DNA from: Tyzzerella sp. | Lineage (GTDB): Bacteria > Bacillota > Clostridia > Lachnospirales > Lachnospiraceae | Assembly: GCA_017465565.1 (NCBI GenBank) | Contig: JAFTWA010000055.1 | Span: 1 to 64,000 of the forward strand | Direction: 5' to 3' | Length of the DNA: 64,000 nucleotides | Shown: positions 1 through 64,000 of the stretch, one piece after another | Position numbering within the stretch: position 1 is the stretch's first letter | How the letters are laid out: the number at the start of each line of letters is the position of its first letter | The notes under the pieces: model-generated | What the model saw: only the letters and a program-made list of their open reading frames with translations | Databases searched by the model: none | What the model was told of the DNA's origin: nothing | Translations under genes and position numbers: made by a program

Positions 1-1
1 G

Positions 2-61
2 CGTGGACTCGGAATCCTAACACCGATGGAATTTTACCAAAAACAATTATTAGCAGCATAA
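2..61 (+). CDS. C-terminal tail of an IS3-type transposase (partial)
   Basis: Frame 2 gives RGLGILTPMEFYQKQLLAA and a stop. The L-x-x-[LM]-[ST]-P-x-[EQ]-[FY] pattern is typical of the extreme C-terminus of IS3-family OrfB (rve/DDE integrase core) proteins. The catalytic domain lies upstream of the window. Only the tail is visible, so the call rests on a short motif. Confidence 0.45.
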   Translation, partial: RGLGILTPMEFYQKQLLAA

Positions 62-64
62 AAA

Positions 65-110
65 TGTTGCCCGGCATATACCGGGCAACACAAAAACTTT
101 ATATTTTTTT
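65..110 (+). terminator. Rho-independent terminator-like hairpin
   Basis: Perfect 10-bp inverted repeat TGTTGCCCGG / CCGGGCAACA at 65-74 and 81-90 with a 6-nt loop, followed by a T-rich run at about 103-110. It ends the transposase-like frame. Confidence 0.6.
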
Positions 111-160
111 ACTTGTCTACTTGACGGGGCGCACACCATAAAAATATTGCTCGGGGCTGT

Positions 161-1597
161 TTACATTTTTTTTGATTCAGATGTGTTTTGTCCTGCTTTC
201 TGTAATGTAAATGTAAATTCAGTTCCAACACCGTCTGTGCTGACAACGTTAATATTTTCATTGTGTGCCTGAATGATTTCTTTTACGATTGCAAGCCCAA
301 GCCCAGTTCCCTTCTTATCTTTTCCGCGGGATAAATCCGATTTGTAGAAACGTTCCCAAATTTTACCCAGCTCCTTCTTTGGAATACCCATTCCGCGGTC
401 TTTCACAGAGATATAAATCTTGCCATTGCGGTCGGTCGTTTCGATTGTGATATCCGAATCAGCCTGGCTGAACTTGATGGCGTTATCCAGAAGATTATAT
501 AGAACCTGCTGGATTTTACGTTTGTCCGCGTTGACGTTTAAAACTTTTGTTGCGAAAATGAGTTCCATGGAAATGCGTTTCGCGGTGCAGGTTCCCTCAA
601 AGGATTGTACGGTAGTTTTAATGACTTCATGAATATCGAAATTTTCCAGATTCAGCAGCAGATTTTTTGTATCAAACTCGTTCAGTGTCAATAAATCTTT
701 GGTCAAATCGGTCAGACGTTCTGTTTCAAATAAAATAATTTTAAAATAGCGGTCCTGCATTTCTACCGGAATCGTTCCGTCTGCCATGGCTTCCAGATAG
801 CCTTTGATTGAGGTTAAAGGAGAGCGAAAATCATGGGAAATATTTGCAACAAATTTCTTCTGGTAGTCTTCCATGTCCTTAAGCTGGGTAGACATGTAGT
901 TCAGCGATGCGGACAGATAACCGATTTCATCCTGTGTATTGATTGGAATCTCATAATCCAGATTGCCGGAAGCATATTGCTTGGCAGCTTCTGTAATCTG
1001 CTTGAGTGGTCTGTATATGAAGAACTGAACTGCTATCAAAAATACAAATGATAGGAGATAAATTACTGCAAAGGTAATCCAGACCGGCTCGAGCAGAGAC
1101 TGGCATTCTAATTCCAGGTGTTCATATGGTTTGTGAATGAGAAGATAACCGTTGGTTGAAAAACCACTCGTAACAGGAACGATTACGGTAATCACATCGT
1201 CTGCAAAATAATCGTGATAGGTTCCAATCTGATAAAGTTCGCTTCCGTTTTCGGCCGGATTAAAATTCTCAACCGTAAATGGGGCAGTGTTTTGTCCATT
1301 TAATGTGCAAGAATAAATCATAGAGCCGTCGCGCTCTACAAACCAGATACTTGACTCCAAATAATTATGCATACCACGCAATTGCAAACGGACATCTGAG
1401 ATAGAGAGTTCATTTGCAAAATAAGATGGCAGATAGCCGGAAGCAAGTTCAGTTGCCTCTTGATAGAGCGTGTCTGTAGTTTCTTTTTCTAATCGATTCA
1501 TCATCAGCTCTTTGGTAATCGATGAAATACAGAAAACGCTGAGGAAGCCAAAGATAATGTACACGATAAAAAATTTCAAGTGTAATGTGCTGCGCAT
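161..1597 (-). CDS. Two-component sensor histidine kinase (HAMP, HisKA, HATPase)
   Basis: 478-aa membrane sensor kinase that would autophosphorylate on histidine and pass the phosphate to the response regulator encoded just upstream. Visible parts: TM1 about residues 9-30, an extracytoplasmic sensor segment to about 170, TM2 about 172-193, HAMP about 195-245, HisKA with H255 in the motif NISHDFRSP, then a HATPase domain with N box (LLDNAIKFS), G1 (DRGMGIP) and G2 (GTGLGLAIV) motifs. It is last in a minus-strand operon mutS2-regulator-kinase; its ATG directly follows the regulator stop. This domain order fits the PhoR/ResE type; the signal sensed cannot be told from sequence. Confidence 0.93.
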   Translation of the reverse strand: MRSTLHLKFFIVYIIFGFLSVFCISSITKELMMNRLEKETTDTLYQEATELASGYLPSYFANELSISDVRLQLRGMHNYLESSIWFVERDGSMIYSCTLNGQNTAPFTVENFNPAENGSELYQIGTYHDYFADDVITVIVPVTSGFSTNGYLLIHKPYEHLELECQSLLEPVWITFAVIYLLSFVFLIAVQFFIYRPLKQITEAAKQYASGNLDYEIPINTQDEIGYLSASLNYMSTQLKDMEDYQKKFVANISHDFRSPLTSIKGYLEAMADGTIPVEMQDRYFKIILFETERLTDLTKDLLTLNEFDTKNLLLNLENFDIHEVIKTTVQSFEGTCTAKRISMELIFATKVLNVNADKRKIQQVLYNLLDNAIKFSQADSDITIETTDRNGKIYISVKDRGMGIPKKELGKIWERFYKSDLSRGKDKKGTGLGLAIVKEIIQAHNENINVVSTDGVGTEFTFTLQKAGQNTSESKKM

Positions 1598-2299
1598 TTA
1601 TCTCACCTCAAACTTATATCCGATTCCCCAAACAGTTCCCAGACCCCAAGACTCATGGTCTTTGATTTTTTCGCGGAGACGCTTGATATGCACATCGACG
1701 GTACGTGTATCGCCGATGTATTCGTAGCCCCAGATTTGGTCTAAAAGCTGTTCGCGTGTAAATACCTGATTTGGTGAGGAAGCAAGGAAATAAAGAAGCT
1801 CCAGTTCTTTTGGAGGCATATCCACATTCACACCATCTACTGTAACAGAGTAATTTGTCAGGTTAATCGTAATACCCGGGTAGGTGACGCATTTCGCATT
1901 GCCGCCAGACGGAACGTCCACTTTGGCGGGCTGATAGCGTCTTAGGACTGCTTTTACACGGGCAACCATTTCTTTGGAATCAAATGGCTTGATGATGTAG
2001 TCGTCTGCTCCAAGCTCAAGACCCAGCACCTTATCAAATACCTCTCCTTTTGCGGAAAGCATGATGATTGGTGTGTTGGATTTGGCACGGATTTCACGGC
2101 ATACCTGATAACCGTCGATGCCTGGAAGCATCAAATCTAAGAGAATCAGATTTGGTGAGTAGGTATCGAAGGCATCGAGGGCTTCCTCGCCATCATGCAC
2201 CATCATTGTGTCAAAACATTCCTTGGTCAGATAAAGGGAAATTAATTCTGCAATGTTTTCGTCATCATCGACAATTAAGATTTTCTGTTTTGTGACCAT
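1598..2299 (-). CDS. OmpR/PhoB-type response regulator
   Basis: 233-aa DNA-binding response regulator. Receiver domain about residues 5-120 with acidic pocket DDD at 11-13, phospho-acceptor D55 in LILLDLMLPG and the conserved K in IIKPFD. The C-terminal winged helix (about 135-233) carries the usual VFTREQLLDQIWG and RTVDVHIKRLREK signatures. It lies 12 nt downstream of mutS2 and immediately upstream of its cognate kinase, so the three are probably co-transcribed. Length is normal for the family. Confidence 0.95.
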   Translation of the reverse strand: MVTKQKILIVDDDENIAELISLYLTKECFDTMMVHDGEEALDAFDTYSPNLILLDLMLPGIDGYQVCREIRAKSNTPIIMLSAKGEVFDKVLGLELGADDYIIKPFDSKEMVARVKAVLRRYQPAKVDVPSGGNAKCVTYPGITINLTNYSVTVDGVNVDMPPKELELLYFLASSPNQVFTREQLLDQIWGYEYIGDTRTVDVHIKRLREKIKDHESWGLGTVWGIGYKFEVR

Positions 2300-2311
2300 A
2301 GTTTTCCCTCC

Positions 2312-4687
2312 TTATTTGAATTCCACGATGGTAACACCGGCATCTCCTTCACCGAATGCACCAAGGCGGTAAGATTTTACATATTTTAGACGTTTCAGGT
2401 AGTTGTGAACGCCTGCCCTTAAAGCACCAGTTCCCTTGCCGTGTACGATGCGGACAGGACTTAAATGTGCCAGGTATGCATCGTCCAGATATTTGTCCAG
2501 CTCTGCAATTGCTTCATCGACGGTTTTGCCGAGAAGATTGATTTCTGGACTGACAGACATGGATTTACCCATCTTCATCTTGCCAGTAGAAGTGCGCTGG
2601 CGCTGTTTCTCTGTTAGAGTCATTGGTTCTTCGATAATCTCCAAATCAGAGATGTGAATCTGTGAACGAAGAATTCCCATCTGTACAAATAGGTTGCCTT
2701 TCGCATCTGGAAGAGAGCTTACCGTTCCTGTCAGATTCAGGCTGTGAACCTTAACAGATTCGCCGAGACGGAAATCGCTTGGCTTGTGTTGTTTTCTAGG
2801 CTTCTTAAGCTCTAATTTCACATTATTCTGTGTCTTTGCCATCTTCTGGCGGAGTTTTTCGCGCTGCTTTTCAAGTTCCGCAGCAGAAACGTTTGAACTC
2901 TTTGCTTTGTTGAGCTCTTTGATAGTCTCATCTGCAACCTCTTTCGCTTCACGCAAAATAGTGTTAGCCTTCGCATTTGCTTCAGCAATAATCTTTTCTT
3001 TGCGTTCCTCCAGCTTTTGCTGCTTATCGTGAAACTCTCTCTTGAGTTTTTCGATTTCACGTTTGTAAGAAGCAATTTCAGCACGCTCTTTTTCAATAAT
3101 ACGGCGGTTGCTTTCTAAGTCGGATAATAAATCCTCAAAGGATTCATCCTGTTCAGAGAGATGATTCTTCGCGCTTTCAATAATATAGTCTGGAAGTCCA
3201 AGCTTGCTTGAAATTGCAAATGCGTTACTCTTTCCAGGGATACCGATTAATAAATGATAGGTTGGACGGAGAGTCTCTATATCGAATTCGCAGCAGGCAT
3301 TTTCCACGCCAGGGGTTGAAAGTGCAAAGACTTTCAGTTCGCTGTAATGGGTGGTTGCCATGGTGCGGATTCCTCTCTCGTGAAGATGAGAAAGAATCGC
3401 AATTGCAAGTGCTGCGCCTTCTGTAGGGTCCGTTCCTGCACCGAGCTCATCGAAGAGTACGAGTGAATTTTCATCCACATCCTGCAAGAACGAAACGATA
3501 TTTGTCATATGAGATGAGAAGGTACTGAGACTCTGCTCGATGCTTTGTTCATCTCCGATATCTGCATAAACACTCTCGAAAACAGCCAGCTCCGAGCGGT
3601 CCAGTGCAGGAATGTGAAGTCCAGCCTGCCCCATCAAGGTAAAGAGACCAACGGTCTTTAAGGAAACCGTTTTACCGCCAGTGTTTGGTCCGGTCACGAT
3701 TAAGAGGTCAAAGTCACCGCCCAGTGTGATGGTAATTGGAACGACTTTTTTCTTATCTAATAATGGATGGCGTCCTTCGCGGATGTGAATGTAACCATTT
3801 TTGTTGAAAACCGGTTTGCTCGCGTTCATCGCAAGTGCCAGAGAGCCTTTTGCAAAAATGAAATCCAGTTCGCTCAGTACATTATAATTTGTACGGATTT
3901 CTTCAATATGCTCCGCAACGTCTACGCTGAGTCTTGCGAGAATTACCTGAATCTCTTCCTGTTCTTTTCCATAGAGTTCTTTCAAATCATTATTTAACTT
4001 TACAACTGCCATCGGCTCGATAAACAGAGTGGAGCCGGTGGAAGACTGGTCGTGAATCATACCATTTACCTGGCTGCGATATTCCGCTTTTACTGGAATG
4101 CAGTAGCGGTCGCCGCGCATGGTGATGATGGCATCCTGTAAATAGCTGCGAAGGGAGCCATTTACAAGGGAGTTCAGTGTACTGTGAACCTTTTCATTGA
4201 TAGAATCTATGCTTTTTCGGATGTGTCTCAAATTACTGCTGGCATCATCGCTGATTTCGTCTTCAGATAAAATGCAGCGGCGAATTTCCATACTGAGTGG
4301 TGTGAGAGGTGACAACTGCTCGAAATAAACGTCCAGACAGTCTGCCAGTTCGTCTACGGTATCGTGTCTTCCATAAGCTTTTGCGCGGTTTGCAGTTTCC
4401 GCTAATTTGCAAATGCGGAGAAGCTCTGGTGCACTTAAGGCAGCACCGACCTCCAATCGTTTCATAGAAGCCTCTACCGGATAGCATCCACTAAAAGAAA
4501 GCCGTCCTTTTTTTACAATTCTGGTAAAGGCGGCTGCAGTTTGTTCTTCTGCTGTATTGATTTCTTCAAGGTCAGTCATAGGCGCGAGTTCCTGGCAACG
4601 TCTTTTGCCGCTTTCAGAGGAAGCCTGCTCGACAAGAAGATTAATAATTTTGTCATATTCTAGTTTTAATAAAGTCTTTTGATTCAT
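2312..4687 (-). CDS. mutS2: Endonuclease/ribosome-rescue ATPase MutS2
   Basis: About 791 aa. N-terminal MutS-like core and lever, ATPase with Walker A GPNTGGKT around residue 336 and Walker B LVLFDELGAGTDP, a long charged coiled coil about 515-630, a KOW-like segment (FRLGESVKVHS), and a C-terminal Smr nuclease domain with HGKGTGALR. MutS2 suppresses homologous recombination and in Bacillus splits collided ribosomes; it is not a mismatch repair protein. The in-frame GTG at 4696 is possible, but the ATG at 4687 has a better spaced AGGGTGA and is preferred. First gene of a minus-strand operon with the two-component system. Confidence 0.94.
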   Translation of the reverse strand: MNQKTLLKLEYDKIINLLVEQASSESGKRRCQELAPMTDLEEINTAEEQTAAAFTRIVKKGRLSFSGCYPVEASMKRLEVGAALSAPELLRICKLAETANRAKAYGRHDTVDELADCLDVYFEQLSPLTPLSMEIRRCILSEDEISDDASSNLRHIRKSIDSINEKVHSTLNSLVNGSLRSYLQDAIITMRGDRYCIPVKAEYRSQVNGMIHDQSSTGSTLFIEPMAVVKLNNDLKELYGKEQEEIQVILARLSVDVAEHIEEIRTNYNVLSELDFIFAKGSLALAMNASKPVFNKNGYIHIREGRHPLLDKKKVVPITITLGGDFDLLIVTGPNTGGKTVSLKTVGLFTLMGQAGLHIPALDRSELAVFESVYADIGDEQSIEQSLSTFSSHMTNIVSFLQDVDENSLVLFDELGAGTDPTEGAALAIAILSHLHERGIRTMATTHYSELKVFALSTPGVENACCEFDIETLRPTYHLLIGIPGKSNAFAISSKLGLPDYIIESAKNHLSEQDESFEDLLSDLESNRRIIEKERAEIASYKREIEKLKREFHDKQQKLEERKEKIIAEANAKANTILREAKEVADETIKELNKAKSSNVSAAELEKQREKLRQKMAKTQNNVKLELKKPRKQHKPSDFRLGESVKVHSLNLTGTVSSLPDAKGNLFVQMGILRSQIHISDLEIIEEPMTLTEKQRQRTSTGKMKMGKSMSVSPEINLLGKTVDEAIAELDKYLDDAYLAHLSPVRIVHGKGTGALRAGVHNYLKRLKYVKSYRLGAFGEGDAGVTIVEFK

Positions 4688-4787
4688 TTTCTTCACCCTG
4701 CCTATATTTTACCCTATTTGAGTTGCAAAGAAAAGTGGAAATATTGTATACTGATAAAAGGATTATCATTAGAGGAGAAGTGTGTGT

Positions 4788-6062
4788 ATGGATACAGAAC
4801 ATGGACCAGAGAGAGAGCATGAAGAATATTCTTTTATGCAGGAGATAATTAAAGATGAACAGTTAAATCCTAGAAAAATAGCAGTGAAGGTATGCAGGTG
4901 GGCTGGAATAGGAATTATTTTTGGAGTTGCAGCCTGCATAAGTTTTTTTGCACTGAAGCCTTGGGCAGAGGATGTTTTTCAGAAGGAACCGAATAAGGTG
5001 GAGATTCAACAGGAAGAAGAGCAGAATCAGGAAGAACAGGAGAAAACTGAGCAGGAGACGGCAGAGCAGCAGACTGTTGAAAAGGAATTAACGATACAAG
5101 ATTTTTATACATTGAGCAATGAATTGAAAAAGGTAGCCGCGGAGGCAGGTAAAAGTGTTGTAACAGTCACTGGCATTGCGGAAAATGCCGATTGGACGGC
5201 CGGGCAAGGCGGTGCTTCTGTGACAGCGGCAGGTCTTATTGTGGCCGATAATGGAAGAGAGCTGTTGATTCTTGCTGATTATTCTAGCCTGAAGGATACA
5301 CAGCTGTTCCAGGTGCAGTTTGCAGACGGTTCACAGCACCAGGCTGCTTTGAAGCAAAAAGACACCAATCTTGATATTGCTATTTATAGTGTGGCGAAGG
5401 ATGGAATCAGTACTTCGACGTGGGAACGCATTTCCATAGCACAATTAGGAAATTCCAACGTCTCTATGCAGGGACGCACCATGATTGCGATTGGCCAGCC
5501 ATTTGGATTTGAAGATGGGCTTGGCTATGGAATCGCAAGTACTGTGGGCGAAGTCGTAACACGTGCTGATGGGGAATATAAGATGATTGTCACCGATATG
5601 CCGTTAGATGCAGAGGGAAGCGGTGTGCTATTTGATATGTATGGAAAGGTTATGGGTATTATCGACGCGGATTTGGCGAGAGAAAAGGGTGCAAGTACAC
5701 TTGTTGCCTATGGTATCTCTGATATTACAGACGAGATTGAACTTATGTCAAATGGCAAGCATGTTCCATATGCAGGAATCGTGGGAGTGTTGGTGACAGA
5801 AGAGATTTCTGAGCTCCAGGGCATTCCAACAGGTTTATATGTGCGGGAAGTTGAAACGGATTCTCCGGCAATGAAGGCTGGAATCCAGAGTGGTGATGTA
5901 ATTACCATGGTGGGCGATACGGAGATTACTTCTCTGAATGCATATCATACAGCACTGTATAAATTAGAAGCAGGACAGGCTGCGAAGTTTAAAGGATACA
6001 GATACGGTACAAATGAGTATGTAGATATGAAGTTTACCGTAACAATAGGAATTAAAGAATAG
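4788..6062 (+). CDS. HtrA/DegP-like membrane protein with PDZ domain, probably protease-inactive
   Basis: 424 aa from the ATG at 4788, which is about 9 nt after AGAGGAG; the upstream GTG at 4782 is too close. A TM anchor (about residues 38-60) is followed by an E/Q-rich linker, a trypsin-like fold (about 105-320) and a C-terminal PDZ domain (about 325-424; motif GLYVREVETDSPAMKAGIQSGDVI). The fold is recognised by LDIAIYSV and IAIGQPFGFEDG. The usual active-site segment T-N-x-H-V reads LILADYSSL, so the catalytic His is missing, and GNSGGP is replaced by EGSGVLF. The protein therefore looks like a degenerate envelope chaperone or scaffold. It is divergently transcribed from mutS2. Confidence 0.85.
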   Translation: MDTEHGPEREHEEYSFMQEIIKDEQLNPRKIAVKVCRWAGIGIIFGVAACISFFALKPWAEDVFQKEPNKVEIQQEEEQNQEEQEKTEQETAEQQTVEKELTIQDFYTLSNELKKVAAEAGKSVVTVTGIAENADWTAGQGGASVTAAGLIVADNGRELLILADYSSLKDTQLFQVQFADGSQHQAALKQKDTNLDIAIYSVAKDGISTSTWERISIAQLGNSNVSMQGRTMIAIGQPFGFEDGLGYGIASTVGEVVTRADGEYKMIVTDMPLDAEGSGVLFDMYGKVMGIIDADLAREKGASTLVAYGISDITDEIELMSNGKHVPYAGIVGVLVTEEISELQGIPTGLYVREVETDSPAMKAGIQSGDVITMVGDTEITSLNAYHTALYKLEAGQAAKFKGYRYGTNEYVDMKFTVTIGIKE

Positions 6063-6075
6063 AAAGAGGACTAGT

Positions 6076-7017
6076 ATGAGATATGTTAATACATTAAAGG
6101 AAGGCGACGTAATTAGATCTATCTATTTGTGCAAGTCAAAGCGTTCAGCAGAAACGAGAAATGGGAAACCGTATGACAACCTGACTTTGCAGGACAAAAC
6201 AGGAACTTTAGATGGGAAGGTATGGGACCCAAATTCGGGCGGAATCGCTGACTATGATGAGATGGATTTTATAGAAGTGTTTGGAGAGGTTGTCAGCTAC
6301 AACAATAATTTGCAGCTCAATATCAAACAGCTTCGCAAACCTTACGAAGACGAATACAATGCAGCAGATTATATGCCAACCAGTGACAAGGGTGTGGATG
6401 TAATGTATGAGGAACTGCTCACTTATGTGCAGCAGATTGAAAACAAATATTTACGCCAGTTGGCAGAATACTATTTTGTGAAAGATGAAGCATTTATCAA
6501 AGCATTTAAAGGACATTCTGCGGCGAAAAGCGTACATCACAGCTTTGCAGGAGGGCTCTTGGAACACACACTTAGTATCGTGAAAATGTGCGAGTACTAT
6601 GTGAATACGTATCCGCTTCTCAGCAAAGACTTGTTATACACAGCAGCGATTTTCCACGATATCGGAAAGACAAAAGAATTATCTTCTTTCCCAGAAAACG
6701 ATTACACAGACGACGGTCAATTGTTGGGCCATATTGTAATGGGTGTGGAAATGATTAGCGAGGGAGTTCGCTCTATCGAAGGCTTCCCGGCGAAGATAGC
6801 AAGTGAGCTCAAGCACTGTGTGATTGCTCATCACGGTGAGCTGGAGTATGGTTCGCCTAAGAAACCGGCACTTCCAGAGGCAGTGGCACTGCATTATGCG
6901 GATGCGACAGATGCGAAACTGCAGACATTGACAGAGATTTTCAAAGACAAAGAAGGAAATGAGTGGTTGGGATTCAATCGGTTGTTTGAATCAAATTTAA
7001 GGAAGAGTAGTGTTTAA
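6076..7017 (+). CDS. yhaM: 3'-5' exoribonuclease YhaM family (OB fold + HD domain)
   Basis: 313 aa. N-terminal OB fold (about 1-90: LTLQDKTGTLDGKVWDPN) followed by an HD phosphohydrolase domain with HHSFAGGLLEHTLS and FHDIGKTKE supplying the metal-binding histidines and aspartate. YhaM trims RNA and DNA 3' ends in Gram-positive bacteria. It starts 13 nt after the HtrA-like gene with AAAGAGGAC as ribosome binding site, so it probably forms an operon with it. Length is normal. Confidence 0.93.
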   Translation: MRYVNTLKEGDVIRSIYLCKSKRSAETRNGKPYDNLTLQDKTGTLDGKVWDPNSGGIADYDEMDFIEVFGEVVSYNNNLQLNIKQLRKPYEDEYNAADYMPTSDKGVDVMYEELLTYVQQIENKYLRQLAEYYFVKDEAFIKAFKGHSAAKSVHHSFAGGLLEHTLSIVKMCEYYVNTYPLLSKDLLYTAAIFHDIGKTKELSSFPENDYTDDGQLLGHIVMGVEMISEGVRSIEGFPAKIASELKHCVIAHHGELEYGSPKKPALPEAVALHYADATDAKLQTLTEIFKDKEGNEWLGFNRLFESNLRKSSV

Positions 7018-7373
7018 TGAAATTATAGGGTATATACAGTTTTTTTGAGAGCTGATACCCTGGAGATTATGTTTTGTGGGACAGGTTTTCTATATAGATG
7101 AAAATTTGTCCCACATACCCTTACATAGCACGAAAACGGCAAATTTCTATGCTGTTTTGAGCAAATTTTTCTATATATAAGTTAAAGCAAGCTAAAATAC
7201 CCTGATTTTTTGAAAAATAAGGGTATTTCGTGGTGAATTTGTGCTATATAGAAAATTTCATTTTATAAGACTATATTTTGTGGCAAAATCAAGGGAGATT
7301 AGGGTATTTTATGACGAAAAATATGCATGTACCCAAATCACTTATTGATGGTATCCTAAATTGAGGAGAGTTT
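7018..7373. repeat. Gene-free spacer with six AGGGTAT/ATACCCT copies and hairpins
   Basis: 356 bp without a convincing gene between yhaM and rlmD. The 7-mer AGGGTAT occurs forward at 7028-7034, 7220-7226 and 7301-7307 and as ATACCCT at 7056-7062, 7116-7122 and 7197-7203. Neighbouring copies face each other to form hairpins: 7028-7062, and 7195-7228 (AAATACCCT paired with AGGGTATTT, with extra A/T pairs inside). A separate perfect 9-bp stem TGTGGGACA/TGTCCCACA sits at 7076-7084/7108-7116. Function unknown. Confidence 0.6.
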
Positions 7374-8744
7374 ATGAAGAAAAACGAAAAAATTGTGGTT
7401 ACAATTGAAGATATTGGTGTATCGGGCGAAGGAATCGGAAAGGTTGATGGCTATACTTTGTTCGTGAAAGATGCCGTAATTGGGGATACTGTGGAAGCGG
7501 TCATCACAAAAGCAAAGAAGAATTATGGTTATGCGAAGATGCTTCGCATATTGGAAGCCTCGAACTATCGTGTGGAGAAGAAATGTCCTGTAGCGCGCCA
7601 GTGCGGTGGATGTCAGATTCAGGAGCTTTCCTATGAAGCACAGCTTGATTTTAAGGCAAAGAAAGTGTACGGGAATCTGGAGAGAATCGGTGGATTTGCA
7701 CCAGAATTTTTAGATACAGTTATGGAGCCGATTTGTGGGATGGAAGAGCCTTTCTATTACAGAAATAAGGCGCAATTTCCGATAGGAACAGATAAGCAGG
7801 GCAATATTGTCACAGGATTCTATGCTGGACGAACCCATTCCATTATTTCAAATACAGAATGTGCTTTGGGAGTCTCAGTTAATCAAGAGATTTTGCATAT
7901 AGTGCTAGACTTTATGAATCAACATGGAATTAGCGCTTATGACGAGACGATGCAAAGAGGACTTGTGCGCCATGTTTTGATTCGCTATGGATTTAAAACT
8001 GGGGAAATCATGGTTTGCCTTGTGATTAATGGGGATAAGATTCCAAAATCTGAAAAACTTGTGGATAAGTTAACTCAGATTCAAGGTATGACCAGTATTA
8101 CCTATAGCGTGAATAAGGAAAATACCAATGTTATCATGGGAAAAGAAATTGGTATTCTTTGGGGACAAGGGTATATTACCGATTATATCGGTGATGTTAA
8201 ATATCAGATTTCACCACTTTCCTTCTTCCAGGTGAATCCGGTTCAGACGGAAAAATTATATGGTCTGGCATTGGAATACGCAGATTTGAAAGGTGAAGAG
8301 ACGGTTTGGGATCTGTACTGTGGAATCGGAACCATTTCCCTTTTCCTTGCGCAGAAAGCAAAGAAGGTATATGGTGTGGAAATTATTCCGCAGGCAATTG
8401 ATGATGCAAGAAATAACGCAAAGATAAATGGTATTGAAAATGCAGAATTCTTTGTGGGGAAAGCAGAAGAAGTACTGCCAGAGCAGTATGAAGTGAATCA
8501 CGTGTATGCAGATGTGATTGTGGTCGACCCACCGAGAAAAGGGTGCGATGAGACACTGCTGAGGACTATGGTGCATATGAAACCAGAGAGAATCGTGTAT
8601 GTGAGCTGCGATAGTGCGACACTGGCGAGGGATTTAAAGTATCTGTGTGAGCATGGGTATGAGCTGAAGAAAGTGAAGCCGGTGGATCAATTTCCTCATA
8701 CGGTGCATGTGGAAACAGTAATCATGCTACAAAAAGAAAATTAA
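7374..8744 (+). CDS. rlmD: 23S rRNA (uracil-5-)-methyltransferase RlmD/RumA
   Basis: 456 aa. A TRAM RNA-binding domain (about 5-60) is followed by an Fe-S cluster cysteine set (C71, C77, C80 in CPVARQCGGC) and a SAM-dependent methyltransferase domain with DLYCGIGTISLF, VDPPRKGC and the catalytic cysteine around residue 411 in VYVSCDSATLARDL. It would methylate C5 of a 23S rRNA uridine. The C-terminus FPHTVHVETV is the family norm. Ribosome binding site is GAGGAGAG. The 3' end is immediately followed by a serine-recombinase element; this gene (rumA) is a known integration target, so the last codons may come from the element. Confidence 0.95.
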   Translation: MKKNEKIVVTIEDIGVSGEGIGKVDGYTLFVKDAVIGDTVEAVITKAKKNYGYAKMLRILEASNYRVEKKCPVARQCGGCQIQELSYEAQLDFKAKKVYGNLERIGGFAPEFLDTVMEPICGMEEPFYYRNKAQFPIGTDKQGNIVTGFYAGRTHSIISNTECALGVSVNQEILHIVLDFMNQHGISAYDETMQRGLVRHVLIRYGFKTGEIMVCLVINGDKIPKSEKLVDKLTQIQGMTSITYSVNKENTNVIMGKEIGILWGQGYITDYIGDVKYQISPLSFFQVNPVQTEKLYGLALEYADLKGEETVWDLYCGIGTISLFLAQKAKKVYGVEIIPQAIDDARNNAKINGIENAEFFVGKAEEVLPEQYEVNHVYADVIVVDPPRKGCDETLLRTMVHMKPERIVYVSCDSATLARDLKYLCEHGYELKKVKPVDQFPHTVHVETVIMLQKEN

Positions 8745-8767
8745 AACTGAATAGTGATGATAGAAAG

Positions 8768-8848
8768 GCATGTCTTGTTCAAATAAGTTAGTTTTTACAT
8801 CGCATGTCTTTTTTGTTTCTGTTTTCAGTGTGTTGTGTTCAAATAAGT
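8768..8848 (+). repeat. Two interleaved direct repeats at the rlmD-distal edge of the element
   Basis: TGTTCAAATAAGT occurs at 8776-8788 and again at 8836-8848, 60 bp apart, and GCATGTCTT occurs at 8769-8777 and about 8813-8821. They lie between the rlmD stop and the recombinase start, where an attachment site or recombinase-binding repeats would be expected. A small tandem duplication is the simpler alternative. Confidence 0.4.
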
Positions 8849-8876
8849 GAAAAATTTTATTACAAAGGATAAAACA

Positions 8877-10109
8877 ATGAAGAAGATACGAAAGATAGAC
8901 GTGATTCAACAAAACCCACGAAATAAAAAGTTGAGAGTGGCAGCCTATTGCCGAGTGAGTACGAAATATGAAAGTCAGAAAACCAGTATTGAGTTACAGA
9001 AAGAATATTACACAAAATTAATAGAGAACAATCCAGACTGGGAAAATGCAGGTGTGTTTGTGGATTATGGAAGCAGATGCAGGACGAAAGGAAGACCATC
9101 ATTTTGCGAGATGATACATAAAGCTATGAAAGGAGAGATTGATTATATCATAACGAAATCTATAAGTAGATTTTCGGGTAACACAGTAGACATGTTGAAA
9201 ATAATTAGAAATTTGGAGGAGAAAAAAGTGACAGTTTGTTTTGAAAAAGAAAATTTGACTAGCACAGATGAGAAGGCAGAAATGATGATTACCTTATATA
9301 CAGCGTTAGCGCAGGATGAAGTTCGAAATATGAGTGAAAACATTAAGTGGGGATTCACACAGAGATTTATGAATGGTGAAACGCTAAACAATTACAAGAA
9401 CTTTTATGGTTTTTATGTGGAAAATGGAGAACTCAAGATTAATGAAGAACAGGCAGCAGTAGTGAGAAATATATTTAATTGGTATTTGGAAGGGGAGTCT
9501 CTATGGCAAATAAAGTTACAATTAGAGAAGGATGGAATTAGGACAGCATCAGGAGGAAAAGTTTGGTATGACACAGTAATACTAGGAATGTTATGTAACG
9601 AAAAATATGCGGGAGACAGTATGCTTCAGAAAACATATACAGAAGATTTTCTTACTGGTAAACGAGCAAAAAACGTCGGTCAGAGAGAACGGTATTACAT
9701 TAGTAATAGTCATGAGGGCATTGTGTCAAAGGAAATTTTTGAGAAGGTTCAGAGAGAAATGGAAAGCCGGAAACGGGTTGTCTGGAATGAAGAAGGAAGC
9801 ACAACAGTGAGAAAGAAATATAATGCACAAAATGTATTGGGAAATGTGTTGGTATGTGGAGAGTGTGGTGCTTCATTCAGAAGAAGAACACAAAGAGAAA
9901 AAGTCGTTTATTGATGTGCTACAAGAATGGAAAAAGGAAAAGCAGCATGCGATAAATCGCCAACATTAGAAGAAACCTGGTTGAAGGAAGAATTAAGTAA
10001 AAGAGTGTGTAATGGCACATATGATGAAAGAGTAATTAGAGAAAAGGTGGATGTAGTAAAAGTTGTTGGAGCCAATAAGATAGAAATTGTATTAAAGAAA
10101 GAGAGATGA
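8877..10109 (+). pseudogene. Large serine recombinase interrupted by one in-frame TGA
   Basis: The open part is 8877-9911 with TGA at 9912-9914; the same frame continues to 10109, giving 410 residues if read through. Resolvase domain at about 20-150 with catalytic S28 in YCRVSTKYESQ and the SRFSGNTVDML segment; recombinase domain about 170-290; zinc ribbon with CGEC before the TGA and C-A-T-R plus a further Cys after it. The family usually has Arg or a similar residue where the TGA stands, so CGA to TGA is a likely change. The downstream part still ends in an ATGA overlap with the next gene, so the mutation looks recent. ATG 8877 is chosen for its AAAGGAT site. The truncated protein would lack half the zinc ribbon. 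Confidence 0.85.
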
Positions 10110-10495
10110 AATTTATGATGTATAGCAGCAAAAGACATCAGGAGATATTCGAAAAAGCAATTATTAAGAAGAACGAAAGTAATTACGCATTGCTTGCAGT
10201 AATATATTTGTTTACAGCTGATAATGAGCTGTGGAAAGTGACAAAAGGCCACGTCGAGAAGAATTCAATTGAGTTTGATAAAATTAAGTTAAATGCTATT
10301 TATACGAAGGGGTATATACTTTATTGTGTGGCAAAAGATTTATATCTTGGAACAGGACATGTTACTGTTAGTGATATTACGAATAGACATTTGGTTGATC
10401 CGAAATTATATGAGATATTATGTAATGGGATGGCGATAAGGAGATTTGGGAGGAATGCGTGGTGTTGGAGAGAAGTAGATAAAGATAGTGCATAG
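10106..10495 (+). CDS. DUF6075-like small protein of mobile elements
   Basis: 129 aa, start ATG overlapping the recombinase frame's final TGA. It contains LLAVIYLFTADNELW, KLNAIYTKGYILYCVAKDLYLGTGHVTV and CNGMAIRRFG, a pattern I associate with DUF6075 proteins found beside serine recombinases in clostridial mobile elements. No catalytic motif is evident and no function is known to me. Its tight coupling to the recombinase suggests a role in, or passenger status with, the element. Confidence 0.65.
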   Translation: MKFMMYSSKRHQEIFEKAIIKKNESNYALLAVIYLFTADNELWKVTKGHVEKNSIEFDKIKLNAIYTKGYILYCVAKDLYLGTGHVTVSDITNRHLVDPKLYEILCNGMAIRRFGRNAWCWREVDKDSA

Positions 10496-10846
10496 TACGA
10501 AAATGTTTTAATGTTGTGAATAAAGAGAACCTATGATAAAATAAAGTTGGGTTATCAATGCAAGGGAATAGCGTGTATGGCACGTTTTATTTGCTTGCAT
10601 TTTTGCTTGGTGAGAATGAAGAAGAGTTTGGAATTAAATAGAATACTAATAGAAAAGACAGTTTGATACATTGTAAAACAGTGTTTGGGAAGAAAAAGAA
10701 CAGGTGATAGCAAAAGAATATTAGTAATTTAAGGAGATGGACTTAGATGCTCACGAAATGTCCTATAAGCCAGATGCAATCGCGAATAATAAATTTGTTG
10801 TTTTCCAAAATATGATTTAAGTTAGAAGGAGAATGGAGGAGAATTT
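10496..10846 (+). other. Spacer with a terminator-like hairpin and a 27-codon frame
   Basis: 351 bp without a convincing gene. ATGCAAG at 10558-10564 pairs with CTTGCAT at 10594-10600, an inner stem CGTG/CACG lies between them and TTTTT follows, so this is a plausible terminator for the recombinase/DUF6075 pair. A short frame at 10737-10820 (MDLDAHEMSYKPDAIANNKF and seven more residues) has its AAGGAG directly against the ATG and may be a gene remnant. The final 20 bp hold the ribosome binding site of the next gene. Confidence 0.5.
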
Positions 10847-11506
10847 TTGAATACAAAAAAGGAGTTACTTGTTTATGACAATTTTAAAGGTGTTTTCAGA
10901 AAATTAAACAAGCATAATTATAATGATGATATTATTGTAGGGACTGTGTTCTTTAGACGTTCAGCATTATCGGTGATACAAAAAGAACTTAGAGTATGTG
11001 GTTATATTTTGATAGACAATAATAGGAATATGTATCCAATTGATATTCGCGATACGGAGATTGCAATGCTCGAGGGAACATATAATTGTCTGCCTATAGT
11101 TACAAAACAAGCACTAGTTGAGTATAATTTGCATCATCAACCAGAACAAATATGGTCACATTTTTTCTTTATGTGGCAATTTATGTGTGATTGGAACGTG
11201 TTCGACAATAATGGGAGTTTTATCAAGATGTGTTCCAATATTATAGATGATTCTAGAGTGATAGACATTCTTACTAAGAAAGGGATAGATGTTATTTTTC
11301 CAACAAGTTATGAGGAACTATGTGTGTTTGCACAAAATATTCAAAGTCTTTCAGGAGTTGAATTTTTTAATCCAGATTATATAGAAGAAGCAAATTATAT
11401 TGTTGATGCATTATTAAAAGGATACCATATCAATATGTCAAATAATGATATCAAGCAGTATTGTTATCAATTATGTACAATTGTGAATGAGAAGAGGGAG
11501 AAATGA
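10847..11506 (+). CDS. Unknown 219-aa protein, first gene of the Avs-like operon
   Basis: Not recognised. The start is TTG at 10847, 7 nt after GGAGGAG; no better in-frame ATG exists. The product has no signal peptide or TM segment and is rich in aromatic residues (HFFFMWQFMCDW around 105-116). Early sequence includes VGTVFFRRSALSVIQKELRVCGY. Its TGA at 11504-11506 is one base before the ATG of the large nuclease-NTPase, so the two are certainly co-transcribed and probably translationally coupled. By context it is an accessory, regulator or inhibitor of that protein. The base composition is low in GC like its partner, in keeping with transfer. Confidence 0.75.
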   Translation: MNTKKELLVYDNFKGVFRKLNKHNYNDDIIVGTVFFRRSALSVIQKELRVCGYILIDNNRNMYPIDIRDTEIAMLEGTYNCLPIVTKQALVEYNLHHQPEQIWSHFFFMWQFMCDWNVFDNNGSFIKMCSNIIDDSRVIDILTKKGIDVIFPTSYEELCVFAQNIQSLSGVEFFNPDYIEEANYIVDALLKGYHINMSNNDIKQYCYQLCTIVNEKREK

Positions 11507-11507
11507 T

Positions 11508-14500
11508 ATGGCAAACGCAGGACTTGGTACTCCGTATTGGTATGAATGGGAAATTGGTTTGATTGAGTGTTTGAAAATGATGAATGATTTAGATATTGAA
11601 TCTGTAGTTTTACAATCAAGTCATTTTCAATCATTAGATGATGTTGTGGTAAATTATAAAGATAAGAGTATGATAAATATTCAAGTTAAGCATACAGATG
11701 TGAATGATAATTTTACGTACTCTTTTTTGTCATCAGGAGAAAAATCCTTATTAAAGAAACTCGCGACAGAATGGAAAAGAGAAAAAAGCAACCATAATAT
11801 TAGAGAGATACAGATAGTAACAAATAAAAAATGGGGCACACACATATCTGATAGAAAATGTTCTATGTACGATTTTGTGACAAAAGTTTATCCGAAGATG
11901 AAGAAAGATTTTTCTTATTGTGGAGAAAATGAATTAGAAAACAATGCTGTTAATTGGTTTAAAAATGAATTAAATTTTTTGGGCGATGAGAGTGAAAAAT
12001 TTGTAAAGGTTTTATCTTTCAGAGCAGAATCCAGTCTAATTGAAACTGATAAGCTTATTCGAAAACTAGTTGCAGAAATTATCGGGACGGATAAAGAAGA
12101 TGCAGTGGAACATTGTGTTAATAATATTCTTGCAGCGTTGAGTATCTGGGCAACCTCAAGACGTACCAAACAGGAAATAACAAGAGAAGATGTATATCAA
12201 GCCCTATGTGCATTGGAATATGATGTTCCGAGATACGAATTGTATCCTGAAAAACCGATTTTTCCATCTAGAGAAAGATTTTCTATAGAATTCCTTAAAA
12301 AAATAAACAAGAATGAGAAGAAAATAATTTTTTTAGAGGGTTTTCCGGGGGCTGGCAAAACAAATTTTGTAAGTTATCTGTCACAAATGGATGATTCTAT
12401 TGTGGATTTTAGGTATTATACGTATTTACCAGTAAGTCGAGATGATGCATCATATAGTGATGATGAAGGATATTATTCTGGGCAGTTGTTATGGCTCAGT
12501 ATATTAACTCAAATGAAAAAGAAATTCGAAGAATTGAAAATGCTTTCAACAGTTGAATTTCCAATAATCTATCGTTATTTGTCAGTTTCAGAAATGAGAA
12601 GATATGCACTAAAATACTTGCCTATTTATTCACAAAAAATAGGACGGACATGTTACTTTTTTATTGATGGAGTGGATCATGCGGCGCGTTCATATGATGC
12701 AAGAAACTCTTTTCTGATGCAGATACCACAACCCGAAGAAATAGGAGAGGGAGTCAAATTTATTCTTATAGGACAACCGGTTAACGATAAATATCCAAGT
12801 TGGTTAATGAATAATCCAGATATAGATTATATGTTTCTGCCTAGTTTGGAAGTAGACGATATTTCAGAACTCTTATCTCAAAATAAAATAGTGATGAATG
12901 GGATAGATATTGAATCGTTATCTGATACAATTATCTCTGTGGTTGGTAGCAATGCATTGAATGTTATATTTGCAATGTTAGAATTAAAAAAAATGTCATT
13001 ACCTCTTTCTTTTGAGATGGTAGAAAATATCCTTAGAGATCGTTGTTTGAATTGTCAGATTGATAAGTACTATGAGTGGATAGAGAATTCGATGGATAAA
13101 AGTTTACTGTTCTATAAATTAGAAGCAATTTTTGCGTATTCGTCTAGGAAAAACACGTTACATGATTTGGCACTATTATGTGGAAGTAGTGAAGGGGACA
13201 CACAATTTGTGCTGAACAAATTGTATCCTTTGGTTTTGCGGGATGAAGTTGGATATTATACATTTCATAATGATGTCCGGTTACATTTCCAAAATGGCAT
13301 TAAAGCAAACAGTAATTACAAAAGCATTACGCAATCTTTGTATCATAATATATTAATGACGGAAGAGTTAGAAGTCTATAGATATGATATTTTATTTGAT
13401 TTGCTACTCAATTTGGACAATACAGGAAAGATGTTCGAATTGATTGATGTGAAATATATTATCGCATCAGTAAAATACAACATCTCGCTTAACATGCTTT
13501 CAAAACAACTATTATATGTACTAAAATTGTTGGTGAGGAAAAAAGACTTTAATTATTTGAATAAAGCTAGTGCTGTTTCATTAACATTGTCGCAGTTTGC
13601 CAATTGTATTCAATATTATGAAAAGGAATCTTTATACATTGAGCATCAAAGGGGGCTATACAAAACCAAATCAGAAAAGTATGTATTGGATAGTCAGGTG
13701 TGTATCGAACAGATTGTAAGAGATATACATTATCTATTGAAGAATGAACAGTTTGATAGAGGTATAAAAGTATTTGATGAATACTTAGCAGAAAAAGGTT
13801 TAAAAGAACTTCTAACAATAGACCCAGAGGATAATAAAGATTTTCATAAACATTTGGGATATATATATAGACAGATAAAGCCAACAATTATTAATCAAGA
13901 TTGTGATAACAACAAACATTATGCTGATTTTGTTGATGGTTGGTTGGAAGCCAGTGTTAATTTCCTTACTCCAGAGGAAATGAAGAGGACATTTTCATAC
14001 AAATCTTTTTATCCAGAGAGTTTATATGAATATATAACTAAGGTAAGCGAAAGAAGTTTCAACGATGAGGAAGCATATCGATTATTAAAACAGGCATTAA
14101 TGCATGATTCCACACCTATCTCAGTACTGATAGAATTGTGTGTATTAGGGACGATTAATGGCCACGATAATAGTGAACTAATTGAATATATATACGGGCA
14201 TTTAGATGATTTGCTAAGTGATAGTACATATCAATTTAATTCAGATAGAATACTTGGTTGTGTTAAGGCATTGTTTTGTATATACTCGAGGTGTGATTAT
14301 ATTGAACTTGATAAAATATATATGGATATCCTAAAGAAATGTCGCATAGATGAAATGGCACGAGGTTATACTCCGGCAATGGTGCAAAAAGAGATGGCTC
14401 ATAAAGTTTTTGATATTTATTATGGTTTTGATAGAAGTGACAGTATAAGTGACGATATTATATATAATTTTATTTATTTTCCAGATAGGTACGGATTAGG

Positions 14501-15941
14501 TTCGAGTCATGATTGTAACGCATACAAAGTGCTTTCTTTTTTGAGAAAAATTTTTGTTTGCTATGCCAAAGGTGATTCAACTAACGGGCGAGTAACCAAG
14601 ATGTGTGAAGGTATTGTCAATAGTATGTCTTGGGAGAAGACTAGGCATATTAGTGATTTTGATATGTTGTTCTATTATGTGGGTGAGCAGAGTAAATTTC
14701 TTGAAGTTGCTCATTTTTGGTGTGGATATAATGGTGCAATATGGAATCAGGAGTATTCAGAGGTTGAATATTGTTGTACAAGCATTATGTCTGTGTTAGA
14801 CGCATTTGGACAACACGGATTATGTGATGAAATAGCAAAGAGAAAAGCATTTAAATTGTTTGGATATGTAGGGAGAAAAGATTATTCTTTAATGAATTTG
14901 CTTGACCTCTATAAATGTATTCCGTTATCGGAAAACAAATTATTGAAAGAAGGAATGCGTTTGTTATCAATCTCAGATGCAGCTAGTGATATTGGTGACA
15001 ATCGAATATCTATGGACATAGTTAGAGAATTGTTTGGCGTTGCAACAGCGTTAGGAATAAAATATGCCAACGCATTGTTTGAGTTAAAGAATAAGCCAGG
15101 CAAATTGAATTATTGGAGAGATATGCTTCTGACAATTTTTTACGAGAAAATTGATTTTATAAAAGATGATGAAGAACTTATGGCATTATATCGTCTTACC
15201 AATGCATGGATCAATGCATATTTTGAATCATTTCGACAATATGGTCGAATGAACACACTCAAGGAATATAACAGTATTATTTTAAGTAAGATAACGGATA
15301 AAGAAATGCGCAAGGAAATTGAGCAAGCGGGCAATTGCGATATTGATAAATCAGGAAACGTTATTGAACCAACTGTCAAATATGATGTGAGTGAAATTAT
15401 TTCATTGGTCGAAACAACAGGTTATTCGGAATCTTTTGAAAATTTAGTTTGTAAGGCGATTACAGAAAAAAGCGGAGGGACATTCAAACTGCTTACGAAG
15501 TTAAAGAAAATTATTCCTGAAGAACATTTATTTAGATTCGCCGATAATTGCGTGCTTAAATATATTTTGCTTGAAAGTGAGTATGGTTTTTCTTATACAG
15601 GAACAAGAGATATCCTCGAATTGTATCGAGAATATTTGAGTGAAAATTCATGGATAGATATATTTGAAAGCATTGTTTCTAGAATATCGGAAACGGAGAT
15701 TGATGGAATATATAGAGCAGGAACAGATATAGGAACATATACGTTAAACTATTTGATGTGCTTTAAGCCTGAATGTGTAAAAGATGCATTCGTGGAAATG
15801 TGTAATACTCATGAACTATTTATTTCTGCAAATGGGTTACTAACGTATCATACATATGAATTGGACGTTGATCATAACATTACATCTTTGCAAGAAATGG
15901 TAAAATTACATTTGGGATGCGTTAGCAATAGAATAACTTAA
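11508..15941 (+). CDS. Avs-like anti-phage STAND NTPase with N-terminal Cap4/PD-(D/E)xK nuclease
   Basis: 1477 aa from the ATG at 11508 (AGAGGGAG 9 nt upstream; an ATG at 11487 overlaps the previous gene and is poorer). The N-terminal domain (about 1-210) has D44/D45 and Q59-V-K61 in DDVVVNY...NIQVKHT, the layout of Cap4-like dsDNA endonucleases. A P-loop NTPase follows with Walker A at 278-285 (GFPGAGKT) and Walker B about 384-390 (FFIDGVD). The last roughly 900 residues are helical and without known motifs, fitting a repeat sensor. This three-part order matches the Avs (AVAST) family, where the C-terminus binds a phage protein such as terminase or portal and the NTPase oligomerises to activate the nuclease. 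The assignment to an Avs type is inference. Confidence 0.8.
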   Translation: MANAGLGTPYWYEWEIGLIECLKMMNDLDIESVVLQSSHFQSLDDVVVNYKDKSMINIQVKHTDVNDNFTYSFLSSGEKSLLKKLATEWKREKSNHNIREIQIVTNKKWGTHISDRKCSMYDFVTKVYPKMKKDFSYCGENELENNAVNWFKNELNFLGDESEKFVKVLSFRAESSLIETDKLIRKLVAEIIGTDKEDAVEHCVNNILAALSIWATSRRTKQEITREDVYQALCALEYDVPRYELYPEKPIFPSRERFSIEFLKKINKNEKKIIFLEGFPGAGKTNFVSYLSQMDDSIVDFRYYTYLPVSRDDASYSDDEGYYSGQLLWLSILTQMKKKFEELKMLSTVEFPIIYRYLSVSEMRRYALKYLPIYSQKIGRTCYFFIDGVDHAARSYDARNSFLMQIPQPEEIGEGVKFILIGQPVNDKYPSWLMNNPDIDYMFLPSLEVDDISELLSQNKIVMNGIDIESLSDTIISVVGSNALNVIFAMLELKKMSLPLSFEMVENILRDRCLNCQIDKYYEWIENSMDKSLLFYKLEAIFAYSSRKNTLHDLALLCGSSEGDTQFVLNKLYPLVLRDEVGYYTFHNDVRLHFQNGIKANSNYKSITQSLYHNILMTEELEVYRYDILFDLLLNLDNTGKMFELIDVKYIIASVKYNISLNMLSKQLLYVLKLLVRKKDFNYLNKASAVSLTLSQFANCIQYYEKESLYIEHQRGLYKTKSEKYVLDSQVCIEQIVRDIHYLLKNEQFDRGIKVFDEYLAEKGLKELLTIDPEDNKDFHKHLGYIYRQIKPTIINQDCDNNKHYADFVDGWLEASVNFLTPEEMKRTFSYKSFYPESLYEYITKVSERSFNDEEAYRLLKQALMHDSTPISVLIELCVLGTINGHDNSELIEYIYGHLDDLLSDSTYQFNSDRILGCVKALFCIYSRCDYIELDKIYMDILKKCRIDEMARGYTPAMVQKEMAHKVFDIYYGFDRSDSISDDIIYNFIYFPDRYGLGSSHDCNAYKVLSFLRKIFVCYAKGDSTNGRVTKMCEGIVNSMSWEKTRHISDFDMLFYYVGEQSKFLEVAHFWCGYNGAIWNQEYSEVEYCCTSIMSVLDAFGQHGLCDEIAKRKAFKLFGYVGRKDYSLMNLLDLYKCIPLSENKLLKEGMRLLSISDAASDIGDNRISMDIVRELFGVATALGIKYANALFELKNKPGKLNYWRDMLLTIFYEKIDFIKDDEELMALYRLTNAWINAYFESFRQYGRMNTLKEYNSIILSKITDKEMRKEIEQAGNCDIDKSGNVIEPTVKYDVSEIISLVETTGYSESFENLVCKAITEKSGGTFKLLTKLKKIIPEEHLFRFADNCVLKYILLESEYGFSYTGTRDILELYREYLSENSWIDIFESIVSRISETEIDGIYRAGTDIGTYTLNYLMCFKPECVKDAFVEMCNTHELFISANGLLTYHTYELDVDHNITSLQEMVKLHLGCVSNRIT

Positions 15942-16241
15942 TGTTTGTTTTGAGTAAATGAAATATAAGTGTAGGAGTTCACGGATATCAAGGGAATAAA
16001 AAACAGAAAAGATATTTTGTGGTCTGTTGAAATTGGTGTAATTTGTGAATTGAATATATACAATGACTTATTTGCGACTGCGACACATTAGGAGGATGTG
16101 GTTTTGTTACAAAAAATTAAGTAAAGAGTTAAACTGTATGAAATTCTATGCGGTAAAAAACGATTTTCCTGAGGTCAGGAAAATCATGTATGGCAGTTGT
16201 CGAGATAGTCCCGGCAGCTGTTTTTATATAGTTGAAATATC
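15942..16241. other. Spacer after the Avs-like gene
   Basis: About 300 bp containing the RlmD-like remnant at 16065-16121 and a perfect 11-bp inverted repeat GATTTTCCTGA/TCAGGAAAATC at 16162-16172/16175-16185. The repeat has only a 2-nt gap and no T run, so it is more like an operator or palindrome than a terminator. A frame MWFCYKKLSKELNC... starting at about 16098 has an AGGAGG upstream but no support as a gene. Confidence 0.4.
16065..16121 (+). pseudogene. Remnant resembling the C-terminus of RlmD (possible attachment-site scar)
   Basis: The frame ending with TAA at 16119-16121 reads D-L-F-A-T-A-T-H-stop-E-D-V-V-L-L-Q-K-I-K. It lines up without gaps with the real RlmD end (D-Q-F-P-H-T-V-H-V-E-T-V-I-M-L-Q-K-E-N): D, F, H, E, V, L, Q, K and the stop fall at the same places. 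One TAG interrupts it. It lies just past the recombinase element, where the displaced 3' end of rlmD would be expected after integration. The match is short, so this is tentative. Confidence 0.45.
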
Positions 16242-16270
16242 TTGACACTATTTCGGTATACCGATATAAT
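16242..16270 (+). promoter_or_regulatory. Consensus promoter with palindromic operator in its spacer (hipBA)
   Basis: TTGACA at 16242-16247, a 17-bp spacer, and TATAAT at 16265-16270: both hexamers are exact consensus. The perfect palindrome TCGGTATACCGA fills 16253-16264, directly against the -10 box. This is the place where the HTH antitoxin would bind to repress its own operon, the standard arrangement for hipBA-type toxin-antitoxin loci. Confidence 0.85.
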
Positions 16271-16286
16271 GAAAGCGGTGATAAAA

Positions 16287-16721
16287 ATGAATCTTAATAT
16301 AATTATAAAACAAAGTGGAATGACAAAATACAGGGTTGCAAAATTAAGTGGTGTGCCACATGCTACATTGAATGACTTATGTAGTGGAAAAAGTCGTATC
16401 GAAAAGTGCTCTGCTGAAACTTTATATAGAATTGCAAAAGCTTTAAATGTTTCAATGGAATCTTTAGTTGAGACAGTAATTATTGAAAAAGAGGAAATGC
16501 AGCGAGTTCAGATTGTACGAGAACGGTCATATGAATATGGTTTGCCGGAATATCTCCAACATGATCTTGATGCATATAAGGAAGCATTGCGGAACAATTC
16601 TCGATTACTTGATTGTTTTTGGGGAGAGTTGTATGGAAGTATTAATATGGCGGAGATTAGCGATGGTATTATAACACCTGAACATGCAGATTATTTAAGA
16701 AAAAAATATTTGTGGAGGTGA
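16287..16721 (+). CDS. hipB: HipB-like XRE antitoxin
   Basis: 144 aa from the ATG at 16287, 6 nt after AAAGCGGTG; earlier in-frame ATGs at 16242 and 16269 lie inside the promoter and are rejected. The N-terminal 65 residues form a Cro/C1 helix-turn-helix (KYRVAKLSGVPHATLNDLCSGK). The C-terminal half (ERSYEYGLPEYLQHDLDAYKEAL) would be the part contacting the toxin. It should neutralise the kinase toxin encoded 5 nt downstream and repress the operon through the palindrome upstream. A decayed copy of this gene lies at 46711-47091. Confidence 0.85.
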   Translation: MNLNIIIKQSGMTKYRVAKLSGVPHATLNDLCSGKSRIEKCSAETLYRIAKALNVSMESLVETVIIEKEEMQRVQIVRERSYEYGLPEYLQHDLDAYKEALRNNSRLLDCFWGELYGSINMAEISDGIITPEHADYLRKKYLWR

Positions 16722-16726
16722 GATGA

Positions 16727-17656
16727 ATGATTGATTTTACACAATGCAAAAGGATAATAGGAAAAGCTTATAATGGTGCGAATGGTAAAAAGATTGCTAT
16801 TGAGTATGAAGGGCAACAGTATATGCTCAAATTTCCACCATCTGCAAAAGAAAAGCCAACTGAATTATCATATACGAATAGTTGTTTTAGTGAGCATATT
16901 GCAAGTAGTATATTTAACATGCTAGGTATATTCACACAGGAAACAATGCTGGGTACATTTGAGGTGAATGGTAAAGAAAAAATTGTTTGTGCATGTAAAG
17001 ATTTTACCACGGATGGAAAAGTCTTATATGATTTCTGTTCCATAAAAAACACAGTAATAGATTCAGAACACAATGGTAGTGGAACAGAGTTATCTGATAT
17101 CCTAGAAACAATTGAGAAACAGCAGTTTGTTGAGCCTAGACTACTATTAGAGCATTTTTGGAATGTGTTTATAGTGGATGCCTTGCTTGGTAATTTTGAC
17201 AGGCATAACGGAAATTGGGGATTTTTATTTGATACCATATCCCAGACATCGGAATTAGCACCTATATATGATTGTGGCAGTTGTTTGTTGCCACAGGCAG
17301 ATGAGAAAAAAATGCAACGAGTGCTAGAGGATGAGGATGAATTGAATTCAAGGGTATACCAGTTTCCTACATCTGCAATTAAGCAAAATGGAAGAAAAAT
17401 TAGTTATTATGACTTTCTTATGAATTTAGAAAATGAAGAATGTAGTGATGCATTAATTAGGATTGTTGAAAAATTCAACATGAATCAAATAAATGATTTT
17501 ATTGGCGAAGTACCTTATATTTCTGAATTGCAAAAAGAATTTTATAAAAAGTATATTAGTGCAAGATATGAGAAAATTATTTTGCCAGCGTACGAATTGG
17601 TCATGAGACAGTGCGAACAAGAGGAACACAGTCAAAGTGCAATGTATCTTTATTGA
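16727..17656 (+). CDS. hipA: HipA-like serine/threonine kinase toxin
   Basis: 309 aa. Shows the HipA-C kinase core: a lysine strand (YMLKF, K35), the catalytic loop GNFDRHNGNWGFL with D158, H160 and N163, and a metal-binding type motif APIYDCGSCLLP with D182. HipA-family toxins phosphorylate translation factors such as glutamyl-tRNA synthetase and cause growth arrest. Length and lack of a separate HipA N-terminal subdomain place it with the short HipA/CtkA-like kinases; the target is unknown. It begins 5 nt after the antitoxin with GGAGGTGAG. A deleted copy at 47097-47847 has lost the catalytic loop. Confidence 0.83.
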   Translation: MIDFTQCKRIIGKAYNGANGKKIAIEYEGQQYMLKFPPSAKEKPTELSYTNSCFSEHIASSIFNMLGIFTQETMLGTFEVNGKEKIVCACKDFTTDGKVLYDFCSIKNTVIDSEHNGSGTELSDILETIEKQQFVEPRLLLEHFWNVFIVDALLGNFDRHNGNWGFLFDTISQTSELAPIYDCGSCLLPQADEKKMQRVLEDEDELNSRVYQFPTSAIKQNGRKISYYDFLMNLENEECSDALIRIVEKFNMNQINDFIGEVPYISELQKEFYKKYISARYEKIILPAYELVMRQCEQEEHSQSAMYLY

Positions 17657-17767
17657 GACCACAACACATGTTGAGACTGTGGTTTTGATGCAGAAAGTTT
17701 AGGGAAGAATTTAACCGTGTGTAATTCGAGGCGGTTAAGAATACAGCTGCAGAAAGAAGGTGCATAT

Positions 17768-18097
17768 ATGCAAAATTACAACTATCCCAATATAGATATG
17801 AAAAGAACTGGACTTTTACTTAAAAAGAAGGTGCAAGAAGCAGGATACACTGTGAAGGAATTACAGGAAACATTAATGTTATCATGTCCGCAACCAATTT
17901 ATAGATGGTACAAGGGGAAAGTATTGCCTTCTGTAAATCATCTTTATGCGCTAAGCCAATTGTTGCATGTCCATATGGAAGAATTACTTGTACCAGAGCG
18001 TCAGCGGGACATATTGGTTGATATCATGAAAAGTACACCTTGCATGATGAAGAAAAGATTGTGTTTGTATATGCAGTACGTTCAGCAAGTAGCGTAA
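17768..18097 (+). CDS. Small XRE-family helix-turn-helix protein
   Basis: 109 aa from ATG 17768 (AAGAAGGTG upstream; the more upstream frame start has no site). The HTH spans about residues 10-75: LLLKKKVQEAGYTVKELQET, then QPIYRWYKGKVLPSVNHLYALSQLLHV. This form is common in Lachnospiraceae accessory regions. The C-terminal 30 residues are Met/Cys rich and unrecognised. It follows the HipA-like gene by about 110 bp and may act on the surrounding genes, but no target is evident. Confidence 0.75.
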   Translation: MQNYNYPNIDMKRTGLLLKKKVQEAGYTVKELQETLMLSCPQPIYRWYKGKVLPSVNHLYALSQLLHVHMEELLVPERQRDILVDIMKSTPCMMKKRLCLYMQYVQQVA

Positions 18098-18100
18098 TGT

Positions 18101-18186
18101 GATTGGACTTTTTGTCCAATGACAAATTTTATATTATATTTTATCCTCTTATTGGAACCGAAATTGGTAAAGATAGGAGGATTTTT
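18101..18186 (+). repeat. Copy 1 of an 86-bp duplicated segment (partner 49168-49257)
   Basis: Begins gattggacttttt and ends agataggaggattttt. It matches 49168-49257 nearly base for base with about ten differences and a 1-bp indel. In the partner locus it is the 3' part of a frameshifted gene; here only this tail is left and it serves as the leader and ribosome binding site (AGGAGG) of the next gene. Confidence 0.8.
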
Positions 18187-18540
18187 ATGTGTGAAAAGAA
18201 TGAAAACCAAGTGTTGCTTACTAAGGAAGAATTTGTAGATATTGTTAATAGGCTTCGTGAATCAAGCGATTTAGTAGACAAAGTGGATACTTTGTTCAGA
18301 GAAAGTCGAGAAAATGTAGAGTGCGATTTTTGTAATGGAGCAGGTTTACAGATTTCTCATGAACCAATTGTGGTCGATTTACTTCAGAAAATAATGAGAG
18401 ACAAAGGAGAAGATATTTCTTACTTCATTTATGAATTGGATTATGGCAGAGATTATGAGCCTGGATATGTATCAGATGATAATGGCATAGTTGATATGGG
18501 AACACCTGAGGCATTATACGAATTGCTTACAAAGGGTTAG
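18187..18540 (+). CDS. Unknown 117-aa protein
   Basis: Not recognised. ATG 18187 is chosen because AGGAGG lies 6 nt upstream; the frame is open further 5' only through the duplicated segment. The product is acidic, with no TM or signal sequence, and has a C-x-F-C-N-G-A-G stretch (CDFCNGAG about residue 49-56) that resembles half of a zinc-knuckle of the DnaJ type. The C-terminus is rich in Tyr/Asp (YELDYGRDYEPGYVSDDNG). It sits among accessory genes in one orientation. Confidence 0.65.
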   Translation: MCEKNENQVLLTKEEFVDIVNRLRESSDLVDKVDTLFRESRENVECDFCNGAGLQISHEPIVVDLLQKIMRDKGEDISYFIYELDYGRDYEPGYVSDDNGIVDMGTPEALYELLTKG

Positions 18541-18603
18541 TGCAGCAGTCTGTTGCACTAATTTCTTATCATCGAGTTAAGGACTAATGAGTGGAGGAAG
18601 ACT

Positions 18604-19596
18604 ATGGAAGAAAATACACAGTTAATGACGGTAGATAATATATGTAACCATGTTTATATTATAAGAGGACAGCAGGTTATGCTTGATTATGATTTGGCAG
18701 AAATATATGGATATGAAGTAAAACGTTTGAATGCACAGGTAAAAAATAATATTTCAAGATTTCCAGAAGACTTTATGTTTCAGTTAACAAAAGCAGAGGT
18801 CGAAAATTTGCGGTCGAATTTTTCGACCGCAAATATAAATCCTAAAAGTAGAGCTTTGCCACATGCATTTACCGAACAAGGAATCTATATGTTGGCAACT
18901 GTCCTCAGAGGGGAACTTGCGGAACAGCAAAGTATATTTATCATGCGTGCATTTCGGGAAATGCGTCACTATATAAAACAGAATCAGCAATTTGTTACAC
19001 AATCGGAAATGCGTCTTGTAACAGCTAAAGTGTCAGAGATATCAGTACAAATGGCGCGCATGTCTGATAGACAGAAGAAAACTGAGCAGAATGTTCAAGA
19101 TATTCAAAGGAGCATAGATATTATCAATGAGAATTTTGTGTCTGATAAGGATTTCAAGACCTTTGTTATATATAAAGGACAGAAATTCGAGGCAGATGCA
19201 GCATACATAGATGTTTATCAACAGGCAAATACAAGCATTTATGTTGTGGATGATTACATGAATACCAAAACATTACAACTGTTATCACAAAAGAAACAAG
19301 GTGTGGAAGTTATTCTATTTACCGAAAATGGACATGGTCGAAAAGGTTTTCTGACGACAGCAGTGGTAAATGATTTTATCAATCAATATCCACCACTTAG
19401 AATCAAATCAAATCTGGATTGTCATGATAGATTAATTGTTTTAGATTATGGGTTGCCTACAGAGCAAGCGTATCATTGTGGTGCATCCAGTAAAGACGCA
19501 GGTAAAAAACTTTGTGCCATCAATAAGATTGAAAACACAGAAATGATTTATTGTGTAATTGACAATTTGATGTTAGGGGCAGATAATATTATTTAA
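18604..19596 (+). CDS. ORF6N-domain protein with a PLD-like C-terminal domain
   Basis: 330 aa. The N-terminal ORF6N domain (about 8-100: VYIIRGQQVMLDYDLAEIYG, FTEQGIYMLATVLRG) is the DNA-binding module of phage antirepressors and many island genes. A coiled-coil-like linker (about 130-180) follows. The C-terminal part (about 185-330) has H274-x-R276-x4-D281 (HDRLIVLD) followed by GASSKDAG, which matches the phospholipase D HxKx4D motif with Arg for Lys. Start ATG 18604 has GGAGGAAG upstream. It is likely a nucleic-acid-binding accessory protein of uncertain role, perhaps with a degenerate nuclease domain. Confidence 0.8.
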   Translation: MEENTQLMTVDNICNHVYIIRGQQVMLDYDLAEIYGYEVKRLNAQVKNNISRFPEDFMFQLTKAEVENLRSNFSTANINPKSRALPHAFTEQGIYMLATVLRGELAEQQSIFIMRAFREMRHYIKQNQQFVTQSEMRLVTAKVSEISVQMARMSDRQKKTEQNVQDIQRSIDIINENFVSDKDFKTFVIYKGQKFEADAAYIDVYQQANTSIYVVDDYMNTKTLQLLSQKKQGVEVILFTENGHGRKGFLTTAVVNDFINQYPPLRIKSNLDCHDRLIVLDYGLPTEQAYHCGASSKDAGKKLCAINKIENTEMIYCVIDNLMLGADNII

Positions 19597-19773
19597 TACA
19601 TCTTTATTGTGAGTACAACATATGTGGAGATAGTCTGCCTTTTGTCGAAAAAAGCCAAATAAATCAAAGGATTTAGCCATTTTGGAAATAAAATAGATGT
19701 GTGTTTTGTAGCTTTATGAATGAACCATTTGAATATCGTAGCAGTGGGGTGTTGTGAAACTCTGCTGAATAAT

Positions 19774-19838
19774 AGGCTTTTGCTAAAAGGTATCACTTTT
19801 GCGAAAATGTATGATACTTTTCGGCAGAAGCCTTTTTA
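19774..19838 (+). terminator. Long hairpin terminator
   Basis: 22-nt arms at 19774-19795 and 19812-19833 (AGGCTTTTGC... with ...GCAGAAGCCT) pair with a few mismatches and are followed by TTTTTATA. It separates the accessory cluster from the beta-lactam-response genes. Confidence 0.75.
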
Positions 19839-19850
19839 TATAAAGATAAC

Positions 19851-20018
19851 TTGACTTCTAAATCTTACTGATGTAATATTTACACAAGCGCAGCAGATTC
19901 CCATGTGAATTTTTTTGCCTTGAAATCTTACACATGTAATAAAAACAAAGGAGGAATGCGAAGCAAGGAATAGATGTAACAGGAGAAAATTTTTTGTTCC
20001 AAAATCTTACGGATGTAA
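19851..20018 (+). promoter_or_regulatory. Promoter with three BlaI/MecI-type operators
   Basis: TTGACT at 19851-19856, 17-bp spacer and TAATAT at 19874-19879. Three copies of TTAC-N4-GTAA in the context AAATCTTAC....GTAAT lie at 19865-19876 (overlapping the -10), 19928-19939 and 20007-20018. The same operator occurs at 26963-26974 in front of blaI. The family consensus for BlaI/MecI sites is TACA-N-TGTA-like, which these fit. The long leader (about 210 bp) holds no gene. Confidence 0.85.
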
Positions 20019-20091
20019 TATTTTAGAACAGAGATGTAAATTGAAAATAGAATATGACCATATCAGCAAAGTAAAATGAATGGAGGTCAAT

Positions 20092-22215
20092 ATGAAGAAA
20101 GGAATAAGCAGAAACAAGCGAAAGAAAACAAGAAGCAGGCTCCTATGGATTGCGATTGCTGTTATAGGAATAGCTGCGGTAATTTCTGCAGTATGCGTGG
20201 CAGGAATGTTAGCAATAAAGGAAAATGCCAGGAGGACACCGGAAGAACTTCTGGTGGAGTACATGGATCATATTCCAAAGCAGGAGTATGAAAAAATGTA
20301 TGCGATGCTACATATTGAGTCATCGGGAAATGTCAGTCAGGAGGATTTCGTAACACGAAATAAAGCTATTTATGAAGGTATTGAGGTGCAAAATGTGACG
20401 GTTGAAATTCTGACATATGATGAGGAACAAATGACGGTAACCTATCAGACTTCCTTCGATACAGTTGCAGGAAATATCAGCTTTGAGAATGAAGCGCTTT
20501 TCCTGGAGAGTGAAGATGGATATAAGTTGGTTTGGGATGATTCCATGATTTTTCCGAATCTGACTTCTACAGATAAAGTAAGAGTTTCCACTACACAGGC
20601 AGAACGAGGAGAAATTCTGGATAGGAACGGGCGTGTTCTTGCAGGAAAAGGTACAGCATCTTCGGTTGGAATCGTTTCGGGCAAGTTGGAAAACAGAGAG
20701 GAAGCAATCGCACAAATTGCAGAACTGTTAGAAACTACACCGGAAGCGATAGAAAAGAAACTGTCTGCAAAGTGGGTAAAGGATGATTCTTTCGTTTCTA
20801 TTAAAACAATTCCAAGAGTGGAAGAAATTGAGTTAATGTCTATCAGTCCAGATGAAGAAGTCCTAAAGGAGAAAGAAAGGCATGAAAAGTTGCTGGAAAT
20901 TCCCGGAGTGATGATATCTGATGTTGAAGTGCGTGAATACCCGTTAGGGGAAGCTGCTGTACATTTGGTCGGGTATGTTCAAAGCGTTACTGCGGAAGAT
21001 TTAGAGGAACATGCAGGAGAAGGGTATACAGCCAATAGCGTAATCGGCAGAAGCGGAATGGAGGGCTTGTTCGAAAGTGAACTGAAAGGGCAGAACGGTT
21101 GCAGGATTTATATTGTAAACTCGGAAGGCAAAGAGAAGGAGGAGCTTGCTTGTATCCTGGTACAGCATGGGCAGGACATCCAGCTTACGATAGATGCTGA
21201 TTTACAGGTTTCCTTGTATGAGCAGTTTAAGGAAGACAAAAGCTGCTCGGTAGCCATGAATCCTTATACCGGAGAGGTATTGGCTTTGGTCAGCACACCG
21301 GCCTATGACAATAACGATTTTATTATGGGATTGTCGAGTGAGCAGTGGACTGCACTTAACGAGGATGAGAATAAGCCAATGTATAATCGGTTCCGGCAAG
21401 TGTGGTGTCCGGGTTCTACATTCAAGCCGATTACAGCTGCGATTGGACTAGAATCAGGGGCAATCGATCCAATGGAAGATTACGGGAACGTAGGCTTAAG
21501 CTGGCAAAAGGATGCATCGTGGGGGTCATATCATGTTACAACACTCCATGCATATGAACCAGTCATTTTAGAGAATGCCTTGATTTATTCCGATAATATC
21601 TATTTTGCAAAAGCAGCATTAAAGATTGGTTCGGATGAGTTGGAAAGTTCTTTGACACGGCTTGGTTTCAATGAGGAACTGCCGTTTGAGATTAAGATGG
21701 CAGAGTCGCAGTATTCTAATTCAGAGGGAATTGAAACTGAAATACAGTTAGCCGACAGCGGTTACGGACAAGGACAGGTTTTAGTGAATCCGTTACATAT
21801 GGCTTGTATCTATTCTGCTTTTTGTAATGAAGGTAACATCATAAAGCCTTATCTGGTCTATCAAAAGGAGGTAACGGCTGAATACTGGATTGCAGAAGCG
21901 TTTTCAGAAGAAACAGCCAATCGTGTATTGGAAGGAACAAAGAAGGTTGTGAATGATTCTAATGGAACTGGATATGCAGCCCATCGGGATGACATTCTTT
22001 TAGCAGGAAAAACAGGTACGGCAGAAATTAAGGCATCGAAGGACGACACTTCTGGTACGGAATTAGGATGGTTTGCAATTTTCACAGCAGAAGATACGGT
22101 AGAACGTCCTATATTGATTATCAGCATGGTAGAAGATGTGAAAGGAAGAGGAGGAAGCGGATATGTTGTTAAGAAAGACAACCTGGTTCTGGAAGAGTGG
22201 TTTAGCAGCAATTAG
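20092..22215 (+). CDS. MecA-like class B penicillin-binding protein
   Basis: 707 aa from ATG 20092 (TGGAGGTC upstream). N-terminal TM anchor (about 14-42), an NTF2-like MecA_N domain (about 50-165), a PBP dimerisation domain (about 180-345, QAERGEILDRNGRVLAG), and a transpeptidase domain with S442-T-F-K445, S500-D-N502 and K640-T-G642. This is the PBP2a/PbpC type that cross-links peptidoglycan and often has low beta-lactam affinity. The three BlaI-type operators upstream show it is induced by beta-lactams through the BlaR1/BlaI pair at 24758-26942. Followed by two lipoprotein genes in an overlapping operon. Confidence 0.93.
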   Translation: MKKGISRNKRKKTRSRLLWIAIAVIGIAAVISAVCVAGMLAIKENARRTPEELLVEYMDHIPKQEYEKMYAMLHIESSGNVSQEDFVTRNKAIYEGIEVQNVTVEILTYDEEQMTVTYQTSFDTVAGNISFENEALFLESEDGYKLVWDDSMIFPNLTSTDKVRVSTTQAERGEILDRNGRVLAGKGTASSVGIVSGKLENREEAIAQIAELLETTPEAIEKKLSAKWVKDDSFVSIKTIPRVEEIELMSISPDEEVLKEKERHEKLLEIPGVMISDVEVREYPLGEAAVHLVGYVQSVTAEDLEEHAGEGYTANSVIGRSGMEGLFESELKGQNGCRIYIVNSEGKEKEELACILVQHGQDIQLTIDADLQVSLYEQFKEDKSCSVAMNPYTGEVLALVSTPAYDNNDFIMGLSSEQWTALNEDENKPMYNRFRQVWCPGSTFKPITAAIGLESGAIDPMEDYGNVGLSWQKDASWGSYHVTTLHAYEPVILENALIYSDNIYFAKAALKIGSDELESSLTRLGFNEELPFEIKMAESQYSNSEGIETEIQLADSGYGQGQVLVNPLHMACIYSAFCNEGNIIKPYLVYQKEVTAEYWIAEAFSEETANRVLEGTKKVVNDSNGTGYAAHRDDILLAGKTGTAEIKASKDDTSGTELGWFAIFTAEDTVERPILIISMVEDVKGRGGSGYVVKKDNLVLEEWFSSN

Positions 22216-23404
22216 TTTTGTACTGATGCTTAGTGTTTCGGGGTGCAGCGATGCACCCCCGGAAGAAGATACAGTTTCGGAAACAGTCATCGATGTTCAG
22301 GCTGTTCCAGAAGAATCTCAGGAGGATGCAGAAGAAATTATAAACATCTGTATAGATCTTTATGAAAAGGCAGCAGAGGAAAATAAGTTGGCTGATTTGG
22401 AAACGATTCGCAGTATTGTAAATTGCCTTGGAGAAAATGGGTATCCGGCTGTTGACAGCAGAAATCAAGTTAACATGACTGAGGCAGAGCAGGTACTGGA
22501 ATTTTGCGAAAAAGTGGATGAACAGGAAGAAGCAGAAATAACGATTCTTGAAGTCAGTTATTTGGGCGGATTTGTAAAATACGATTTGCACACAAAAGAC
22601 GGAAATGTAGATGTGGTCAGAAGCTATTACAAGTACGAAAATTTAAGATTGCAAAGGGAGGTTACTGGAAGCTATCAGGCGGAGTATTGGAATTATACAG
22701 AAGAAGGTTACCTGATGTTTTCCGGTGTCTGGTTTTCAGAAGAATTGTATGTTCTTACATTGAGTGGGGCAGAGGAGCATACCGCATTACGAGTGCAGCC
22801 ATTGGATGAGACATATAGGGAGTTAAGTCGTAAATATCTCCTTCCAATCAGCTTTGAACGGAACAATATGTTCATTGTGGATTGGAGTGAGGATGATTTC
22901 GGGGATTTGAATTTCTATGATATGTATGACATTCTCTATCCAAAAGTAAATGATCAGTATGTTCCCTATGTTGTAGATGACAACCTGGCAGTCAGTGCAG
23001 TTTATCGGATTCCAAAGGAGGAATTTGAAAGTGTTATTATGAAATATTTCAATATTGATAGCGAAACGCTGCAATCCAAAACCGTCTATGATTCGGAGAA
23101 TCTGACTTATGAATATAAGCCGAGAGGATTTGAAGAAGTGGAGTACCCGGCATATCCATATTCAGAGGTAGTCGGTTTTACAGAAAACAGTGATAGGACA
23201 ATCACACTTACAGCTAATGTAGTGTTCCCTTACGCAGGAGATTCTAAGGTGTATGCCCACGAGGTTGTGGTCCGCCCTTTAGAGGATGGAGGCGTACAAT
23301 ATGTATCTAACCGAATTATACCATCTGAGGACAACTACAGAGAAACATGGCATACGCCACGGTTGACGTTGGAAGAATGGGAAGAATTGTACGGAGGCGA
23401 ATAA
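22163..23404 (+). CDS. Lipoprotein of the bla-type regulon (DUF6070-like), copy 1
   Basis: 413 aa. Lipoprotein signal with lipobox LSVSGC about residues 20-28, then an acidic linker. The ATG at 22163 lies 53 bp inside the PBP gene and has GAGGAGGAAG 4-5 nt upstream, so coupled translation is likely. The body is soluble beta-rich sequence without catalytic motifs and shares segments with the next protein: R-[IV]-P-K-E-E-F-E-S-[VL]-I-M-[KE]-Y, EVVGF/EVVGI and an ending beta segment with RFAEDG/RPLEDG. I associate this architecture with DUF6070. It is presumably an envelope partner of the PBP or of BlaR1. Confidence 0.72.
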   Translation: MLLRKTTWFWKSGLAAISFVLMLSVSGCSDAPPEEDTVSETVIDVQAVPEESQEDAEEIINICIDLYEKAAEENKLADLETIRSIVNCLGENGYPAVDSRNQVNMTEAEQVLEFCEKVDEQEEAEITILEVSYLGGFVKYDLHTKDGNVDVVRSYYKYENLRLQREVTGSYQAEYWNYTEEGYLMFSGVWFSEELYVLTLSGAEEHTALRVQPLDETYRELSRKYLLPISFERNNMFIVDWSEDDFGDLNFYDMYDILYPKVNDQYVPYVVDDNLAVSAVYRIPKEEFESVIMKYFNIDSETLQSKTVYDSENLTYEYKPRGFEEVEYPAYPYSEVVGFTENSDRTITLTANVVFPYAGDSKVYAHEVVVRPLEDGGVQYVSNRIIPSEDNYRETWHTPRLTLEEWEELYGGE

Positions 23405-24690
23405 TGGAAGATGTGAAATGGCTGTTTAAGTTAAAGAGGAAAATCATTCTGCTGATTATGATATTGCTGAACGGGTGCTTCTTGTGTGCATGTGGGAGAG
23501 AAGACAAAATTTCAGGCGAGCCACTTTGGGAAGATGCAGAAAAAATACCTTCTGCAGAGGAAACGAAAAGTACAGAGGAAGAAGCAGCAGAACAATGGAT
23601 AAAGGGCTATGACCTTCCAGTGGATGAGCAGGAAAGAGAAGAAGCTGAGATTGACTGTAAAAAGCTGATGAAACTTTATCTTGACATTTATGAAACAGCA
23701 GATAAAGGGATAGCATCCAATGTTGTTTTTGATGAACAAACGGTTCTTGAAATGCAGAAGAAGGTAAAAGATGCAGGAAATCCAGTTACCACGATGGTAA
23801 CGTATTCTAAAATGGAGAATTATGAAAGTGTTGATAGTTTTCTTAAAGAATGTATGGGAGGGAAAAGGGGAACTGTAGTAATTTATGAAATCCACAACGA
23901 TGGTGGACTGGGGAGAATGAAATTCATTTTCGATGGAACAGATATGTATGTTGTAAGTACAAGAGGAATCTGGAATGCTGAAAACAAGCCGGGGATTTCA
24001 TACATTTCTTACACCAGACTCAAAGAATGGGAATACACGGAAAAAGGATGGTTCTGTTATGAGTTGTGTGTGCCGGAGCCACCTGAGGTTAGTGAAATTA
24101 TGGATGGAAGCTGCCTGATTAGAGTAAAGCCAATGACAGAAGAACAGCGTGAAATGTCTGAACGTTGTGTCCGGGGTCTTGGATATCAAGGAAATAATCT
24201 CTTGTGTTCAAATTGGAACGGAGATAATTTGGGTAAGTTGGATTATAACGGAATGTTTGAATACCTGTATGGAATGAAATATGGAGAAAAGTTCAATTCC
24301 GAAGATTATCCCAATGGAATTCCCAAAGAAGAGTTTGAGAGTCTGATTATGGAGTATCTCTCTGTAACGGCGGAGCAGATACGGGAGTACGCAGCATTTG
24401 ATGAGGAAAACCAGACGTATTACTGGGTGCGACTTGGATGCTTTAATTATGCACCTACTTTCTTTGGAACTTCTCTGCCGGAGGTTGTCGGTATCAAAGA
24501 AAATGAAGATGGGACAGTCACGTTAACGGTGGAGGCGGTTTGTGACATGGTCATTTGCGATGATGCAGTCATAACCCATGAACTTACGGTAAGGTTTGCA
24601 GAGGATGGCAGTTTTCGGTATTTGGGGAATGAAATCCTAAATGACGGAATTATGCATATACCAGACTACCAATATCGAATTTGTGAATAG
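23404..24690 (+). CDS. Lipoprotein of the bla-type regulon (DUF6070-like), copy 2
   Basis: 428 aa from ATG 23404, which overlaps the previous stop as TAATG, with ACGGAGGCG upstream. Signal peptide with lipobox CFLCAC (Cys about 30). Paralogue of the preceding protein: both have IPKEEFES[VL]IM and a C-terminal segment on the pattern EVVG-x5-D-x-T-[IV]-T-L-T. Divergence is high, so the duplication is old. It ends the operon and runs into a bidirectional terminator facing blaR1. No enzymatic motif was found. Confidence 0.72.
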   Translation: MEDVKWLFKLKRKIILLIMILLNGCFLCACGREDKISGEPLWEDAEKIPSAEETKSTEEEAAEQWIKGYDLPVDEQEREEAEIDCKKLMKLYLDIYETADKGIASNVVFDEQTVLEMQKKVKDAGNPVTTMVTYSKMENYESVDSFLKECMGGKRGTVVIYEIHNDGGLGRMKFIFDGTDMYVVSTRGIWNAENKPGISYISYTRLKEWEYTEKGWFCYELCVPEPPEVSEIMDGSCLIRVKPMTEEQREMSERCVRGLGYQGNNLLCSNWNGDNLGKLDYNGMFEYLYGMKYGEKFNSEDYPNGIPKEEFESLIMEYLSVTAEQIREYAAFDEENQTYYWVRLGCFNYAPTFFGTSLPEVVGIKENEDGTVTLTVEAVCDMVICDDAVITHELTVRFAEDGSFRYLGNEILNDGIMHIPDYQYRICE

Positions 24691-24710
24691 CAACAGCGAG
24701 TGATAAGAAG

Positions 24711-24756
24711 AAAATCGGGTAAAGACCAGCTTTATGTTGAACATTTACCCGATTTT
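24711..24756. terminator. Bidirectional terminator between converging operons
   Basis: Perfect 13-bp arms AAAATCGGGTAAA (24711-24723) and TTTACCCGATTTT (24744-24756) with a 20-nt loop. A/T runs on both sides allow it to stop the lipoprotein operon and the opposing blaI-blaR1 operon. Confidence 0.85.
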
Positions 24757-24757
24757 G

Positions 24758-26554
24758 TTATTTCCAGATATTTATTTCAGATAAGATAGACATGGTTATT
24801 TCAGCTGCGTTGCCTCCGGTAGCGTTGCTATCTGCTTCAATATTGGTAGCAAAAAAGTATGTATTATCTCTAGTTTCAACGAAGCCGATAAACCATCCAT
24901 TTACATCCTGTCCATCTACACGGCCGGTTCCGGTCTTTCCGTAGAATGTTCTGTCATCGGAAGAGTAGAGACAGATGGCATCTTTTACTGCAATGATGTT
25001 TTCAGGAGCAAAGCCGAAGCTGTTATTCTGCAGCATGGTTAAAAGTTCGACCTGCTCTATAGGGGAAATCTCCAAGGAAGATTCCATCCAATAGGTGGAG
25101 AAATCGCCACTCATATTTTCATTTCCATATCCGATTTCTTGAATATAGTTACAAACGTCAGCGGCTCCAAGCTGATCATCCACCGCCTGGAAATACCAGT
25201 TAACAGAGGAGTTCATAGCGGACCGTAAGGTCTGATCCGTATTCCATTCTTCAAATGGATAGTTTTCTCCATTCCATGCAATAAAGGAGTTTTCTGGTGT
25301 AATGACACCTTCTTCTAATCCGAATAAGGCATCATATATTTTGTAGGTGGAGTTTGGTGCAACTCGCAGGGTGGCATGCTCCATGTCGTGTATGCTCCAT
25401 GCATCATTTTCCAAATCGTATAAAACAAAGCTGCCTTCGTATTCCTCAAAGTGTGCAGAAAGGTCTACATAGGAAACAGTCTCTGAGGAGGAATCCCATT
25501 GGTAGTAACTTTCATCCGCTGCGTATGTAGAAATAAAAGGAGCAAGTCCTAAAAGGAGAATTGCAGTCAGCACAAATGCAGTCATGCCTTTTAGTCTTTT
25601 CATAAATGTTGGCTTTTCATAAGAGGCAATATTGCTAATCCTGCGTTTCATCTGCTTCATATTTCCACCAAGGCCGGCAGAAAACGGAAAAGGAGTAAGT
25701 GAAACTTTTTCTGCAAAATTAATCAGTGTATTGCCATAATCCTCGTAATCGTCCTCTTCAAGCATCTTTAATACGGAAGTGTCACAGGCAACCTCCCTGT
25801 CATTACGCATTTCTTTCAGAGCGTACCACACAAGAGGATTAAACCAATATATCACTCCGGCAAGGTTCATCAAGAAACTTCCAATGGCATCATGGTGCTT
25901 GTAATGCTGCAGTTCGTGTAATAGCATATACCGCATGTCTGATTCGTTATAATCAGAGATCAGATGAATCGGCAGATAAATACACGGTTTCAAAAGCCCC
26001 ACAATAATCGGGGATTTCAAAAATGCGGTACTGTAGACGAGAATATCTCTTTGAATTCCCATTTCTTCTAAGCAGTGATTATATAGTCTGCGGACTTCAC
26101 GGTTTTGAAGGGGAAGTGCAGATTTCTCCAAAGTGCGTAAACGGAGCGAGGATTTGATTAACAAGATAATCATTGCAAGGATACCTATAAACCATATCCC
26201 CAACAATATGTATCCAGCGATGGATGGAGTCTCGCTGTTTACGGAAAGAGCAAAGTCATTCATCCAATCTGCATTTCCAGTCAGGTTAATCCCCACGGCT
26301 TCTCCTATAGCGGTTCCAGTGCCGGAAGCAGGAGAGCTTCTCAGGCTGCCCAGCCACGAGAAGATTTGCGGAAACCCGATTAGACGGAACGGTATAAAGG
26401 GAACTGCCAACAACCCGAGCAGCAGAAACCACAGATTATACTGCATTCGGCTGGAAAGAGTGTTTTTGAATATCCGCTTGGCTATCAAAAGAATTCCGAT
26501 GATACCGCTGATAAACACATTGCATATTAAAAAGCGTATCATAAAATTAGCCAC
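24758..26554 (-). CDS. blaR1: BlaR1-type beta-lactam sensor/metalloprotease
   Basis: 598 aa. The N-terminal M56 membrane metalloprotease has four TM segments and zinc motif H213-E-L-Q-H217. The extracytoplasmic C-terminal class D beta-lactamase-like sensor has S402-T-Y-K405, an S-x-V type motif about 449-451 and a KTGTG box near 545. Acylation of the sensor serine by a beta-lactam activates the protease, which leads to loss of the BlaI repressor. GTG at 26554 is the chosen start since AGGAGG is 8 nt upstream; it is 1 nt after the blaI stop. Length is typical. Confidence 0.93.
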   Translation of the reverse strand: MANFMIRFLICNVFISGIIGILLIAKRIFKNTLSSRMQYNLWFLLLGLLAVPFIPFRLIGFPQIFSWLGSLRSSPASGTGTAIGEAVGINLTGNADWMNDFALSVNSETPSIAGYILLGIWFIGILAMIILLIKSSLRLRTLEKSALPLQNREVRRLYNHCLEEMGIQRDILVYSTAFLKSPIIVGLLKPCIYLPIHLISDYNESDMRYMLLHELQHYKHHDAIGSFLMNLAGVIYWFNPLVWYALKEMRNDREVACDTSVLKMLEEDDYEDYGNTLINFAEKVSLTPFPFSAGLGGNMKQMKRRISNIASYEKPTFMKRLKGMTAFVLTAILLLGLAPFISTYAADESYYQWDSSSETVSYVDLSAHFEEYEGSFVLYDLENDAWSIHDMEHATLRVAPNSTYKIYDALFGLEEGVITPENSFIAWNGENYPFEEWNTDQTLRSAMNSSVNWYFQAVDDQLGAADVCNYIQEIGYGNENMSGDFSTYWMESSLEISPIEQVELLTMLQNNSFGFAPENIIAVKDAICLYSSDDRTFYGKTGTGRVDGQDVNGWFIGFVETRDNTYFFATNIEADSNATGGNAAEITMSILSEINIWK

Positions 26555-26555
26555 G

Positions 26556-26942
26556 TTAATTGCCTCCTTTTTGGTGCCTCTTGGAAAGAAGGGAGCGGAG
26601 GGTGTCTATTTCTGTTTCGGACAGTCTGTCGTTCTCTATGTACGCAGACAGCATGGCAGTGATGTCCCCGTCATAGTATCGTCTCAGAAAAGAATTGCTT
26701 TCCTGACCGATGTATTCGCTTTCTTTCACGACTGGAGTGTAAACAAACACTCGGCTCTGTTTTTCATAAGTCAAAGCGCCTTTGGTCACAAGGCGTTTGA
26801 TTAAAGTCTGTATCGTTTTCGGACTCCAGCTTGTGGTCTGTAATAATTTATCTGTTATTTCATTGGTACTGATCGGTGCATGTTTCCATACGATTTTCAT
26901 AACTTCAAATTCAGCTTCAGAAATTTGTGGTAAAGTACTCAT
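26556..26942 (-). CDS. blaI: BlaI/MecI family repressor
   Basis: 128 aa from the ATG whose complement is 26940-26942, with AAGGAG upstream. Winged-helix DNA-binding N-terminus (ISEAEFEVMKIVWKHAPIST, SPKTIQTLIKRLVTKGAL) and dimerisation C-terminus with RRYYDGDITAML. Binds TTAC-N4-GTAA operators in front of itself and of the MecA-like PBP. BlaR1-dependent removal of this repressor would induce both operons. Confidence 0.94.
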   Translation of the reverse strand: MSTLPQISEAEFEVMKIVWKHAPISTNEITDKLLQTTSWSPKTIQTLIKRLVTKGALTYEKQSRVFVYTPVVKESEYIGQESNSFLRRYYDGDITAMLSAYIENDRLSETEIDTLRSLLSKRHQKGGN

Positions 26943-26962
26943 ATCGAATTTCTCCTTAAATC

Positions 26963-27010
26963 TTACGTATGTAATAAATGTATTATAAGTGCTGTTTGGA
27001 CAAATGTCAA
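26963..27010 (-). promoter_or_regulatory. Consensus promoter and operator of blaI-blaR1
   Basis: On the minus strand TTGACA (27010-27005), a 17-bp spacer and TATAAT (26987-26982), both exact consensus. The operator TTAC-ATAC-GTAA at 26974-26963 covers the expected transcription start. This gives autoregulation by BlaI. Confidence 0.88.
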
Positions 27011-27044
27011 TTTCAGACAAAACGGGATAAATTTAACCGTATGG

Positions 27045-27890
27045 TTACCGATGGAAAGAAAATACAAAAGCATAATATTGAAGATGGAGTTGAGAAGGAG
27101 TCAGCCTATTTTTTATAGCGTGCAATTTGGTAACAGCGAACAAGTCTTTTTTACCATTCTGGTACAAGCCCTTTTTACAGGCGATTCCGAGTTTGCTATG
27201 TAAAAGAGTATCTGGAATCATATCAGTAGTGCGGAAGTCAAATAAGCGTTCTCCGTGAGCGCAGACGTTTCGACATTTGGCAATAACAGTAATAAACTGG
27301 TGCAGTTGTTTTTCTGTATATTGAGGGTATGCCTTACTAACTTTTACTTGAATATCATTTGGCATATATTGATAGAATGCAGAAGTTTGTCCCATTGTCA
27401 TTGCATTTGTCGCTACCCATAATGGAACGTTATGATATTTGTGAGCGTGATGGGCAATGTAACGATAATGACTTGGAAGAGCAATTGTCTGTTTTAAAGA
27501 ATTGACGAGTCGGTTGACTTGTTTCTGATGATTGCTATAATCAAAATTTTGAGGATTTAAGTATTGGGCTTGGGCCTCGCCATATTTTTCGGAGAAGTGG
27601 TAAGAAATCATTGACTTTAAATGACGTTCTACTTGTAAGATATATTTTAGAAATAAGCTACGGAGATGTTCATCAAAATGATAGAATGCGACGATTTCAT
27701 TAAAGGTAACGCCGTATTTATATTTCTTGGATGCTGGGTGTAAGAATAATCCCTTATATCCACCGATTAAAGAGTAGTAACTGATTTCTTCCAGTGTTTT
27801 TCGAGCGAAGTCAATATCAGGAATATTCAACCCCTTATCGGCTTGTAGTTTATGCAGTTGTTGTTCGTATGTCATAAATTTCTGTGCCAT
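27045..27890 (-). CDS. Abi_2 (AbiD/AbiF-type) HEPN abortive-infection protein
   Basis: 281 aa. Matches the Abi_2 family: N-terminal MTYEQQLHKLQADKGL, the SYYSLIGGYK segment, an RxxF/L...VERHLKS helix, and the HEPN RNase motif R207-N-V-C-A-H212 followed by GERLF. HEPN proteins of this family cleave RNA and stop growth or phage replication. Family relatives (AbiF) have been reported to work with a co-encoded small RNA; here a promoter, an about 67-nt structured RNA and a terminator lie directly upstream in the same orientation. The gene has no obvious promoter of its own between the terminator and its ATG, so it may rely on read-through. Confidence 0.88.
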   Translation of the reverse strand: MAQKFMTYEQQLHKLQADKGLNIPDIDFARKTLEEISYYSLIGGYKGLFLHPASKKYKYGVTFNEIVAFYHFDEHLRSLFLKYILQVERHLKSMISYHFSEKYGEAQAQYLNPQNFDYSNHQKQVNRLVNSLKQTIALPSHYRYIAHHAHKYHNVPLWVATNAMTMGQTSAFYQYMPNDIQVKVSKAYPQYTEKQLHQFITVIAKCRNVCAHGERLFDFRTTDMIPDTLLHSKLGIACKKGLYQNGKKDLFAVTKLHAIKNRLTPSQLHLQYYAFVFSFHR

Positions 27891-27920
27891 TAGGAACCTC
27901 GCTTTCTTTGGTTATAGGGT

Positions 27921-27987
27921 AAAAAAAGGAGCCCACGCATGGACTCCTTCGGCTGTGGGCCCCTCGAGCATCCACAGCACAACCACT
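27921..27987 (-). ncRNA. Small structured RNA upstream of the Abi gene (candidate RNA antitoxin)
   Basis: Minus-strand transcript predicted from about 27987 to 27921. Hairpin 1 pairs GCUGUGG (27978-27972) with CCACAGC (27958-27952) around a 13-nt loop containing the palindrome CUCGAG. Hairpin 2 is an intrinsic terminator: AGGAGUCCA (27948-27940) with UGGGCUCCU (27935-27927), a 4-nt loop and seven U. A 17-spaced promoter lies just upstream. The position, directly 5' of an Abi_2 HEPN gene, agrees with what has been described for AbiF-linked RNAs. Expression is not proven. Confidence 0.75.
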
Positions 27988-27993
27988 ACAGAT

Positions 27994-28022
27994 AATATAC
28001 ATTATGAACTAATAGAAGTCAA
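27994..28022 (-). promoter_or_regulatory. Promoter of the Abi-linked small RNA
   Basis: TTGACT (28022-28017), 17-bp spacer and TATATT (27999-27994) on the minus strand. The predicted start 7 nt downstream is about 27987, just before hairpin 1. Confidence 0.75.
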
Positions 28023-28135
28023 ATGAAATTTTTCAATAGTAGCGATGATATTATATACGTCGGCATAAACAAATATGTATCTTTTTTGTCCTTTCAACCC
28101 ACGTTGAGACCATAATATTAATCCAAAAAAGGCGA

Positions 28136-28181
28136 AAGACCGCTTGCTTATAGCATTTTTGAATGCAAAGCAAACGGTCTT
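28136..28181 (-). terminator. Terminator of the AraC-type regulator gene
   Basis: 14-nt arms at 28136-28149 and 28168-28181 (AAGACCG...TTGCTT with AAGCAA...CGGTCTT) have one mismatch. On the minus strand a run of six T follows a few bases later. It lies 3 bp after the regulator stop. Confidence 0.65.
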
Positions 28182-28184
28182 ATT

Positions 28185-29006
28185 TTATTTGTAGTCGCGA
28201 TATTCTGTTGGGGATTGCCCACACTTCTTTTTAAAGTATTTCGAAAAATAATTCTGATCTTGAAATCCCAATTGTTTAGCAATGTCATGAATCGAATATG
28301 AACTGGTTCGAAGCAGTTCTTGGGCCCATTTAATTCGTTGATTATTATGATATTCATAAGGTGCCATTCCGTAATACTCGCGAAACTTTCGTGTCGTTTG
28401 CGAAGAGGAAAGATATGTAATGCTGTTACATTTCTCTATTGTTAATGGCTCGTCTAAATGAAAGTCAATGTAATTTTTTAGACGGACAATATTCTCTGGA
28501 ATTGATGCTGTTTCATTAACAATCTGTAGATTTTTGTGGACAAATTGACAAAGACGGTGAAATACAACACAACATTGTGTATTCATGGCTTCAATGTCAT
28601 CTTCAGAGTTTTTAACGATACGAAGCAGCTGTTCAATGTAATGTGAAGTATCTATGTTAGGAAGTAACATAGATTTGTTAAGTCCATAGGAATCTAGCAT
28701 TGCCGGAGGCAGTGTGCCAATGACTGTTACCCACAATTTTTCCATTGGATCTGCTGGGTCTGAATAAAAATCATGAATTTCATGTGCCCGTAGGAAATAA
28801 GAGTCACCGGCAGTAGGATAGAAAGTTCCGTTTGGCGTGTTAACAATACCGCGGCCTGAAATAACGTATTCAATTACATTGATGTAGCTCTGTTCCATTT
28901 CTCGATGGATGCGGTAATTACTATCCTTGTAAGTGATTCCAATACTTTTAATTGCAAAAGGAACATTATCATCTGCGCGGGTAAAGAATTTTGCATCTTG
29001 TTTCAT
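28185..29006 (-). CDS. AraC family regulator with cupin sensor domain
   Basis: 273 aa. N-terminal AraC_binding cupin (about 30-110: YVISGRGIVNTPNGTFYPTAGDSYFLRAHEIHDFY), which would bind a sugar, and a C-terminal double HTH (about 170-273) ending with the family signature DIAKQLGFQDQNYFSKYFKKKCGQSPTEYR. It is divergent from the GH3 gene across a 218-bp spacer, so it is likely to control the glycan-use genes at 29225-46619. Start ATG has AAGGAGAAAG upstream. Confidence 0.92.
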   Translation of the reverse strand: MKQDAKFFTRADDNVPFAIKSIGITYKDSNYRIHREMEQSYINVIEYVISGRGIVNTPNGTFYPTAGDSYFLRAHEIHDFYSDPADPMEKLWVTVIGTLPPAMLDSYGLNKSMLLPNIDTSHYIEQLLRIVKNSEDDIEAMNTQCCVVFHRLCQFVHKNLQIVNETASIPENIVRLKNYIDFHLDEPLTIEKCNSITYLSSSQTTRKFREYYGMAPYEYHNNQRIKWAQELLRTSSYSIHDIAKQLGFQDQNYFSKYFKKKCGQSPTEYRDYK

Positions 29007-29224
29007 GCGTGCTTTCTCCTTATTGTTTGAAAGAAATGTCTATAGTTATCTAGTGTGTGCGAATGTTACAATAAAATTGCCATAACTTTAAAATGATTGT
29101 AGCATATGCACTATTAGATGTGAAATGGGTAAAAATGGGAATTGTTATTAGATGATATGGACAAAACACGCATATATGGGTTAAAAAATGTGAAAATATA
29201 TAAATAGTATATGGAGATTACGGT

Positions 29225-31924
29225 ATGGGGAAGGAATTTAATGAAGTCTGCCGAAAGGTAGGGAGCGAAGGAATTGTATTATTGAAAAACGAGAATCAGG
29301 TGCTTCCGCTTGAAAAAGGAGCTCACGTATCTGTCTTTGGGAGAATGCAATCTAGTTATATCAAAAGTGGTACTGGTTCTGGAGGCTTAGTAAATGTGGA
29401 ATATGTGGTAAGTATTCCAGAGGGGTTACGAAAAGCGGGACTTAATCTGAATGAAGAACTTGTTCAGGTATATGCGGACTGGGGAAAAACGCATCCATTT
29501 GATAAAGGAAATGGATGGACAGAACCATGGGCACAGGCTGAGATGCCAGTATCTGACGAAATCGTAAAGAATGCTTCTGCAAATTCAGACGCAGCTATTG
29601 TTATTATCGGAAGAACAGCAGGGGAAGACAAAGATAATTCGAATGTAGAAGGAAGCTATTTGTTAACTAGTGTTGAAAAGGATATGCTTGCCAAGGTAAC
29701 AAAGCATTTTGAAAAGGTAATAGTAGTTCTAAATGTTGGAAATATTATTGATATGAGTTGGGTAGAGGAATATCATCCACAGGCTGTTATGTATGTATGG
29801 CAAGGTGGACAGGAAGGCGGTAATTCTGTTGCAGACGTGATTGTAGGTAATGAGTCACCTTCTGGTAAACTTACCGATACTATCGCTCATCATATTTCTG
29901 ATTATCCATCATCAGCAAACTTTGGAAATAAAGATAAAAATTACTATTGTGAAGATATTTACGTGGGTTATAGATATTTCTGTTCTTTTGCGAAAGATAA
30001 AGTTTTATATCCATTTGGGTATGGATTATCTTATACAGAATTTACATACGACAATTTTGGGGTAGAACGGAAAGAGGATTACTTTTGTATCAAATTACAT
30101 ATTAAGAATGTTGGGGACTATGCAGGAAAAGAAATAGTACAAGTGTATGTACAGGCTCCGCAAGGTAAATTGGGAAAACCAGAAAGAGTTTTAGCAGCAT
30201 ATGCAAAGACCTCACTCTTAAAACCAGGAGAGGGAGAAATGATTGAAATGGAGTTCAGTCTGAAAGAGATAGCTTCATTTGATGATACCGGAGTAACTGG
30301 TTATAAAAGATGTTTCCTTTTGGAGAAGGGTGTTTATAACGTATTGATAAGTAAAGACTGTATGACAGATGTTTATAGCGAATCCTTCGAAATTTCGGAA
30401 GATATCATTTTAGAACAATGTACAAAGGCATTGTATCCTACCCAAAGTTTCAACAGAATGAAGCCAGTGCTACAAGATGGAAGATGGGATATTACATATG
30501 AAGAGGTCGTAGGAGAAGAAAACGATTTAAGGACTAAAATTGATAATAATATCCCAAAAGAAATTCCTTATACCGGAGATAGAGGTATCAAATTAGTAGA
30601 TGTAAGAGATGGAAAAGCTGGGATGGAAGAGTTTGTTGCTCAGTTTTCCGATGAGGATTTAGCAATCATTTCTTTTGGTGAAGGAATGAATAGTCCAAAA
30701 GTGACAGCTGGAACCGGCTGTGCATTTGGTGGCTTGTCAGAAAGTTTGTTAATGAAAGGAGTTCCGGTTGCATGTGGAGATGATGGCCCTTCTGGGCTTC
30801 GTATAGATTCCGGAGTGATAGGAACGTTAATGCCAAATGGAACGATGATGGCATGTACATGGAATGACGCACTGCTGGAAGAGCTTTTTACACACGAAGG
30901 GTATGAAATGGCAGAGAACAATATTGATGCCCTGTTAGGACCGGGCATGAATATTCATCGACATCCTCTCTGTGGAAGAAATTTTGAATATTTTTCCGAA
31001 GACCCACTGCTTACAGGTAGAATTGGGTATGCCATCTGCAAAGGTATAGCAAACACTGGCTCGACGGGTGTAATCAAGCATTTCTGCGGAAATAATCAAG
31101 AAACAAATCGTCACAATTTAGACTCTGTCATTTCAGAAAGAGCACTGAGAGAAATTTATTTAAGACCATTTGAGATTACGGTAAAGATGGGAGATGCCTG
31201 CAAATCGATTATGACGTCTTATAATCCGGTGAATGGAACGTGGACTGCTGGAAATTATGATTTAACAACGGCAATTTTGCGTGATGAATGGGGATATACA
31301 GGATTTGTAATGTCCGATTGGTTTGCAAGAACAAAATTTGAGAACTTTGAACGCTACCATGGAAAAATCCACCAAAGCGTTAGAGACTATATTCCTTGTG
31401 TAGAAGCACAGAACGATATATACATGTGCTGCTACAATATTGCAAATTTCAAAACTCTAAATATTTACGATGGCCTACAATCTGGACAATTAGCAAGAGC
31501 TCTTGCGCAGAGAAATGCTATGAATATCTGCAATTATCTTATGAATTCAAATGCAATGACTCGTTTGCTTGAGATGAGTACAGAGGGAATGAAAGCATTA
31601 GTGGGAAAATGTGAGAAAGGGGAATTACTATTTGAGAGCACAGAACTCTCAACAGACAACGCAGTGGTGTTTGATTGCAAGGAAGATGGAAATTATGTAC
31701 TAGGTGCTGATATTCTTTGTGAAGGAACCCATCTTTCTCAAAACACAGCAATTCTATATGCAAATGAAGAATATCTTACATCATTTACAGTGGCTGGTGC
31801 CAATGGAAAAATTACAAAAAATGAAAAGAGAATCACCTTGAAAAAAGGTCTGAACCGAATTACGGTGAAGAATCCAGTGAAAGTGATTTCAATTGAAAAA
31901 ATCAGTATATTTGAAGAACTATAA
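29225..31924 (+). CDS. GH3 beta-glucosidase with reversed domain order
   Basis: 899 aa, no signal peptide, so cytoplasmic. The usual C-terminal GH3 domain comes first (about 5-230: GSEGIVLLKNENQVLPLE, with DKDNSNVEG and GGQEGGNSVADV), then a fibronectin III-like domain (about 270-390), and last the (beta/alpha)8 catalytic barrel (about 470-760) with GPGMNIHRHPLCGRNFEYFSEDP-type sequence, KHFCGNNQE and the nucleophile Asp about 698 in FVMSDWFA. This reversed order is known from Ruminococcus albus and Butyrivibrio beta-glucosidases. It would hydrolyse imported beta-linked gluco-oligosaccharides. Confidence 0.93.
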   Translation: MGKEFNEVCRKVGSEGIVLLKNENQVLPLEKGAHVSVFGRMQSSYIKSGTGSGGLVNVEYVVSIPEGLRKAGLNLNEELVQVYADWGKTHPFDKGNGWTEPWAQAEMPVSDEIVKNASANSDAAIVIIGRTAGEDKDNSNVEGSYLLTSVEKDMLAKVTKHFEKVIVVLNVGNIIDMSWVEEYHPQAVMYVWQGGQEGGNSVADVIVGNESPSGKLTDTIAHHISDYPSSANFGNKDKNYYCEDIYVGYRYFCSFAKDKVLYPFGYGLSYTEFTYDNFGVERKEDYFCIKLHIKNVGDYAGKEIVQVYVQAPQGKLGKPERVLAAYAKTSLLKPGEGEMIEMEFSLKEIASFDDTGVTGYKRCFLLEKGVYNVLISKDCMTDVYSESFEISEDIILEQCTKALYPTQSFNRMKPVLQDGRWDITYEEVVGEENDLRTKIDNNIPKEIPYTGDRGIKLVDVRDGKAGMEEFVAQFSDEDLAIISFGEGMNSPKVTAGTGCAFGGLSESLLMKGVPVACGDDGPSGLRIDSGVIGTLMPNGTMMACTWNDALLEELFTHEGYEMAENNIDALLGPGMNIHRHPLCGRNFEYFSEDPLLTGRIGYAICKGIANTGSTGVIKHFCGNNQETNRHNLDSVISERALREIYLRPFEITVKMGDACKSIMTSYNPVNGTWTAGNYDLTTAILRDEWGYTGFVMSDWFARTKFENFERYHGKIHQSVRDYIPCVEAQNDIYMCCYNIANFKTLNIYDGLQSGQLARALAQRNAMNICNYLMNSNAMTRLLEMSTEGMKALVGKCEKGELLFESTELSTDNAVVFDCKEDGNYVLGADILCEGTHLSQNTAILYANEEYLTSFTVAGANGKITKNEKRITLKKGLNRITVKNPVKVISIEKISIFEEL

Positions 31925-31942
31925 TAACGGGAAGGTGATAAC

Positions 31943-32680
31943 ATGAAAGTTACATTTCTAGGAACAAGTCACGGGATTGCAGAAAAGAACCAATTTTGTT
32001 CTTCGGCGTTAGTAAGCGTAGGGTGCAAGCATTATGTCATTGATGCCGGGGCACCGTTGATGACGCTGCTTAAGAATCATGATGTTGCATATGAGGATGT
32101 ACAGGGAATCTTTATTACACATTCTCATGCAGACCATTTTATGGGGTTGCTGGAGTTTACTTGGCAGATTAATTGCTTTGGATGTTTTGAGAATGTACAT
32201 ATTCCGGTGTATGTTCCAGATGAACAAAAATATAAGGAAATGTTTCAATTTCTGTTTGGAAAACCAGAATTTACAGGACGTTTGGAATATCAGGTCTATG
32301 GTGATGGCGTGATTTTTGATGACGGAACGCTAAAAGTAACGGCTATACCAGTGGGACACTATCCAAATGCACATGCATTTATGCTGGAAGCAGAAGGAAA
32401 AAGAGTTGTATTCACAGGGGATATGAGTCATGACTTGCATGATTATCCACAACCGATTGTAGAGAAAGAATGTGATTTGGTTGTGATAGAAGGCGCGCAT
32501 TTTACGCTGGATGACGATAATATTGTAAATATCTTGAAACAGAGCAAATGCAAAAAGATGCTTGTGAATCATTGTAATTTTGCTCGTAATACAAAGGAAG
32601 TATTAGCTAATTTTTATCAGAAAGTCAATGGTGCATTTGAAATAGATTATGCATACGATACGATGTGTGTGGATTTGTAA
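31943..32680 (+). CDS. MBL-fold metallo-hydrolase (RNase Z/lactonase-like)
   Basis: 245 aa, 18 nt after the GH3 gene and in its operon. Metal-binding motif HSHADH (ITHSHADHFMGL, about residues 58-63), VVFTGDMSHD and HCNFAR further on. The fold resembles RNase Z-like MBL hydrolases. In a glycan locus it may act as a sugar lactonase or phosphodiesterase, but the substrate cannot be read from sequence. Confidence 0.88.
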   Translation: MKVTFLGTSHGIAEKNQFCSSALVSVGCKHYVIDAGAPLMTLLKNHDVAYEDVQGIFITHSHADHFMGLLEFTWQINCFGCFENVHIPVYVPDEQKYKEMFQFLFGKPEFTGRLEYQVYGDGVIFDDGTLKVTAIPVGHYPNAHAFMLEAEGKRVVFTGDMSHDLHDYPQPIVEKECDLVVIEGAHFTLDDDNIVNILKQSKCKKMLVNHCNFARNTKEVLANFYQKVNGAFEIDYAYDTMCVDL

Positions 32681-32771
32681 AGGGTATTGAATCAACGGGT
32701 ATTACTAGAGAAGTGAAGGAAAGATGCGGTGCATAAGGCATCGATCAAATAAAAGAAAGAGAGGAAAAAGT

Positions 32772-34244
32772 ATGAAAAAAAGAATGAGAAAAACAGTTTC
32801 ATTGTTGCTCGCAGTAGTTATGCTTGTAGGAGTTTTAACTGCCTGTGGAAATAGTGATGGCAAAGGAGACACTAATGGCAATGAATCAGCGAGTGTTTCA
32901 ATTTTAATTCCAAGTGATTTTGAAGGACAGATGAGAGCAGCACTTGATGAATTTACAAAATTACACCCTGAAATTGAGTTGGATATCCAAATCAGTTCAG
33001 GAGATGGCGGGGCTACACCAACAGAACTTAGTAAGTTGGCGGCAGGAGACAATATGCCAGACGTAGCCATGGGTGTAGAAAATTTCGCCTATATTTTGAG
33101 TCAGGGTCTTGCATATCCACTGGACAATTTGTACGAAGCAGATGAGGATAAGGAAAACGCACTTCAGGCAGGTATTAACAACTATACATATGATGGACAC
33201 TTGTATGCATTGCCATACAGAATTCAGTTCAATGGTCTGTTGGTAAATATGGACCTTTTCGACACAAAGAATTTAGATACTCCAGATTACGACTGGACAA
33301 TTGAAGAATTTATGAGTCTTGCAAAAGCTGCAACAGATAGCCAATACTCAGGTATTAATATTTTAGTTAGTAATGATGATACTCATGCACTTCAAACGAA
33401 ACTCATGGGTGGTATGATGGATGCACCATATCAAATGTATGGATATAATATGGACACACATGAGTTTGATTTCACAAGTGGCGCATGGACAAAAGCACAG
33501 GATTACATCAAAGAGCTTAGAAGCGTACCAGGTCTTGTATCGGATGAATTGAAAGAAGCAGATAAACGTAACAATGGTATCGCAGATGCTTATGATAACA
33601 AATTCGGTGGAAGTGCTGACGCTCTGGCATCAGGTAAAGTTCTTTTCGGAAATCATAACACATGGGAAACTTATTGGATGGCGAAGAAATTTAACTTCAA
33701 ATGGGATATTTATCCAGTGCCACATGCAGAAAATGTATCAGAAAGAATTCAGACACATGTCGACTATGTATTTATGACTTCAGCAGTAACGGAAGAAAAT
33801 GCGAAGGCAGCATATGAAGTTGTGAAATTCTTAAGCTACAGTGAAGAAGGATGCCTCGCACGTATGAAATACGTAGCAGAAAATCAAGAAACGGAAGCAA
33901 TGTATACACCAGCATCTTCAGACCCAGAGGTACTGAAAGCGTATGGAGATTCAGAAACAATTCCAGAGGGTATGAAATATATGTTGAATACGATTTCAGA
34001 GGACCCAGAAAAAATCTTTATCGCAGATGCAAATAAATTGATTCCTAACTTCTGGAGTGATGTAGATGAATACTTAAGTCAAACAGAAGAACAAATCAAA
34101 AATGGATCAGATGCACATGCTCTTGCGCAAGATTTACAGAACAAAGTAAATGCGGCAGCTGCAGATACATGGGCGACATTTGAAACAAAGTTAAAAACTC
34201 ATTTAGAGGAATTTTATGAATCGCATCCATATGAAAAGAAATAG
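32772..34244 (+). CDS. Sugar ABC transporter substrate-binding lipoprotein (family 1)
   Basis: 490 aa from ATG 32772 (AGAGAGGAAA upstream; the frame further 5' has no site). Signal peptide with lipobox GVLTAC, then a type-I extracellular solute-binding fold (PDVAMGVENFAYILSQGLAYPLDNLYE; LYALPYRIQFNGLLVNMDLF). Would capture oligosaccharides released outside. Unusually no permease or ATPase gene is nearby, so it must share a transporter encoded elsewhere or act only as a binding protein. It lies between cytoplasmic GH3/MBL genes and an exported GH30. Confidence 0.9.
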   Translation: MKKRMRKTVSLLLAVVMLVGVLTACGNSDGKGDTNGNESASVSILIPSDFEGQMRAALDEFTKLHPEIELDIQISSGDGGATPTELSKLAAGDNMPDVAMGVENFAYILSQGLAYPLDNLYEADEDKENALQAGINNYTYDGHLYALPYRIQFNGLLVNMDLFDTKNLDTPDYDWTIEEFMSLAKAATDSQYSGINILVSNDDTHALQTKLMGGMMDAPYQMYGYNMDTHEFDFTSGAWTKAQDYIKELRSVPGLVSDELKEADKRNNGIADAYDNKFGGSADALASGKVLFGNHNTWETYWMAKKFNFKWDIYPVPHAENVSERIQTHVDYVFMTSAVTEENAKAAYEVVKFLSYSEEGCLARMKYVAENQETEAMYTPASSDPEVLKAYGDSETIPEGMKYMLNTISEDPEKIFIADANKLIPNFWSDVDEYLSQTEEQIKNGSDAHALAQDLQNKVNAAAADTWATFETKLKTHLEEFYESHPYEKK

Positions 34245-34261
34245 AAAGGAGCGAAAATAAT

Positions 34262-35752
34262 ATGAAACTACGTCGAATAGTAAGTTGTATTTTAGCAAGT
34301 GCAATGGTGCTCAGCTTAGCAGCGTGTGGCGTGAGTGGAGATGGTGAAAAAGAAAGCTCTGAAACACAAGAATCAGTAAAATATGTGTTTAGTGACAATC
34401 GAATTTCTTTTCTCTCAGATGGAGAGGTGAAATTCGTGGAACAAGAAGCGGATTTCGTAAAAGTTTATAACAAAACAGATTTGACAGATGGTGGGACGCA
34501 GATTGAAATAGATCCTTCTGTAACACATCAGACAATCGAAGGGTTTGGAGCTTCTTTTACAGATGCGACAGTTTATCTGTTGTCTCAGATGCCAGAAGAG
34601 GCATTGAATGACTTCATGGTCAAGTTGTTTGACAATGAAAAAGGAATTGGCGCGAGTATTATTCGTACTCCAATCGGAAGCTGTGATTTCTCACTGGAAT
34701 ATTATACCTATGATGATATGCCAGCAGGGGAAGAAGACTGGGAACTAGAACACTTTGATGGCTCTAAAGCTCAGGGACAGATTGATATGGTGAAAAAGGC
34801 CAAAAGTGTTAATTCAGATATTAAATTAATTCTTTCTCCATGGTCAGCACCTCCTTGGATGAAGACAGGTCAAGACATTACTGGAGTGGACGGAGGAAGC
34901 CTTCGCCGAGATTGTTATGATGTATATGCGGAATACTTGACAAAGAGTGTTCAAATATATGAGGATGCTGGATTACCAGTTTATGCAATGACTCCTCAGA
35001 ATGAAATGTATTTGCCAGCTAAGTGGGCTGGAATGACCTGGGAATGGGAAGACATGGCAAACTTCGTAAACGATGATTTGAGACCAGCGCTTACAGAAGC
35101 AGGACTTAATACGAAGATATTGAACATGGACCATAACTGGTCATATGTGGAAGAGGCAAACAACATTATGTCTGCCACCTATAATTCAGCAGATGGTATT
35201 GCATACCACTGGTATTCAGGTGAACCAGAAGCTATGAAAGAATCTGCGAATTATTTCCCAGATAAACTGATTTATATGACAGAAGGAACGGGTACAAAAC
35301 CTGAGAACATGTCGACCTTCTTAAAACTGACATCTATGATTGCTCGTAGCTTATACTCCAATGCAAATGCTTATCTTGTATGGAATTATGTATTGAGACC
35401 AGAGGGTGGTCCAGTTTTATATCATACTGCGATAAATAACTCACCACTTGTTTACTACGATGAAAACACAAAAGAAGTTTCCTATGGAAGTGATTATTAT
35501 GCACTTGCGCATTTCAGTAAATACATGCAGGTAGGTGCTGTGCGTGTGGATTCTACAGACACGGGTGAAGCTAGTGATTACAAATTGTGTAATGTAGTTG
35601 TCGTGAACCCAGATGGAACTATGACAGCAGTTATCGTAAATTCGAATAAAGAAGATGTAACTTGTAAAATGGTAATGGGTGAACAGGTAATGGAAGTGAA
35701 TGCACCAGCAAAAAGTACAATCACCATTACTTGGGAAGCATACAATAAATAG
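34262..35752 (+). CDS. Exported GH30 glycoside hydrolase (lipoprotein)
   Basis: 496 aa with lipobox SLAAC and a Ser/Glu-rich linker, so anchored on the outer face. The GH30 barrel shows SVTHQTIEGFGASFTDAT, LSPWSAPPWMKTG, acid/base E248 in TPQNEM and nucleophile E341 in YMTEGTGT; a C-terminal beta domain follows from about 400. GH30 enzymes include beta-1,6-glucanase, glucosylceramidase and xylanase types; this one looks closest to the glucosylceramidase/beta-1,6-glucanase branch. Begins 17 nt after the binding protein and ends 15 nt before the giant protein. Confidence 0.92.
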   Translation: MKLRRIVSCILASAMVLSLAACGVSGDGEKESSETQESVKYVFSDNRISFLSDGEVKFVEQEADFVKVYNKTDLTDGGTQIEIDPSVTHQTIEGFGASFTDATVYLLSQMPEEALNDFMVKLFDNEKGIGASIIRTPIGSCDFSLEYYTYDDMPAGEEDWELEHFDGSKAQGQIDMVKKAKSVNSDIKLILSPWSAPPWMKTGQDITGVDGGSLRRDCYDVYAEYLTKSVQIYEDAGLPVYAMTPQNEMYLPAKWAGMTWEWEDMANFVNDDLRPALTEAGLNTKILNMDHNWSYVEEANNIMSATYNSADGIAYHWYSGEPEAMKESANYFPDKLIYMTEGTGTKPENMSTFLKLTSMIARSLYSNANAYLVWNYVLRPEGGPVLYHTAINNSPLVYYDENTKEVSYGSDYYALAHFSKYMQVGAVRVDSTDTGEASDYKLCNVVVVNPDGTMTAVIVNSNKEDVTCKMVMGEQVMEVNAPAKSTITITWEAYNK

Positions 35753-35767
35753 AGGAGGTGCATTTTG

Positions 35768-38700
35768 ATGAAATTAAAGAGAATATTAGCATTTATACTT
35801 GCAGTCGCTTTGGTAGTCACAGCACTTCCTGGTGAGATGCTTGCGAGAGCGGAAGAAACGACTGCGAATGTAGAGAAAAGTATTACCCTGAATATAGGTG
35901 AAGAAAATCCTAAAATTCATATCTCGGGAGATGGATATCAAAATCTAGATGTGGAAGGTGGCGAACGTAGGATTTCACTGCGGGTTAGTCACATACAATA
36001 TGACTTTAAGACAGCTGGTAGGTTAAATCCATGTATTGATAATTTAGAAGAAGCAATATCTACAATTGGTATTGATCGTTATCCTTATGCGGTTACCAAG
36101 CTAAATGTAAAAAAGGCTGGTAATTATACCATTAAGGTTAAAGTTAACATGAATGGAACCTCTGTAGTTGATACTATGGCGATTGTAGTGGATGGTGTAG
36201 TGCATACCATAAAATTGAACGGGACTGGAAAGCAGACAGTTGGTAAAACGCTTCCTTTGTCAAAAGGTGAACATTCCATTCTGTATATGTCTCCTATGCC
36301 AGAAGATGCAAGCAAGCTCGAAGGTGCTACGAGTGCTAATGTAGGTAATTATTATCCTTGGGCAAATTTTTGGTCATTCACATTTGAGGACCCAGACACA
36401 GAAAGTAACATCGATATAAATGATTCCTTGGAGATTTTAGATGCAAGTTCTCTTGACGGAACAGCTGTGAAGAATATATTCAAGGAATTCACACGTATTG
36501 AAGCAGAAGATTCTAAATATGCGGTTAATAATAAGTTTACTCCAGATGCCAATGGTGCTGCTAATGCTTCAGGTGGAAAATTTGTAGCCGGTGCAGGATA
36601 TAATCTTGGAGGTCAAACATTTGAAGAAATAGGGCAAAATGGCATCGATAAAAGTAAAATGGCTTACTCAGAATATAAGGTAGATGCTCCAGTAGATGGT
36701 GAATATTATATCAGGATAGGTGCATATATTGGAACCGGTTCTAATTCGGCTACTACATCTGTTGGTAAAGATTTGCCATATATTGCAGTAGTAGCAAATA
36801 ATAATGCGCCTGTAAAAGCCCAGTTTGATGGAGAAAATTGGAATGAATTTAAGTCTATTATAGTACCTGTGAATTTGAAGAAAGGTATCAATGTTATCCG
36901 TTGTACAGGAATTTTACAAGGACAATATACCGTTGCAGATGCAAATCAAAAACCATCCGCATGGGTAAATCTCGACTACATTGAACTTCAAAAAGGCTTA
37001 ACTGCTAGACCTGTAGAGGTAAGTGCGGGTACTGATTATGATAATTATCTATACTTAAATAGATATAATTATCAGGGTTCAGGTGGCTCTAATTTTTCAG
37101 ATTTGAGATGGGATTCACCATCGTTGTATGAAGATTTATTTGGAATTTATACACGTGATAATGGCAAAAATTATTATAGATGGCCTTATGTTGCATTTAC
37201 TGTAAATGCAGCGGAAACAGGAGTATATCAGATTACGGCAAATATTGGTGCAGACAGCAAAGCAAATCCTATTGGTATGATTGTAGATGGTGCAACTCAT
37301 GTGGTTAACCTAACAGCAACAAGTGGTGATTTGACTAAGTCGGTTTATTTGACAAAGGGGACACATGTGATTATTTTTACAAGTCCGATGTTAAAAGATA
37401 TGGTAAATAAACCAGCACTTCCGACAGATACTTCAAATATACCAACCGGAGCTTATGTTTGGTTTGATTTCAATTCATTTAAACTGAGTGAAGGTTTAGC
37501 TTTTGGAGAAAAGCCAACGAATGAAAATATCCTGAATGCAATGTCAAATTATACAAGAGTTGAAGCAGAAGACGTTGTTTATGCAGTTGCGAAAGGAAAC
37601 TACAATGCAGATATATCCAAAAATTATGTCAGAAGAATTAATGATCCTTATACAGTTAAGGTAAAAGGTACAAGTGGTGCTGTAATTGATGGAAGTGTAT
37701 CTAACGATGAAAAGAATGTAAATAATGGAGACTCTTACATCGAATATAAGGTTAATGCTACGGAAGCTGGTAAATATATTCTTCGTGTAGGAGCCTATGT
37801 AGAAAGCAACGGAAGTAACGCGGTGTCGGGAACTGTTAAGGTAAACAATAGTAATACACTTCTTCCAGTAGAATTTACGGTTACTAACAAGAATGGTGAT
37901 ACCTATCATGGCTATGATGTAGCAAACATTCCAGTAGAATTAACAGCTGGAGTAAATACAATTAGATGTTATGGTGTAACCGGTGAAAATGTAGATGCTT
38001 GGATTGGTTATGACTTTATCGATATTCCAAAAGGATTAGAGAAAGTAGCACTAAGAGTAACAATGCAGGCGAACGACACAAAAATTCATAGATCGAACGT
38101 TAATAAGCCAAATGATGATGGTGTAAAAGCTTATACAGAAAGCGCCGGACTTGCCGGAAATGTTTATAATATGATCTATGATGCGAATAACCGTAATGCA
38201 AAAGTATGTATTTATAATTTGAGAAAGCTGATGACGGAACCAATTGGTACCAGTTCGGACAAGGGTATTGGTCGTTATCCTTATGTGGTTACAAAGATAA
38301 ATGTTAAAGATGCAGGTTATTACGATATTGGTACTGAAATCAATATGAGAAAAGACGGTAAAGTCGATACTATGTTAATCATGGTAGATGGAGCTGTGCA
38401 TATTGTAAATGCAAAACTAGGCTCAGAAGCACACCAAGAAGTTTGGAAGAAGAACCTTTACTTAGCTGCAGGTGAACATACTATCTTATATATGTCAGCG
38501 ATGCCAAAATATGAAAGTGATTGTCCAGATACAGCTGATGTATATTATTATCCTTGGACAAATTTCTGGGGCTTTATGGTTCAAAAGACAAACGGAGATG
38601 CGATAGATAATTCTGTGGAATATTTAAATGCAAGCACTCTTAGTGGAACAGATGTGGGAAATATTTTCGAAGGATTGCAACAATACACACGTATCGAAGC

Positions 38701-41700
38701 AGAAAATCTCAAATATGCAAATTGGAATATCTATAACAAGGTAGACAATGATGGTAAGACAGTAGGCGGTGTGTCATCATACAGCAAAAGTGAGCAGAGT
38801 TTTGATGACTTAACAAATGATGGTCTCAATAAAGAAAAAACACCTTATGTAGAATATGTGGTGGATGCTCCGACTGCAGGAACGTATGACATCACAATTT
38901 GTGCATATATTGGAACTTCTGGGAATACTAGTTCGGATCCTTATAAGGCTAAGCCGTATATTGCAGTATTAGTGAATGACAAAGCTCCTGTTAAAGCACA
39001 ATTTGGGAAATGGAAAGCGTTTGATTCTGTAACAGTATCGGTAGAATTGGATGCTGGTATTAATACGATTCGTTGTACTGCACCTACAAAAGGGCAACCA
39101 GATAATATTACTACTAAGTATTCCTCAACATGGGTAAATCATGATTACATTGAAGTACCAAATGAATTAACTGTTGTACAAACAGGGGTGACTGCATCAG
39201 ATGATGATTGGAATAACTATCTATACTTGAATAGATACAAGGACAGTGGTGCAGCGTTTGGTGGTCCGAATTATGATGACATGAGATATGACTTCCCTTC
39301 TCTATATGAAGAGATGCTTGGAATCTATAATGATATAGATCCTGAAAGAGCAGGTTACTGGCCATATATTGCACTTACTGTAAACGCAGAAGAAGCAGGG
39401 GAATATCAAATTTCTGCGAAAATAGGTATGGATACTAATACATATAATAATGATGCGAGTGCAAAAACAGTAGGTATGATTGTAAATGGTGCAATGTACA
39501 TTGTAGAAGTACCTGGAGCAAGTTCTACACTATCGAAAAAAGTGTATTTATCAGAGGGAAATAATGTGATTATTTTCACAAGTCCAATATTCCGTGATAT
39601 GGAAAGTAGACCGAAGGATAGAGCAAATAGCACGCAGTATCCTTATATGAATTTTGAGGCGTTCAAATTAAGCGCTGGTTTAAGTTTCGTGGCAAAACCA
39701 ACAGCCGCTGATGTAAAAACTACAATGACAAGCTACGTAAGAATTGAAGCAGAAGATGTTCTTTATGCATCAACAAATGGAAACTATAATACAGCGATAT
39801 CAAAGGATTATACAAGAAGATATGGCACTACTATTGCCAAGGATAGTGTTAAGATTCAAGGAATCGAAGGCGCTGCAATTGATGGAAAAGTAACTGCTGA
39901 AGAATTGAAGGTAAACACTTCTCAATCTTACGTACAGTACGCAATCAACGCGCCAGCAGCAGGAACATATGTGATTCGTGTAGGTGCATACTTAGAAGGT
40001 AGCGGAAGCAAGCCATATGGAACTATATTAGTAAATGGTAAAGCTTATAAAGCTGAGTTTACAGGAAACTGGAACGGATACGATGCAGTAAATCTTGCTG
40101 TAGAAATGCAAGCAGGAGAGAACATCATTCAATGCATCGGTATTACAGCAGACCAAGCATGTAAAGATACAGCTTGGATTGGTTACGACTTTATTGAGGT
40201 TCCAAGTGAATTTACTTACCACAAAGAAGGACAATATACAAATACTTCTGTAGAAAAAGGATTGTCTTTCGAAAGAAGAACAACTTATGAAACAGAAGGT
40301 ACTATTTCTGAAGAACCATACACAATTTCAACTTGGGTATACCTTCCTGCAGGTTATATGCCAGTAGGTGGAGTTCTATTTGGTAACTACTTAGATGGTG
40401 AAACACCATGTACAAACTTTGAAATTGATGGTAATGGAGTACCAAGTTTCTATCATATTAACGATAAAGGACAAAAAGTGAGTCTGAAGTTTAATATGGT
40501 TGATGTTTGTGCAGATGAATGGACAAACCTTACTTTCACAATTTCAGGAAATGATGTTTCTTGTTATAAAAATGGCCTTTTAGTAGCGACGCTTACATCT
40601 GAGGCTGACATCAATATGGAAGCTGTTAAGAATCAATACCTGTTAGGTGGCGATTTACGTCCAACAACAGAAGAAGGAAGTCCAAATGCACGTTATTTCA
40701 AAGGAAGAATTCTTGAAGTAGCATTATATAACAAAGCTCTTTCGAAAGAAGAAGTTTTGAAAGTTTATAAGGCAGAAGCAAGTGCTCCAACACCTTATAC
40801 ACGATACGAACTAGAAAATGCAGAAAAAGATAAAGATGTTCCAGATACGATAGGTGACAACCACCTTGAAGCAAAACTTCCTTATTTTGATAAAACTCCA
40901 GTGACAGATTACGCATATTCCTTTGCAGTGCTTCCAGATATTCAAATTGTTACGGAAAACGACGTAACAAAAGGAGAAAGTAATCTGGAAAAAATGTTTG
41001 ACTGGATTATTAATAACCAAGAGAGCAAGAAGATTGAATATGTATTTGGATTAGGTGATATCACTGATAATAATAATGCTGCAGAATGGACATTGGCTCA
41101 AGAACAGCATGCTAGATTGACTGCTGCGGGAATTCCTTATTCTGCAATTCGTGGAAATCATGATTTGCCTACATATGGTAAGTCTTCAAGTGCAGCGAAT
41201 TATAACACCGATGATTATACAGCATATATGGGTACTGATGATTACAGAGCTCAATTTGCGACAGGTGGATTCTATAGTGGAGATAATATTTCTAACTCAT
41301 GGAGAACCTTTGAAGTCGGTGAAGTAAAATATCTCATGCTGACATTGGATTTTGGTCCAGATGATGATGTCCTGAAGTGGGCAGAAAAAATTATTAAGCA
41401 ACACTCTGAATACCAAGTAATTATTACAACTCATGCTTATTTATATCGAGATGGAACTACATTAGATGCGAATGAAAACTGTCCACCTATAGGTAATGGC
41501 GGGTATAACAACGGCGATGACATTTGGGAAAAACTGGTTTCAAAATATGAAAACATTGTTTTAGTAATGTGTGGTCATGATCCAAGTGATAACATCGTGG
41601 TGTCTCGTGACAAAGGGGACAACGGAAATATGGTTACATCTATGCTGATTGATGCACAGGGTGTAGATAGCGACATGGGTTCAACAGGTATGTTGGCAAT

Positions 41701-44700
41701 GCTCTATTTCTCAGAAGACGGAAAGACAGTTCAGGTAGAGTACTTATCAACTGTGAAGGCTGCAAAAAATGAGCCAGCATATTTCAAAGCAGTTAACCAA
41801 TTTACTTTGAATTTATTTAATGAAGAAGTAAGTGCATCTGATAAGGATTGGAAAGATTATCTGAAACTGAATATGTACTTGGATAATGGCACTTCATTCG
41901 GTGTAGGTAATGGCGATGATGGTAAAACAAATTATGGACATATTCGTTACGACTATCCATCATTATATGAAGATATGCTCGGAATCTATAGTGATTCAAA
42001 AGCTGACAGAACAAATTGGTGGCCATATATTGCGTTTACCGTAAATGCTGAAGCAGATGGCGAATATGAGATTTCTGCAGAAATTACTACAAACAAAAAT
42101 GCAAAAACCATTGGTATGATTGTAGATGGTGCAATGCATGTTGTGGACGTAACAACAAAGAAAGGTGACGTTACTGGAACTGTTTACTTGACAAAAGGCG
42201 AACATGTGGTTATTTTCACATCCCCAATGCCTCGTGATATGGAAATGAAACCATCCACAACAGGTTCAAATGTTGAATATCCATATATGGACTTTAAAGC
42301 ATTTAAATTAGGCGATGGTTTGAGTTTTGGAACGAAACCAACAGATACTGATATTCAAAATGCAATGTCAGGATTCACAAGAATTGAATCAGATGATATT
42401 TCTTTTGTAACATCAAATGGAAACTATAATGCAAATATTTCGAAGAAATATGCAGACAGATATGGTAACGGTGTTGTTAAGGTAAAAGGAATCAAAGGTG
42501 CTAAGATTGATGGCAAGGCTTCTGATTCAGAAAAGAAAGTAAATTCAACACAAACATATAAAGAAATCCAAAATGGTTTAGATGCAAACAAGACATCTTA
42601 TGTAGAGTACAAGGTACTTGCAGATAAAGCAGGGTCTTACACAATTCGTGTAGGTGCTTATCTGGAAGGAAAAGGTACTATTCCATATGGAACAATCTTG
42701 GTAAATGGTAAAGCTTATAAAGCTCAGTTTACTGGCAATTGGAATGGATACGATGCTGTAAATCTCCAAGTGGAATTGAAAGCAGGAGAAAACATCATTC
42801 AATGTATCGGCGTGACTGCAGACCAGAAAGACACAAATGGCTGGATTGGTTACGACTTTATAGATATTCCAGGCGGAGTTGGCACTGAACTCATGGAAGT
42901 GAGTGCGTCAGACAAAGATTGGAAAACATATCTGAAACTGAATATGTATTTGGATAATGGAAATACATTCGGTGTAGGAAATGGTGAAGATGGTCAAACA
43001 AATTATGGACATATTCGTTATGACTATCCATCTCTATATGAAGATATGCTCGGAATCTATAGTGATGTAAAACCTGACAGAGCAAATTGGTGGCCATACA
43101 TTGCATTTACTGTAAATGCAGAAACAGCAGGAGAATACCAAATTGTAACAAAATTCACTGCAAGTACGGATGCAAAAACAATCGGTATGATTGTAGATGG
43201 TGCAGTACACATCGTGAATTTATCAGAAGATAATGAATTGTTAAATACAGTATACTTGTCAAAAGGTGAACATGTGATTATTTTCACATCTCCAATTCCT
43301 CGTGATATGGTAAGTGCTCCTTCAACAATGGGTACAAATCAAGACTATCCTTGGATGGATTATTCTTCATTTAAGCTTGGCATTGGCTTAAGCTTTGGCA
43401 AGGCACCAACAGACAAGGATATCCAAAGAGCAATGACAAGTTACACGAGAGTGGAAGCAGAAGACATTGTATATGCAACATACCATGGAAATTATGACAC
43501 CGATGTGACAAAGAATTATCCAGCACGATACAATAACGCTATGACAACCATCATGGGTGCAAAAGGCGCTGCAATTGACGGAAAAGTGACTGCTGAAGAA
43601 TTGAAAGCAAATACCTCTCAATCTTATGTACAGTACTCAATCAATGCGAAAGAAACTGGAACATATATGATCCGTGTTGGCGCATATTTGGAAGGCAGCG
43701 GAAGCTTGCCATACGGAACTATCTTAGTAAATGGTAAAGCTTATAAAGCCGAGTTTGCTGGCAACTGGAATGGATATGATGCAGTAAATCTTCTTGTAGA
43801 ATTACAAAAAGGTGCAAATATCATTCAATGCTTCGGTGTGACAGCAGACCAAACAGATGCAAATGGATGGATTGGATACGATTATCTTGATATTCAAAGC
43901 GGACTTTCAGCAAATGGAACAGGTGCAACACAAATTCATGCTGGAGATGAAAAATACGTGACATTTAACAATTATAAGGATCAGGGAGACGTACTTGGCG
44001 GAGGTTCTTATAATGATATGAGATGGGATAGATTGTCAGTAGATATCTTGAACTATGCATACCTTTACAGAATGCCATATGCAGCAATTCAGGTTAAGGC
44101 AGCAGCAGATGGAACATACGATGTATATTTCAAATCACAATATGACACGACTGCAACATCGAAACAGATAGGTGTTCTTGTGGATGGAGTAACTACATAT
44201 ACAATGACATTATCTGAATTTAGAAGTCATGTTTCAATTCCATTGACTGCGGGAACACATACATTAGTATTCACTACTCCAATGCCAGCGGACTTCGAAA
44301 CAGCTGCAAAAACAGCGAAGTTTGATAAGAAGGCTTATCCATGGATGGATATGGAAATGATTATCCTTGGAAAAGGACTTACTGTAGAAAAGGCTCCTGA
44401 TAAGAAGCAATTAGAAGAACCATTTGAAGCGATTGAAGTGGAAGAATATGCAATGCCAAACCTTACACAAATCACAAAAAATGGTGCTGGAAGTGCTCAG
44501 TATCTGAAGGCACAAACAGTAGCAGAGATTGTTAAGAACGGTATTGATCCTACAGTGACACCTTACGTAGAATATTATATTGATGCGAGTGCAGCAGGCG
44601 AATACACAATTTACGTAGCATTGACTAGTGGAATGGCAGCCGCTATGACCGCAGAAAAGCAACTTTGCAGTATCGTAATTGAGAATGGTGATACAAGACA

Positions 44701-45622
44701 AGTGCAAAAATTCTATACACATAAAGATACAAGTAGTGTAGCGAGAATTATACCGGTAACATTGACTCTACAAAAAGGAATCAATGAAGTACGAATTAGT
44801 CACTTCACAGGAGACAGTATTCAAGGTAAAGGCTATGTATGGAATGATTTTGACTACATTGAGATGTCACCAGAAACTGCGAAAAAGCTTACATTCCTTC
44901 CTACTAGTGTCTTAGAAGCGGAAGAAGCAACCTATGTGAGTTATTTAGAGCAGTCGGAAGAGGGTATGTCAGGTGAAGCGTATTTAGGAAATGCATCTTA
45001 CGGCTACATTGATGAAAATAAAATTACATTTGAAGCCTTGGATGTAGAAAATCTAGATGATGTGCCACGTGTTACTTATACATTTGAAGCTGAGAAAGCA
45101 GGAACTTATACTCTTTCTGTAAAATTCAGAACAGGATTAATCAACTATACGCCTGAGGAATTAGAAAAGATAGGTTTCGCAGTAATTGTAAATGGAAAAG
45201 ACAAACAATTGGTAGAATACGAGATGGGAAGCTTGGTTGCTCCGACTACGAGAACGATTACGGTAGAGTTAGTAGAGGGAGAAAATGAAATTACATTTAC
45301 GTCAACACTTGCAGACTTTATGAATGCTGTGAGCCCACGAATTGAGTCAGACTATCGATTGGTATATGTTGACCATGATGCGTTATATCTCTCATATGGA
45401 TTGTCTACAGGAAAAGAAGCAGAAAAATTCAGTGTTGAAGATTCCAGTGTTGCACGTTCACAGTTGGAATTATTAGGTCTTGCAGATGATGCAGATGATG
45501 TAAGTGGTTTCACGGCAGAACAGATGACTGGTGTTATCATTGGTGCAGCGGCTCTTGTAATGCTTGCGATTCTTATTATAATAGTGATGAAGAAAAAGAA
45601 ACAAGAAGAAGAGGGCAAATAG
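35768..45622 (+). CDS. Giant surface protein: repeated CBM-like modules, LamG and metallophosphoesterase domains, C-terminal TM
   Basis: 3284 aa from ATG 35768 (GAGGAGGTG 8 nt upstream; a TTG at 35765 also exists). Signal peptide 1-30. Repeated pairs of beta-sandwich units follow: one like YPY-[AV]-x5-V-x-AG-Y...GMIVDGA.H.V...GEH.IIFTSPMP, one CBM6/35-like (RIEAED...YVEY.V.A..AG.Y.IRVGAY...WIGYDFI). Units occupy about residues 38-1483 and 2016-3211. Between them lie a LamG/concanavalin-like domain (about 1488-1675) and a calcineurin-like phosphoesterase (about 1715-2008) with D-x-Q, GDITD, GNHD, TTHAY and GHDPSDN. TM helix about 3254-3276 then KKKKQEEE; no LPXTG. It probably binds polysaccharide at the cell surface; the phosphodiester substrate is unknown. 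Confidence 0.9.
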   Translation: MKLKRILAFILAVALVVTALPGEMLARAEETTANVEKSITLNIGEENPKIHISGDGYQNLDVEGGERRISLRVSHIQYDFKTAGRLNPCIDNLEEAISTIGIDRYPYAVTKLNVKKAGNYTIKVKVNMNGTSVVDTMAIVVDGVVHTIKLNGTGKQTVGKTLPLSKGEHSILYMSPMPEDASKLEGATSANVGNYYPWANFWSFTFEDPDTESNIDINDSLEILDASSLDGTAVKNIFKEFTRIEAEDSKYAVNNKFTPDANGAANASGGKFVAGAGYNLGGQTFEEIGQNGIDKSKMAYSEYKVDAPVDGEYYIRIGAYIGTGSNSATTSVGKDLPYIAVVANNNAPVKAQFDGENWNEFKSIIVPVNLKKGINVIRCTGILQGQYTVADANQKPSAWVNLDYIELQKGLTARPVEVSAGTDYDNYLYLNRYNYQGSGGSNFSDLRWDSPSLYEDLFGIYTRDNGKNYYRWPYVAFTVNAAETGVYQITANIGADSKANPIGMIVDGATHVVNLTATSGDLTKSVYLTKGTHVIIFTSPMLKDMVNKPALPTDTSNIPTGAYVWFDFNSFKLSEGLAFGEKPTNENILNAMSNYTRVEAEDVVYAVAKGNYNADISKNYVRRINDPYTVKVKGTSGAVIDGSVSNDEKNVNNGDSYIEYKVNATEAGKYILRVGAYVESNGSNAVSGTVKVNNSNTLLPVEFTVTNKNGDTYHGYDVANIPVELTAGVNTIRCYGVTGENVDAWIGYDFIDIPKGLEKVALRVTMQANDTKIHRSNVNKPNDDGVKAYTESAGLAGNVYNMIYDANNRNAKVCIYNLRKLMTEPIGTSSDKGIGRYPYVVTKINVKDAGYYDIGTEINMRKDGKVDTMLIMVDGAVHIVNAKLGSEAHQEVWKKNLYLAAGEHTILYMSAMPKYESDCPDTADVYYYPWTNFWGFMVQKTNGDAIDNSVEYLNASTLSGTDVGNIFEGLQQYTRIEAENLKYANWNIYNKVDNDGKTVGGVSSYSKSEQSFDDLTNDGLNKEKTPYVEYVVDAPTAGTYDITICAYIGTSGNTSSDPYKAKPYIAVLVNDKAPVKAQFGKWKAFDSVTVSVELDAGINTIRCTAPTKGQPDNITTKYSSTWVNHDYIEVPNELTVVQTGVTASDDDWNNYLYLNRYKDSGAAFGGPNYDDMRYDFPSLYEEMLGIYNDIDPERAGYWPYIALTVNAEEAGEYQISAKIGMDTNTYNNDASAKTVGMIVNGAMYIVEVPGASSTLSKKVYLSEGNNVIIFTSPIFRDMESRPKDRANSTQYPYMNFEAFKLSAGLSFVAKPTAADVKTTMTSYVRIEAEDVLYASTNGNYNTAISKDYTRRYGTTIAKDSVKIQGIEGAAIDGKVTAEELKVNTSQSYVQYAINAPAAGTYVIRVGAYLEGSGSKPYGTILVNGKAYKAEFTGNWNGYDAVNLAVEMQAGENIIQCIGITADQACKDTAWIGYDFIEVPSEFTYHKEGQYTNTSVEKGLSFERRTTYETEGTISEEPYTISTWVYLPAGYMPVGGVLFGNYLDGETPCTNFEIDGNGVPSFYHINDKGQKVSLKFNMVDVCADEWTNLTFTISGNDVSCYKNGLLVATLTSEADINMEAVKNQYLLGGDLRPTTEEGSPNARYFKGRILEVALYNKALSKEEVLKVYKAEASAPTPYTRYELENAEKDKDVPDTIGDNHLEAKLPYFDKTPVTDYAYSFAVLPDIQIVTENDVTKGESNLEKMFDWIINNQESKKIEYVFGLGDITDNNNAAEWTLAQEQHARLTAAGIPYSAIRGNHDLPTYGKSSSAANYNTDDYTAYMGTDDYRAQFATGGFYSGDNISNSWRTFEVGEVKYLMLTLDFGPDDDVLKWAEKIIKQHSEYQVIITTHAYLYRDGTTLDANENCPPIGNGGYNNGDDIWEKLVSKYENIVLVMCGHDPSDNIVVSRDKGDNGNMVTSMLIDAQGVDSDMGSTGMLAMLYFSEDGKTVQVEYLSTVKAAKNEPAYFKAVNQFTLNLFNEEVSASDKDWKDYLKLNMYLDNGTSFGVGNGDDGKTNYGHIRYDYPSLYEDMLGIYSDSKADRTNWWPYIAFTVNAEADGEYEISAEITTNKNAKTIGMIVDGAMHVVDVTTKKGDVTGTVYLTKGEHVVIFTSPMPRDMEMKPSTTGSNVEYPYMDFKAFKLGDGLSFGTKPTDTDIQNAMSGFTRIESDDISFVTSNGNYNANISKKYADRYGNGVVKVKGIKGAKIDGKASDSEKKVNSTQTYKEIQNGLDANKTSYVEYKVLADKAGSYTIRVGAYLEGKGTIPYGTILVNGKAYKAQFTGNWNGYDAVNLQVELKAGENIIQCIGVTADQKDTNGWIGYDFIDIPGGVGTELMEVSASDKDWKTYLKLNMYLDNGNTFGVGNGEDGQTNYGHIRYDYPSLYEDMLGIYSDVKPDRANWWPYIAFTVNAETAGEYQIVTKFTASTDAKTIGMIVDGAVHIVNLSEDNELLNTVYLSKGEHVIIFTSPIPRDMVSAPSTMGTNQDYPWMDYSSFKLGIGLSFGKAPTDKDIQRAMTSYTRVEAEDIVYATYHGNYDTDVTKNYPARYNNAMTTIMGAKGAAIDGKVTAEELKANTSQSYVQYSINAKETGTYMIRVGAYLEGSGSLPYGTILVNGKAYKAEFAGNWNGYDAVNLLVELQKGANIIQCFGVTADQTDANGWIGYDYLDIQSGLSANGTGATQIHAGDEKYVTFNNYKDQGDVLGGGSYNDMRWDRLSVDILNYAYLYRMPYAAIQVKAAADGTYDVYFKSQYDTTATSKQIGVLVDGVTTYTMTLSEFRSHVSIPLTAGTHTLVFTTPMPADFETAAKTAKFDKKAYPWMDMEMIILGKGLTVEKAPDKKQLEEPFEAIEVEEYAMPNLTQITKNGAGSAQYLKAQTVAEIVKNGIDPTVTPYVEYYIDASAAGEYTIYVALTSGMAAAMTAEKQLCSIVIENGDTRQVQKFYTHKDTSSVARIIPVTLTLQKGINEVRISHFTGDSIQGKGYVWNDFDYIEMSPETAKKLTFLPTSVLEAEEATYVSYLEQSEEGMSGEAYLGNASYGYIDENKITFEALDVENLDDVPRVTYTFEAEKAGTYTLSVKFRTGLINYTPEELEKIGFAVIVNGKDKQLVEYEMGSLVAPTTRTITVELVEGENEITFTSTLADFMNAVSPRIESDYRLVYVDHDALYLSYGLSTGKEAEKFSVEDSSVARSQLELLGLADDADDVSGFTAEQMTGVIIGAAALVMLAILIIIVMKKKKQEEEGK
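41815..43905 (+). repeat. Two near-identical about 1-kb modules inside the giant gene
   Basis: 41815-42890 and 42891-43905 encode successive modules that match over most of their length at the DNA level, for example ctgaaactgaatatgta and tatgaagatatgctcggaat occur in both. Older, more divergent copies of the same module lie at about 37015-38030 and 39175-40215, and of a related form at 35880-37010 and 38035-39170. Recent tandem duplication explains the pattern. Confidence 0.85.
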
Positions 45623-45640
45623 ACCGAGTGATACTATATC

Positions 45641-45667
45641 AGGCGGGGCGGTATATCCGCTCCGCCT
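45641..45667 (+). terminator. GC-rich hairpin after the giant gene
   Basis: AGGCGGGGCGG (45641-45651) pairs with CCGCTCCGCCT (45657-45667) with one G-T pair and a 5-nt loop. Only AAAAATTT follows, so termination strength is uncertain. Confidence 0.6.
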
Positions 45668-45776
45668 AAAAATTTGCATGTTTGTTGCGCGAAGTGTAGA
45701 AGGAGGCATTTTCATGTCGATGCTTTTCTGGTAAACTTAGTAATAATACTTTAAATAAATGAAAAGGATGGGAATT

Positions 45777-46619
45777 ATGTATAAACAAAAAATAGGAATA
45801 TCTGTAGGTTATAATTATCCAATTCCAACTCTTGATGTAGTTAAAATGCTGAAAGAAATTGGGTTTGACGCAATTTCACCAGAGTGGAAGGAGGGAGCGG
45901 AACTTGCTGAATTAATAGAAAAGGCAAGAGAATATGGAATGATTATTCAATCTTTGCATGCACCTTTCGGAAACGCTGCAGCCATGTGGAGCTCTGATGA
46001 AAAGATTTGTAATCCAGCCAAGAAGGAGTTGTTAAAAGTCCTTGATGATTGCAGAGCATGGAGTATTCCAATCATGGTTGTACATACATGGATTGGTTTT
46101 GAATATGAGTTTGATGATTCTAAGCTTTATTTTCAAAATTTCGATGAAATTATAGGCCGGGCCGAAGAATACGGTATTACAATTGCCTTTGAAAATGTGG
46201 AAGGGGAAGAATATTTCTTCGCGCTGATGGAACATTATAAAACCAACCCTACAGTTGGATTTTGTTGGGATTCTGGACACGAAATGTGCTATAACCATTC
46301 GCAGGATTTGCTTGCCAAATATGGTGACCGCCTTGTTATGACTCATTTGAATGATAATTTAGGCATCAGCAGATTTGACGGAAAAACTTTTTGGACAGAT
46401 GACTTACATCTGCTTCCTTACGATGGCATCGCTGACTGGGATAATATTATTGAACGTCTAAAAAAATGGCGGCACATGGAGATTTTGAATCTTGAATTAA
46501 GTATAGCATCCAAACCAAACCGACATGAAAATGATATGTACTCTCAGATGGGACTAGAACTTTATTTTACAGAAGCATACAAACGGGGTTGTAAAATTGC
46601 TTATCGGTATGCACGATAG
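45777..46619 (+). CDS. Sugar phosphate isomerase/epimerase-like TIM barrel
   Basis: 280 aa from ATG 45777, which has AAAAGGA about 8 nt upstream; ATGs at 45759 and 45768 are in frame but poorly placed. AP-endonuclease-2-type TIM barrel: IGISVGYNYPIPTLDVVKML, IQSLHAPFGN, MVVHTWIG, IAFENVEGEEYF, VGFCWDSGHE and MTHLNDNLG supply His/Glu/Asp metal ligands typical of xylose-isomerase-like sugar epimerases. Last gene of the glycan locus; it would convert a released sugar or its derivative. Confidence 0.85.
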   Translation: MYKQKIGISVGYNYPIPTLDVVKMLKEIGFDAISPEWKEGAELAELIEKAREYGMIIQSLHAPFGNAAAMWSSDEKICNPAKKELLKVLDDCRAWSIPIMVVHTWIGFEYEFDDSKLYFQNFDEIIGRAEEYGITIAFENVEGEEYFFALMEHYKTNPTVGFCWDSGHEMCYNHSQDLLAKYGDRLVMTHLNDNLGISRFDGKTFWTDDLHLLPYDGIADWDNIIERLKKWRHMEILNLELSIASKPNRHENDMYSQMGLELYFTEAYKRGCKIAYRYAR

Positions 46620-46710
46620 AATCATTTGAGAAAGAAAATTTTGTTGATAGTCATCCATGTTTTTGAAATGTTTAAAATCGTCATTTCCAAAATAACTAAC
46701 AGTTGTCGAG

Positions 46711-47091
46711 AAATTAAGTGGTGTACCACATGCTACATTGAATGACTTATGTAGTGGGAAAAGTCGTATTGAAAAGTGTTCCGCAGAAACTTTATATAGA
46801 ATTGCGAAAACATTAAATGTTTCAATGGAATCGTTGATAGAAACAGTTATTATTGAAAAAGAGGAAATGCAACAGGTTCAAATTGTACGTGAACGTTCTT
46901 ATGAATATGGTTTGCCGGAATATCTTCAGCATGACCTTGATGCATACAAGGAGGCATTGCAAAAAGGTTCTCGCTTGATTGATTGTTTATGGGGGGAATT
47001 GTATGGAAGTATTAATATGGCTGAGATTAGCGATGGTATTATAACACCTGAGCATGCGGATTATTTGAGGAAAAAATATTTATGGAGGTGA
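46711..47091 (+). pseudogene. Decayed second copy of the HipB-like antitoxin gene
   Basis: From aaattaagtggtg onward it matches the intact gene at 16341-16721 closely at DNA and protein level. The first 18 codons, including the start of the HTH, the ATG and the whole promoter/operator are missing. An 11-12-bp match (cagttgtcgag) just 5' of the break also occurs at 16194-16204 upstream of the intact promoter, suggesting a simple deletion of about 136 bp. An internal ATG at 46738 could start a 117-aa piece, but it has no good ribosome binding site. Confidence 0.85.
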
Positions 47092-47096
47092 GGTAA

Positions 47097-47847
47097 GTGA
47101 TTGATTTTACACAATGCAAAAGAGTAATAGGAAAAGCTTATAATGGAGCAAATGGAAAAAAGATTGCCATTGAGTATGAAGGAAAACAGTATATGCTGAA
47201 ATTCCCACCATCTGCGAAAGAGAAACCTTCTGAATTATCGTATACAAATAGTTGCTTTAGTGAGCATATTGCAAGCAGTATTTTTAATATGTTAGGTATA
47301 CCTGCACAAGAAACAATGCTTGGTACATTTGAGGTGAAAGGTAAAGAAAAAATTGTTTGCGCATGTAAAGACTTTACTGTGAACGGAAAAGCATTGTATG
47401 ATTTCTGTTCAATTAAAAACACTATAATAGACTCTGAACACAATGGTAGCGGAACAGAACGGAAATTGGGGATTTATCTTTGATTCAGTTTCACAGACAT
47501 CAGAATTAGCACCGATATATGACTGCGGCAGCTGCTTGCTTCCGCAGGCAGATGAGAAAATAATGCAGCGAGTCTTAGAAGACGAGAATGAATTAAATTC
47601 AAGAGTATATCAGTTTCCAACATCTGCAATTAAGCAGAATGGAAGAAAAATTAGTTATTATGATTTTATTGATAAAGTACCTTGTATCTCAGATTTGCAA
47701 AAAGAGTTCTATAAGACATATATTAGTGCGAGATATGAGAAAATTATTATGCCGTCATATGAACTTGTTATGAAGCAGAATGAGCAAGAAAAAACAAGTC
47801 ACGACGAAATGCCTCTTTTTATGCGTTCAAGGTGTCAACTGGGATGA
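47097..47847 (+). pseudogene. Decayed second copy of the HipA-like kinase gene
   Basis: Closely related to 16727-17656. By direct comparison it lacks 119 bp (equivalent of 17089-17207), which removes the GNFDRH catalytic segment and shifts the frame; the 5' part ends at 47483 and the 3' part reads in another frame to 47847. A second loss of 84 bp (equivalent of 17411-17494) removes 28 codons in frame, between two short TATGA/AATGA-TTT matches. The start codon is GTG instead of ATG. It cannot make an active kinase. Confidence 0.88.
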
Positions 47848-47869
47848 GAACTAAGGTTTGGTACAGGGA

Positions 47870-47927
47870 TTGAAATTTTTCGGTATTGTTGTATAATAGA
47901 GGAAGAAAGTGCGTAAGATAATACGCA
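47870..47927 (+). promoter_or_regulatory. Promoter and inverted repeat in front of the Fic gene
   Basis: TTGAAA (47870-47875), 16-bp spacer and TATAAT (47892-47897). Downstream, TGCGTA (47910-47915) and TACGCA (47922-47927) form an inverted repeat with a 6-bp gap, a possible operator near the transcription start. Confidence 0.65.
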
Positions 47928-47946
47928 AGTAAATGGAGGTGCGTGC

Positions 47947-48939
47947 ATGGGGGATTATAAACCGCCTTTTACAATTACAAATGAAATATTGTCATATGTG
48001 TCATCTATTTCGGAAAAGATTGGGCGTATTACGGCAACTAGTAATTTAGAATCAAAACCACACTTGAGAAAAAATAATCGTATCAAATCCATCCATTCTT
48101 CCTTGAAGATTGAAGCTAATTCGTTATCCCTTGGACAGGTCAGGGACGTTATCAATGGAAAGATGGTTTTGGGCGAGAAGAAAGAAATTCAAGAAGTAAA
48201 AAATGCATATGCTGCATATGAAAAATTTTCTGAAATTAATCCATACAGCATACGAGATTTGAAGAAGTTTCACGGTATTATGACCAAATATGTAGTGGAA
48301 GAATCCGGTGCTTTCCGCCGAGGCGAAGAAGGTGTTTTTAATGGCGAACAGTGTATTTTTATGGCACCGCCTGCACGATTTGTTCCACAGTTAATGGAGG
48401 AACTATTTAGCTGGATGGATGAAGGAAAAAATAGTGTTCATCCATTGATTCTTAGTAGTGTATTTCATTATGAATTCGTTTTTATTCATCCGTTCTCTGA
48501 TGGCAACGGTAGAATGGCAAGATTATGGCATACAGCGATTCTTTCAAAATGGAAACCAGTATTTGAGTATATTCCGATTGAAAGCCAGATAGAGAAGTTT
48601 CAAGACGAATATTATGATGCGATTGCTAAATGTCATGTAGATGGTGCCTCTACAATTCTTATTGAATTTATGCTGTCGCAGATTGATAAAATTTTGGATG
48701 ATATTTCTGTACAGATTAGCGGGGATAATGAACAGCTTTCAGAATATATCAAGAAAATGCTTGGGGTTATGGAATACGATATTCCTTACACAAGCAAAGC
48801 ACTCATGGAAAAGTTGGGATTGAAATCAAAAGAAGGATTCCGCAGAAATTATTTGCGTCCGGCAATAGATATGAATTTGATTCGAATGACGATTCCAGAT
48901 AAGCCTAATAGCAGGAATCAAAGGTATGTAAAGATTTAA
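47947..48939 (+). CDS. Fic/DOC family AMP-transferase
   Basis: 330 aa. Fic core motif HPFSDGNGRMARLWH with catalytic H181. N-terminal helix SSLKIEANSL resembles the class II inhibitory motif (S/T-x3-E-G/N), so activity may be self-restrained. The C-terminus (about 265-330: YTSKALMEKLGLKSKEGFRRNYLRPA) is a winged-helix DNA-binding segment, common in this Fic subfamily. Fic enzymes usually add AMP to target proteins. Start ATG 47947 has GGAGGTG upstream. It sits in the decayed hipBA segment but is itself intact. Confidence 0.92.
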   Translation: MGDYKPPFTITNEILSYVSSISEKIGRITATSNLESKPHLRKNNRIKSIHSSLKIEANSLSLGQVRDVINGKMVLGEKKEIQEVKNAYAAYEKFSEINPYSIRDLKKFHGIMTKYVVEESGAFRRGEEGVFNGEQCIFMAPPARFVPQLMEELFSWMDEGKNSVHPLILSSVFHYEFVFIHPFSDGNGRMARLWHTAILSKWKPVFEYIPIESQIEKFQDEYYDAIAKCHVDGASTILIEFMLSQIDKILDDISVQISGDNEQLSEYIKKMLGVMEYDIPYTSKALMEKLGLKSKEGFRRNYLRPAIDMNLIRMTIPDKPNSRNQRYVKI

Positions 48940-48980
48940 GTGAAGGATTTTATCAGTTTGGAAAGTGGAGGAATAAATAA

Positions 48981-49287
48981 ATGGAATGGTTAAGAATTGA
49001 ATCTTTGATGATGAACAGAATTGGCATGACAAAGCAAAAGAGATCACAGAAGCATATGCGGATACGATAAAGTGCCCGATAGAATTGACATTTTTTATGG
49101 TAAGCAAGAATTAATAAGCTATGAAGGGGCACCTCTGGACTCCGTTTTCATCGACATTGAACTGGAAGATTGGACTTTTCTGTTCAATGAAAAATTATAT
49201 ATTATATTTTATCCTCTTATTAGAACCGAATTTGGTGAAGATAGGAGGATTTTTTTGGATAAAGAGCCAAGTAGACAGAAAGGATAA
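48981..49287 (+). pseudogene. Frameshifted small gene, function unknown
   Basis: A good start (ATG 48981 after GGAGGAATAA) gives MEWLRIES, then the reading continues in a second frame as DDEQNWHDKAKEITEAYADT and in a third as DRIDIFYGKQELISYEGAP through to LYIIFYPLIRTEFGEDRRIF. Two frameshifts, near 49005 and 49070, are needed to join them. The last part is the segment duplicated at 18101-18186. Not recognised beyond that. Confidence 0.65.
49168..49257 (+). repeat. Copy 2 of an 86-bp duplicated segment (partner 18101-18186)
   Basis: Near-identical to 18101-18186. Here it still encodes the C-terminal part of the frameshifted gene (DWTFLFNEKLYIIFYPLI). Together with the hipBA pair it shows that the 16.2-18.2 kb and 46.7-49.3 kb regions share ancestry. 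Confidence 0.8.
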
Positions 49288-49395
49288 TTAAAGATAAAAT
49301 GTAATAAAAAAAGAGTGATGAATTATGAATCCCCTGCAACCATTACCAGTCAAAATCGTACTAAATAGCATACCAATGAAAAGGAGGAAGTGCCA

Positions 49396-49950
49396 ATGGA
49401 AGATTCAAGCATTGTAGATTTATACTGGCAGCGTTCCGAGCAGGCTATTTCCGAGACGAAAATAAAGTATGAAAATCTGCTATATTCAGTGGCAAAGAAT
49501 ATTCTTCTCATGCACGAAGATGTGGAAGAATGCTTGAGCGATACCTATCTGGGAGCATGGAATGCCATGCCGATGTCAAGACCCAAGTATTTGTCTGCAT
49601 TTTTGTGTCGCATTGCGAAGAATCAGGCATCGAAGAAGTATGAGTATATGACTGCAGAGAAGAGAAACCGCCGTGTGGAAGTTCCGCTTTCCGAGATGGA
49701 ACGAGTTCTTGCGGGGACGGATAAAGAGTTCGAGGATAAAGAGTTGGCGCAAGCCATCAGTACATTTTTGCGCAAGGAAAGTTATGAAAGGAGAAATATA
49801 TTCTTAAGAAGATATTTCTTTTACGATTCAATCGAGGACATTGCAGAACGCTTCCAGATGAAACCGAATACCGTAAAATCTACTCTGCGACGCACCAGAA
49901 ATCGCTTGAAAATGTATCTGGAAAAGGAGGGATTTTATGTCGGAATATAA
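49396..49950 (+). CDS. ECF-type RNA polymerase sigma factor
   Basis: 184 aa from ATG 49396 (AGGAGG 8 nt upstream; GTG 49390 is too close). Region 2 about 18-80 (YENLLYSVAKNILLMHEDVEECLSDTYLGAW) and region 4 about 120-180 (FLRRYFFYDSIEDIAERFQM, then KPNTVKSTLRRTRNRLK). The next gene overlaps by 14 bp and encodes a membrane protein likely to act as its anti-sigma factor, so it belongs to a signal-responsive operon. Confidence 0.92.
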   Translation: MEDSSIVDLYWQRSEQAISETKIKYENLLYSVAKNILLMHEDVEECLSDTYLGAWNAMPMSRPKYLSAFLCRIAKNQASKKYEYMTAEKRNRRVEVPLSEMERVLAGTDKEFEDKELAQAISTFLRKESYERRNIFLRRYFFYDSIEDIAERFQMKPNTVKSTLRRTRNRLKMYLEKEGFYVGI

Positions 49951-50536
49951 AACGGTTCATGATATTTTACAGCGCATCGATGACGACCTTATTGATGAAG
50001 CAGTAAATGCAAAAAGAGTACATTTTCCAATAAGAAAATTTGCAACGGCAGCAGCGGCAATTCTAATCTGCGTATTCCTTTCTGTCGGTGTAGCTGCTGC
50101 AATTTCACCGACCTTTAGAGAAGAGTTGAAGGAACAATTTCAAAGTAAGTCTCCGGAAGTGACGGAAGAAAATATGTATCATTGTCAGGTGACTTATCCT
50201 GAAGAAGAAAAGCAGCAGGAGATTTCTCTTACAGAAGAAGAGATAGAGAAAGTGCTCGACATTATTCGAAATTCTGAGTCGGAGATTATGTCATCTGAAA
50301 ATGGAAATATGGAGTATGCTGAGAAGGGAGGCATTTCCATTTGTCTCACTGTCCTAAATGACAGCGATGAGTTTACCTATACATTAGTTGTTGCAGAAGA
50401 AAATGTTCTTACTTATTCTATTGAGAAAAAATCTCTTGATTCAGGAAATGAGACGGAAAAGCAATATGTGGTTTATTCCAAAGAATTATATGATTTGGTC
50501 ATGGAAAAGACAGGAGGTATGAAGGATGAAAAATAG
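49937..50536 (+). CDS. Putative anti-sigma factor (single-TM protein)
   Basis: 199 aa. Cytoplasmic N-terminus about 1-34 (MSEYKTVHDILQRIDDDLID), one TM helix about 36-58, and an extracellular acidic domain. Its ATG is 14 bp inside the sigma gene with AAGGAGGG upstream. This layout is typical of anti-sigma factors of ECF operons in clostridia (DUF4179-like), though no zinc-binding ZAS motif is visible. The role is inferred from context. Confidence 0.72.
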   Translation: MSEYKTVHDILQRIDDDLIDEAVNAKRVHFPIRKFATAAAAILICVFLSVGVAAAISPTFREELKEQFQSKSPEVTEENMYHCQVTYPEEEKQQEISLTEEEIEKVLDIIRNSESEIMSSENGNMEYAEKGGISICLTVLNDSDEFTYTLVVAEENVLTYSIEKKSLDSGNETEKQYVVYSKELYDLVMEKTGGMKDEK

Positions 50537-51032
50537 AAAAACAACGCTAATCATAGTATTTTTGCTGCTTTTGTCCATTCCGCAGGTGGTCAGTGCCAAT
50601 TCTTCCTGGTGCTGGATTTCTGAAACAAGACCATATGATGTCTTGCCTGTGGTGGCGGTTGCAACCATATTAATTGAGGTCGTGATGATAAATCGCTGTG
50701 CCGGACTAAAAAGTTATTACAGAACAATGGCTTGTGTCACAGTGGCAAATCTGTTATCCTTTGTGTGTCCATACATAGTAAATTACTGTCGACTTATAGA
50801 GGGTAAAGGTTATCAGCCTATAAGTGACATGTTTGAACACTGGCCTGTATATACAGTTGGAATTTGTTTCTTGATTGTGACAGTAGCGGTGGAACTTCCA
50901 ATCGTATATTTGGGGCTGCGGAAAAGAGTCGAGGATACAAAGAAACTGAAAAGAATAATTGTCATAGCCAATGTGTTGACGACCATTATGGTGGCAGTAG
51001 TGGAGAGAATGTTCTGTCAAGGGCATTGGTAA
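50526..51032 (+). CDS. Small multi-pass membrane protein of the sigma operon
   Basis: 168 aa with a signal-like TM (about 7-25, ending VVSANS) and about three further TM helices (38-58, 68-88, 105-128, 140-160 regions). Overlaps the putative anti-sigma gene by 11 bp, so it is translated from the same message. Not recognised as a family. It may be the regulated target or a co-sensor. Confidence 0.68.
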   Translation: MKNRKTTLIIVFLLLLSIPQVVSANSSWCWISETRPYDVLPVVAVATILIEVVMINRCAGLKSYYRTMACVTVANLLSFVCPYIVNYCRLIEGKGYQPISDMFEHWPVYTVGICFLIVTVAVELPIVYLGLRKRVEDTKKLKRIIVIANVLTTIMVAVVERMFCQGHW

Positions 51033-51073
51033 AGTGAAAAGACCTAGTGTAATCGGGTTCTAGGTCGATAGTT

Positions 51074-51102
51074 GGAGTGGGATTTTAACAAAATCGCACT
51101 CC
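51074..51102. other. Hairpin between the sigma operon and the DUF3644 gene
   Basis: GGAGTG-G-GATTTT (51074-51086) pairs with AAAATC-G-CACTCC (51090-51102), one G-G mismatch, 3-nt loop. A smaller GACCTAG/CTAGGTC pair lies at 51041-51047/51060-51066. Neither has a T run, so they are weak terminator candidates or leader structures. Confidence 0.5.
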
Positions 51103-51197
51103 ATTGTTGCGTTTGAAAGCTGTTTGATGCAGGGAGTTTTTGTTGGTTGAAAACAATCAAAAAAAGAATTATTATTAATAAAGAGGAGCTCAAATAA

Positions 51198-52187
51198 ATG
51201 ATAAAAAGAAAGGTGAGAAATATGGAGAAACTTGAAGATAAATTAGTAGAAAAATCGATAGAGGCTTTTATAATGGGACTTGAAATATATAATAAACCTA
51301 CTATCAAGTACAGAATTGAAGGCTTTTCTTTCTTTATCGTGAACGCATGGGAACTGATGTTAAAGGCTATACTATTAAAACGTGGAGAAAGTATTTATTT
51401 TCCAGATAAGCCAGATAGAACCTTAAGTTTAGATAATGTTATTCGAAAAATTTACACTGACAAAAATACGCGTATTAGATTAAATTTGGAAAAAATTATT
51501 GAACTCAGAAATATTAGCACTCATTACATTACCGAAGATTACGAAGTTAAATATGCGCCTCTTTTCCAGGCATGTGTTCTGAACTTCGTAAACGAAATAC
51601 AGCGTTTCCATAACATAGATATTACTAAATATATCGCGCAGAACTTTCTCACAATTTCTGCAAGATACGAACCTTTGTCCAATGAGGAAATTAAGTTGAA
51701 ATACTCACCAGAAATAGCTGAAAAGCTCATTAAGCAGGCTAACGAAATCGATGTTTTAAGTACCACTTACAATTCAGATAAATTTTCCATTAACATCAAA
51801 CAAAATTTGTATATAACTAAAAAGAAGGAAGAAGCTGATTTCATTGTAAGCATTAATTCAAATTCTGATACAAAAGTTACTATGGTAAAAGATTTAAAAG
51901 ACCCGTCTGACACGCATAAGTATTCGTTTAATAATGTAATTACAGCTGTGCAAGAGAGTCTAAAAAAGAAAAATATCAAATTAGGTTATAAATCTGGATT
52001 CAATCAGTTTGTACTGAGTTTAGTAATTGATTTTTATGATATAAAGCAAGAAACAAAATATGCCTATAAACACATTATAGGAAAACAACACTCGTATACA
52101 TACTCTCAACAATTTATTGAATTTATTGTCTCGGAAATAGAAAAAGATCCGCACAATTTTGTAGAAAGTTTGAAAAAAAGTAAATAA
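51198..52187 (+). CDS. DUF3644 HEPN-like protein (candidate RNase toxin/defence protein)
   Basis: 329 aa from ATG 51198; ATG 51222 (MEKLEDKLVEKSIEAF) also has a good site (AAAGGTGAG) and may be the true start. Matches DUF3644: EKSIEAFIMGLEIYNKPT, FSFFIVNAWELMLKAILLKRG and the HEPN-type R-x4-H motif R104-N-I-S-T-H109. The C-terminal half is unrecognised. HEPN proteins are often RNases of toxin-antitoxin or defence systems. A structured RNA on the opposite strand begins at its own promoter and ends exactly at this gene's stop codon. Confidence 0.82.
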   Translation: MIKRKVRNMEKLEDKLVEKSIEAFIMGLEIYNKPTIKYRIEGFSFFIVNAWELMLKAILLKRGESIYFPDKPDRTLSLDNVIRKIYTDKNTRIRLNLEKIIELRNISTHYITEDYEVKYAPLFQACVLNFVNEIQRFHNIDITKYIAQNFLTISARYEPLSNEEIKLKYSPEIAEKLIKQANEIDVLSTTYNSDKFSINIKQNLYITKKKEEADFIVSINSNSDTKVTMVKDLKDPSDTHKYSFNNVITAVQESLKKKNIKLGYKSGFNQFVLSLVIDFYDIKQETKYAYKHIIGKQHSYTYSQQFIEFIVSEIEKDPHNFVESLKKSK

Positions 52188-52276
52188 AAAAGATAACCCC
52201 AGGCACATAGGAATGCTCAGTATCAAAGTACCTACCCCATTCTGGGACCCAGTGTTATTCCTTCACAAGTTATCTT
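52184..52276 (-). ncRNA. Pseudoknot-capable small RNA convergent with the DUF3644 gene
   Basis: Predicted minus-strand RNA of about 93 nt. Outer stem AAGAUAAC (52276-52269) with GUUAUCUU (52197-52190), followed by a U-rich run. Inside it CCCAG (52246-52242) can pair with CUGGG (52202-52198), GGUAC (52232-52228) with GUGCC (52206-52202 region), and AGGAAU (52262-52257) with AUUCCU (52214-52209), which crosses the CCCAG stem and so makes a pseudoknot. A consensus-like promoter places the start at the first base of the outer stem. The compact pseudoknot recalls type III antitoxin RNAs. Expression is not shown. Confidence 0.65.
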
Positions 52277-52282
52277 ATAATT

Positions 52283-52311
52283 ATAATACTATTTTATCGT
52301 TTTTTTGTCAA
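52283..52311 (-). promoter_or_regulatory. Promoter of the DUF3644-linked small RNA
   Basis: TTGACA (52311-52306), 17-bp spacer and TATTAT (52288-52283) on the minus strand. The start expected 7 nt on is 52276, the first base of the RNA's outer stem. Confidence 0.68.
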
Positions 52312-52398
52312 TTTATGTATTTAAAAGAGTGCAATTAATAACAAAAAAGTTATGTTACTATTATAAAAATGATGATGCAATAAAGAGAGGTATTTGTC

Positions 52399-53175
52399 AT
52401 GATAAATAAAATTATTGAGATTGTAAGAGAAGCGAGCAAGTTGATGACAGCAGACATAATAATCGAGCAAAAAGGAAATGATTCTAACTATGTGACTTCA
52501 GCGGACGTGAATGTGCAGCATTATTTGGAACAACATTTGCCAAAGTTGATTCCGGGAAGTACGTTTCTCGGAGAAGAAGAGGAAGAAGAAGTCATTGAGA
52601 GTGAATATATATGGGTGGTGGACCCAATTGATGGAACGTCTAATTTTATCCGAGGGCTTGGGGCAAGCGCAATTTCGGTTGGACTTGTAAAAGATGAGAA
52701 ACCTTATCTTGGTGTGATTTACGAGCCGTATGGAGACGAAATGTACTGGGCGGAGCGCGGGAAAGGCGCATTTTTAAATGGGAAACCAATACATGTTTCA
52801 GATAGAGATTTCAAACATGCAACGTTGTGTTCGGCGGCAAGTTTGTACAACAAAGATTTGGCAAAGCCGTGCTTTAATATTATTGAAAAAGTGTATTTTG
52901 AATCAGATGATTTCCGCAGATTCGGTTCTGCTGCAATCGAGCTGGCATATTTGGCAGCAGGACGCGTGGAATTATACTTTGAAATCAGGTTATTCCCATG
53001 GGACATTGCAGCCGGCTTGGTTATTATTGAAGAGGCGGGTGGATTTGTGGAAGTTCTTCACGAAGAGACATTTCCACTCGACAGACCAGCTGGAGTTATT
53101 GCGGCTAACAATAGAGAAAATTTTGATAAATTAAGAGAGATTGTGTATGAGGAAATACCAGAGAAAATGTATTAA
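52399..53175 (+). CDS. Inositol monophosphatase family protein
   Basis: 258 aa. Metal-binding motifs GEEEEEE near residue 55, WVVDPIDGTSNFIRG about 73-87 and PWDIAAG about 199-205 define the IMPase/SuhB fold; DNA reads these without interruption. It would remove phosphate from inositol or a related sugar phosphate. Ribosome binding site AGAGAGG. It stands alone; the next gene has its own promoter. Confidence 0.92.
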   Translation: MINKIIEIVREASKLMTADIIIEQKGNDSNYVTSADVNVQHYLEQHLPKLIPGSTFLGEEEEEEVIESEYIWVVDPIDGTSNFIRGLGASAISVGLVKDEKPYLGVIYEPYGDEMYWAERGKGAFLNGKPIHVSDRDFKHATLCSAASLYNKDLAKPCFNIIEKVYFESDDFRRFGSAAIELAYLAAGRVELYFEIRLFPWDIAAGLVIIEEAGGFVEVLHEETFPLDRPAGVIAANNRENFDKLREIVYEEIPEKMY

Positions 53176-53196
53176 TCAACAATGTGTGATAAAAAA

Positions 53197-53225
53197 TTGA
53201 CAATTGCTTTTGCGTGAGATAAAAT
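53197..53225 (+). promoter_or_regulatory. Promoter of the alcohol dehydrogenase gene
   Basis: TTGACA (53197-53202), 17-bp spacer, TAAAAT (53220-53225); the ribosome binding site AAAAGGAGAC follows before ATG 53267. Confidence 0.8.
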
Positions 53226-53266
53226 GAAAGAAAACTCATTATATTTCAAGAAAAGGAGACACAATT

Positions 53267-54412
53267 ATGGGCGTAAATCGATTTGTATTAAACGGTATTT
53301 CTTATCATGGTCATGGTGCTATTAATGAAATTCCAGGCATCATTAAATCAAGAGGATTCCAGAAAGCATTTGTTGCTTCTGACCCAGATCTTGTAAAATT
53401 TGGCGTTACAGCTAAAGTTACAAATCTTCTCGAAGAAAATGGCATTGCTTATGAACTTTATACAGACATTAAGCCAAACCCAACAATCGAAAATGTACAA
53501 CACGGTGTAGATGCTTACAAAGCATGCGGAGCTGACTTTATGATTACTATTGGCGGCGGTTCTTCCATGGATACAGGAAAGGGTATTGGTATCATCGTAA
53601 ACAATCCAGAATATTATGATGTTCGCTCTCTGGAAGGAGTTGCTCCAACCAAAAATCGTACTGTATTTACTATCGCTGTTCCTACAACAGGTGGCACAGG
53701 TGCCGAATCTACAATCAATTACGTTATCACGGATGTTGAAAAGAAACGTAAATTTGTATGTGTAGACCCTAACGATATTCCAGACATCGCAGTTGTAGAC
53801 CCTGATATGATGTCTTCTATGCCAAAAGGACTTACTGCTTCTACAGGTATGGATGCTCTTACACATGCAATCGAAGGCTATACAACAGCCGCTGCATGGA
53901 CACTTTCTGATTGCTTGAACTTAGAAGCAATTAAACTTATTGCTAAGAACCTTCGCGCAGCAGTTGACAATGACCCTGATGGACGTGAAGGAATGGCTCT
54001 CGCTCAGTACGTGACAGCTATGGCATACTCTAACGTAGGTCTTGGAATTGCTCACTCTATGGCTCACACACTTGGTGCTGTATATGATACACCTCACGGT
54101 GTTGCATGTGCAATGATGCTTCCAATCGTTATGGATTTCAATAAAGAAAATACAGGCGAAAAGTACAAAGCAATTGCAGAGGCATTTGGTGTTGATACAA
54201 CTGGTATGGATCAAGATGCTTACAGAAAAGCAGCAATTGATGCAGTACAGCAGTTATCTGTTGATGTTGGAATTCCTACGAAACTGGAAAAACTTCGCGA
54301 AGAAGATCTTACTTTCCTTTGCGAATCGGCTGCAGCAGATGCTTGTGCACCAGGAAATCCAAAACCAGCCTCTCTTGAAGAGTTTGAGGCAATGTTCCGC
54401 AAATTAATGTAA
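53267..54412 (+). CDS. Iron-containing alcohol dehydrogenase
   Basis: 381 aa. NAD-binding GGGSSMDTGKG about 97-107, TTGGTGAEST about 138-147, and metal-ligand regions DALTHAIEGY, GIAHSMAHTLG and HGVACAMMLP, all typical of type III (FucO/AdhB-like) dehydrogenases. It would interconvert alcohols and aldehydes during fermentation. Codon use is strongly biased toward common codons, which with the strong promoter suggests high expression. Normal length. Confidence 0.93.
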   Translation: MGVNRFVLNGISYHGHGAINEIPGIIKSRGFQKAFVASDPDLVKFGVTAKVTNLLEENGIAYELYTDIKPNPTIENVQHGVDAYKACGADFMITIGGGSSMDTGKGIGIIVNNPEYYDVRSLEGVAPTKNRTVFTIAVPTTGGTGAESTINYVITDVEKKRKFVCVDPNDIPDIAVVDPDMMSSMPKGLTASTGMDALTHAIEGYTTAAAWTLSDCLNLEAIKLIAKNLRAAVDNDPDGREGMALAQYVTAMAYSNVGLGIAHSMAHTLGAVYDTPHGVACAMMLPIVMDFNKENTGEKYKAIAEAFGVDTTGMDQDAYRKAAIDAVQQLSVDVGIPTKLEKLREEDLTFLCESAAADACAPGNPKPASLEEFEAMFRKLM

Positions 54413-54488
54413 TCATACATATATAAAATATGAAGATGCGAAAAATTTTTGTTTCGCGTCACTTCTGGAAATTTAGAAAAAATTAGCG

Positions 54489-54534
54489 ATTGCAACCGTC
54501 AGTTGACAAATTGACGGTTGCAATTTCTTGTTTT
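54489..54534 (+). terminator. Terminator after the alcohol dehydrogenase gene
   Basis: Perfect 13-bp arms ATTGCAACCGTCA (54489-54501) and TGACGGTTGCAAT (54512-54524), then TTCTTGTTTTT. A smaller GCGAAA/TTTCGC hairpin lies just before it. Confidence 0.82.
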
Positions 54535-54590
54535 TACCACCCTAAAATGATATTTTAAATATAGAAAATACTTACGGGGTGACATGAAAT

Positions 54591-55568
54591 ATGATATTGG
54601 CGGATAAGATTATTCTATTAAGAAAGAAATGTGGATGGTCACAAGAAGAATTGGCAGAGAAATTGAACGTAACGAGACAGTCTGTTTCGAAATGGGAGGG
54701 AGCACAATCTGTTCCAGATTTGGATAAGATTTTAAAAATGAGCCAGATATTCGGAGTGACTACGGATTATCTTTTGAAGGATGATATAGAAGAAGGTACT
54801 GTGAAGGAGCAGAGCGTGAAAGCAGTGGAGGAACACAGCGAATCGCTTGGGGCTGCAGGCATCCACTATAATGTAATTGGTATCATTTTATGTATTTTAA
54901 TGCCGATTTTTTTGTTAATTAGTTATATCAGTTATTACAGAACAGATATTGCTTTCTGGCCAGGCGGAGCAACTTCCGTGTTTCTTGTAGTAATTGCCAT
55001 TGCGGTAATTCTCTTCGTTAGAGGAGGAGCGGGCGTGGAGCAGTATGCAAAAAGTGATGGGAGCCTTCGAAGAAGCAGAATCGCCTTCGAAATCATGACA
55101 ATAGGGCTGATGGCGGTACTCTTTGGAAGTTTGATATTTCTTTATGCGACTGCAACTTTTGAAACCTTGGATTTTCCAGAGGAATTTTACGGGGTTGAAG
55201 GTGCAGTTGAGACTATATATGAATTGCGGGTATATACAGATTCTCTGTCTGTAAAATGCGTTACGGTAAGCTTCTTAATCTATAAGCTTTGTAATATTGC
55301 AGCATTGTGCTTTTATGTGAGGGACAATGCAGCAATATCTATGAGGAAACTATTTTTATATAATGTAGGTACCATGGTGCTTATTATGGTGCCTGTGATT
55401 ATCATCGTTGTTTTTGGAATAAATGCCAGCGGTGGTTATTTTCCAAAGATAGAACAAGCATATTTCCAGACACTTGGAAGCTATATATGGAATGACGTGC
55501 TGGCGTTTATGCTGATTGATGCAGTGATTCTATTTATAAGATATTATCGGATAAAGCATTCAAAGTAA
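54591..55568 (+). CDS. XRE-family regulator with C-terminal membrane domain
   Basis: 325 aa. N-terminal HTH (about 5-62: LRKKCGWSQEELAEKLNVTRQSVSKWE), then a linker and about five TM helices (about 95-325). This membrane-tethered XRE form is common in clostridia and is usually autoregulated or linked to envelope stress. Start ATG 54591 follows GGGGTGAC. Ends in a clear terminator; no partner gene is nearby. Confidence 0.88.
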   Translation: MILADKIILLRKKCGWSQEELAEKLNVTRQSVSKWEGAQSVPDLDKILKMSQIFGVTTDYLLKDDIEEGTVKEQSVKAVEEHSESLGAAGIHYNVIGIILCILMPIFLLISYISYYRTDIAFWPGGATSVFLVVIAIAVILFVRGGAGVEQYAKSDGSLRRSRIAFEIMTIGLMAVLFGSLIFLYATATFETLDFPEEFYGVEGAVETIYELRVYTDSLSVKCVTVSFLIYKLCNIAALCFYVRDNAAISMRKLFLYNVGTMVLIMVPVIIIVVFGINASGGYFPKIEQAYFQTLGSYIWNDVLAFMLIDAVILFIRYYRIKHSK

Positions 55569-55591
55569 AAAACCACCTTGGGTGGTTTTTT
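55567..55591 (+). terminator. Terminator of the XRE membrane regulator
   Basis: AAAAAACCACC (55567-55577) pairs with GGTGGTTTTTT (55581-55591) around a 3-nt loop; the T run is part of the 3' arm. Confidence 0.85.
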
Positions 55592-55677
55592 GTGTTCTGA
55601 TAAGTAAAAGCGCGACATGCAATTAATATCTTTCTTTTCATTTTTTAAAATAACATGTTGCATATTACCTATATACG

Positions 55678-55823
55678 AATTCTGTGAATATTTTCAAATT
55701 CCGTATCGTACAGTTACGGAATGGGAAAGAGATAATAGACATGCTCCTGAGTATGTGCTTCGTTTATTGGAGTATTATATTCGGATGGAAAATATTAAAA
55801 ACCTCATATCAGAGTCTGCATAA
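55678..55823 (+). pseudogene. C-terminal fragment of a small HTH protein
   Basis: The frame gives EFCEYFQIPYRTVTEWERDN and APEYVLRLLEYYIR, the recognition-helix half of HTH proteins of the kind FGIPxxTVxxWExGxRxPPEYV. The N-terminal helices are absent; the sequence 5' of 55678 in this frame does not look like protein. A leftover of a lost regulator or antitoxin. Confidence 0.6.
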
Positions 55824-55843
55824 AAACTTTGATATGAGGTTTT
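55798..55843. terminator. Bidirectional terminator
   Basis: Perfect 14-bp arms AAAACCTCATATCA (55798-55811) and TGATATGAGGTTTT (55830-55843). It lies 3 bp from the stop of the symporter gene on the minus strand. Confidence 0.82.
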
Positions 55844-55845
55844 CT

Positions 55846-57255
55846 CTACTTATTCGCTTTTACTTCAGCAAAGTATTCTTTTGAAAGTTTAATTACAATA
55901 GGACTTAAAAGCGCCAGTGCAATCAGGTTTGGAATTGCCATCAGCCCGTTTAAGGTATCTGCGATTGCCCAGGCAAGTGAGAGCTCAACAGTACCTGCGA
56001 TACATGCAAACAGGCAGAAGATAACCTGATAAATCTTAGATACTCTGTATCCAAAAAGATATTCCACGCAGCGGCTTCCATAAAGTGCCCATGTAAGTAC
56101 AGTGGATAAAGCAAAAAGTGTGAGACAGACTGCTACTGCGATTCCAGGAATTCCACCACCAAAAACAGATTCAAATCCCATAATTGTGAGGTTTGCCCCG
56201 ATATCATTACCGTACTCAATATTTTCTAAACCAACACCAAGTAGAACAACGAGTGCTGTCATAGTACAAACAACAATCGTATCCATGAAAACTTCAAAAA
56301 CACCATAGATACCTTGTTTTACAGGATGGTCAACATCTGCTGCGGCATGAGCGATTGGAGCAGAACCAAGACCAGCCTCGTTTGAGAAAATACCACGGCC
56401 TACCCCTTTTGTGAGTGCTGTTTTAATTCCAACACCTGCGAGACCACCAGCTACAGAAGATGGATTAAATGCTCCCTTAATGATTGCTGAAAATGCTTCA
56501 GGAACAGCAGAGATATTTACCATAATTACGGTAAGAGCAGCAACGATGTAAATAAGCGCCATAACAGGAACCAATAATGCACATACATCAGCCAGACGTT
56601 GAATGCCTCCAATGAGAACAATTGCGCAGATGAGTGCACAAATGATTGCAACTACCCAGGCGATGATTGTCTGCTGTGACTCTGTAGTAGGAATAAATCC
56701 TGCAATAGCAGTATTAATTGTTCCCGCAATTGTATTAATCTGAGTCATATTACCAATACCGAATGCTGCTAAAGCGCCGAAGACAGCAAACACGCTAGCC
56801 AGCCATCTCCAATTCTTTCCAAGTCCGTTTGTAATATAGTACATAGGACCGCCTACCCAGTCCCCCTCTTTGTTACGTTCGCGATATTTTAATGCTAATG
56901 TTACCTCAGAGAATTTCGTGCACATTCCAAGGAGAGCAGAAACCCACATCCAGAAAACCGCACCTGGACCACCAATGGCGATTGCGCCAGATACACCGGC
57001 AATGTTGCCTGTACCGATAGATGCTGCAAGCGCAGTGCACATGGCCTTAAATGGTGAGACTGCTCCTTCTTTTTTTTCTGATTTTTCGAATGCTTTGCCA
57101 AGGGTATTCTTCATGATATGTACAAAATGGCGGAATTGCGGAAAACCACAGCGAATGCTTAAATAGATTCCTACCCCCATAATCAGTACCATCATAGGAA
57201 GTCCCCAGACAAATCCATTGATTGTCGAATTAATATCAGTGATTAACTTTACCAT
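55846..57255 (-). CDS. Alanine/glycine:cation symporter (AgcS/AlsT family)
   Basis: 469 aa with about ten TM helices. Family signatures: AALAASIGTGNIAGVSGAIAIG-type loop near 75-95, the FSEVTLALKYRE segment, RGIFSNEAGLGSAPIAHA around 295-312 and ALYGSRCVEYLFG. It imports alanine or glycine with sodium or protons. Monocistronic on the minus strand; ribosome binding site GAGGAAAAA. Normal length. Confidence 0.94.
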   Translation of the reverse strand: MVKLITDINSTINGFVWGLPMMVLIMGVGIYLSIRCGFPQFRHFVHIMKNTLGKAFEKSEKKEGAVSPFKAMCTALAASIGTGNIAGVSGAIAIGGPGAVFWMWVSALLGMCTKFSEVTLALKYRERNKEGDWVGGPMYYITNGLGKNWRWLASVFAVFGALAAFGIGNMTQINTIAGTINTAIAGFIPTTESQQTIIAWVVAIICALICAIVLIGGIQRLADVCALLVPVMALIYIVAALTVIMVNISAVPEAFSAIIKGAFNPSSVAGGLAGVGIKTALTKGVGRGIFSNEAGLGSAPIAHAAADVDHPVKQGIYGVFEVFMDTIVVCTMTALVVLLGVGLENIEYGNDIGANLTIMGFESVFGGGIPGIAVAVCLTLFALSTVLTWALYGSRCVEYLFGYRVSKIYQVIFCLFACIAGTVELSLAWAIADTLNGLMAIPNLIALALLSPIVIKLSKEYFAEVKANK

Positions 57256-57517
57256 AATTTTTCCTCCAGATAAAAATAAAAGAATAGGTTCATTGTAAAG
57301 GTTTTGCGAGAAAATTGCAACAATTTTCTTTAATAAATTAGTGTGTTAGCAAACTAAAGTATCGTGTCTTAAAGAAGTTACCAGAAATAGGAAGGGTCAT
57401 AGCGGTTGACATCCATATATGTGTATGATACTCTTTGTCGCGTGTGGTTAGAAGTATCTAACTCTGAGTTGAGATTAATATTTCTACACCGACATTAATA
57501 CTAGAAAGGAAGATTCT

Positions 57518-58141
57518 ATGGCGTATATATGGATTAATCCGGTAACAGCTGGTATGTATGAACCTGAAGTACTGAACGCATTTCTTCATCATAATGGTTA
57601 TAAACGTATGGAGGCGTCCGGCGATTGGCTTACGATAGTAAAAGAAAAATATCGATTAGCTGCTCAGCAGGCACCGAATGCAGTTATGGATGTGAGATGT
57701 CCAAAAATAAAAGAGGTGTTGAATGAAGTGGACATTGTTTCCGACACTACCATTCCTAACATAAATCCTATTCTTATCCACTGTGGAATAGAAGTCAGTG
57801 AGCGGGAAGATTTGCAGGGAGAAGAAAAAATTATTACAACTCCTTGTCAGGCGCTTGCTGACATGGGAAATGCACTGGGGCTTAAAGACACTCAATTTGT
57901 GCCGTGGAATCAGTTTCTCAAAATAATTGGCGACAGGCCTAAAGGCTCTCTGCCGAAAGCAAGTCCGATTCCGCCAGGGTTCTTTGATGAATTGGGATTA
58001 AAAACAGTTTCCATCACGGGAGAAGAAGAAATACGAAATTATTTCGAAAATGATGTACCTGATGGGGTGCAGCTTGTCGAAATGCTATTTTGTAAAGAAG
58101 GATGTCATAACGGTGATGGCATAAGGGCGTGTGAATCATGA
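57518..58141 (+). CDS. [FeFe]-hydrogenase-like Fe-S domain protein leading an ABC operon
   Basis: 207 aa, no signal peptide. Cysteines C61, C89, C110, C192, C196 and C205. ITTPCQALADMG resembles the hydrogenase ITPCxAKK segment and VEMLFCKEGCHNGDG resembles the L3 motif (MxCPGGCxxGGG), so it looks like a reduced C-terminal H-cluster-type domain. It lacks the ferredoxin domains of true hydrogenases, and the L3 prolines and glycines are altered, so hydrogenase activity is doubtful. Start ATG 57518 follows AAAGGAAG. Overlaps the ABC permease gene by 4 bp (ATGA). Confidence 0.62.
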   Translation: MAYIWINPVTAGMYEPEVLNAFLHHNGYKRMEASGDWLTIVKEKYRLAAQQAPNAVMDVRCPKIKEVLNEVDIVSDTTIPNINPILIHCGIEVSEREDLQGEEKIITTPCQALADMGNALGLKDTQFVPWNQFLKIIGDRPKGSLPKASPIPPGFFDELGLKTVSITGEEEIRNYFENDVPDGVQLVEMLFCKEGCHNGDGIRACES

Positions 58142-58905
58142 AGAAAACCATAGGCAGACTATGCCCTATCATCGGCATCTTAATCATCCTATGTGGGTGG
58201 TCTCTGGTGTGTAAACTTGGAATTTTCAGCCCTTATGTGTTGCCGACTCCTGAAAAGGTGTTTAACAGCTCCCAGAAAATGTTGCAATCCGGTGAGATTT
58301 TTGTGGACATCGCGATTAGTTTTGGCCGTGTGCTGAAAGGGTTTTTAATCGCTTTTGTGTTGGCTTTCTCTTTGGGAATGTCTAGAGTTCTTTTGCCTGT
58401 TGCTGAAAAATATTATGAGTATATTTTGCAGTTCTTTAGAAATGTGCCTCCGCTCAGCATGATACCGCTGCTTATTTTGTGGTGTGGCATCGGTGAAACG
58501 ACAAAGACCGTTATTATAGTGCTGGCATCCTTTTTCCCGATGTATCTGAATATCGTAAAAGGCTTTACTGGTTGTGATAAACGCCTGTTGGAAGTAGGGG
58601 ATACCTTTAACTATACCAGACTTGAAAAATTCAAGTCTATTGTCCTTCCGGCGGCTCTGCCGGATATTCTGGTTGGTATGCGCATCGGCATGGGGTATAG
58701 CTGGAGAGCGATTATCGGTGCTGAGATGGTGGCGGCATCCACAGGACTCGGGCATATGATTCTATTTGCACAGCAAATGTCCCGTACGGATAAGGTTATA
58801 GTAGGGATTTTCGTCATTGGTATTGTCGGGCTTGTGACCGATAAAATTTTCGGAATTGTCATCAAAAAATTATTTAAAGGAACTGGTGAAAATGGCTGGA
58901 ATTAA
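58138..58905 (+). CDS. ABC transporter permease (NitT/TauT type)
   Basis: 255 aa with six TM helices and the BPD_transp_1 EAA loop (VLPAALPDILVGMRIGMGYSWRAIIGAEM, about residues 170-200). SsuC/TauC-like permeases import sulfonates, nitrate, thiamine precursors or similar small anions or heterocycles. Start ATGA overlaps the previous stop and its 3' end overlaps the ATPase gene by 14 bp. Confidence 0.92.
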   Translation: MKKTIGRLCPIIGILIILCGWSLVCKLGIFSPYVLPTPEKVFNSSQKMLQSGEIFVDIAISFGRVLKGFLIAFVLAFSLGMSRVLLPVAEKYYEYILQFFRNVPPLSMIPLLILWCGIGETTKTVIIVLASFFPMYLNIVKGFTGCDKRLLEVGDTFNYTRLEKFKSIVLPAALPDILVGMRIGMGYSWRAIIGAEMVAASTGLGHMILFAQQMSRTDKVIVGIFVIGIVGLVTDKIFGIVIKKLFKGTGENGWN

Positions 58906-59584
58906 ACTCAAAAACATACAAAAATCATATATGGTAGGGGAACGGGAAATCAACGTTTTGAAGGGTATTAATCTGTGGATTCCAGAGGATAGCATTACAG
59001 TGATTCTCGGCAGAAGTGGCTGCGGAAAGACCACACTTTTGAGATTAGTAGGTGGTTTGGAGGAGCCGGATGCAGGCGGGATTGCATTTGATGTGGCGCA
59101 CAAAACGGCGTTTGTTTTTCAAGAGTCACGCCTGATGCCCTGGCTGAATGTCTGGGATAATGTGAAATTCGGTTTGAAGAAGCAGGAATGTGACGATAAG
59201 GCTATCCAAAGTATTATTGATGTTGTTGGATTAAATGGTTTTGAAAAAGCATATCCAAATCAGCTTTCCGGTGGCATGCAGCAGAGGGTGGCAATTGCCA
59301 GGGCGATGGCTATTCATCCTTCTTTCATCATGATGGACGAGCCTTTTGCTGCTCTGGACTATTTTACCCGTGCTCAGATGCAGAAGGAACTGATTCGGCT
59401 GCAGCGTGACTGTGGCGTGAGCATTCTTTTTGTCACCCACAGCATTGATGAAGCGTTACTTCTCGGACACAAGATAGTCGTGATTGAAAATGGTCAGATT
59501 AAATCGGAATTTGTGGTTGAAGAAAATAACGAAGAACAAAGTCTTATACTAAAGAAAAATATCATTGAACAACTAGATTTATAA
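58892..59584 (+). CDS. ABC transporter ATP-binding protein (NitT/TauT type)
   Basis: 230 aa from ATG 58892, the first ATG with a site (ACTGGTGA, coupled to the permease end). Walker A GRSGCGKTT about 39-47, Q-loop FQESRLMPW, signature LSGGMQQR, Walker B FIMMDEPFAALD and the switch His in VTHSIDEAL. It powers the adjacent permease. SsuB/TauB-like length. Confidence 0.94.
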   Translation: MAGIKLKNIQKSYMVGEREINVLKGINLWIPEDSITVILGRSGCGKTTLLRLVGGLEEPDAGGIAFDVAHKTAFVFQESRLMPWLNVWDNVKFGLKKQECDDKAIQSIIDVVGLNGFEKAYPNQLSGGMQQRVAIARAMAIHPSFIMMDEPFAALDYFTRAQMQKELIRLQRDCGVSILFVTHSIDEALLLGHKIVVIENGQIKSEFVVEENNEEQSLILKKNIIEQLDL

Positions 59585-59610
59585 AAAATATTTTTATTTA
59601 GGAGATTAGT

Positions 59611-60561
59611 ATGAAAAAGAAAATTTTTAGCTTGATAATGGCAGCGTTTATGACTGTGGCGAGTTTGACAGGATGTGGCGGTTCGGGGGCAGAAGGGCTT
59701 CCAGAGAAGCTTACATTTACTTATGTAACAGCACCGCTTAATGTTCCAACGATTATTGAAAAAGAAAAAGGCATTTTTGCAAGTACATTTGAAGATATGG
59801 GCATCGATGTAGAGTATGCAGAACTGACATCGGGTGCTGATCAGACACAGGCACTGGCATCTGGTGATGTGCAGGTGCTCTATGCCGTGGGTGCTTCGTC
59901 TGTAATTCTTTCAGCAGCAAATGATGCAGATATCAAAGTGTTAAATATGTACAGTCGTTCTCCGAAGGCTTTCTGTATGTATTCTCAGGATTCAAGCATT
60001 GCTTCTCCAGAAGATTTGCGGGGAAAAACAATTGCCGGTCCAGCAGGCACAAATTTGCATGAACTCTTGGTTTCTTACCTCGCAACAGCAGATATGACTA
60101 TCGAAGATGTGAATTACGTAAACATGTCTATTCCTGAAGCAAAAGCGGCTTTGGATGGAGGTAGTCTTGATGTCGCTTTACTCGCAGGTGCAACCGCATA
60201 TCAGGCAAAGCAACAAGGGTACCATATGATTACTGACGGAGAAGGTCTGATTGATGCAATTATTGCGGTGGCGGTTACGGACGACTTCTATAACAAATAT
60301 CCTGAAGTCATTGAGAAACTGACACAGGCACAGGAGAAAATAGCAGAATTTATTAGGGAAAATGAAGCGGAAGCACTGGAAATCGCGGCAACTGCCCTTG
60401 ACCTTGAAGCAACTGCTGTGGAAGAAATGTATGAATACTACAATTTCTCCACAGAAATCACAGAGGAAGATAAACAGGGCTTCCAGAGAACAGCCGATTT
60501 TATGTTTGAATCAGGTATGATTGAGAATGAACTGGACGTTGAGAAGTTGTTTTACAACTAG
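59611..60561 (+). CDS. ABC transporter substrate-binding lipoprotein (NMT1/TauA-like)
   Basis: 316 aa with lipobox ASLTGC about 21. Periplasmic-binding fold II of the NMT1/SsuA kind: LTFTYVTAPLNVPTIIEKEKGIF, QTQALASGDVQVLYAVGAS and LRGKTIAGPAGTNLHELLV. Completes the operon Fe-S protein, permease, ATPase, binding protein. The ligand is not determinable; sulfonates, thiamine precursors and similar are all known for this family. Confidence 0.92.
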   Translation: MKKKIFSLIMAAFMTVASLTGCGGSGAEGLPEKLTFTYVTAPLNVPTIIEKEKGIFASTFEDMGIDVEYAELTSGADQTQALASGDVQVLYAVGASSVILSAANDADIKVLNMYSRSPKAFCMYSQDSSIASPEDLRGKTIAGPAGTNLHELLVSYLATADMTIEDVNYVNMSIPEAKAALDGGSLDVALLAGATAYQAKQQGYHMITDGEGLIDAIIAVAVTDDFYNKYPEVIEKLTQAQEKIAEFIRENEAEALEIAATALDLEATAVEEMYEYYNFSTEITEEDKQGFQRTADFMFESGMIENELDVEKLFYN

Positions 60562-60636
60562 GAATCAAAAATAAAGAATAAATTATTGCCATCCGAGGAA
60601 GAATAAGGAATATCTTTTTGTTTGAGGTGAAGAGAT

Positions 60637-61476
60637 ATGAGAGATTCTTTCTACGGGTGGTATTTTAAATGCCAGACTGCCGCGCAGACTCTGGCGGTAA
60701 TACCAGCCGTTCATCAGACAGGGCAAAGCCGTACCTGTTCTATCCAGATTATTACGGACAATGATGCATGGACAGTTACGTTTCCAGGCAATGTATTCTG
60801 CCGAGTAGGAAAAACTATTTATATAGAAGAGAATTATTTTGGTGAGGATGGCATACGATTAGACGTGCATACACCGGAGTTAAATATAGAAGGGAAATTG
60901 GATTTTGGACCGCTTTCAGCTTTGAAATACGATATCATGGGTCCATTTGCTTTTGTGCCGTTTATGGAATGCCGCCACAGTGTGTGGAGTATGCGGCATA
61001 CTGTGAATGGAGCTGTACGGATTAATGGAAAAAACTATTTTTTTCAGAATGCGTGGGGCTACTGGGAAGGAGACCGCGGGAAATCGTTTCCAAAAGAATA
61101 TGTATGGACACAGTGCTGTTTTCCAAATGGGTCACTTATGCTGTCTGTGGCAGATATTCCGATTGCAGGTACTCATTTTACTGGCATCATAGGCATTGTG
61201 CTATGGGAGGGGAGAGCGTACAGACTAGCTACCTATTTAGGAGCTAAGGTAGTCAAGAATCAGAATGGGGAACTTCGGATTGTTCAAGGGAAACTGGAAT
61301 TGGAGGCTAGGTTGCTGGAATCGGCTGGACATCCACTTAAGGCTCCGACAAAGGGGGATATGGTGAGAACGGTTCATGAAAGTGCGGCATGTCGTGCTTA
61401 CTATCGGTTTCGGAAAAATGGTAACACGCTCTTTGATTTTGAAACAGAGCAGGCCTCTTTCGAATATGAATATTAA
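60637..61476 (+). CDS. Tocopherol cyclase-like protein
   Basis: 279 aa, soluble, beta-rich. Carries the family hallmark WGYWEGDRGKSFPKEYVWTQ (about 140-160) and an N-terminal DSFYGWYFKCQ. Bacterial relatives of plant VTE1 are widespread in anaerobic Firmicutes that make no tocopherol, so the true substrate is unknown. It follows the ABC operon by 75 bp in the same direction and may belong to it. Ribosome binding site is TTTGAGGTGA. Confidence 0.85.
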   Translation: MRDSFYGWYFKCQTAAQTLAVIPAVHQTGQSRTCSIQIITDNDAWTVTFPGNVFCRVGKTIYIEENYFGEDGIRLDVHTPELNIEGKLDFGPLSALKYDIMGPFAFVPFMECRHSVWSMRHTVNGAVRINGKNYFFQNAWGYWEGDRGKSFPKEYVWTQCCFPNGSLMLSVADIPIAGTHFTGIIGIVLWEGRAYRLATYLGAKVVKNQNGELRIVQGKLELEARLLESAGHPLKAPTKGDMVRTVHESAACRAYYRFRKNGNTLFDFETEQASFEYEY

Positions 61477-61520
61477 ATTTTGATAAAAACTCTTTTTATC
61501 ACTAAAAATACAGAGAAATG

Positions 61521-61529
61521 TGTTATAAT
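61521..61529 (+). promoter_or_regulatory. Extended -10 promoter before degV
   Basis: TGTTATAAT contains the TGn extension (61521-61523) and TATAAT (61524-61529). No good -35 lies 17 bp upstream, as is usual for extended -10 promoters. Confidence 0.6.
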
Positions 61530-61583
61530 GTTTAAACGGATTTTAATATATTGATATTTTACTGTGGAAAAAGAGGTAATAAT

Positions 61584-62459
61584 ATGAAAAAAGTCGGAGT
61601 GATTACAGATAGTCATGGTGGAATTTCACTGGAAGAAGCTGCTAGGTTAGGAGTTAAGGTACTTCCGATGCCGTTTTATTTTGGCGATGAATGTTACTAT
61701 GAGGGAGTTTCGATAACCAGAGAAGAATTCTTTGAAAGATTAAATGCAGGAGAAACTGTGTCAACTTCACAGCCATCGCCAGAAGAGGTTATGAATATCT
61801 GGCGTGAAGGTCTCAAGGAGTTTGAAGAAATATTATATATGACAATTAGCAGCGGTCTTAGTGGCGCTTGTAATACAGCGATGATGCTTGCCCAGGACGA
61901 TGAATTTGAGGGGAAAGTGTTTGTAGTGGATAACGGACGAATCGCTACACCAATGCACCGTTCTATACTAGATGCTTTGGAGTTAATCGAAGAAGGCTAC
62001 GGCGCGGAAGAGATTAAAGGAATTCTCGAAGCCGCGAAGGACAAGATGTCGATTTATATTGCGGTGGAAACATTGGAATATCTGAAAAAGGGTGGTCGTA
62101 TCACACCAGCCACAGCAGCAGTTGGTACACTCCTTAATATCAAACCGATTTTATCGCTGAACGTAGGAGTCCTTGACAACTACGAAAAGTGTCGTGGGAT
62201 GAAGAAGGCAAAGAGAGAAATGCTTGCAGCAATGAAGCGGGATCTTGAAACTACTTTCCGCGAGTATTACGAAAATGGTGAAGTTTATTTGATGGCAGCT
62301 ACCAGTGCTGATGAGGCAACAACAAATGCATGGGTGGAAGAGATAAAAGAACATTTCTCAGGAATGGAGGTTCTTTGTGACCCGCTGTCACTTGGAATTT
62401 CATGTCATACTGGAGAAGGGGCGCTTGGCATAGGTTGTTCGTGCAAGCCAAAAAGATAA
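61584..62459 (+). CDS. DegV family fatty-acid-binding protein
   Basis: 291 aa from ATG 61584 (AAAGAGGTAA upstream; the frame 5' of it has no site). Motifs VGVITDSHGGIS at the N-terminus, TSQPSPEEV, ISSGLSGACNTA and LEYLKKGGRITPATAAVGTLLNIKPIL in two parts are diagnostic. DegV/FakB proteins bind fatty acids and hand them to the FakA kinase. The stop overlaps the next gene's ATG (TAATG). Confidence 0.93.
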   Translation: MKKVGVITDSHGGISLEEAARLGVKVLPMPFYFGDECYYEGVSITREEFFERLNAGETVSTSQPSPEEVMNIWREGLKEFEEILYMTISSGLSGACNTAMMLAQDDEFEGKVFVVDNGRIATPMHRSILDALELIEEGYGAEEIKGILEAAKDKMSIYIAVETLEYLKKGGRITPATAAVGTLLNIKPILSLNVGVLDNYEKCRGMKKAKREMLAAMKRDLETTFREYYENGEVYLMAATSADEATTNAWVEEIKEHFSGMEVLCDPLSLGISCHTGEGALGIGCSCKPKR

Positions 62460-63688
62460 TGAAAAGAAGATACGCATTAGATAGTTCGGCGGCCATTTAT
62501 CTGGCCTCTATGAATAAAAAACATACGAATGTCTATCGGTTTTCGGTGATGTTGAAAGAAAAGGTTAATCCAGAGAAACTGCAAGAGGCATTAGATAATG
62601 TGACTCCAAGATTCCCAGTGATTGTTGCGGGGATTAAGCGGGGAATGTTCGATTACTATGTTGACCCGGTAGAAAAAGCACCGCGAATCCAAAAGGATGA
62701 AGAACGTATGGCAGTGATGTCCAAAGAGCGTGTAGAGACTTGTGCAATGCGGGTTCTTTATCGGGAAAAGCAGATTTCGGTAGAAATTTTCCATTCCATA
62801 ACGGATGGTGGCGGCGCCATGGTATTCCTGGGGTCTTTGTTGGCAGAATATTTGCGGTTATGTTATTCCATTCAGATTCCATATTCTGACAGGATTTTAA
62901 ATCCGAAAGAGGCTGTGAAGGAAAGTGAAGTCAAAGATGACTATATTACTTACGCGGGTGGAAAAGGGATTCCAGCGAAACGACATAAAGCATATCAGCT
63001 TCCGAACGAAAAGAGTGGAAATGATAAAAATGAGGCTCTTACAAGGGTGTATAAGGCAGGAGACATTTTGAAGGTGTCAAGAGAATATGGCGTCAGCATG
63101 ACCGTATTTTTAGCGGCAGTTATGGCGCAGTCTCTTATAGAGATAAAACGAAAATATCCGTCTTCTCGAAACATCATTCAGGTAATGCTTCCGATTAACC
63201 TGAGAAGCAAGTTTAAAAGTGATTCCTTACAAAATTTTTCTCTGTATGCGTTTATGAAGCTTTTGCCAGATAGTCAGGATATGAGTCTGGAAGAGATGAT
63301 AAGAGTTTTCGCAGGTCAAATGGAAAAGCAATCATCTGCCAAGCATTTGCAGGGAATGATGACAACGAATGTGAAAAATCAGAACTGGTGGTTCTTTAAG
63401 ATTTTACCATTGCCGTTAAAGAAGCTTCTGGTAGAAGTGGTGCATTACATTTTTGGCGAGAGCAATTCTTGCATTACCATGACAAATATGGGAAGAACGG
63501 TATTCCCGGAGGAGTGCAAACCATATGTGGAAGATGTGGAGTGTATCATAAGCCCTAGAAGGCTGACAGGATATAATTGCAGTATTATTTCGTATGAGGA
63601 AAATGTGCGAATTACGCTTTCAAGATATGGAAAAGGCTGCGGGCTGGAAGATGTTTTTTATGAAAAATTAGAGTCCTTGATGGAATAG
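62459..63688 (+). CDS. Condensation/acyltransferase-fold protein (alcohol acetyltransferase-like)
   Basis: 409 aa from ATG 62459, overlapping the degV stop by one base. Chloramphenicol-acetyltransferase/condensation-type motif H112-S-I-T-D116-G-G-G, followed by VTIFLAAVMAQSL-like and INLRSKF segments. Related to PapA/AATase-like acyltransferases. With DegV in the same operon it may act on lipids or acyl chains; the substrate is inferred only by context. Confidence 0.82.
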   Translation: MKRRYALDSSAAIYLASMNKKHTNVYRFSVMLKEKVNPEKLQEALDNVTPRFPVIVAGIKRGMFDYYVDPVEKAPRIQKDEERMAVMSKERVETCAMRVLYREKQISVEIFHSITDGGGAMVFLGSLLAEYLRLCYSIQIPYSDRILNPKEAVKESEVKDDYITYAGGKGIPAKRHKAYQLPNEKSGNDKNEALTRVYKAGDILKVSREYGVSMTVFLAAVMAQSLIEIKRKYPSSRNIIQVMLPINLRSKFKSDSLQNFSLYAFMKLLPDSQDMSLEEMIRVFAGQMEKQSSAKHLQGMMTTNVKNQNWWFFKILPLPLKKLLVEVVHYIFGESNSCITMTNMGRTVFPEECKPYVEDVECIISPRRLTGYNCSIISYEENVRITLSRYGKGCGLEDVFYEKLESLME

Positions 63689-63702
63689 TTTTTTGCATAT
63701 TA

Positions 63703-63737
63703 TTTCCGTTTTTGAAAATACTAAAGGAAAACGGAAA
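63703..63737 (+). other. Hairpin overlapping the ribosome binding site of the last gene
   Basis: TTTCCGTTTT (63703-63712) pairs with AAAACGGAAA (63728-63737). The 3' arm runs into the GGAAAGGA site of the next gene, so it could either terminate the upstream operon or limit translation. Confidence 0.45.
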
Positions 63738-63750
63738 GGAAAATATGTAT

Positions 63751-64000
63751 ATGGCTAATTCAGATACAATTAAACTGCTTCAGGAATGTGATTCAGGAAG
63801 TAAGATGGCGGTTACGTCTATCGATGAGGTGTTGGACAAGGTTTGCGATTCAAAGCTCATGCAACTACTCAAGGAGAGCAAAGAGCATCACGAGAAATTG
63901 GGAAATGAGATTCATGAGATGCTAAAGAAGCATGGGAGCGAGGAAAAGGACCCATCTCCAATCGCAAAAGGTATGTCATGGATGAAGACTAATATGAAAA
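63751..64000 (+). CDS. Helical, ferritin-like-type small protein (partial, runs off the window)
   Basis: Reads MANSDTIKLLQECDSGSKMA, then a helical stretch with VLDKVCDSKLMQLLKESKEHHEKLG and HEMLKKHG. Amphipathic helices and spaced His/Glu (KEHHEK, NEIHEM) resemble four-helix ferritin-like or DUF2383-type proteins. ATG 63751 is preferred for spacing to GGAAAGGA; ATG 63745 is also in frame. The 3' end is beyond the window. Confidence 0.65.
   Translation, partial: MANSDTIKLLQECDSGSKMAVTSIDEVLDKVCDSKLMQLLKESKEHHEKLGNEIHEMLKKHGSEEKDPSPIAKGMSWMKTNMK

Follow-up and report, generated by a model that had tools for sequence, protein, structure and literature searches.

A covarying RNA that faces one clade of DUF3644 HEPN genes and its possible part in an RNA-controlled anti-phage module

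The DUF3644 gene and its convergent RNA

The stretch of DNA analysed here, a 64,000-nucleotide part of a Tyzzerella sp. contig termed the window, harbors on its plus strand a gene of the DUF3644/EC042_2821-type HEPN family (51222-52187), which is assigned by PADLOC to PDC-S19 (E 6.8e-148, from residue 9; best model PDLC04952), a system with candidate status for phage defence in that resource. The N-terminal part of the encoded protein corresponds to PF12358 (Pfam, E 1.4e-55), and the C-terminus is constituted by PF18740 (51900-52175, plus strand; E 4.4e-32), an EC042_2821-like domain named REase-like. An alternative start at 51198 is open too, and the start at 51222 appears the more likely one because residue 8-9 is where eight of the 18 protein-search matches, and also the best match in PADLOC, set in. 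The active sites of HEPN proteins follow the spacing rule R-x4-6-H. A first reading made from the sequence only had recognised a DUF3644 HEPN gene with an R-x4-H motif, and the domain matches bear this out: the motif RNISTH is located at 51507-51524 on the plus strand (R96 to H101, numbered from 51222), and R96 and H101 are invariant in all 22 aligned sequences, the window's own included, in an alignment that omits L004 (internal stop) and L007. A sequence search retrieved no relative of solved structure. The gene is preceded by a promoter-like site, TTGAAA-17-TATTAT (51147-51175, plus strand; 10/12 in a consensus scan), and a simple scan revealed no terminator for its transcript. Near this locus, a gene at 47947-48939 on the plus strand encodes a Fic-domain protein (PF02661, E 5.8e-20; PADLOC SoFic, E 2.9e-36).

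Beyond the 3' end of the DUF3644 gene, comparative analysis delineates a structured RNA of about 87 nt on the minus strand (52190-52276), which is followed by a U run (52184-52191, minus strand) and for which Rfam 15 gives no gathering match. The sequence-only reading had placed a minus-strand TTGACA-17-TATTAT promoter in front of this RNA and a U run that extends into the stop codon of the DUF3644 gene. Both elements are present: the promoter spans 52311-52283 (11/12, the best site within 51000-52500), and the U run reaches the TAA at 52185-52187. The start of the RNA, at about 52276, is predicted from the position of the promoter. Promoter-like sites are not enriched in the scanned stretch, with 10 observed and 8.1 expected from shuffles. 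Among related loci, a -10 element of at least 5/6 lies 9-18 nt upstream of the RNA in 70 of the 78 distinct stretches that precede it (mononucleotide-shuffled controls: mean 14.8, maximum 25; a control stretch further upstream: 11/78), and a -35 element of at least 4/6 is present in 53 of 76 (shuffled mean 12.1). The RNA is presumably transcribed. The RNA thus lies downstream of the DUF3644 gene in a convergent, tail-to-tail layout and possesses a promoter-like site of its own. The distance from the stop codon to P1, the outermost helix of the RNA, was measured at 49 loci; at 47 of them the codon ends between -37 and +3 nt of this helix. At a fiftieth locus (L012) the reading frame of the gene continues through the RNA.

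Linkage of the RNA to one DUF3644 clade

Protein-based searches provided 18 genome loci and 25 viral loci, many of the latter being near copies (28 distinct stretches). A blastn search with a 97-nt stretch gave a match on the opposite strand just beyond the gene in 43 of 44 loci, the window's own included, and at the lone exception (L019) the gene match stops at residue 279 of 329. This adjacency to the 3' end of the gene, taken together with the covariation described below, argues that the RNA is not a product of chance.

A family search in 196 and 398 genomes yielded 15 PF12358 loci, three of them under the family cut-off. The covariance model R1, which was built from 25 RNAs, matched the window, L048, L049, L051 and L052, and found no match at L045, L047, L050 and L053-L059. 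Run unfiltered for other DUF3644 subfamilies, it returned weak matches only (E 0.32-3.6, in L045, L056 and L156), and model R2 detected nothing at E ≤1 in 15 loci, comprising 14 with other-subfamily or weak DUF3644 proteins and L019. PDLC04952 is the best PADLOC model for the RNA-bearing L048, L051 and L052, and other PDC-S19 models take this place for the RNA-less proteins scanned. In a tree of 54 proteins, which omits four loci and identical proteins and contains several long outer branches of unsure order, a branch supported at 99/98 has the 46 RNA-bearing rows all on the same side. Judged by these comparisons, the RNA is tied to one DUF3644 clade (PDC-S19, PDLC04952), and the other subfamilies examined are without it; conservation and covariation at other DUF3644 loci, which the first reading had suggested as its check, thus speak in its favour for a single clade. 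The C-terminal PF18740 domain recurs in the proteins of L051 (E 9.4e-34) and L048 (a match under the cut-off), and has no match in seven proteins of other subfamilies (L045, L047, L053-L057). It may be regarded as a candidate RNA-recognition part, yet the L073 protein also contains PF18740 (E 4e-10) and no RNA was found at L073.

Every intact DUF3644 gene of the RNA-bearing clade that was examined, including that of the window, is accompanied by the RNA. In the phage collection, all 39 records whose DUF3644 is full-length and at least 47% identical carry the RNA. Eight further phage records contain DUF3644. Among these, the model detects the RNA in Flavonifractor phage Chenonceau (43%) and in Corynebacterium phage Poushou (32%), Javan251 retains a gene remnant plus the RNA, the 22% record L156 shows none, and the remaining four (Corynebacterium, 32% identity) stand outside the RNA tally. 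No viral relatives were found for two other-subfamily DUF3644 proteins, and a third has three viral loci, all without the RNA. The range of the RNA covers Lachnospiraceae, Lactobacillaceae, Streptococcus phages and satellite phages, Staphylococcus and Listeria phages and one Corynebacterium phage. Within the class of the window, the RNA model matched six of the 391 genomes searched, its own included (with a single copy); within the order to which Streptococcus hyovaginalis (G953, locus L015) belongs, it matched 26 of 395. The E. coli genomes gave no blastn match to the window RNA. The taxonomic labels of two RNA records, Fusobacterium (L008) and Bacteroidota (L013), may be wrong; in the tree, both are neighbours of a Lachnospiraceae row.

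The DUF3644/EC042_2821 HEPN family, of which the window protein is a member, has been placed in restriction-modification operons, in passages that name no RNA partner (Anantharaman et al. 2013, PMC3710099). At the RNA-less loci L045, L054 and L056, the next gene encodes HSDR_N or a D12 methylase, which agrees with the context given for the family in those passages. One DUF3644 clade may have left the restriction-modification context and adopted RNA control.

The distances among the RNAs and among the proteins are correlated (Mantel r 0.853, 0/2000 permutations, n = 50). Such co-divergence fits cognate partners, and shared descent or linked inheritance alone could suffice for it too. The tight linkage and the co-divergence would fit a holo-enzyme equally well, in which the protein depends on the RNA as its cofactor or phage sensor and the RNA-protein complex is the effector, activated or aimed by its RNA; the strongly conserved unpaired AAGGA, UA and AG of the fold could serve as its recognition sites. 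For reasons that lie in the gene-less copies and in the shape of the RNA, both considered below, we regard this cofactor reading as rather unlikely and favour a protein that is restrained by its RNA.

Fold and covariation of the RNA

The fold was evaluated on an alignment (A4) of 84 copies, 76 of them distinct, from 83 loci, which omits near copies and a few others (e.g. L064, L077, L129 and the shortened copy L128) and which, being fitted to the structure of R1, favours P1, P3, P4 and outer P2. Within the four nested helices, 96.7% of the cells are paired and 17 of 24 pairs are changed on both sides; on all five measures these values lie above those of each of 500 shuffles, and the paired fraction drops to 39-51% in slid controls. 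P1 joins AAGAUAAC (52269-52276) to GUUAUCUU (52190-52197), both on the minus strand, with both-side changes in six of eight pairs and 98.2% of cells paired, by which the 8-bp outer stem that had been read at 52276-52269/52197-52190 is confirmed as a covarying helix. In Corynebacterium phage Poushou, P1 is formed by GCACCAAC/GUUGGUGU, where five of eight pairs are changed, four on both sides, and all are paired. The internal loop between P1 and P2 bears a conserved AAGGA (52259-52263, minus strand). P2 is composed of CACUGGG (52248-52254, minus strand), whose partners are 52211-52208 and 52206-52204, and of CCUAUGUG (52204-52211, minus strand) with a bulged U at 52207; four of its seven pairs are changed on both sides. 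Its inner part (columns 26-29/87-90) is absent from the R1 structure and has a covariation score of 0.214 vs 0.103 for shuffles (0/500), a signal derived from one pair, columns 28/88, which is G-C, U-A, A-U or C-G among the copies; 29/87 is invariant, only one of the two positions of 27/89 varies, and 14 of 76 copies have lost the U-A pair at 26/90. The P3 hairpin, UCCCA-GAA-UGGGG (52235-52247, minus strand), is changed on both sides in four of five pairs and paired in 97.9% of cells, and four of five P3 pairs differ in L048 and L049. For the variable P4 hairpin, GGUA...UACU (52219-52232, minus strand), the corresponding values are three of four pairs and 92.6%.

RNAalifold, applied to a plain MAFFT alignment of 51 copies, recovered P1 and most of P2 (5/7 pairs) and P3 (4/5 pairs), and missed P4. 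It also added a candidate pairing of AGG (within 52259-52263) with CCU (52203-52201), one pair of which shows two double changes and is unpaired in ten of 84 copies, the other two being nearly invariant. When the window RNA was folded as a single sequence, its energy equalled that of shuffles (z 0.21). The conserved unpaired bases comprise AAGGA, UA, AG and CCUGGG, and with regard to peptide coding no reading frame is kept, by eye, over the rows of A4. On the comparative evidence, the RNA is a real conserved and covarying structure.

Two inner pairings of the first reading did not withstand the alignment. The pseudoknot proposed between AGGA, in the conserved internal loop, and UCCU is complementary in the window, but its covariation over the 76 distinct copies amounts to 0.054 vs 0.064 for shuffles, 478 of 500 being as high, and the UCC strand covaries with the GGG of CACUGGG in P2. 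This pairing had been found in 97% of cells in 25 close sequences and failed on the 76 distinct ones. The stem CCCAG/CUGGG, across which the pseudoknot had been drawn, has three pairs that are mostly pairable with almost no double change and a fourth that is paired in 46 of 76, and many copies have A or T in place of its last G or lack this base.

The occurrence of many phage copies near integrase genes brings to mind an element that works as DNA, such as a site of integration or regulation. Compensatory changes, a promoter-like site kept upstream and a preference of G-U pairs for one strand (96.7% paired on the minus strand vs 84.6% for the complement) make such an element in place of an RNA extremely improbable. 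A second alternative arises from the layout, as the end of the RNA meets the stop codon of the gene and the mRNA, for which the simple scan found no terminator, may enter the RNA gene: the RNA could be a cis-antisense or transcription-interference regulator of type I-like kind, which pairs with the 3' end of the DUF3644 mRNA. An RNA encoded opposite its target is complementary to it by default and would not require a conserved fold. The fold of this RNA nevertheless covaries, and many of its unpaired positions are near-invariant; moreover, the stop codon lies 69 nt (L155, Poushou) or 72 nt (L038) short of the RNA. We therefore hold antisense control to be distinctly improbable and retain an RNA that acts on the protein.

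RNA copies without an intact gene

Among the 84 copies of A4, 51 accompany an intact gene and ten a broken or partial one, and for 23 no gene was detected within 1.35 kb; the latter include L149, at a contig end, and the second copy of phage StB20-like. Mean pairing for the intact, broken and gene-less groups is 0.974, 0.958 and 0.964, and a -10 element of at least 5/6 is found in 47/51, 9/10 and 20/23, respectively. A cofactor alone fails to explain why 23 of 84 copies keep fold and promoter without a gene. Seven Staphylococcus phages (S-CoN_Ph18 to Ph24) likewise contain the RNA and no DUF3644 match. A strict pattern retrieved 37 stretches from IMG/VR, 29 with a DUF3644 match (a few of these in pieces) and eight without, and 32 examined RNA loci from the RNA-model searches of genomes are divided into 18 with and 14 without such a match.

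The last DUF3644 codons are legible by eye beside the gene-less RNAs of L132, L133, L099, L060, L062-L064, L121, L123 and L150. A profile search for these scars, in which the best opposite-strand control reached E 2, gave L133 (E 5e-5), L123 (0.04), L060 (0.069) and L128 (0.59, where no scar is visible), and L099, L132 and L150 did not rise above the opposite-strand control. The gene-less RNAs could be, in part, recent gene losses. Beside the scar there is now an Abi_2 gene at L123, HSDR_N at L121 and CapA at L062-L064, and these neighbours look like replacements of DUF3644.

The same neighbours, together with an Abi_2/AbiD gene at L111 and a NYN gene at L104, are what would recommend a reading of the RNA as an independent prophage element, either a regulator or a general antidote, for which DUF3644 is just the commonest neighbour. 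This is very improbable in view of the RNA that each examined intact DUF3644 of the clade possesses and of the DUF3644 C-terminal codons seen at L121, L123 and L062-L064; a dedicated partnership with DUF3644 is thus preferred. At L111, the Abi_2/AbiD gene (9540-10547; PF07751, E 1.3e-32) is arranged tail-to-tail with the RNA (10612-10522), its frame ends inside the RNA, and no DUF3644 scar was seen. A second Abi_2 gene facing the RNA is that of L123 (444-1403), and these two genes may hint at wider partners. The gene-less RNA of L104 (7226-7314) faces a NYN-domain gene (PF01936, E 1.1e-9).

In the Staphylococcus phage StB20-like (L063), two RNA copies are located at 588-676 and 2418-2509, one at the phage's own DUF3644 gene and the second beside a CapA gene; by eye, the copy beside CapA resembles more the RNA of phage S-CoN_Ph25. 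At the two-RNA loci L063 and L077, the copies are more than 1.7 kb apart.

Proposed function and comparison with known systems

What is observed, namely the gene, a conserved promoter-like site, the conserved covarying RNA, its linkage to one clade and its occurrence at loci that lack an intact gene, would be accommodated by a two-part anti-phage module of abortive-infection-like kind, consisting of a HEPN RNase and an inhibiting RNA, with orphan RNAs being protective; we consider this account probable, with appreciable doubt. The DUF3644 gene would encode the predicted HEPN RNase, and the convergent gene would produce, from its own sigma-A-type promoter, the RNA of about 87 nt with P1, the AAGGA internal loop, P2 and the hairpins P3 and P4. 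In the uninfected cell, abundant RNA would bind the protein and keep the HEPN dimer inactive. Upon infection, the phage would disturb host transcription or RNA stability, so that the RNA drops and the RNase is freed. Phages, satellites and plasmids endowed with the RNA alone would be shielded from the DUF3644 of other elements. RNase activity, binding with inhibition, release on infection and the antidote role of orphan RNAs are thus presumptive steps of this scheme, in which the gene-less copies may be antidotes borne by phages and other elements.

The sequence-only reading had offered the RNA as an antitoxin or guide-like regulator of the DUF3644 protein. Its status as a partner, probably an antitoxin, is indirectly supported by linkage, covariation, co-divergence and retention where the gene is broken or absent, and the guide-like half finds no support, for both ends of the RNA are paired in P1, no stretch resembles a variable spacer, and the most variable part is a hairpin. 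Cas13 is a HEPN R-x4-H RNase bound to a guide RNA. Among the 84 copies, no CRISPR spacer, array or guide-like variable end was seen, P4 being the most variable part, which also weighs against a cofactor that aims the protein. The antitoxin reading is favoured because the RNA accompanies the intact gene but not the reverse, because unpaired bases are conserved, and because a precedent is available in AbiF-RCd22, whose RNA neutralises the toxin by binding, according to passages of PMC12373285.

In its proposed working, the module resembles AbiF with its RNA and the type III toxin-antitoxin systems, without the defining features of either. The AbiF system (abiF-motif RNA, RCd22/AbiFr, RF03085) likewise combines a single HEPN protein with a compact promoter-driven RNA, of about 100 nt in AbiF, and the pair lies in a prophage, as stated in parts of PMC12373285 and PMC12737573. 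The AbiF RNA, as these parts describe it, precedes the gene on the same strand, is presumed to share a transcript with it and carries abiF motifs, whereas the window RNA is convergent with a promoter-like site of its own. A search for abiF RNA gave no match at E ≤10 in 52100-52420 and no gathering match in the window, and the window protein is not Abi_2 (PF07751), with an hhalign probability of 0.2% against a thin profile of two Abi_2 proteins.

Type III toxin-antitoxin systems, among which are ToxIN, CptIN, AbiQ and TenpIN, share with the proposal an RNase toxin held by a structured RNA. They are characterised, in passages of PMC5086642, by a ToxN-like toxin and a repetitive, pseudoknotted RNA upstream of it, with one promoter and a terminator between the genes. 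By contrast, the window protein belongs, by sequence family, to DUF3644 plus EC042_2821 and not to the ToxN type; its RNA is downstream and convergent rather than upstream in one operon with an intervening terminator, and is a single copy rather than a tandem repeat. The proposed pseudoknot does not covary, although another tertiary pairing is possible. A phage-borne pseudo-ToxI can act as an antidote to ToxIN, as reported in part of PMC3475682.

We entertain, tentatively and with doubt somewhat outweighing confidence, the wider idea that this is a second, independent RNA-controlled HEPN defence module besides AbiF/Cas13, whose antidote RNA is traded by satellites, prophages and plasmids and kept alone or stacked beside an element's own pair. 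If correct, the few protein toxins held by RNA would be joined by a new HEPN clade together with a new family of RNA, and the locus would afford an independent comparison for the origin of RNA-bound HEPN enzymes such as Cas13. The novelty of the RNA is judged from Rfam 15 and from searches of the open-access literature: no description of the window RNA was found in the open part of PubMed Central, and the term PDC-S19, a tested mechanism for DUF3644/PDC-S19 and a convergent toxin-RNA layout were likewise not met in the open-access texts searched. DUF3644/PDC-S19 would gain a directly testable partner, and the gene-less phage RNAs are predicted to be natural anti-defence molecules.

Two further gene-less loci deserve mention. 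In one genome (G1264, contig C20), two RNAs are situated about 9.7 kb apart (L138 and L153), with no DUF3644 match. At L113, a gene-less RNA is adjoined by a gene for 136 amino acids (1948-2460), and this gene is preceded on its own strand, at a distance of about 50 nt, by an Rfam 6A RNA (RF02925); the two are possibly another small protein-RNA pair.
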